DNA from: a virus
DNA: 21,789 bases
IMG/VR virus record: IMGVR_UViG_3300023184_000575
Location: 1 to 21,789 of that record
Reading direction: 5' to 3' (one strand)
Shown piece by piece: positions 1 to 21,789 of the stretch. Below the pieces are notes generated by a model, which had not been told where the DNA came from, searched no databases, and saw only the letters and a program-made list of their open reading frames with translations. The translations under genes were made by a program, and so were the position numbers. Numbering within the stretch: position 1 is the first letter of the stretch; every line of letters starts with the position of its first letter.

Positions 1-414
1 ACCGGCAACCATCTTTTGTTCATCAGGTGTGAGGGTTTGGCCTTTGGTGCTTTTATCTAATGCAGCTTTTAGTTTTGGATCTTTAACTGTTGAAGTAGCT
101 TGTGATAAATTTGGTGCAGCAGGTGCAGCAGGTGCGCCAGGAGCAGCAGGAGCAGCAGGAGCAATAGCTTCTTTGATTCTAGCAGTCAGTGCCTGCTCCA
201 TCATCAACAGCTTGAGATAAGCTGGATTGCGTTCGCTTTGATGGAACGAAGGTTGACGACGAGTTTCGCCTAGTACGCCACGCACACGACTCAACATTTG
301 TTGAGCTTGCTTGCCAGTAATTTGGTCAAACTTCATGCGTGAGCCAAAATAGCTTTCGAATACACGAGCTATTTGTTTGGTTGGCTTAATTGCCGCTAGT
401 TCTTGCAGTTTCAT
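1..414 (-). CDS. Partial protein of unknown function with Ala/Pro linker (C-terminus outside window)
   Basis: This reading frame starts at ATG 414-412 and stays open for 138 codons to the left edge, so the C-terminus is missing. A purine-rich ribosome site (AGAGGAT) lies 6 to 13 nt upstream. The N-terminal ~85 residues are basic and helix-like (MKLQELAAIKPTKQIARVFE, then QQMLSRVRGVLGETRRQPSF). Residues ~87-107 are an Ala/Pro/Gly linker of APAAPA type, followed by a charged segment (KDPKLKAALDKSTKGQTLTPDEQKM). It overlaps the end of the upstream gene by 29 nt and has its own late-type promoter motif. The late promoter and the linker, like the one in the 4048-5409 protein, suggest a virion or head-assembly protein. 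That is inference; I recognise no catalytic motif. Confidence 0.8.
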   Translation of the reverse strand, partial: MKLQELAAIKPTKQIARVFESYFGSRMKFDQITGKQAQQMLSRVRGVLGETRRQPSFHQSERNPAYLKLLMMEQALTARIKEAIAPAAPAAPGAPAAPAAPNLSQATSTVKDPKLKAALDKSTKGQTLTPDEQKMVAG

Positions 415-865
415 TTTGGAATCCTCTAAGTTGTATATATTTAGCCGAAATTAAACATTTTTCAAGTTCCTGATCCACCAAAGTATGTTGTTGAACCTTG
501 GGTTGTAACTTGGTCAATACCACTTCGCTAAATCCGTTATCGCGGCTACGATCAGCCATTTGCCGTCTACAGTATATGTCTGCTGACAGCGTTTGTTTTT
601 TGGTGTCTAAAGTCTTGATGCTTTGTGCCAGTCTCAGCTGATTGTGATTGTCTGCCACACACCAACTGATTGCTGTGCGTTTGTTGCTGAAAGTGCCTAT
701 AAAATTATCGCCTGTGGTGTATACTTCAAAAGACTGATGAGATGGGCGCAAATGATATCGACCAAATGCCACATATCCGCCTGATTCATCATCCACAATC
801 ATGGTGTGTATATTACGGCGAACTTCACGCTCGGCCCAGCGTTCTAATTTTTGTTCTCGGGTCAT
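386..865 (-). CDS. Hypothetical phage protein, 159 aa
   Basis: I chose ATG 865 as the start because it overlaps the stop of the upstream gene as ATGA. The open frame continues to an earlier codon at 934, but that would run deep into the upstream gene. The protein is soluble and mixed in composition. Residues ~20-75 look like a small beta-rich domain (VDDESGGYVAFGRYHLRPS, EVYTTGDNFIGTFS). The C-terminal half is helical and charged, ending in a Lys/Gln-rich segment. No catalytic motif is seen. It is probably translationally coupled to the XhlA-like gene before it, and it overlaps the start of the next gene by 29 nt. Function unknown. Confidence 0.75.
   Translation of the reverse strand: MTREQKLERWAEREVRRNIHTMIVDDESGGYVAFGRYHLRPSHQSFEVYTTGDNFIGTFSNKRTAISWCVADNHNQLRLAQSIKTLDTKKQTLSADIYCRRQMADRSRDNGFSEVVLTKLQPKVQQHTLVDQELEKCLISAKYIQLRGFQNETARTSGN
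438..444 (-). promoter_or_regulatory. T4-type late promoter motif CTAAATA (leadered)
   Basis: CTAAATA on the minus strand, followed by TATAC, lies 23 nt upstream of ATG 414. It resembles the T4 late promoter core TATAAATA. The expected start of transcription a few bases downstream leaves a short leader that contains the AGAGGAT ribosome site. It lies inside the end of the upstream gene (386-865), as is common in compact phage genomes. Confidence 0.6.
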
Positions 866-1125
866 AGTTTGATTAAATGTGCAGTGGCCCAGCCTAGTGC
901 GCCCACAAGGGTAACAATTATACCCACACCCCAACTGATTATTCTATCGTTGTTTTTGGCATTAGTAGCTTGTAGCATGCCGCGCAGTTCGGCTATTACA
1001 TTGAAAAGAGTAGTGATCTTTTCATCCATTGATTCCAATTTAGTTTCAAGCAGGCGATACCGCTCTGCACACAATTCTACGTGTGCTTCTAGACTTTTCT
1101 TTTCGATGTCAGTGGTATCGGCCAT
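862..1125 (-). CDS. Small coiled-coil protein with C-terminal membrane anchor (XhlA-like)
   Basis: An 87-aa protein. Residues ~8-55 are a charged amphipathic helix likely to form a coiled coil (ERYRLLETKLESMDEKITTL). Residues ~62-84 are one hydrophobic membrane segment (IISWGVGIIVTLVGALGWAT) ending in Lys. This order and length match XhlA-type haemolysin/holin-associated proteins of phages. A role at the inner membrane, perhaps in lysis, is inference from shape alone. The start ATG 1125 has a GGGAGA ribosome site. It overlaps the following gene by ATGA, and an ATAAATA late motif lies 17 nt upstream, inside the end of the preceding gene. Alternatively it could be a general tail-anchored membrane protein. 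Confidence 0.8.
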   Translation of the reverse strand: MADTTDIEKKSLEAHVELCAERYRLLETKLESMDEKITTLFNVIAELRGMLQATNAKNNDRIISWGVGIIVTLVGALGWATAHLIKL

Positions 1126-1137
1126 TATTTCTCCCGG

Positions 1138-1560
1138 TCATTTATTTATGGTTTCGAACCACAAGTTCTGGTCGGAGCCACTAGTGATCAAACTGGGTTC
1201 TAACTGCATTGTTTCGTTTAGATTGACAATCATTGGTATACCAGCGCATTCATTTAACAAGCCGGTTAAGTTATCAACTTCACCTGTAACTGAATACACT
1301 CCGGCAGTTTCTACTTCAAATTCAAATACCCATTGATTGTCAATTGCTCGAGGCAATTGCACAATGTCGGGTTGTGCTCGCAAGCTGATCATTTGTTGCA
1401 GGGTTTCCCAGTTGCGTTGTTGATTCCTTGCACGATTCCAGTCTTCAATGTTGCGTATGACTTGACCCACACGATCTTCAAAGGGTATTTGACTTGATCT
1501 GAAATTCCCGGTAATACCAGTAGGACTGCAATCAAATAGTGTTCGGCCTTGTATCTTCAT
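1138..1560 (-). CDS. Hypothetical phage protein, 140 aa, probable virion-associated
   Basis: I chose ATG 1560 over a TTG at 1581, because the TTG lies in the terminator tail region and upstream of the late motif. The protein begins MKIQGRTLFDCSPTGITGNF and then has a helical Arg/Gln/Trp-rich part (EDWNRARNQQRNWETLQQMI). The C-terminal half is beta-rich (WVFEFEVETAGVYSVTGEVD). I remember similar small proteins from marine T4-like phages but know no function. The late motif TTAAATA ends only 8 nt before the ATG with no ribosome site between, so a near-leaderless late transcript is likely. The terminator of the upstream unit lies just beyond it, so this gene appears to start a new transcription unit. 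Confidence 0.75.
   Translation of the reverse strand: MKIQGRTLFDCSPTGITGNFRSSQIPFEDRVGQVIRNIEDWNRARNQQRNWETLQQMISLRAQPDIVQLPRAIDNQWVFEFEVETAGVYSVTGEVDNLTGLLNECAGIPMIVNLNETMQLEPSLITSGSDQNLWFETINK
1143..1149 (-). promoter_or_regulatory. Possible late promoter motif ATAAATA (leadered)
   Basis: ATAAATA on the minus strand ends 17 nt before ATG 1125, and a GGGAGA ribosome site lies between. It overlaps the last codons of the 1138-1560 gene. The motif matches the late-promoter pattern seen elsewhere in the window, but A/T-rich coding sequence could give it by chance. Confidence 0.4.
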
Positions 1561-1568
1561 TCTGTGAG

Positions 1569-1575
1569 TATTTAA
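1569..1575 (-). promoter_or_regulatory. Late promoter motif TTAAATA, 8 nt before ATG 1560
   Basis: TTAAATAC on the minus strand, then CTCACAGA split around it, then ATG. With the usual T4 late spacing the transcript would start at or within a few bases of the ATG. It lies immediately downstream of the terminator hairpin. Confidence 0.6.
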
Positions 1576-1576
1576 C

Positions 1577-1613
1577 GCCAAACAAAAACCCCGGAGTTTT
1601 TAGTTCCGGGGTT
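1577..1613 (-). terminator. Rho-independent terminator of the 1633-2034 gene
   Basis: The arms 1587-1595 and 1605-1613 pair as AACCCCGGA with TCCGGGGTT (9 bp, GC core) around a 9-nt loop. On the minus strand the hairpin is followed by TTTTTGTTT. It lies 20 nt after the stop of the 1633-2034 gene and before the next late promoter, so it separates two transcription units. Confidence 0.88.
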
Positions 1614-1632
1614 GGTTAAATCAAATGATTGA

Positions 1633-2034
1633 TTAGGTCGATAGCTTGAAGCCAACGCTTGTGCAACTGTCTAACTGGAAACCAGTGTAGGTAATGTTAG
1701 CAGCGGCCAACATCACAGCTGATGAGGTGTTAGTGGTGCTGTTAGCAAAAGCGCCTGTTGGGTATGTAGCAAGTGAAATTGCAACACCGTCAACTTGGTA
1801 CATAGCCACTGTTGAAGTTTGTTGAACTGCTTGTAACACGTTAGCAACGTATTCTGTTACGCCGCCTTCGCCGTTTACGCTGGTGTTAGCAACCAAGCGG
1901 AAAAAGTCCAGTTTTGGACCTTGTGGTTGTACAGGTTGACCAGCCAATGAAGTGCTAGGAGCAACTGGACCATTTTGTGTGTCTAATGCGAATACTGGTT
2001 GTGAATCGCCATTTACGGGTGCAATATATGCCAT
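1633..2034 (-). CDS. Small probable virion (decoration or fibre-type) protein, 133 aa
   Basis: A 133-aa protein rich in Ala, Thr, Val, Ser and Asn, with one Cys and no Trp. This composition is typical of exposed phage structural proteins. The N-terminus is a Pro/Gln-rich arm (LAGQPVQPQGPKLDFF). The rest alternates beta-like segments (TSTVAMYQVDGVAISLATYP, then TSSAVMLAAANITYTGF). It has its own late promoter (CTAAATA, 2078-2084), a good ribosome site (AAAGGAT, 7 to 13 nt before ATG) and its own strong terminator. A single-gene late unit with strong signals suggests a highly expressed virion protein. That is inference; the fold is not recognised. Confidence 0.8.
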   Translation of the reverse strand: MAYIAPVNGDSQPVFALDTQNGPVAPSTSLAGQPVQPQGPKLDFFRLVANTSVNGEGGVTEYVANVLQAVQQTSTVAMYQVDGVAISLATYPTGAFANSTTNTSSAVMLAAANITYTGFQLDSCTSVGFKLST

Positions 2035-2077
2035 GATAAAAATCCTTTAAAGTTAATGGTCTCGGTGGACCTGCTTT

Positions 2078-2084
2078 TATTTAG
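2078..2084 (-). promoter_or_regulatory. Late promoter motif CTAAATA (leadered)
   Basis: CTAAATA followed by AAAGC on the minus strand, 43 nt before ATG 2034. The predicted leader of about 35 nt carries the AAAGGAT ribosome site. It lies in the 64-nt gap between the 2099-4051 stop and this gene. Confidence 0.65.
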
Positions 2085-2098
2085 TCTTTTGGCAAAAA

Positions 2099-4051
2099 TT
2101 ACGCCTGTTGACGATTGTTTTGTGCGGCATTTCTAGCAGTGAAATCAAAGCGATTTACTGCTTTACCGTAGCCTGCAGGCGTGGCCATCACCCATCCTTC
2201 ATGCCCAGGATCTTTCAAATCCAAGTTACGTAGTATGTCCAGCTTTAAATCATGTAACAACAAAAATAAAGTAAATGCAGCAGCCAGGCCTTCTGTGTTT
2301 GATGCAGGACTTTTTAAATATTCTACAATGTTGTTGAACTTTTTAGAAGTTACTGCACTCTGTAGAAACTGGCCAAAATCACCTATCAAGTTAGAAAAGT
2401 CTCCAGTATACCCTGCATAGTCTGGATTGATACGTTTGTTGATGTAATCTACACACAGTTTGGCCAAGTCGGTGATTTGCATGGCTCGCAGTTCTGCAGG
2501 ATTAAACAAGGTATCAATGGCAGCACCTTTGCTGTTGCGTATTTGTTTGATTTGCTTGATCAATGCCGCTTGCCCTTTAGACTGTGCAGGATCTTGAGGT
2601 GTGATACCTTTGCCGTAAATGGGTTCAATCAGCAACAGTCCAGGTACTTCATTGAATGACACTCTGCTGAGTGGTTGTTTGGGCTCGCCTTGATCAGCAT
2701 ACATGGTGTGCATGGCAATGCCTGTAGTGCTGTTGCGAATTCGTTGGCCTAGTGCGCTCTTGGCAGGTATACGATATTGCACTGTGTTGGGTTTGAACAC
2801 AAGGTTACCGGCCTGTTCTTCCCAGGGCTGTTGCGGGTAGTATAGTAAGTCGCCTTTAACATATCCACGGAAGTTAGTGGGTGTGGCAGCTTCTAGTTGT
2901 GGCCAAAGATCAGCATATAATTGAACTAATTCACCACGCTCACCTTTTCGTGTGCTTTGTATTTGTGCCATCATTTGGGGCGAAGTAGCAAGTCCATCAT
3001 ATCCCTTAGCGTCAAATCCCGAGCCATCTGTGAGCACAAACTCTCCTGTGTCGGGCTTACGACCAAAAATTACAGCAGGTTTACCATCCCATTTTACACT
3101 GGTGGTTTTTTGTGGTGCTTCTGCTGCATGTTGGATAATAGCTAGTGCTTCATCTACTCCACGTGAACCTTTACGGAACACAAGATCTTCCAGGTGTTCA
3201 ATGCCTTTGGCTCTGCCACCTACATTGCCTTCTTCTGCTTCGTAAATTTGATATGGGTTTGTTTTTTCAGTTTCGATCAAGGGTTGCATACCTTGATTTA
3301 CAATTCTGTCACGCAGTTTTGCTAAGAAGTTTACTTCTGTATTTTCGTTAACAGCGCCGGGCTCTTGCAGGCCTTCTTTAGCTAGATATTCACGGAAATC
3401 TTTGAGCTTGGCATCGCGGTCTCGGTCACGTGCCAGAGCAGCATAAATGCTTTCTACATTTTTGAGATTTTCTCTAGTGGCAGTTCTGCCCAACAGTGTT
3501 TTGGCCACATAGTCTGGATCCATGCCGCCATCGACCAGCTGATTTGTGGCACGGCTGAACATGCCATTGGCACCCACTTTGAGTCCCAGTTGCTTGGCAA
3601 TTGAACTCATCAGCACATTACGATTCATGCCTTTATAAGCACTATCTTCCGAACCACCGTAGTAGAATTGTCCCCAATCCAAATTAGGGAAGAACATGAA
3701 ATCTGTTTGCACATATCCGTTTTGAGGATTGCCATTGATGGGTGTGCGCAGGTGTACTTCGCCAGCTTTTTTTACCCAGGCTTTGGGATCTTGTCCATGG
3801 CTTACTGCCCATTGTGTGAGCCTTGCTGCCAGTTGTTCTTTAGATATTTCACTGGCATCAACAGCCATATCCATATCGCCTGAGGTGGGTTTGCGACCAG
3901 TTGAGCCTAGCCAACGTTCACGTGGGAATTCTAATCCTGTGAGTGTTTCCAACCACTGCACTGTGGCTGCTACATCACTTTGATTGATGCGGCCTGTTAA
4001 TGGTCGGCCATCAGCATCTTTGAATACGTTACCGCCTTCTAGTAATCTCAT
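2099..4051 (-). CDS. Two-domain nucleotidyltransferase/ligase-like protein (DUF6267-like), 650 aa
   Basis: Two nucleotidyl-transfer signatures are visible. Residues 49-65 read GSTGRKPTSGDMDMAVD, which fits the pol-beta superfamily pattern GS...DxD (D59, D61), with a third carboxylate likely at D117 in GYVQTDFMF. Residues 318-326 read SVKWDGKPA, matching the KxDG nucleotidylation motif of covalent nucleotidyltransferases (ATP-dependent ligases, capping enzymes), with K320 as the candidate AMP-accepting lysine. A motif III-like FRGYVKGDLLYY (394-405) and a basic NLVFKPNTVQYRIPAKS (416-432) follow. From memory the second half resembles the phage family DUF6267; this was not searched. The start ATG 4051 overlaps the upstream stop as ATGA. 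It sits in a late unit, so action on packaged DNA or RNA, or on host RNA late in infection, is possible. Substrate unknown. Confidence 0.8.
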   Translation of the reverse strand: MRLLEGGNVFKDADGRPLTGRINQSDVAATVQWLETLTGLEFPRERWLGSTGRKPTSGDMDMAVDASEISKEQLAARLTQWAVSHGQDPKAWVKKAGEVHLRTPINGNPQNGYVQTDFMFFPNLDWGQFYYGGSEDSAYKGMNRNVLMSSIAKQLGLKVGANGMFSRATNQLVDGGMDPDYVAKTLLGRTATRENLKNVESIYAALARDRDRDAKLKDFREYLAKEGLQEPGAVNENTEVNFLAKLRDRIVNQGMQPLIETEKTNPYQIYEAEEGNVGGRAKGIEHLEDLVFRKGSRGVDEALAIIQHAAEAPQKTTSVKWDGKPAVIFGRKPDTGEFVLTDGSGFDAKGYDGLATSPQMMAQIQSTRKGERGELVQLYADLWPQLEAATPTNFRGYVKGDLLYYPQQPWEEQAGNLVFKPNTVQYRIPAKSALGQRIRNSTTGIAMHTMYADQGEPKQPLSRVSFNEVPGLLLIEPIYGKGITPQDPAQSKGQAALIKQIKQIRNSKGAAIDTLFNPAELRAMQITDLAKLCVDYINKRINPDYAGYTGDFSNLIGDFGQFLQSAVTSKKFNNIVEYLKSPASNTEGLAAAFTLFLLLHDLKLDILRNLDLKDPGHEGWVMATPAGYGKAVNRFDFTARNAAQNNRQQA

Positions 4052-5409
4052 TGAGTTTGTCCTTGTTTCATTCGACGATATAGCTGTTTGCTAGGATCAA
4101 AGTTCTTGCTCCAGATCAAAGATTCGGTTACTTTCTTAACATACGGGTTTGGTCCGCCAGTATTAACTGATGCCCTGCCTGGTGTTTGAACAGTAGGCAA
4201 CGATGTGTTGGTAGTAGCAGATGTTTGTGTTGGTAATACCTGTGAGTCTTGAGTGCGTAAAATAGATGCAGCTACTGCCGCTATTTCGTTACCAAGTCCT
4301 ACAAGTTTCATTTGTTCTGTAGTTTGTTTAACAAGGTTTGCCATGCGTTGTTTTTCTGCTTCATCCGCAGCAGGATCTTGTTCGAGATTCTTTTTCATGT
4401 TCAATGCGTTACGGTAATTGTTTATTGCCTGCTGTTGCGCAGCCTGCCGGTCATTGACTGTTTTCTTTACCAGTTTTACAATGTTGTCAGTATTAATTTG
4501 TAAATTTGATCCTGCTTGATTGATCAAATCAGCGGCAGCTTTAATTTCATTCGGTGCAAGATTAGAAGGTTTCTGATTCAAAGTTTTTTGATTTAGCCAT
4601 TCACGACTGAGTTGTGAAGCAATCGCAGCTTCTTGTTGGTTAATAGCTGTAGTACCTTGTCCCAATCTAGTAGCCATGTGGCCGCCAGGATGCCAGCCTG
4701 TGGTTCCACCTTGCTGGTCTAAAGGAATGCCAGCAGCATTCATTGTTTTGTTAGCAAAGTACTCTGCTGCATTTCTCATGAATCCTGCTTTTCCTGGCGC
4801 AGTTGTAGCAGCCGGAGTGGCGGGTTGGTTCTGTGCTGCTTGTTGTGCGGTCCATGCCTGGGCTTCTTTACTGCCGCCTGGTTTTACATTGGGATTTACT
4901 GGCTTCCACGGTTTAGCCGCAGGGGCCGCTGCTGCCGCAGGGGCCGCTGCTGCCGCAGGCGTAGGTGCTGGTGCTGCCGCTGGTGCTGGTGCTGCCGCTG
5001 GTGCTGGTGCAGCCGCTGGTGCAGCCGCTGGTGCTGGTAGTGATTTTCTATTGGTGATATCTTTAGCGTCAACATCAATTACATTAGGATCATATTGATT
5101 TGATCTGCTAGTAGCAGGTGCTACCTGACCAGTTTTGGGTGGTGCAGTTGCTGCGCCACCAGTGGGAATTGTTGCAAGATTGGTACCCGGTGCTTTTGCT
5201 ACCGCAGTTGTTGTAGGAACCACAGCAAGATTTGTGCCTGGGGCCGCCGCAGCCTTGGGCATCATGTTTGGTGCAAATGTCACTTTGCTTGGGGCCACAG
5301 TCTGTTGTGGCATGGCCACTGTGGTTCTACCAAAGTTCACAGGATCAGTTGCCACATTCTTGAGTGGGCCTTCGTTTATATTGCGGCGTGTGATTTCATG
5401 TATCTGCAT
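4048..5409 (-). CDS. Ala/Pro-repeat protein, 453 aa, probable late virion protein
   Basis: The N-terminus MQIHEITRRNINEGPLKNVA is followed by a disordered region with AAAPGTNLAVVP-type near repeats (about residues 50-85). A long Ala/Pro tract of PAAAPAP type spans about residues 124-165, encoded by 18-bp tandem repeats. A helical Gln/Asn/Ala-rich part follows (about 205-375). The C-terminus ends ESLIWSKNFDPSKQLYRRMK, a compact motif that looks conserved. No enzyme motif is seen. It lies between a small helical gene (14-nt overlap) and the nucleotidyltransferase/ligase-like gene (ATGA overlap), so all three are probably made together from the late promoter near 5665. An internal head or tail-associated role is a guess from low complexity and late context. 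Confidence 0.78.
   Translation of the reverse strand: MQIHEITRRNINEGPLKNVATDPVNFGRTTVAMPQQTVAPSKVTFAPNMMPKAAAAPGTNLAVVPTTTAVAKAPGTNLATIPTGGAATAPPKTGQVAPATSRSNQYDPNVIDVDAKDITNRKSLPAPAAAPAAAPAPAAAPAPAAAPAPTPAAAAAPAAAAAPAAKPWKPVNPNVKPGGSKEAQAWTAQQAAQNQPATPAATTAPGKAGFMRNAAEYFANKTMNAAGIPLDQQGGTTGWHPGGHMATRLGQGTTAINQQEAAIASQLSREWLNQKTLNQKPSNLAPNEIKAAADLINQAGSNLQINTDNIVKLVKKTVNDRQAAQQQAINNYRNALNMKKNLEQDPAADEAEKQRMANLVKQTTEQMKLVGLGNEIAAVAASILRTQDSQVLPTQTSATTNTSLPTVQTPGRASVNTGGPNPYVKKVTESLIWSKNFDPSKQLYRRMKQGQTQ
4916..5037 (-). repeat. 18-bp in-frame tandem repeats encoding the Ala/Pro tract
   Basis: Two arrays with 18-bp period lie side by side. One has unit GCCGCAGGGGCCGCTGCT (4916-4951, two full copies). 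The other has unit GGTGCTGGTGCTGCCGCT (about 4964-5037, roughly four copies with single-base changes), written on the plus strand. Both encode Ala-rich or Ala/Pro hexapeptides in the minus-strand gene. Copy number is likely to change by slippage. Confidence 0.8.
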
Positions 5410-5644
5410 TTGTTCTTCTCACTGATCTGGCAAACTTTCCCGAGTCTCTGGTACGAATAGCATTCAGCAATTTACGTTGTAGATTTTCAGCTTGATCAGC
5501 TGGAAATTCTGTGTCAATTTGTTCTAGCAACCTAATAGCATTAGCAATAAGTGTAGCCGCACGGTTTTCAATTAACAGGCGGCGATCACGCTCGATGTAC
5601 AAATCGTCTAATTCTTCTAATAAACTGCGAGTGCGTTTTTGCAT
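5396..5644 (-). CDS. Small helical protein, 82 aa
   Basis: An 82-aa, highly charged, all-helical protein (RSLLEELDDLYIERDRRLLI, then AIRLLEQIDTEFP) with a basic C-terminus (SGKFARSVRRTN). No Cys or Trp. Start ATG 5644 follows a CAAAGG ribosome site and a double late motif. It is the first gene of a late unit running through the Ala/Pro-repeat and nucleotidyltransferase/ligase-like genes. It looks like a small structural or chaperone-like protein of the kind I recall from marine T4-like phages; its function is unknown. Confidence 0.78.
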   Translation of the reverse strand: MQKRTRSLLEELDDLYIERDRRLLIENRAATLIANAIRLLEQIDTEFPADQAENLQRKLLNAIRTRDSGKFARSVRRTNADT

Positions 5645-5664
5645 CTGCTTTTGGACCTTTGAAT

Positions 5665-5675
5665 TATTTATTTAA
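5665..5675 (-). promoter_or_regulatory. Late promoter, overlapping TTAAATA and AATAAATA motifs (leadered)
   Basis: On the minus strand the sequence TTAAATAAATA holds two overlapping late-type cores. The downstream one ends 20 nt before ATG 5644, with a CAAAGG ribosome site between. It lies in a 64-nt divergent gap opposite the plus-strand late motif at 5698-5704. Confidence 0.6.
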
Positions 5676-5697
5676 ATTTACACATACAACTTGGTAA

Positions 5698-5704
5698 TTA
5701 AATA
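5698..5704 (+). promoter_or_regulatory. Late promoter motif TTAAATA, 4 nt before ATG 5709
   Basis: TTAAATA, then CCCT, then ATG of the radical SAM gene on the plus strand. No room exists for a ribosome site, so a leaderless late transcript is predicted. This motif also argues against the in-frame TTG at 5691 as the start. Confidence 0.65.
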
Positions 5705-5708
5705 CCCT

Positions 5709-6761
5709 ATGAACAACTACTTTTGCGTTTTGCCATTTTATGGTGTTGAAATTGGACACAATATTTCTAAAAATATACACTGTTGTGAACTGCCTGCAGG
5801 CACAGATATTAAGAAAGTCCAAGAATCAATTGTTGCTCAACAAAGATCGCCATCCTGTTACAGGTGTTGGCAACTGGAAGATCAAGGACTCACAAGTTCG
5901 CGCAAATTACACAATCAATCATTTGATTTTTATCTCAATCGAGACTTAGAAAAAATTGAACAAGATGCAATAAATCATCTCAATCAACCACAAATTATAA
6001 AAATACACACCAGCAATCTTTGCAACGGAACTTGTGTTACTTGCAACAGTATTTTAAGTTCTGCGTGGGCGTCGCTAGAAAACAAACAAATCAACTATAA
6101 TAAAATTTCTACCAAGCTGATTGAAAGCATAAACTGGGCAGATGTCAAACAGTTGACATTTGTTGGTGGCGAACCTCTTTTGGAAAAACTCAATTTTGAA
6201 ATTTTAAACTTGTTGCTTGATTCAGGTAACACCAGTTGTTTTATATCTATTGTGACCAATGGCAGTTGTGCATTAACACCTGGCCAGTTTGAAACACTGA
6301 GTCAATTTACAAATCTAAATATCTGTCTTAGCATTGATGGTGTTGGTCCAAGATTTGAGTACATTAGATATCCATTAAGTTGGGATTTGTTGTGCGAAAA
6401 TTTAGAAAAGTTTAGAAAGATCACCAGCAACATTAGTGTAAATGCTACTATTTCAAATCTCAATATATTTTACTACAGTGAATTGATAGAATTTTTTAAC
6501 GCCCATCAGTTGAATTACATGTGCAGACATGTTGAATTTCCTTTGTATTTTTCACCGGGTAACTTGCCAGATGCGTTCAAACAACAGGTGTTAGAAAACA
6601 ATCCTCAGTATCACGATCAGGTAAAAAGTTTTCTTGGTACAGGACATTATAGTGCCAGCTTGTTTGCAAAATTTTGTCAAGAAATTCGACGGCAAGATAA
6701 TTTGAAAAAGATTTCAATTTCAGATTATCTACCACTGGATTTTTATCAAAATTTAGCGTGA
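5709..6761 (+). CDS. Twitch-type radical SAM enzyme A, 350 aa
   Basis: A radical SAM protein: the 4Fe-4S motif CX3CX2C is NLCNGTCVTCNS (C105, C109, C112), and the SAM-binding GGEP motif is at 153-156 (FVGGEPLL). The barrel continues with VTNGS and LNICLSIDGVGPRFEYIRYP. The N-terminal part carries extra paired cysteines (HCC at 24-26, and CYRCWQLE from C50), as in the phage/bacterial twitch-domain radical SAM group (shortened SPASM-like auxiliary cluster). I chose ATG 5709 because the late motif abuts it. It is one of only two plus-strand genes and faces the second radical SAM gene tail to tail with 3 nt between stops. The substrate is unknown; peptide or small-molecule modification late in infection is inference. 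Confidence 0.85.
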   Translation: MNNYFCVLPFYGVEIGHNISKNIHCCELPAGTDIKKVQESIVAQQRSPSCYRCWQLEDQGLTSSRKLHNQSFDFYLNRDLEKIEQDAINHLNQPQIIKIHTSNLCNGTCVTCNSILSSAWASLENKQINYNKISTKLIESINWADVKQLTFVGGEPLLEKLNFEILNLLLDSGNTSCFISIVTNGSCALTPGQFETLSQFTNLNICLSIDGVGPRFEYIRYPLSWDLLCENLEKFRKITSNISVNATISNLNIFYYSELIEFFNAHQLNYMCRHVEFPLYFSPGNLPDAFKQQVLENNPQYHDQVKSFLGTGHYSASLFAKFCQEIRRQDNLKKISISDYLPLDFYQNLA

Positions 6762-6764
6762 TGT

Positions 6765-7901
6765 TTAAAGATATCGTTTGTAAAACTCTGCAACTTCGGG
6801 AAAAGTTTTTTTCCAATCTTGATTTCTAATGATATCAAACTTTGCAGTTTCTTGAACAAACTGTTTTATTGCCACTGGGTCTTCTTGCCAATACTTTCCA
6901 ATTATATTGTTTGATGGAGTATGTGCAATTGCATCGGCATATTCTTGTGTGATGTTTTTGGGATACAAGTACGAATGCATGGCCAATTGAGTGCTGTGGC
7001 CAATTGGATCTCCATCTCTGTTGCTGTTGAAATTTTGTTTTACCCAATCACTAACTTGATCAAAATAATACAAGTTCAAACAACTGGTACATTCTTGCAC
7101 AAAAAACATCACATTACTTGGCAAATTTTCTCGTAAAGCTAAAATGTTATCAACAGTTTGATTCCAACTTGCTGGCCATCTCAAGTATTCAAATTTATCA
7201 CCAATGCCATCAATGCTGATCATTAGTTTAACTAACTTGAATTTTTCAATCACATCATACCATTGCGGATCAATAGATTGTGTTCCATTGGTTTGAAATG
7301 CCAGTTCCAATTTGGTTTTTGCATTTGGCACATGTTCTGCCAGCCACTGAGCAGTTTTCCAATAGGTGTTGCCCAACAATGTTTCACCACCGCAGAATTG
7401 CACCATTTCAAGACTGTCAAGATTCAAACTTTCCAAGATGTTGGTAACACGATTGGCATTGTCCGTTGGTATAATTTCAAAAACAGGTAAATTGTTTTCT
7501 TTAAGATGCTTGGACCATAAAGTACTGGATCTTGGTCCGCATGTTCTGCAGGCCAAATTGCAACTGCGATCAAACAACAAATCAATGCGTTGAGGCCCAC
7601 TTAAATTTTTATGGACTCCAAATTTTTCCAGCATTGATTTTCTAAAACTTTTAAGTCCAACTTTTTCCAATGTTAAACATTGGTAGCAACCCGATAACCA
7701 TTGATTGTTATCATTGGCTGTGCGATTTTTTGTAAAATCACTGCCGTTCCAGTCTATGCTATCTTTGTTGACAAATGTCAATGGAGTATTGCTAAGACAG
7801 CATTGATTGTATCCAAGCTCGGTTGTTTGATTTAATTCATTGCTGAGTTTCAAATCAATATTGAGCCCGCCATGAATCATTGGACAAAATGTATCGGTCA
7901 T
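6765..7901 (-). CDS. Twitch-type radical SAM enzyme B, 378 aa
   Basis: The radical SAM motif CX3CX2C is SCNLACRTCG (C114, C118, C121), with GGET at 171-174 (FCGGETLLG), FQTNGTQ and a matching MISIDGIGDKFEYLRWP segment. The N-terminal part has QCCLSN (C34, C35) and CYQCLTLE (C72, C75), so its layout matches enzyme A, and the two are clear relatives. ATG 7901 overlaps the gp41-like helicase stop as ATGA, so translation is probably coupled to the helicase and the gene belongs to the primase-helicase early unit. Having a radical SAM enzyme as the third gene of a replication operon is unusual for T4 itself. Its substrate cannot be read from the sequence. Confidence 0.85.
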   Translation of the reverse strand: MTDTFCPMIHGGLNIDLKLSNELNQTTELGYNQCCLSNTPLTFVNKDSIDWNGSDFTKNRTANDNNQWLSGCYQCLTLEKVGLKSFRKSMLEKFGVHKNLSGPQRIDLLFDRSCNLACRTCGPRSSTLWSKHLKENNLPVFEIIPTDNANRVTNILESLNLDSLEMVQFCGGETLLGNTYWKTAQWLAEHVPNAKTKLELAFQTNGTQSIDPQWYDVIEKFKLVKLMISIDGIGDKFEYLRWPASWNQTVDNILALRENLPSNVMFFVQECTSCLNLYYFDQVSDWVKQNFNSNRDGDPIGHSTQLAMHSYLYPKNITQEYADAIAHTPSNNIIGKYWQEDPVAIKQFVQETAKFDIIRNQDWKKTFPEVAEFYKRYL

Positions 7902-9346
7902 GATGTCTTGATTTTGCCCAACAACTGTTTGAGCTTGGCGCTTTGTACATCTGCTGTGACCTTGGGTGCTTCTAACTCAAAACCTTCCTTGGCTTGGGGT
8001 CGCTCCCAAGGTACAGATTTGGAATCTTCTGTGGCGGCTGAACTAACTTGGCTTTTTGCTTTGATCGAGTCCATGATACTTGTACTGGGCTTTTTGCTAA
8101 ACCCGTTTTCGTTGTCATCCCCGCCTTCATCAGTAATGCGCATGGTTTCAATGTTGTACTCCAAATCAATTTTTTGACCAACGCCGGTCGAGCTTCGAGA
8201 CTTCATACACTGGATCTGATACTTGCCACGCTCTTTCATTGCACGACTTGTAAAGATACCAAACACATTATCTGCTGTGTTAATCTTTGAGATACCACCT
8301 GATATGTGCGAGTGATCAAATTCAATTTCTTCCACAGCTGATCGATTCAACTGACTTGCAGTTACCATTAGGATTCCTAGCTCTTTGGCCAAGTTGCGCA
8401 GTTCTTCCGAAACATACTTGTCTTTCACAAACAAGTCATTGGGACTGACCTTGGCGCTGACCGGCATCAGCAAGTCCAAGTAGTCAATCATTACAAAGTC
8501 CACACGCTTGCCTGTTTGAATTTGATATTCTTTTAAGTAAGCACGAATGTCGTTGATGTTTGATTGTGCTGGCAAGCCCTTGACCTGATAGTTGCCAGAC
8601 TTCTTGGCCACTAACTTGACCTTAAGCTCTGTAGTGTCTATGTCCTTGCGGATATCTTTTGTTGACATATTGGTCAACATGGCATCAGTACGCAAACTAG
8701 TAAGCTCTTCTGAAAGTTCTAATGTAATATACACACCACTGAGTCCTTGCTGTAGCCAGTTTAGTGCAATATTCATCATGAGCAAGCTCTTGCCTGATCC
8801 TGATCCACCTGCAAAGATGTTGAGTTCACCACGACTGAATCCGCCATACAACAGTCGATCCAGTTGTGGCCAACCTGTGCTTACTTGTCCGCCCGAGTTG
8901 AAGTATTTTTCAATGCGAGCTTTGGGATCAGCAAAGTAATCTGTGCCCATGTCCTTGGTAAGTGATATCTGTACTGCATCTTTGATCAGCTTTTCAACAG
9001 GATCATACTCACCTTTTTCTAGTAAGTCTGCGGCTTTTAAAATAGCTCGCTCTAGTTCTTGGCGTCGAGTGAATGCTTCAAACTCGCCCATGAACCAGTC
9101 AAAGTGACCTTCGTTTAGATCTGGCACAGCCGCCAATTTAACCCCTGTGGTAGCCGAAATCTGCATACGATCTGGAAGAGTCTTGTGCTTTTCTGAATGT
9201 TCTTTGATAAACTCAGCCGCAGGTCTCAAACTCTTGTCAAAGTTTTGCGGGTTGTAGATGTTTTGAACACGCACATAGCTCTGTGCGTCCTCCAACATCA
9301 TTTCTAGAAATAGGCGTTGGACATCAAGTCCGTATTCTTTTAACAA
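7898..9346 (-). CDS. 41: Replicative DNA helicase, DnaB family, T4 gp41-like
   Basis: The ring helicase that unwinds the replication fork and works with the primase. Walker A is GGSGSGKS at 180-187, Walker B is VMIDYLD at 285-291, the H3 sensor is ASQLNRSA at 330-337, and KSRSS (382-386) sits where the arginine/lysine finger region of the DnaB/RecA core lies. The length of 482 aa is close to T4 gp41. The N-terminal ~150 residues are helical, as in DnaB N-domains. The C-terminus is a charged, low-complexity tail. The start at 9346 is TTG, with AAGGAAG 7 nt upstream; the first internal Met is residue 16. It overlaps the end of the primase gene by 23 nt, matching the gp61-gp41 partnership. Confidence 0.93.
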   Translation of the reverse strand: MLKEYGLDVQRLFLEMMLEDAQSYVRVQNIYNPQNFDKSLRPAAEFIKEHSEKHKTLPDRMQISATTGVKLAAVPDLNEGHFDWFMGEFEAFTRRQELERAILKAADLLEKGEYDPVEKLIKDAVQISLTKDMGTDYFADPKARIEKYFNSGGQVSTGWPQLDRLLYGGFSRGELNIFAGGSGSGKSLLMMNIALNWLQQGLSGVYITLELSEELTSLRTDAMLTNMSTKDIRKDIDTTELKVKLVAKKSGNYQVKGLPAQSNINDIRAYLKEYQIQTGKRVDFVMIDYLDLLMPVSAKVSPNDLFVKDKYVSEELRNLAKELGILMVTASQLNRSAVEEIEFDHSHISGGISKINTADNVFGIFTSRAMKERGKYQIQCMKSRSSTGVGQKIDLEYNIETMRITDEGGDDNENGFSKKPSTSIMDSIKAKSQVSSAATEDSKSVPWERPQAKEGFELEAPKVTADVQSAKLKQLLGKIKTS

Positions 9347-10310
9347 GTTGTTTCTTCCTTAGTTCTATTTTGATTTTGCTAGTTTCTCTGGCTGCCATTA
9401 TAGTTAGCAATGTGCCCACCCGTCCTAGCGCAATCACAGCATCATTGACATCTTTGCAGCCTTCTGGCCACTCGGGTATACTTACCGCCCATCCAAGTTC
9501 CGCAGCACGATCCACCAGTTCTACACCTGCTAGGTCTTGGTCAGGCACCACAGTTATGTCTCGACCTAGATTGCGTATCAGTCGGGCCTGTGCATCACTC
9601 ACTGTGTTGTGCATCACAGCCACACCACCAATTGACAGCGCATCAAAGATGCCTTCTGTCACTATCACATTGGTCCAGTCTTTGTGCTGTAAGTCTGTTC
9701 CAAACACATAACCTGGTTGGCTGTCTGAAATAAACTTGGGCTGACGGTTGTCTAAAAATCTACAAGTGTATCCTACAATTTTGTTTTCGTATGTGAATGG
9801 TACAACCACATGCGGGCGTGTCCAATGAACACCATCATTCTCTATCTGCACCATCATAGGAAAGTCTTTGGGCACACGTCTGCCACGCACATAGTCCCAA
9901 TATGTCTCATGTTCGGGCATTAACAACTCAGCATGTGGTGGTAAATCTCGTTCTTCAAATGTGATACCAGCCAAGTGATTCCACGCCTGTTGTCTATCTT
10001 CCAGGATACCATGTATACTACGATGACGCAGGCTTTCGAGATTGAGCATTTCAATTTCGTTGTCTGGTACACCCATCCATGTCAGCAGTCTGCGAGCTTT
10101 GATGCTGAGTGTACGGCCCATAATAAAGCTGGCTGTGTATGCGCAGTTGAAGCAGTGATAACTCCATCCTGCGTCGGTAGCTTTAAGCCCGCCGCGTCCT
10201 CTTGTGTCTCGAGTGCTGCCATTGTGCTGACAGCAAACCGCATTGAAACTCAACCAACCTGATGGTGTGGGTTTTCTTTTTGCAGGTAGATACGCAAGGA
10301 TGTCAAGCAT
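9324..10310 (-). CDS. 61: DNA primase, T4 gp61-like (zinc ribbon plus TOPRIM)
   Basis: Makes RNA primers for lagging-strand synthesis with the gp41-like helicase encoded next. The N-terminal zinc ribbon has C26/C27, H29 and the pair C53/C56 (YHCFNCAY). The TOPRIM domain has the catalytic Glu at E219 (IVTEGIFDALS), then the Asp pair PDQD (D257, D259) and a further acidic KDVNDAV (287-291). Its 328 aa are close to the T4 gp61 length, without a fused helicase. ATG 10310 lies exactly 6 nt after the -10 box of a sigma70-like promoter, so the transcript should be leaderless. The downstream helicase starts inside the end of this gene. Confidence 0.92.
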   Translation of the reverse strand: MLDILAYLPAKRKPTPSGWLSFNAVCCQHNGSTRDTRGRGGLKATDAGWSYHCFNCAYTASFIMGRTLSIKARRLLTWMGVPDNEIEMLNLESLRHRSIHGILEDRQQAWNHLAGITFEERDLPPHAELLMPEHETYWDYVRGRRVPKDFPMMVQIENDGVHWTRPHVVVPFTYENKIVGYTCRFLDNRQPKFISDSQPGYVFGTDLQHKDWTNVIVTEGIFDALSIGGVAVMHNTVSDAQARLIRNLGRDITVVPDQDLAGVELVDRAAELGWAVSIPEWPEGCKDVNDAVIALGRVGTLLTIMAARETSKIKIELRKKQLVKRIRT

Positions 10311-10316
10311 CTATAC

Positions 10317-10345
10317 AGTATAGCAGATCAGCCGTACTAAATCAA
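10317..10345 (-). promoter_or_regulatory. Sigma70-like early promoter of the primase operon (leaderless geometry)
   Basis: On the minus strand: TTGATT (10345-10340), a 17-nt spacer, TATACT (10322-10317), 6 nt, then ATG 10310. The -10 lies in a 13-bp near palindrome CTATACTGTATAG (10311-10323). The -35 overlaps the stop codon of the upstream structural gene. Expected transcription start is at the ATG. Confidence 0.7.
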
Positions 10346-11412
10346 CGATATTGGAGGTTAGTAATGTAACCGGTTGTGATCAACACCTGAGCACAAACGG
10401 TGCCTTGATATTGCAATGGCAAATATCCAGATCCGCCATTGGTTACTTCAATTGCACCAATTTGACCATTACCTACCGACGTCACAATGGCTTCGGCACC
10501 TGCACCGTCACCTAAGATTTGTACTTTGGGCGGCGCCACATACCCTTGTCCACCATTAGTCACGTTGATAGCAGTTACCACTCCGTTGGTTACCACTGCT
10601 GTGGCTTGCGCTTGTGATCCTTGGCTGTTGTTGAAGGCTGCACGGATCAATGGATAAAATCCTACCACATTGAAATACTGAGTAGAAGTTTCGTTATAAA
10701 ATTGCTGACTGCTGGTAACATCATACCAGACTGATTCGTAGGTTTCCGCAGCTTGGAATTTGATTGTGCCAGTAAAGTGATCCAGATCCATTTTGACTGT
10801 GGTTAAACTTTGGCCATTTGTGGGGATATGGCTTGAAAAGAATTCTGTAAGTTGTGTGGTATTCACCGGTTGTGGGTACAATGCCCAGTCTGGCCAGTTT
10901 GTGGGTCCAGGAACTAATTGTTGTGCTTTGCCGTAGATTGTGGGGATGGTCAACATTTCACTGGGCACAAATGCAGGCAACACACTATTCACAATGTTGC
11001 AGTCTGCTCTAGCACCCGAATTGGCATCCACATACGCGGCCTGCACATAGTCTCCTGCTGTGCGCTGAATGCTGTAACTGCCCGGTTGTGCTGTGATGTT
11101 AATGGTATCCGCATTGCCCAGCACCACTTTTACTCTGCCCAGTGTGGCGCTGAGTGTGACCATTGGCTTTTCGACCAACAGTTGGTCGCCAGTTTGATTC
11201 ATCAATCTAAACACAAAACTACTGCCTGTAATGTTTACGGGCTTTTCTTCTTGATTGATAAATTCAAACAGTAGAACATTGTCTACGCCTTTGTTAACGG
11301 TTAATTGTTTTGCATACACTGGGTCGTACCTCGCTGTGAAATATCCACCACTGGTGTCAACTAACAAGACTTTGGTAATTTGCTGATAAAGGTAGACGGT
11401 GGTTGAATACAT
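10342..11412 (-). CDS. Virion structural protein with Gly-rich 'TNGGxGY' repeats (baseplate/fibre type), 356 aa
   Basis: Residues ~35-115 look like an Ig-like baseplate/fibre domain (QLTVNKGVDNVLLFEFINQE, then SSFVFRLMNQTGDQLL), as in BppU-type N-terminal domains. The middle (155-240) is beta-rich with a Trp/Pro segment (GPTNWPDWALYP). The C-terminal region has two repeats ending NVTNGGQGYVAPPKVQI (283-299) and EVTNGGSGYLP (322-332), a pattern common in tail-associated phage proteins. No enzyme motif is seen. The start ATG 11412 is 4 nt after a CTAAATA late motif, so it is a late gene with a predicted leaderless transcript. It sits between the early primase unit and the late glycosyltransferase gene. 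Confidence 0.82.
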   Translation of the reverse strand: MYSTTVYLYQQITKVLLVDTSGGYFTARYDPVYAKQLTVNKGVDNVLLFEFINQEEKPVNITGSSFVFRLMNQTGDQLLVEKPMVTLSATLGRVKVVLGNADTINITAQPGSYSIQRTAGDYVQAAYVDANSGARADCNIVNSVLPAFVPSEMLTIPTIYGKAQQLVPGPTNWPDWALYPQPVNTTQLTEFFSSHIPTNGQSLTTVKMDLDHFTGTIKFQAAETYESVWYDVTSSQQFYNETSTQYFNVVGFYPLIRAAFNNSQGSQAQATAVVTNGVVTAINVTNGGQGYVAPPKVQILGDGAGAEAIVTSVGNGQIGAIEVTNGGSGYLPLQYQGTVCAQVLITTGYITNLQYR

Positions 11413-11416
11413 TCAG

Positions 11417-11423
11417 TATTTAG
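11417..11423 (-). promoter_or_regulatory. Late promoter motif CTAAATA, 4 nt before ATG 11412
   Basis: CTAAATA, then CTGA, then ATG on the minus strand. No ribosome site lies in or just before the motif (the upstream sequence is TTTTTTATTG). It lies in the 21-nt gap after the glycosyltransferase stop. Confidence 0.68.
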
Positions 11424-11433
11424 CAATAAAAAA

Positions 11434-12489
11434 TTAGGGCAGAATTGGCGAATTTTTTAACGCATTTTCGTACTGAACAAATTCTTGTTCAGCCAGCTGA
11501 GACAAGTTAAGAAAATTTAAACGATTAAGATTGCAAATGTTTTGCAGTTTGGTTTGATTGCTTTTCCAGTCAAAATCTTTCAATTTAACACACAGATCTG
11601 CAATCATGTTTGCTCGTGTGTTGTCATCAGTTTCTTGATCATAACTTTCGTCCCACAACAAATCAAATGTGTAAAATCCCAGTGATTTTAAATATTGCAA
11701 AAATCCTGGCGGGCCTGCTATCACAAATGGTTGCCCGACCAGCAAGGGTTTTACAGTTTTTTCAGATATGAAAAAACCAGTTCGTTCAGGTTCAAAAAAA
11801 GTTTCAAGTACAAGATCAAAATGTGCCATGTTATAAACTTTGCTGCTGTAGCTTCGCCAGTATACTGCGTGTTCATTGTACTTTGTGTCAAATTGCTGTA
11901 TCACATCCATTTCTGTTGACACTATATCTACACCGTTGATATTCCTTCCGTAATCTTTGCCTTTGTATCTAAAAATAAAACTATCAGGAGCTAGGTCAGT
12001 GACCAACCGATCTTTGATAACATTTCTGTGTGTACGATCGGAATTGCTAATGTGAGCAAACAAACAGGGTTTAGAATCCTCAAATTTATAAGTTTTGTCA
12101 GTATAAAAATACCATCGATTGTGAGTGTGGTATTCTTGAGCAAGATCAAACAAAAAATAATTGTGCCACACCGGAGTGTAGGTAATCGGAAGAGCAAATT
12201 TTGTTTGATCAAACCAATTGGTAAACAGTATGTAGTGCTTGGATTTATCGTACTGGTTTATAAAAAAGCTGGCACCATAGTATCCTTCGTGCAATGCATC
12301 CACTATCACTATGTTGTCTGGACAAGCATTGATGTTTTCTACATCATCATAGAAAAATGCCTTCAAGGTAATTTCTTGATCTTGCTCGGTGTTATCAAAT
12401 GTTTGTTTTTTCTTAAATGCGCGGTAGTTCTCAAAAAATTTAACCAATGCTGGGTGATATTTAGGAGCCAAGTAATTTGTACATATCAT
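11434..12489 (-). CDS. Glycosyltransferase-like protein (GT10/GT-B C-terminal motif), 351 aa
   Basis: The C-terminal half has ETFFEPERTGFFISEKTVKP (229-248), then VGQPFVIAGPP, LGFYTF (270-275) and DESYD (280-284). The acidic residues before a [ST]EK segment, followed by a 'G-PFV-GP' stretch, resemble the nucleotide-sugar site of GT10 fucosyltransferase-type GT-B enzymes (FE...TEK...PVV.GP). The N-terminal half is aromatic-rich and unrecognised. The open frame extends to 12543, but I chose ATG 12489 because a late motif ends 5 nt before it; this also removes the overlap with the divergent plus-strand gene. The role could be modification of a virion protein or host surface sugar. Donor and acceptor are unknown. 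Confidence 0.7.
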   Translation of the reverse strand: MICTNYLAPKYHPALVKFFENYRAFKKKQTFDNTEQDQEITLKAFFYDDVENINACPDNIVIVDALHEGYYGASFFINQYDKSKHYILFTNWFDQTKFALPITYTPVWHNYFLFDLAQEYHTHNRWYFYTDKTYKFEDSKPCLFAHISNSDRTHRNVIKDRLVTDLAPDSFIFRYKGKDYGRNINGVDIVSTEMDVIQQFDTKYNEHAVYWRSYSSKVYNMAHFDLVLETFFEPERTGFFISEKTVKPLLVGQPFVIAGPPGFLQYLKSLGFYTFDLLWDESYDQETDDNTRANMIADLCVKLKDFDWKSNQTKLQNICNLNRLNFLNLSQLAEQEFVQYENALKNSPILP

Positions 12490-12494
12490 ATTTT

Positions 12495-12501
12495 TATTTA
12501 A
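12495..12501 (-). promoter_or_regulatory. Late promoter motif TTAAATA, 5 nt before ATG 12489
   Basis: TTAAATA, then AAAAT, then ATG on the minus strand. It faces the plus-strand late motif at 12523-12529, so this short gap drives two divergent late genes. Confidence 0.55.
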
Positions 12502-12522
12502 CTGCATGTCCAAACTTCGACC

Positions 12523-12529
12523 ATAAATA
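12523..12529 (+). promoter_or_regulatory. Late promoter motif ATAAATA, 6 nt before ATG 12536
   Basis: ATAAATA, then TCACCA, then ATG on the plus strand. It is close to the T4 late core TATAAATA and leaves no room for a ribosome site. Confidence 0.62.
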
Positions 12530-12535
12530 TCACCA

Positions 12536-12913
12536 ATGGGCAATGATATCTTTCAAAAATTAGCGGTGAAGTATCCGTTTATCACACTGTGCGTGTATGC
12601 CAATGAAGAGTATGTGGGTGTGGTACAAAACAAAGACGATGCTGTTACAACCATCTATGATTTTGGTGCTGTGTTAACGCAAGACGCCAAGCTAGAATAC
12701 TTGGAATTAGCTGCCACTTGGTGGTGGGAAAGCAACAGAAGCATTCCCATAAACATCTTTTTACGCGGTGAGTGGGACAAGTTTCGCCCTACCTTGCGCA
12801 CATTTTCAAACAAAGATCTTGAAATTTTACACGGGCCAGCTTGCAGTTTGATGGATATTGCCCGCAAGAAAACCAAACGAAAATCAATTACACTTGTGCG
12901 ACGTCTTGATTGA
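12536..12913 (+). CDS. Conserved-looking small phage protein, 125 aa
   Basis: A 125-aa soluble protein, one of only two plus-strand genes. It has a beta-type N-terminus (YPFITLCVYANEEYVGVVQN), a Trp-rich centre (LAATWWWESNRSIPINIFL) and a basic C-terminus (RKKTKRKSITLVRR). I recall a similar protein in marine T4-like phages without a known function. ATG 12536 follows a late motif by 6 nt. Its 3' end overlaps the end of the convergent Pol III alpha-like gene by 26 nt, so late transcription here is antisense to the end of the early operon. A nucleic-acid binding role is possible from the basic tail, but this is only a guess. Confidence 0.75.
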   Translation: MGNDIFQKLAVKYPFITLCVYANEEYVGVVQNKDDAVTTIYDFGAVLTQDAKLEYLELAATWWWESNRSIPINIFLRGEWDKFRPTLRTFSNKDLEILHGPACSLMDIARKKTKRKSITLVRRLD

Positions 12914-13466
12914 GCAAGTTCATGTGTAAAGCAACAAGGGCCGCGTAGGAAACTGCGTGGCTTTTCTTAAATGTGTATCCGCGTGAGTCATCCCCGTTCC
13001 ACACTTCAGCAAACACTTCTGTCCAAGGGCGATTTTGCAAGTGTGCTTTGCCTGGACGAATGACTGAAATAAATGCTGCCATTCTGGGTATAGAGTCTGG
13101 CCGCATTGACATCATCAAGTCTGTGTAATTGCCCACATGTACCAACTGACTGGCCCAGGCGGTGTCCATCCACAGTCTCTGCCAGGGAGGTGCGGCCGCC
13201 AACATCTCAGCGTAATGCGCAGGATCACGGATCAACTGATACACACTCATGTTCAATAGGTCTATCTTGAAGTATCCACGCTGTTCTGCTGATTCATAGT
13301 CTATGGCTGCACAACCATTAGGTATGTCTTTGGGAATGTCTGTGACATAGATACCCGAGTTATGCCTACGCACTTGACCTTGATGCAATTGCCGTGCGGC
13401 AGTGTGTTCGATCAGTTTTAGCACAGCCGTTCTATCCGGCACATCAATGTCAATGTCTGCACTCAT
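12888..13466 (-). CDS. Miniature DNA polymerase III alpha-like (family C palm/thumb) protein, 192 aa
   Basis: Four segments follow the order of motifs in bacterial DnaE. ADIDIDVPDRTAVLKLIEH (3-21) matches the catalytic PDFDVDF...RDQVIEHV region. AIDYESAEQRGYFKIDLLNM (54-73) matches the segment ending LVKFDFLGL that carries the third catalytic Asp (here D69). SMRPDSIPRMAAFISVIRPG (120-139) matches the 'L.P..F.D..A..AL.RPGP' region. RGYTFKKSHAVSYAALVA (162-179) matches GYGFNKSHAAAYALVS. All three candidate metal ligands (D6, D8, D69) are kept, although DnaE is over 1,100 aa. ATG 13466 overlaps the upstream stop by ATGA. It is the last gene of the operon. It may be a non-replicative palm-derived factor or an inactive mimic; activity is not shown. 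Confidence 0.82.
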   Translation of the reverse strand: MSADIDIDVPDRTAVLKLIEHTAARQLHQGQVRRHNSGIYVTDIPKDIPNGCAAIDYESAEQRGYFKIDLLNMSVYQLIRDPAHYAEMLAAAPPWQRLWMDTAWASQLVHVGNYTDLMMSMRPDSIPRMAAFISVIRPGKAHLQNRPWTEVFAEVWNGDDSRGYTFKKSHAVSYAALVALHMNLLNQDVAQV

Positions 13467-13822
13467 TTTGAATCAGTGTCGCACAGCAAGGTTACAACTT
13501 GCAGTTTCTCTCGAGCCAGTTCAACTGCTGCCAAGGCATCTGCCACTGTGGGATGCTTGGCTGCCAAGGCAGCAATGCGCCATTCTTCATCACGCTTGGC
13601 TCGCGCCCAATCCAACAGGGTTTCGGCGTCTGATGAGAGTGAAATCATAGGATGTGATGAGTGAAGTTGTTGCCAGGAGTTGCCATCATTAATTTCCAAA
13701 CAGTTCATGCTGGGACTCCATCGCACCATGCCTGCTCCGCTGGCACCTGGGCTGATGTATGGATTGGTAGACATGCCACCTGATACTTGAATGTATTTGC
13801 TGCCGCTAATATTTCTAATCAT
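13463..13822 (-). CDS. Hypothetical phage protein, 119 aa
   Basis: I chose ATG 13822 (ATGA overlap with the upstream stop); the open frame extends to 13894 but only inside the membrane-protein gene. The first half resembles short fibre-type beta sequence (KYIQVSGGMSTNPYISPGAS, then GMVRWSPSMNCLEINDGNSW). The second half is helical (LLDWARAKRDEEWRIAALAA, then AVELAREKLQ). The 'GMVRW...LEINDGNSWQQL' pattern is like phage fibre or decoration domains, yet the gene lies in an early-type operon. It ends in an ATGA overlap with the Pol III alpha-like gene. Function unknown. Confidence 0.72.
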   Translation of the reverse strand: MIRNISGSKYIQVSGGMSTNPYISPGASGAGMVRWSPSMNCLEINDGNSWQQLHSSHPMISLSSDAETLLDWARAKRDEEWRIAALAAKHPTVADALAAVELAREKLQVVTLLCDTDSK

Positions 13823-14187
13823 AATGCAATTATAGCAACAATGCCAATGTAAGTCAACTGATGAGCCATTTGATCCAAGCCCAAGTGTGCCCAAAAGCTA
13901 GGATTTTGTAGATCTCGATTGCCCCAGTTCATCTTGGCCCAATCAATGTGATAATGTAGCACAGCATCTATCACGCCCATTATTACACTGGCTGCCCAGT
14001 ATGCAGGGCCTACCACCAGCCCAACGCAGACTGCTGTACCAATGCCTTGTTTTAGACTGTGACGCATGCCCAGCCAGTGACCGTAGATGCCTTTGTGCTT
14101 GACCTCCACCATATCTTGATCTACAAAGTCAATGTACCAGTGTTTGATTTGTAAGAGTATGAGTGTTAAAAATATTGCTGCTTCCAT
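13819..14187 (-). CDS. DUF3307-like integral membrane protein, 122 aa
   Basis: The N-terminal LILLQIKHWYIDFVDQ has the 'H..xDF..Q' pattern of DUF3307 membrane proteins. Then come KGIYGHWLGMRHSLKQGIGT (His motif), a hydrophobic segment (AVCVGLVVGPAYWAASVIMG) and DAVLHYHIDWAKM with the conserved His/Asp. A last membrane segment (QLTYIGIVAIIAL) ends the protein. About three or four membrane helices are likely. The biochemical function of DUF3307 is not known to me. Start ATG 14187 is 1 nt after the upstream TAA; the end overlaps the next start by ATGA. Confidence 0.78.
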   Translation of the reverse strand: MEAAIFLTLILLQIKHWYIDFVDQDMVEVKHKGIYGHWLGMRHSLKQGIGTAVCVGLVVGPAYWAASVIMGVIDAVLHYHIDWAKMNWGNRDLQNPSFWAHLGLDQMAHQLTYIGIVAIIAL

Positions 14188-14188
14188 G

Positions 14189-14860
14189 TTACCAACCTGC
14201 CTTGTTCAATATGTCTTTGGCGTACTCTTGATCAGCAGGGTAGTTATGAAACTTCTTTTGCCATACATCTGAGTCAATGTAAGGCCATACCATGCTGATC
14301 TGATCAGGTGAGAGTTCACCCAAGAACTTTTGTCCTGACTCTGAATTGTAAATCACCCAAGGTGATATCCTACCTGTTGTGACTGCATAGCACATGGCTG
14401 GAGTGCTGCCATATCTCAAACAGTCTTGCGGCTGTGCTGAATTCTTCTCTGCCCAGTCCATTCCAAACTCCACAGCTCTAGCTAAAGCATCCGTCACATT
14501 CTCAACAGGCAAATGCTGTATGAGATATTCTGTATACAGTTGGTCACTTGCCCAGCGATCAATCTTTTTGTTGTTCTTCAGCAGCCATTCAAGAAACTGT
14601 TTGGGATTGATAGTTCTTGTGCTCACGCAATAGCGTCCAAACTTCACAAACGCACGATAATAAGGGGAGTCAGCAAAGTCATCAAATGTTTTGAGTTTGG
14701 CTGAACCTTGACTCATTTCATAGAAACGTATATAGGCTTGAAAGCCCAATTCCACACCACGCTCTGCTCGTTCCTGTCTACGCCGTTTTGGCTCACACAC
14801 ATGCACCGCTAGGCTAGTTTCTCGAGCAAAGTCTTTTTTGCAGTACTGGCATTGGGTCAT
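14189..14860 (-). CDS. Zinc-finger (CCHC-type) phage protein, 223 aa
   Basis: The N-terminus has CQYCKKDFARETSLAVHVC, with C4, C7, H20 and C22 as a likely C2HC zinc site, followed by a basic stretch (EPKRRRQERAERG). The rest is mostly helical with aromatic patches (YRAFVKFGRYC, QFLEWLLKNNKKIDRWASD), and the C-terminal part has GRISPWVIYNSESGQKFL. A finger next to a basic arm suggests nucleic-acid or protein binding. I recall this architecture as common in T4-like marine phages, without a known role. The start ATG 14860 overlaps the upstream SGNH-like stop as ATGA, placing it in the 10-gene operon with gp62-like and Pol III alpha-like proteins. Confidence 0.82.
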   Translation of the reverse strand: MTQCQYCKKDFARETSLAVHVCEPKRRRQERAERGVELGFQAYIRFYEMSQGSAKLKTFDDFADSPYYRAFVKFGRYCVSTRTINPKQFLEWLLKNNKKIDRWASDQLYTEYLIQHLPVENVTDALARAVEFGMDWAEKNSAQPQDCLRYGSTPAMCYAVTTGRISPWVIYNSESGQKFLGELSPDQISMVWPYIDSDVWQKKFHNYPADQEYAKDILNKAGW

Positions 14861-15564
14861 TGTAGTATTTTATGCTCTTGTATGTAATTTGTCAAGAACT
14901 CATTGAGCTTGTGATGGTGGCCCACAGCCGAATGCCGCATGTCTGGAGGAACATACTGTGAACCTGGTGGATACTGTTTGGATTCTACTCCTTGCTCTGC
15001 TTGCCACTCAGTTGCTCTCCATCGGTATCCATCGATAATTTCTGGGCAACGAAACAAACTTAATCTTGGATTGGTAAGGTACTTGTGATACAAATCATCA
15101 GCTTGTTGAAACATCAACACTCGATGTCCTCTAAATTTCAAACTGTCAATTGTGCTGAGCATGCGATACATGAGGTCTTCGGTGCGATCCAAAATACTGT
15201 ATACTTCAGTCTTGAGTTTGGTGTCCACAAACTGTTCAGACTCTTTTTTACTCCAGCCTGTTTGCCATCTGTGAGCAAACTCTTGATTTTGAGGATTTAC
15301 CCATCGTCCTTCAAATTCATTTTCAGGTTCACAAATGGGTATTTCTAATCTACTGAGAAATGTCATGCCCAACACATACAAGGTCGGGGGTGCTGTGTAA
15401 CTGTGCTTGAGTGTGGTACGAAGTATTCTGCTGTTGGCGCTGCCACTAACAGCAATACTATGAGACTGCAATATACCTAATCTCTGTGCTAGATCTTGGT
15501 GACCGTTGCCCGATGCATAGGTATGTGTATAACTACACCCGTTTACAACCAATTGCTGTATCAT
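14857..15564 (-). CDS. SGNH/GDSL-like hydrolase-fold protein A, 235 aa
   Basis: SGNH blocks are visible. Block I is VVNGCSYTHTY (S11 as nucleophile candidate), block II is SGSANSRI (40-47), a block III-like VLGMTFLSR lies at 64-72, and a C-terminal DMRHSAVGHHH carries the Asp (D208) and His (H211) positions of block V. The oxyanion Asn of block III is not clearly kept (TFLSR instead of GxND), so the activity is uncertain. The middle (80-130) is an insert rich in Trp/Glu/Gln. Start ATG 15564 overlaps the gp62-like stop by ATGA. Possible roles include deacylation of host surface or modified sugars; this is inference. It resembles the second SGNH-like protein at 18010-18723 in block pattern. Confidence 0.72.
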   Translation of the reverse strand: MIQQLVVNGCSYTHTYASGNGHQDLAQRLGILQSHSIAVSGSANSRILRTTLKHSYTAPPTLYVLGMTFLSRLEIPICEPENEFEGRWVNPQNQEFAHRWQTGWSKKESEQFVDTKLKTEVYSILDRTEDLMYRMLSTIDSLKFRGHRVLMFQQADDLYHKYLTNPRLSLFRCPEIIDGYRWRATEWQAEQGVESKQYPPGSQYVPPDMRHSAVGHHHKLNEFLTNYIQEHKILQ

Positions 15565-15974
15565 TTTTCATTGCCACTTGCACGATTGTATGCATCAATT
15601 TCCTTCTGCGTGGTAATTGCAGCCATGACATCAATTTCATCGTCTTTATAGTGCGGATACATGGCCACTAGTGCTTTGCGTTTGGCACTGAGCCCTGCTT
15701 GTTTTTTCTTAGGAGCAATCCAGTTGTGTCTAGGTGTGCCTAGGTCTGGACTCACACTAGTGGCCATAAGCCATTGCAGTTTTGGGTGTTTGCTTAGATC
15801 AAAGAAGTGTTTGTTCAGTCGTTCGTTAGTGGCAATCACATAAAACTCTTGCAGTTCTCTTGAGCCTTCTACCGCTGAACCCCAACGTATCATGAGATAG
15901 TTTGAAAACTTTTTTCGCTCTTCGGCAGTAAGGTCGTCATAGAATGATCTGACCTTGCGGTCAAACATTTTCAT
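15561..15974 (-). CDS. 62: Clamp-loader small subunit, T4 gp62-like (probable)
   Basis: The core KKFSNYLMIRWGSAV, then YVIATNERLNKHFFDLSKHP, then LQWLMATSVSPDLGTPRHNW, matches the layout of T4 gp62 ('FMVENALS...[30 protein letters not shown]'). gp62 pairs with gp44 to load the sliding clamp gp45; neither partner is in the window. The C-terminus has YPHYKDDEIDVMAAI and a charged tail. The start is uncertain. I give ATG 15974, 19 nt after the radical SAM stop; ATGs at 16028, 16025 and 15968 are alternatives, and none has a clear ribosome site. It lies between a radical SAM gene and an SGNH-like gene, and ends in an ATGA overlap. Confidence 0.68.
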   Translation of the reverse strand: MKMFDRKVRSFYDDLTAEERKKFSNYLMIRWGSAVEGSRELQEFYVIATNERLNKHFFDLSKHPKLQWLMATSVSPDLGTPRHNWIAPKKKQAGLSAKRKALVAMYPHYKDDEIDVMAAITTQKEIDAYNRASGNEK

Positions 15975-15993
15975 TTCGTTGGCAATAGTTAGT

Positions 15994-17052
15994 TTATCCA
16001 ATTTGTAACGTCTCTTTGTATACATCATGCTTGACAGGTAAATTGTCAAACCATTTTTCGTTTCGATAGTTGTCTTGAATCATTTGTTGAGCCAAAAAGC
16101 GATACCAGTTTGTTGAATTATAGCGTTGATTGCGCAAAACGTCAACTGCTCTTTGCATGTTAAACTTTTCAGCAAACTTTGACTGTTCTAGCATGGCAAT
16201 TAGAGAAGGACGATACTGATTTGGAATACTTTCCAGACCAATGACCGAGTCCACATTGGCTAACACTGGTTCAAATTGGTCTGGAGTTAACCATGCAAAG
16301 TATTCTAACAACTCAGGCAGCCACCAAATGTTAATAGCACTGATTACCGTAGCAATTCTAATATTGCAATTTGGTTGCGTGAGAACCCAGTTTAAATTGG
16401 ACTCCACAGTGTTCCAGTCACTGCCACTGCGAACTATGCCAGCATACTTGCCCACTGCATCTATACTTGCATGAACGTTAATGCGGCTGAATGATGGCCA
16501 CAGATCTTTTACATGCTTTGATTTAGCCCCCAACACAGTCATGTTGGTACTGTACATTATGGCAGGGTCAGCACCTTGTGCAATTAGTTTTTCGAGCACT
16601 TGGTAATGTTGCGGGTTTAGCAGTGGCTCGCCCCCTGCAAAATAAATTTGTTTGCACTCACTTAGATCCATGTCTGCAACATTGATTGGATTGTATAAAC
16701 TTATATCTTCTACCCCAGCTTCACTAGACCAACTGGTGCTGAAGCCCGGCCCACAACTACGGCACTTTAAATTGCAAAGATTGTTGTTGCGAAAATCTAA
16801 AAAATTTATCTTGTGTGTTTTGTAGTCTGTTTCATACTCGCTATACATTCCGCGCCAACCTAATTCGCCTGGAGGACAAGGATTGGCGCATTCTTTTGGT
16901 ACTTCACCGCGTAAGAATGCACCACCGACTGTCTCAGTCATTTCTTCGCGACTGTTAAATTTGGCACCGCCCCATGCACAGCAAGGAGTATATTTGCCAC
17001 CCGGCATGTAGCTTACACTGGTCCAGGGTGCTTTGCAATAAACATTATTCAT
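15994..17052 (-). CDS. Twitch-type radical SAM enzyme C, 352 aa
   Basis: CX3CX2C is NNLCNLKCRSCGPGFSTSW (C93, C97, C100), with GGEP at 140-143 (YFAGGEPLLNPQ), a MYSTNMTVLG segment and INVHASIDAVGKYAGIVRSG. The N-terminus CKAPWTSVSYMPGGKYTPCC (C6, C24, C25) and the CANPCPPGELGWRG segment (C55, C59) are the extra cysteine pattern of twitch-domain radical SAM proteins. It is more distant from enzymes A and B than they are from each other: it lacks 'CYxC..LE' and the 'RFEYxRxP' segment is different. The start ATG 17052 overlaps the upstream gene by 8 nt. It belongs to an early-type operon just before the gp62-like gene. Substrate unknown. Confidence 0.86.
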   Translation of the reverse strand: MNNVYCKAPWTSVSYMPGGKYTPCCAWGGAKFNSREEMTETVGGAFLRGEVPKECANPCPPGELGWRGMYSEYETDYKTHKINFLDFRNNNLCNLKCRSCGPGFSTSWSSEAGVEDISLYNPINVADMDLSECKQIYFAGGEPLLNPQHYQVLEKLIAQGADPAIMYSTNMTVLGAKSKHVKDLWPSFSRINVHASIDAVGKYAGIVRSGSDWNTVESNLNWVLTQPNCNIRIATVISAINIWWLPELLEYFAWLTPDQFEPVLANVDSVIGLESIPNQYRPSLIAMLEQSKFAEKFNMQRAVDVLRNQRYNSTNWYRFLAQQMIQDNYRNEKWFDNLPVKHDVYKETLQIG

Positions 17053-17344
17053 TAGTTTTGGTCAATCTATAGATCATTATAGCACGTTCCAGTGCGTCTT
17101 GTAAAGTGGGATTGGTACGAGCAGCTCGCCGAATTTCCCCCCACATCTTATCTTCCATTAGGTGATCAAGCAAAGGTCGGCCGTCGCTGGTTCTTTTATC
17201 GTAGGATATTTGATGTCCAGTCACAGGATCATATGCATAGCCCATTAACTTACGGTCAGCAGGATCAGCACCAAACTCTCGAGCATACACTTCGTTGCCT
17301 ACACGTTCGTAAATGTATGTGGCACCTGGTTTAAGGGTTCCCAT
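17045..17344 (-). CDS. Hypothetical phage protein, 99 aa
   Basis: A 99-aa protein: MGTLKPGATYIYERVGNEVY, a Gly/Asp-rich centre (GYAYDPVTGHQISYDKRTSD) and a helical C-terminus (MWGEIRRAARTNPTLQDALE). It may be a small alpha+beta protein; no catalytic motif. I recall similar proteins in marine T4-like phages with no function assigned. Its start overlaps the end of a 48-aa ORF by 14 nt, and its end overlaps the radical SAM start by 8 nt, so it is a tightly coupled part of the operon. Confidence 0.78.
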   Translation of the reverse strand: MGTLKPGATYIYERVGNEVYAREFGADPADRKLMGYAYDPVTGHQISYDKRTSDGRPLLDHLMEDKMWGEIRRAARTNPTLQDALERAIMIYRLTKTNE

Positions 17345-17477
17345 ACTGGTAGCCGTATTGTAAATGTGCCCAACGCAAGAAACGCTCTAGGCCTTCGCGG
17401 TCGTCGGGGTAACTTTCCAGATACACTCTGGCCAGTCTATTGATGATTTCAAATATTTCTGGTTCAGTGTAGGGCAT
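17331..17477 (-). CDS. Small ORF, 48 aa, in the early operon
   Basis: ATG 17477 directly follows the TAA of the 17478-17978 gene (TAAATG). The product reads MPYTEPEIFEIINRLARVYL, then SYPDDREGLERFLRWAHLQ and YGYQYGNP. It is helical, acidic at the N-terminus, aromatic at the C-terminus. It fills a gap of about 130 nt that would otherwise have no gene, and it overlaps the following gene by 14 nt, which fits the packing of this operon. Function unknown. Confidence 0.68.
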   Translation of the reverse strand: MPYTEPEIFEIINRLARVYLESYPDDREGLERFLRWAHLQYGYQYGNP

Positions 17478-17978
17478 TTACCAGGCCTTGTTGTAGTCCA
17501 CAATCTCGCAATTGCGGCTGACGTCTTTGACAAAATACACACAGTCAGGATCTGCACCGTCACTTACAGGCACAGCCAACAGTTGACCGTTCTTGAGTTT
17601 GGGTGCATACCAACTGACCTCATGATACACATCTAGGATTTCAATGTCCGGAAAGCTGGGACGGAAACTGGTCAATGGGTTGAACTGGAATACTTTGAAT
17701 CCACGGTCGTTAATTGATGTTAGCGGCAGTACTTCTAAATCTCCAACGTCAGGTTCACCAATCAAGATCTGCCAATCCATGGGCATCTTTATAGTGTGCT
17801 CGCCAATGCGTAGCACAAGGGCAGGTGCATTAAAACTCTCCAGGAAGATTAAGGGTATAAAATGATAGTCTGGGTCTGCAGGATTTGAATTGTCTAATAT
17901 AGCAAAACGCATGTCATCTACTTCTTCAGGCAGGTGATCTAAATCGTAAGTGGCATTGTCTAGTGTAAGTATTCTCAT
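17478..17978 (-). CDS. Conserved-looking phage protein, 166 aa, first gene of the early operon
   Basis: A 166-aa, beta-rich acidic protein: MRILTLDNATYDLDHLPEEV, then YHFIPLIFLESFNAPALVLR, KMPMDWQILIGEPDVGDLEV, FQFNPLTSFRPSFPDIEI and a final VSWYAPKLKNGQLLAVPVSD. No membrane segment or metal-site motif is seen. The repeated Pro/Trp beta pattern suggests one compact domain. ATG 17978 lies exactly 6 nt after a sigma70-like -10 box (leaderless geometry). It heads the operon that includes a radical SAM, gp62-like, SGNH-like, zinc-finger and Pol III alpha-like protein. I recall the family from marine T4-like phages but do not know its role. Confidence 0.78.
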   Translation of the reverse strand: MRILTLDNATYDLDHLPEEVDDMRFAILDNSNPADPDYHFIPLIFLESFNAPALVLRIGEHTIKMPMDWQILIGEPDVGDLEVLPLTSINDRGFKVFQFNPLTSFRPSFPDIEILDVYHEVSWYAPKLKNGQLLAVPVSDGADPDCVYFVKDVSRNCEIVDYNKAW

Positions 17979-17984
17979 AGTTGC

Positions 17985-18013
17985 AGTGTATAGGATTTTA
18001 TCATAAAAGTCAA
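17985..18013 (-). promoter_or_regulatory. Sigma70-like early promoter of the ten-gene operon (leaderless geometry)
   Basis: On the minus strand: TTGACT (18013-18008), a 17-nt spacer, TACACT (17990-17985), GCAACT, then ATG 17978. The -35 overlaps the stop of the upstream SGNH-like gene. An overlapping TATACA one step upstream would give a 15-nt spacer. Confidence 0.68.
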
Positions 18014-18723
18014 GCCCAATCTAAAGTAAGATCAAATAATATTTGACAAAATTCTTCATGTGCCCACGCAGGATTGTGTGTTGAAGTATAACGAATTGGT
18101 GTTTCCCAATTTGACGGACCGTACGGCATGGCATAAGGGGTTTGGGCTGTTGATGGCCATACACGATCAACCCAGTTCCAATTGTGCTGTGACATCCAAC
18201 CAGGAATCAACACAAAAGGAATATTTGCTTTGATTAAACACTCTAATCCATTACAAATCATATAGTAATCTTTTTGTGATTGCAGTGCAGGAGTGTGTAG
18301 GTAAGAAATGTAGTGTTTAAGTGCGGCAAGTGTTGAATCACTTAGCAAATCAGTGTGTTGTTTTTCAATTAAGTTATTAAACGTGTCTGAAATTACTTTC
18401 ACATCATTAGAAGTTACATGTTGTTCGGCAGCACATCTATAGTTGCGGTAATCAACGTCAGACAACTGATACAACTGATTCTGAGGGTCTAATGAAATGT
18501 CAAATCGATCTGAGCTAGTGAGTCCTATCACAACATAGTCGGCTTGTGCATCTAAAGCACAATCAATTTGAAGGCGAATACAAAAGTTAGTAGCGCCAGG
18601 CCTAGCCAAACTCACGTGGGTAAAGTTTCTACGCCTAGCGTACAGTTCACTAAAACTGATAATGCCGTCATCAGGACAGTCAGTGGTCATAAAACTGTCG
18701 CCTAAACTAAAAAATTTTTTCAT
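18010..18723 (-). CDS. SGNH/GDSL-like hydrolase-fold protein B, 237 aa
   Basis: Block I is FFSLGDSFMTTD (S10 candidate nucleophile), block II is ARPGATNF (40-47), and a block III-like VIGLTSSDRFDIS lies at 65-77, where the usual GxND is altered. The C-terminus has a TSTHNPAWAHEEFCQ segment with His residues that could serve as block V, but the Asp is not obvious. The open frame reaches 18738; I chose ATG 18723 because it overlaps the UvsW stop as ATGA, and the frame then begins MKKFFSLGDS. It is thus translationally coupled to the UvsW-like helicase. The substrate is unknown; a host-envelope or virion-sugar target is a guess. Confidence 0.74.
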   Translation of the reverse strand: MKKFFSLGDSFMTTDCPDDGIISFSELYARRRNFTHVSLARPGATNFCIRLQIDCALDAQADYVVIGLTSSDRFDISLDPQNQLYQLSDVDYRNYRCAAEQHVTSNDVKVISDTFNNLIEKQHTDLLSDSTLAALKHYISYLHTPALQSQKDYYMICNGLECLIKANIPFVLIPGWMSQHNWNWVDRVWPSTAQTPYAMPYGPSNWETPIRYTSTHNPAWAHEEFCQILFDLTLDWA

Positions 18724-20189
18724 TTGATCTTCATCCACTCAAGTTTTTCTTGAGTAAACGGATAGTTGGCTTCTTTGTAAAACTGTTTGCGCTTGGTCAA
18801 GTGACGTTTGGCAAATTTACAAGTTGACGTTATGTCCCAGATTTGAACATGGTCTTTGTCTTCTGCTTTTCTTATCCCGCGTCCAATGCTTTGGATAACG
18901 CGGACAAAACTTTTCCCGGGTTCCACAAGAACCAAATTAAAAATCCTAGGGATATTAATACCCACAGCGGCAACACCATAGGTAGCCACAATAATCTTAT
19001 CAGTGCTGTCCGCCACTTCATCATATTCGTCTTGTCTGTCCTTTGCTTTGGTAGCGCCCGACACAAACACAGCACGTTCGCCCAGTCGCTCTACCAGTTG
19101 ACGACCGCATTCAGTGCGATCTACCAGTACCAGAGTGTTGCCTGTTTCGTTTACATGGCGTATGAGTTCGGCCATGGCATCCAGTCTGCCTGACTCTTCC
19201 AACAGGTATTTAAGCTCGCTTTGGTAGTTTGAATACTCAACGTGATCCTGTAACTGCACAATGTTCACATGGCACTGCGCCAGCACCCCTTGCTGTTGTA
19301 ATTCATTTGCAGATAACTTGCTAATCACTGGACCCAGGCTTACCAACAGGGCTTGGCTTTCAAACTTTTCTTTGGGCACAGTACCGGTCAAACCCCATCG
19401 AATTGGCACTCTTGCCATCACGCTGGTCAGCAGGGTCTTGAGTGCATCCGCCTTGGCCATATGCACTTCGTCTACCATCACACACACCACATCTTCAATA
19501 AAGTCCTGTATGGTTGCCTCGCCCACACCTGCCTTGGTATTCTTTAACAGTATGTTCAAACTCTGCCAAGTGCAGATGGTATGTGTACGACCATGTTCTT
19601 TTCTGTCGCCAAAGTAAACGCCCACATCCAATCCAAGATTCACATAGTCCTTTTCAGTTTGTGTGACCAGACTCTTGTTGGGCACAATCACAATGGACCT
19701 ACCATATGGCTCTATGCTGGCACTCAAGGCTGCTGTCATAATTGTCTTGCCCGCGCCTGTGGCCACTTCCTGTATGCACTGTGGATTGGTCAAAAAGTTG
19801 TTCACAATCTCCACTTGGTAGTCACGCAACATGATAGACTGCCCTTCTGCAGGATGCCCCTTGGGCCAAGTCTTGTGTGCAAATGTTTGTTCTGTAACTT
19901 GTGCAAACTCAAATGTGGTGGAGTATTCTCTCTGATCATCCAGCTCAATGTTGTAGTTGTAACGTTCTAGGATGGGCATGATCTCTGGCAAAAGATTGGT
20001 GTATGTGCTACCACCCAGTTGGAAGTAGCTTACTTTGCCATCCCACCTTCCCAGTCTTACTGCTGGCAAGTACCTTGCATAAGGCACATCATATTTGAAC
20101 GCATTGACCAAGGCCTTGCGTACATCTAAGTCGATGCCCTCTAGCTTGATGTTTACTTCATCTCGGATCTGTATAGTGCATCGTTTCAT
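18720..20189 (-). CDS. uvsW: Superfamily 2 helicase, T4 UvsW-like
   Basis: A DNA/RNA helicase and branch-migration/R-loop processing enzyme in T4. LRDYQ (121-125) sits at the Q-motif position, Walker A is ATGAGKT (143-149), the DEVH box is at 240-243 (MVDEVHMAKA), motif III is TGT (268-270), motif V-like ATYGVAAVGINIP lies at 402-414, and motif VI QSIGRGIR at 433-440. The N-terminal ~110 residues with LGRWDGKVSYF look like the UvsW N-terminal domain, and the order N-domain then RecA1-RecA2 fits. Its 489 aa are close to T4 UvsW. ATG 20189 lies 6 nt after a sigma70-like -10. In T4, uvsW is a late gene, so an early-type promoter here is unlike T4. Confidence 0.92.
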   Translation of the reverse strand: MKRCTIQIRDEVNIKLEGIDLDVRKALVNAFKYDVPYARYLPAVRLGRWDGKVSYFQLGGSTYTNLLPEIMPILERYNYNIELDDQREYSTTFEFAQVTEQTFAHKTWPKGHPAEGQSIMLRDYQVEIVNNFLTNPQCIQEVATGAGKTIMTAALSASIEPYGRSIVIVPNKSLVTQTEKDYVNLGLDVGVYFGDRKEHGRTHTICTWQSLNILLKNTKAGVGEATIQDFIEDVVCVMVDEVHMAKADALKTLLTSVMARVPIRWGLTGTVPKEKFESQALLVSLGPVISKLSANELQQQGVLAQCHVNIVQLQDHVEYSNYQSELKYLLEESGRLDAMAELIRHVNETGNTLVLVDRTECGRQLVERLGERAVFVSGATKAKDRQDEYDEVADSTDKIIVATYGVAAVGINIPRIFNLVLVEPGKSFVRVIQSIGRGIRKAEDKDHVQIWDITSTCKFAKRHLTKRKQFYKEANYPFTQEKLEWMKIK

Positions 20190-20215
20190 TGTAGCAGTAT
20201 ATACTTATTGCTACA
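20190..20215. promoter_or_regulatory. Inverted repeat over the uvsW promoter, possible operator
   Basis: A perfect 7-bp inverted repeat, TGTAGCA (20190-20196) and TGCTACA (20209-20215), with 12 bp between, so centres are about 19 bp apart. It spans the -10 box and part of the spacer and touches the start codon. This is a suitable position for a dimeric repressor or activator. It could also be a chance palindrome. Confidence 0.45.
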
Positions 20216-20224
20216 AAAAGTCAA
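20196..20224 (-). promoter_or_regulatory. Sigma70-like promoter of uvsW (leaderless geometry)
   Basis: On the minus strand: TTGACT (20224-20219), a 17-nt spacer, TATACT (20201-20196), GCTACA, then ATG 20189. This is a strong match to both boxes with optimal spacing. It overlaps the inverted repeat at 20190-20215. Confidence 0.75.
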
Positions 20225-20253
20225 AACTACTTCAACCGTTTAGTCACACAACG

Positions 20254-21054
20254 TCAAAGTTTGACCCGGATTGGATGTTGATTGTTTTCAAGTTGTTGAG
20301 CAACCAGTTGATATTCTGGCACTCGCCCAATCACAATAGCAGAAAAAATATCAGCAGTAGTCCAAGAAGCAATTCCATAATGCTTGCACCAAGGTGCATT
20401 GTGTTGGTCCCACCAGTGTTCAAATTCAGACACACGAATATGTTCTAACTTGTCAACATCTTCCATTGCAATCTTCAATGCAGGTTTAAGTTTTAGCCAA
20501 GGTTTGATCAATTCACACATGCGAGTAATATCAGTTGACTCATTGTTGTGCCAATAGTAATAGGGATTTTTCCCCAATTCTGCCCACTCCACAAACACAT
20601 CTCCTGCATTGATTTTTGTAGTCGCAAGATTCAGCCAATTATGGTCAAATGATTTTTCCAACATGCCGGCTTTTTCTCTGTAATCAATTTGTAGGATTTT
20701 TTGTTTTGGTTCATGAAATTTTTCACACATATGAATATGTTCATGAAAATCTAACCACACTGGATTACCATCATACTGTTGTTCATAAATTTCATGAACG
20801 TGGTTGAAATAATTTTGGTTGCGTAACAGGCACTGCGCCCGGTCAATGTCGATGTTGATCTTTTTTGCAATGAGGACTAATTGATCAATTAGTCCTTCAT
20901 ATCCAATCCTGGACAGATACCAAGGAGCATCCCACTCACGAAAAGGAATAGAAACATGTTGCAGATGTTTGTATGTTTTTTGATAATACTCAGTAAGCGG
21001 AGTCGAATGTAACAACATCTCCAATGAGGCATTGTCTGAGAACACTATTTGCAT
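20254..21054 (-). CDS. Unknown phage protein, 266 aa, late-expressed
   Basis: I chose ATG 21054 because AATAAATA ends 4 nt before it; the open frame to 21255 would run through two hairpins and into the next gene. The protein begins MQIVFSDNASLEMLLHSTPL. Notable segments are LRNQNYFNHVHEIYEQQYDG, WLDFHEHIHMCEKF (HEHIH, possible metal site), LQIDYREKAGMLEKSF and DVFVEWAELGKNPYYYWHNN. It is rich in Trp, Tyr and His, and no known family is recognised. It lies alone between terminator hairpins and the uvsW promoter, so it is a single-gene late unit. A metal-dependent enzyme is possible but unsupported beyond the His cluster. Confidence 0.75.
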   Translation of the reverse strand: MQIVFSDNASLEMLLHSTPLTEYYQKTYKHLQHVSIPFREWDAPWYLSRIGYEGLIDQLVLIAKKINIDIDRAQCLLRNQNYFNHVHEIYEQQYDGNPVWLDFHEHIHMCEKFHEPKQKILQIDYREKAGMLEKSFDHNWLNLATTKINAGDVFVEWAELGKNPYYYWHNNESTDITRMCELIKPWLKLKPALKIAMEDVDKLEHIRVSEFEHWWDQHNAPWCKHYGIASWTTADIFSAIVIGRVPEYQLVAQQLENNQHPIRVKL

Positions 21055-21058
21055 GTAG

Positions 21059-21066
21059 TATTTATT
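21059..21066 (-). promoter_or_regulatory. Late promoter motif AATAAATA, 4 nt before ATG 21054
   Basis: AATAAATA, then CTAC, then ATG on the minus strand. It follows the terminator hairpin at 21068-21101 directly. This geometry is the same as at 11412 and 5709. Confidence 0.66.
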
Positions 21067-21067
21067 G

Positions 21068-21101
21068 GCCAAAAAGACAGGTACCGTTTTACGGGTACCT
21101 G
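21068..21101 (-). terminator. Rho-independent terminator after the small membrane-protein unit
   Basis: Arms CAGGTACC (21078-21085) and GGTACCTG (21094-21101) form an 8-bp stem with an 8-nt loop. On the minus strand the hairpin is followed by TCTTTTTGG. It lies 50 nt after the stop of the membrane-protein gene and just before the next late promoter. Confidence 0.82.
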
Positions 21102-21109
21102 CCACAAAG

Positions 21110-21137
21110 CCCGGGCCGGAGCCAACCAATGCCCGGG
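21110..21137. other. GC-rich hairpin next to the terminator
   Basis: CCCGGGC (21110-21116) pairs with GCCCGGG (21131-21137) as a 7-bp GC stem with a 14-nt loop. It sits 8 nt from the terminator hairpin on its upstream side (minus strand). No T tract follows it directly. It may protect the mRNA 3' end or help termination. Confidence 0.55.
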
Positions 21138-21151
21138 ATAACCTTGGAGGG

Positions 21152-21367
21152 TTAATCTTTTGAGTTGACTGATGTCTTAAACAAGAAGCCACACAAGATA
21201 GTGATGCCCCAGGCCTGCAACCAGGTAACTTCTTTAACAGAAGGCACTGCATCAACTAAACAACCATTCCACAGCATGTACACTGGCCAGCTCAGTAAGA
21301 AACTCAGTAATAGAACTCCCACAATGGCAATCACAATTGCACCAACAAACACTGCAAATTTTTCCAT
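21152..21367 (-). CDS. Small membrane protein, 71 aa
   Basis: Two hydrophobic segments: about residues 4-32 (FAVFVGAIVIAIVGVLLLSF and onward) and about 47-64 (VTWLQAWGITILCGFLF), ending in a short Lys/Ser/Asp tail. The second segment ends 'GFLFKTS'. I recall small phage membrane proteins with a 'WLQAWG.SILCG.LFK' end, with no known role. ATG 21367 is 1 nt after the 38-aa ORF's TGA, with GGAG upstream. It is the last gene of the unit before the tandem hairpins. Confidence 0.8.
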   Translation of the reverse strand: MEKFAVFVGAIVIAIVGVLLLSFLLSWPVYMLWNGCLVDAVPSVKEVTWLQAWGITILCGFLFKTSVNSKD

Positions 21368-21368
21368 G

Positions 21369-21485
21369 TCACGCTCCGTAGTATTCTAAACATTTAACTG
21401 TGAAGCCTGCTTCACGTTGTTCATCTGCTTCGTACTCAGTATCTACCGAATACAAGTATAAGTCGCCTTCCCATATTTCATACAT
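21369..21485 (-). CDS. Small ORF, 38 aa
   Basis: ATG 21485 follows the upstream TAA by 1 nt and has a strong AGGAG ribosome site. The product reads MYEIWEGDLYLYSVDTEYEA, then DEQREAGFTVKCLEYYGA. It is acidic and Tyr-rich, with no membrane segment. It fills a 117-nt gap exactly between two genes, with tight spacing on both sides, so it is probably real. Function unknown. Confidence 0.7.
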   Translation of the reverse strand: MYEIWEGDLYLYSVDTEYEADEQREAGFTVKCLEYYGA

Positions 21486-21486
21486 G

Positions 21487-21789
21487 TTAGGCTCCTGCGG
21501 GTTTCATAACAGTGGTCTCTGCCAGGCGCTTCCAGTTCAACACTGACATCTTGCGCAAGTCTGCAATCTTAAGAGCCATACGCAAACTCATCTCACGCAG
21601 GCGAGTTTGATTATCGTTCATGAAGTCAATGATCTCGTCTTGCACACACTCTTCAAAGTCGTAGTCCTGGAACAACACGCCGTCCTTGGCAATCTGCTTG
21701 ATACGCAGGACCTTGTCACGCATGGTGTCAAGTGTCAAGTCCAAGTAGTGGCAGCGGCTTTGCAATGCATCCAAGTGGTCCCGCAATTT
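21487..21789 (-). CDS. Partial helical protein (N-terminus outside window)
   Basis: The frame is open from the right edge for 100 residues to TAA at 21489-21487, so the gene starts beyond the window; a TTG near the edge is not a good start. The visible part is helical and charged, likely coiled coil (LDLTLDTMRDKVLRIKQIAK, then QTRLREMSLRMALKIADLRK), and ends KRLAETTVMKPAGA. No catalytic motif. It is followed by the 38-aa ORF and the small membrane protein with spacing of 1 nt each, so the three form one unit ending at the tandem hairpins. Confidence 0.75.
   Translation of the reverse strand, partial: KLRDHLDALQSRCHYLDLTLDTMRDKVLRIKQIAKDGVLFQDYDFEECVQDEIIDFMNDNQTRLREMSLRMALKIADLRKMSVLNWKRLAETTVMKPAGA

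What the first reader, a model, noticed from the sequence alone, without database searches (positions are those of the whole stretch)
2099..4051. One protein with both a pol-beta-type and a ligase-type nucleotidyl-transfer signature
GSTGRKPTSGDMDMAVD with D59/D61 and a later D117 fits a pol-beta nucleotidyltransferase. SVKWDGKPA fits the KxDG motif of covalent nucleotidyltransferases. These are two unrelated ways of moving a nucleotide, in one late-expressed chain of 650 aa. It could be an end-repair enzyme that adds nucleotides and then seals, or a capping-type enzyme.
Basis: partly seen in the sequence, partly recalled or inferred. Interest (0 to 1): 0.62.

Follow-up and report, generated by a model that had tools for sequence, protein, structure and literature searches.

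The report
Phage nucleotide-adding and ligase-like fusion enzyme
A family of large freshwater viruses of bacteria makes one protein that joins a nucleotide-adding domain to a strand-sealing (ligase-like) domain, probably to repair broken nucleic-acid ends, and its start carries a tag suggesting that it is packed inside the virus particle and injected into the next cell.

Summary
The gene is on the minus strand, complement(2099..4051), 650 aa. Residues 6-230 form a pol-beta-type nucleotidyltransferase: G49, S50, D59, D61, D117 are invariant in 113-114 distinct relatives, and Foldseek matches human Pol lambda, mu and beta. Residues 284-641 are Pfam DUF6267: K320-x-D322-G323, D401, E618-G619 and K630 are invariant in 68 domains (most 19-33% identical to ours), i.e. 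motifs I, III, IV, V of covalent nucleotidyltransferases; the model matches ATP-dependent ligases, moderately. The pairing is not chance: fused in 139 sampled loci, split into neighbouring genes in 8, and in jumbo phages the stand-alone nucleotidyltransferase sits by a divergent KxDG protein related to DUF6267. Best explanation: an add-then-seal end-repair enzyme, working like RlaP plus RNA ligase but not RlaP by sequence. Unexpected: all 37 distinct leaders end (L/I/V)-x-E before GG, like the leaders of T4 Alt and gp24; relatives encode the T4-type prohead protease and gp23; the operon has a conserved T4-type late promoter. So the enzyme is probably packaged and injected. Motifs, fold and pairing are computed results; activity, RNA-or-DNA substrate and packaging are inferred.

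The parts
2099..4051 (-). Whole gene, 650 aa: pol-beta-type nucleotidyltransferase fused to DUF6267 ligase-like domain
   Evidence: ORF and translation; DUF6267 E 3.2e-29; AlphaFold2 pLDDT 88.8
4037..4051 (-). Leader MRLLE (residues 1-5), predicted to be cut after E5, leaving mature N-terminus GGN
   Evidence: 37/37 distinct leaders end (L/I/V)-x-E before GG; T4 Alt starts MELITE, gp24 MAKINELLRE. Cleavage itself inferred
3362..4036 (-). Pol-beta-type nucleotidyltransferase domain, residues 6-230
   Evidence: Invariant residues; Foldseek to Pol lambda, mu, beta
3869..3907 (-). Motif GSTGRKPTSGDMD, residues 49-61 (D59, D61)
   Evidence: Invariant G49 S50 D59 D61
3701..3703 (-). Third carboxylate D117
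   Evidence: 114/114 distinct relatives
3227..3292 (-). Low-confidence linker, residues 254-275
   Evidence: pLDDT below 50
2129..3202 (-). DUF6267 ligase-like domain, residues 284-641
   Evidence: Pfam; model pLDDT 90.9, pTM 0.87; Foldseek ligases
3083..3094 (-). Motif I, K320-W-D-G323
   Evidence: Invariant
2840..2866 (-). Motif III-like GYVKGDLLY, residues 396-404 with D401
   Evidence: D401 invariant
2213..2590 (-). Helical insertion, residues 488-613
   Evidence: Secondary structure of the model
2189..2200 (-). Motif IV-like E618-G-W-V621
   Evidence: E618, G619 invariant
2150..2164 (-). Motif V-like K630-A-V-N-R634
   Evidence: K630, R634 invariant
4048..5409 (-). Upstream gene of the same operon, 453 aa, Ala/Pro-rich, starts MQIHEITRRNINEG
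   Evidence: Overlaps the start of the finding's gene by 4 bases; similar starts in relatives
5396..5644 (-). First gene of the operon, 82 aa
   Evidence: ORF; homologues in relatives
5665..5672 (-). Late-promoter-like AATAAATA
   Evidence: Position conserved in relatives

Best explanation
The protein is a two-domain nucleic-acid end-repair enzyme of T4-like freshwater phages. SHOWN by computation: (1) an N-terminal pol-beta-type nucleotidyltransferase with intact catalytic residues; (2) a C-terminal DUF6267 domain with invariant ligase motifs I, III, IV and V and a ligase-like predicted fold with a large helical insertion; (3) conserved association of the two, as fusion or neighbouring genes; (4) a leader ending (L/I/V)-x-E before GG, and a late promoter. 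INFERRED: the pol-beta domain adds missing nucleotides to a broken 3' end; the DUF6267 domain takes AMP from ATP onto K320, passes it to a 5'-phosphate and seals. The likeliest substrate is RNA, for example tRNA cut and trimmed by a host anticodon nuclease (my estimate: RNA 50%, DNA 35%, other 15%). The leader targets the protein into the prohead and is cut after E5; the mature enzyme is injected with the DNA and acts at once in the next cell.
For: Invariant catalytic residues in both domains. Foldseek: Pol lambda, mu, beta at probability 0.97-1.00; DNA ligases up to 0.96 for the C-domain alone. Fused in 139 loci, split neighbours in 8. In Phosso, Atu_ph07 and L169 a KxDG gene overlaps the nucleotidyltransferase gene, in PA5oct it lies about 1.3 kb upstream; this KxDG protein aligns with DUF6267 over 255 columns, motifs in register, P 6e-4, score 35.8 against 18 or less for shuffled controls, and in Atu_ph07 weakly matches Pfam RNA_ligase (E 0.002; 9.8e-4). 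RlaP precedent (PMC7824862). Leader 37/37, T4 leaders, prohead protease and gp23 in relatives, late promoter, PA5oct homologue annotated as structural by ESI-MS/MS.
Against: No activity is known for any member. Ligase fold match is moderate; no sequence-profile signal from DUF6267 to phage DNA ligases, an Rnl2-type pair, T4 rnlB or gp30. Most DUF6267 proteins sampled (cyanophages) lack the nucleotidyltransferase nearby, and some nucleotidyltransferases lack a KxDG partner. The 147-kb relative has no tRNA genes. The PA5oct homologue lacks the leader, so its virion annotation does not test the leader.
Confidence: 0.5

Rival explanations
1. DNA gap-fill-and-seal enzyme: a minimal family-X-like polymerase domain fused to a DNA-ligase-like domain, like the separate small Pol X and ligase of African swine fever virus, repairing breaks in phage DNA, perhaps incoming DNA after injection.
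For: Best solved-structure matches are Pol lambda/mu/beta and ATP-dependent DNA ligases. The gene lies near DnaB-like helicase, primase and UvsW-like helicase genes, and DUF6267 lies in the replication region of cyanophages.
Against: Nine of 15 related or homologue-bearing records already carry a standard ATP-dependent DNA ligase. No OB-fold and no DNA-binding ligase domain. Weak family matches are to RNA ligases. Pfam Pol X palm does not match.
Confidence: 0.28
2. The two domains modify something other than nucleic-acid ends: for example the injected protein nucleotidylates a host protein or a small molecule, or caps RNA.
For: Some pol-beta-fold enzymes modify proteins or drugs (established knowledge). 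In cyanophages DUF6267 is fused to a HIGH-motif cytidylyltransferase-like domain instead, so the partner activity is exchangeable. Leader suggests a capsid location.
Against: Nearest folds are polymerases and polynucleotide ligases; the full motif set is that of end-joining enzymes; no OB-fold as in capping enzymes.
Confidence: 0.15
3. One or both domains are catalytically dead and serve as structural or binding modules of the virion.
For: Leader suggests a capsid location; PA5oct homologue annotated structural.
Against: Catalytic residues are strictly invariant while overall identity falls to 19-33%.
Confidence: 0.07

Closest known systems
RlaP (Pfam PF10127), RNA-ligase-associating pol-beta nucleotidyltransferase, with its RNA ligases
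   Same: Pol-beta nucleotidyltransferase working beside an ATP-dependent ligase; proposed to restore lost nucleotides before sealing (PMC7824862)
   Different: No Pfam RlaP match, no profile signal; true RlaP genes lie elsewhere in Atu_ph07 and Vibrio phage 2.275.O; here both activities are in one chain with a capsid-type leader
DNA polymerase X family (Pol beta, lambda, mu; small viral Pol X)
   Same: Closest solved folds, same catalytic carboxylate pattern
   Different: No Pfam Pol X palm match; no lyase or fingers domain; only one helix before the palm
ATP-dependent DNA and RNA ligases (KxDG covalent nucleotidyltransferases)
   Same: Motifs I, III, IV, V in order with invariant K320, E618, K630; closest solved folds
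   Different: D401 where motif III usually has E; helical insertion before motif IV; no OB-fold; no sequence-profile signal
Pfam DUF6267 / PHROG 455 of cyanophages
   Same: Member by Pfam (E 3.2e-29)
   Different: Cyanophage members are mostly stand-alone or fused to a HIGH-motif cytidylyltransferase-like domain; family has no assigned function
T4 Alt and other capsid-targeted internal proteins
   Same: Short N-terminal leader ending (L/I)-x-E; T4-type protease and gp23 in relatives
   Different: Unrelated enzyme; cleavage and packaging not shown here

Membership tests
Pol-beta nucleotidyltransferase superfamily | G-S ... D-x-D motif plus third carboxylate | tested here: met
   G49 S50 D59 D61 D117 invariant in 113-114 distinct relatives
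Pol-beta nucleotidyltransferase superfamily | Pol-beta fold | tested here: met
   AlphaFold2 model to Pol lambda, mu, beta, probability 0.97-1.00; matched range not printed by the tool
RlaP (PF10127) | Match to the family model | tested here: not met
   Not among matches of P0001 at E up to 1 nor among listed families of 89 relatives; no profile signal
RlaP (PF10127) | Genomic association with an ATP-dependent ligase-type gene | tested here: met
   Fusion, split neighbours, and KxDG neighbours in jumbo phages
DNA polymerase X | Pfam Pol X palm (PF14792) match | tested here: not met
   No match in the nucleotidyltransferase-bearing phage records searched or in P0001; the model also missed its cut-off in all control genomes, so the test is weak
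KxDG covalent nucleotidyltransferases | Motifs I, III, IV, V in order | tested here: met
   K320-x-D-G, D401, E618-G, K630 invariant in 68 domains; motif III has D not E
KxDG covalent nucleotidyltransferases | Ligase nucleotidyltransferase fold | tested here: inconclusive
   Top matches are ligases, probability up to 0.96, but E about 4e-3 and high rmsd
KxDG covalent nucleotidyltransferases | Covalent enzyme-nucleotide intermediate on the motif I lysine | not testable with these tools
   Needs an adenylylation assay
DNA ligases / capping enzymes | C-terminal OB-fold | tested here: not met
   Chain ends about 20 residues after motif V
T4-type capsid-targeted internal proteins | N-terminal leader ending in the protease consensus | tested here: met
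   37/37 leaders; exact T4 consensus (L/I)-x-E from own knowledge, consistent with T4 Alt and gp24 starts
T4-type capsid-targeted internal proteins | Phage encodes a gp21-type protease | tested here: met
   Five of ten related records, E about 1e-24; the window itself is too short to show it
T4-type capsid-targeted internal proteins | Presence in the virion and observed cleavage | not testable with these tools
   Only a PA5oct annotation (ESI-MS/MS), for a homologue without the leader

The most novel reading that the evidence does not exclude
A virion-packaged, injected add-and-seal enzyme: one chain that restores missing nucleotides and re-ligates nucleic acid cut by host defence, delivered with the phage genome before any phage gene is expressed. 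DUF6267, widespread in cyanophages with no assigned function, would be a new ligase family.
Probability: 0.33. Interest if true: 0.85.

Novelty: new variant of a known kind. Interest (0 to 1): 0.64.

Why it matters
DUF6267 has no assigned function, yet 342 phage records and at least 465 IMG/VR stretches here carry a relative of this protein, and no paper in the searched library names the family. The motif set gives it a testable ligase-like function with a named catalytic lysine. Fusion to a pol-beta nucleotidyltransferase, with the split and divergent pairs, argues for a coupled add-then-seal reaction. If the leader prediction is right, phages pre-load the capsid with a repair enzyme, which would show how they could counter fast host nucleases before their own genes are expressed.

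Tried and rejected
RlaP membership by Pfam and profile comparison: not met. CCA-adding enzyme: profile signal at background (P about 0.1). PDB sequence searches with the single protein and with profiles gave nothing or spurious hits. hhalign with untrimmed A8 gave about 99% 'probability' against everything, unrelated families included: an artefact, discarded and redone with trimmed alignments and shuffled controls. DUF6267 against phage DNA ligases, an Rnl2-type pair, T4 rnlB and gp30: no signal. Single-protein scans with Phosso, PA5oct and Vibrio relatives found none; alignment scans worked. Bacterial genomes: no relative by pattern scan, but only two patterns were used. No Pol X alignment could be gathered for a direct profile test. 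Capsid-type leaders on neighbouring genes were seen by eye; their enrichment genome-wide was not tested.

Full report
What is there. The window is a 21.8-kb virus record. The finding is one 650-aa ORF at complement(2099..4051). Its only strong family match is Pfam DUF6267 over residues 284-641, E 3.2e-29, with PHROG 455 (unknown function) agreeing; residues 1-230 match no family.

N-terminal domain. G49, S50, D59, D61 and D117 are invariant in 113-114 distinct relatives. An alignment with stand-alone homologues from jumbo phages (26-28% identity) keeps them, with Q115, M119, G141 and R144. An AlphaFold2 model from 89 relatives (mean pLDDT 88.8) matches human Pol lambda, mu and beta at probability 0.97-1.00. 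The tool does not print the matched range; I assign it to the N-domain because it carries the motif and because the C-domain modelled alone matches ligases instead. The pTM of 0.60 and the low-confidence linker 254-275 mean that the relative placement of the two domains is not predicted.

C-terminal domain. In 68 DUF6267 domains (A8, most 19-33% identical to ours) the invariant residues include K320, D322, G323, D401, E618, G619, K630 and R634. They fall in the order I, III, IV, V of the KxDG nucleotidyltransferases (established knowledge of that superfamily); motif III carries D where ligases usually have E. The domain model (pLDDT 90.9, pTM 0.87) matches ATP-dependent DNA ligases first, archaeal RNA ligases lower in the list, at moderate scores. 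A helical insertion (488-613) separates the motif III region from motif IV, and no OB-fold follows motif V.

Pairing. In the sampled loci 139 carry both domains in one ORF, 8 in separate neighbouring ORFs, 16 the nucleotidyltransferase alone and 163 DUF6267 alone; these counts reflect the queries used and the limited flanks. Among the nucleotidyltransferase-only loci, Phosso, Atu_ph07 and L169 have a KxDG gene overlapping the nucleotidyltransferase gene, and PA5oct has one about 1.3 kb upstream. That protein aligns with DUF6267 over 255 columns with motifs in register, P 6e-4, score 35.8 against 18 or less for five column-shuffled controls. In Atu_ph07 it matches Pfam RNA_ligase below the cut-off (E 0.002; 9.8e-4). 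Another group (L185, L190, L177 and others) shows no KxDG partner in the sequence held; there the gene upstream resembles a 5'-nucleotidase (PF06941, E 3e-5, just below cut-off). In cyanophages DUF6267 is mostly stand-alone, and in some phages it is fused to a HIGH-motif cytidylyltransferase-like domain.

Leader and expression. All 37 distinct leaders end in E before GG, with L (30), I (6) or V (1) at the third position before the cut and a variable residue between; stand-alone jumbo homologues start M-GG, or M-SG in PA5oct. T4 Alt begins MELITE and gp24 MAKINELLRE; N-terminal propeptides of both are removed by gp21 (PMC5694885; Alt also PMC9958956). The T4 consensus (L/I)-x-E itself is from my own knowledge. 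Five of ten related records encode the T4-type prohead protease and gp23. NATAAATA lies about 26-32 nt before the operon's first gene in 39 of 78 distinct upstream sequences, against 0.038 expected per sequence. Late expression is well supported; packaging is a reasoned prediction.

Mechanism. The best explanation is nucleotide addition followed by sealing. Precedents are RlaP beside RNA ligases (PMC7824862) and the host nuclease RloC, which excises the wobble nucleotide so that simple sealing cannot restore the tRNA (PMC2610378). RNA is favoured over DNA because 9 of 15 records searched already carry a standard ATP-dependent DNA ligase, no OB-fold is present, and the weak family matches are to RNA ligases. 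DNA remains possible because the best structural matches are DNA enzymes and the genes lie in a replication region; no tRNA gene was found in the 147-kb relative.

Membership. The N-domain is a pol-beta superfamily member but not RlaP, Pol X or CCA enzyme by the tests available here; the Pol X test was weak. DUF6267 meets the motif definition of the KxDG superfamily; fold evidence is moderate and the covalent intermediate is untested.

Verdict. Observation confirmed; interpretation partly supported and extended by the ligase motifs III, IV, V, the conserved pairing and the capsid-type leader. New variant of a known kind.

Noticed in passing
window 6765-7901 (-), 15994-17052 (-), 5691-6761 (+): Radical SAM genes: 6765-7901 matches the NCBIfam twitch-domain radical SAM family and 15994-17052 a PHROG radical SAM family; the 356-aa ORF 5691-6761 on the opposite strand looks similar by eye but was not tested.
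   Followed up: partly
L271 and L279, ORF 4989-6932: DUF6267 fused to a domain with a HIGH-type motif (GAFKPPHRGH), so the ligase-like domain pairs with a second, unrelated nucleotidyltransferase type; S-PM2 has a similar annotation.
   Followed up: partly
L185, L190, L177, L191 and L170, genes around the nucleotidyltransferase: Several neighbouring genes of unrelated sequence share short starts such as MRAREFI-x-E or MRWHQL-x-E, which look like capsid-targeting leaders and may mark a set of packaged proteins.
   Followed up: no
L185:4306-4986 and similar loci: A 5'-nucleotidase-like gene (PF06941 just below cut-off) lies directly upstream of stand-alone nucleotidyltransferases.
   Followed up: no
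window 4048-5409 (-): Ala/Pro-rich 453-aa protein upstream in the same operon; homologues vary greatly in length and sequence but mostly keep a MQIHEI-type start.
   Followed up: partly
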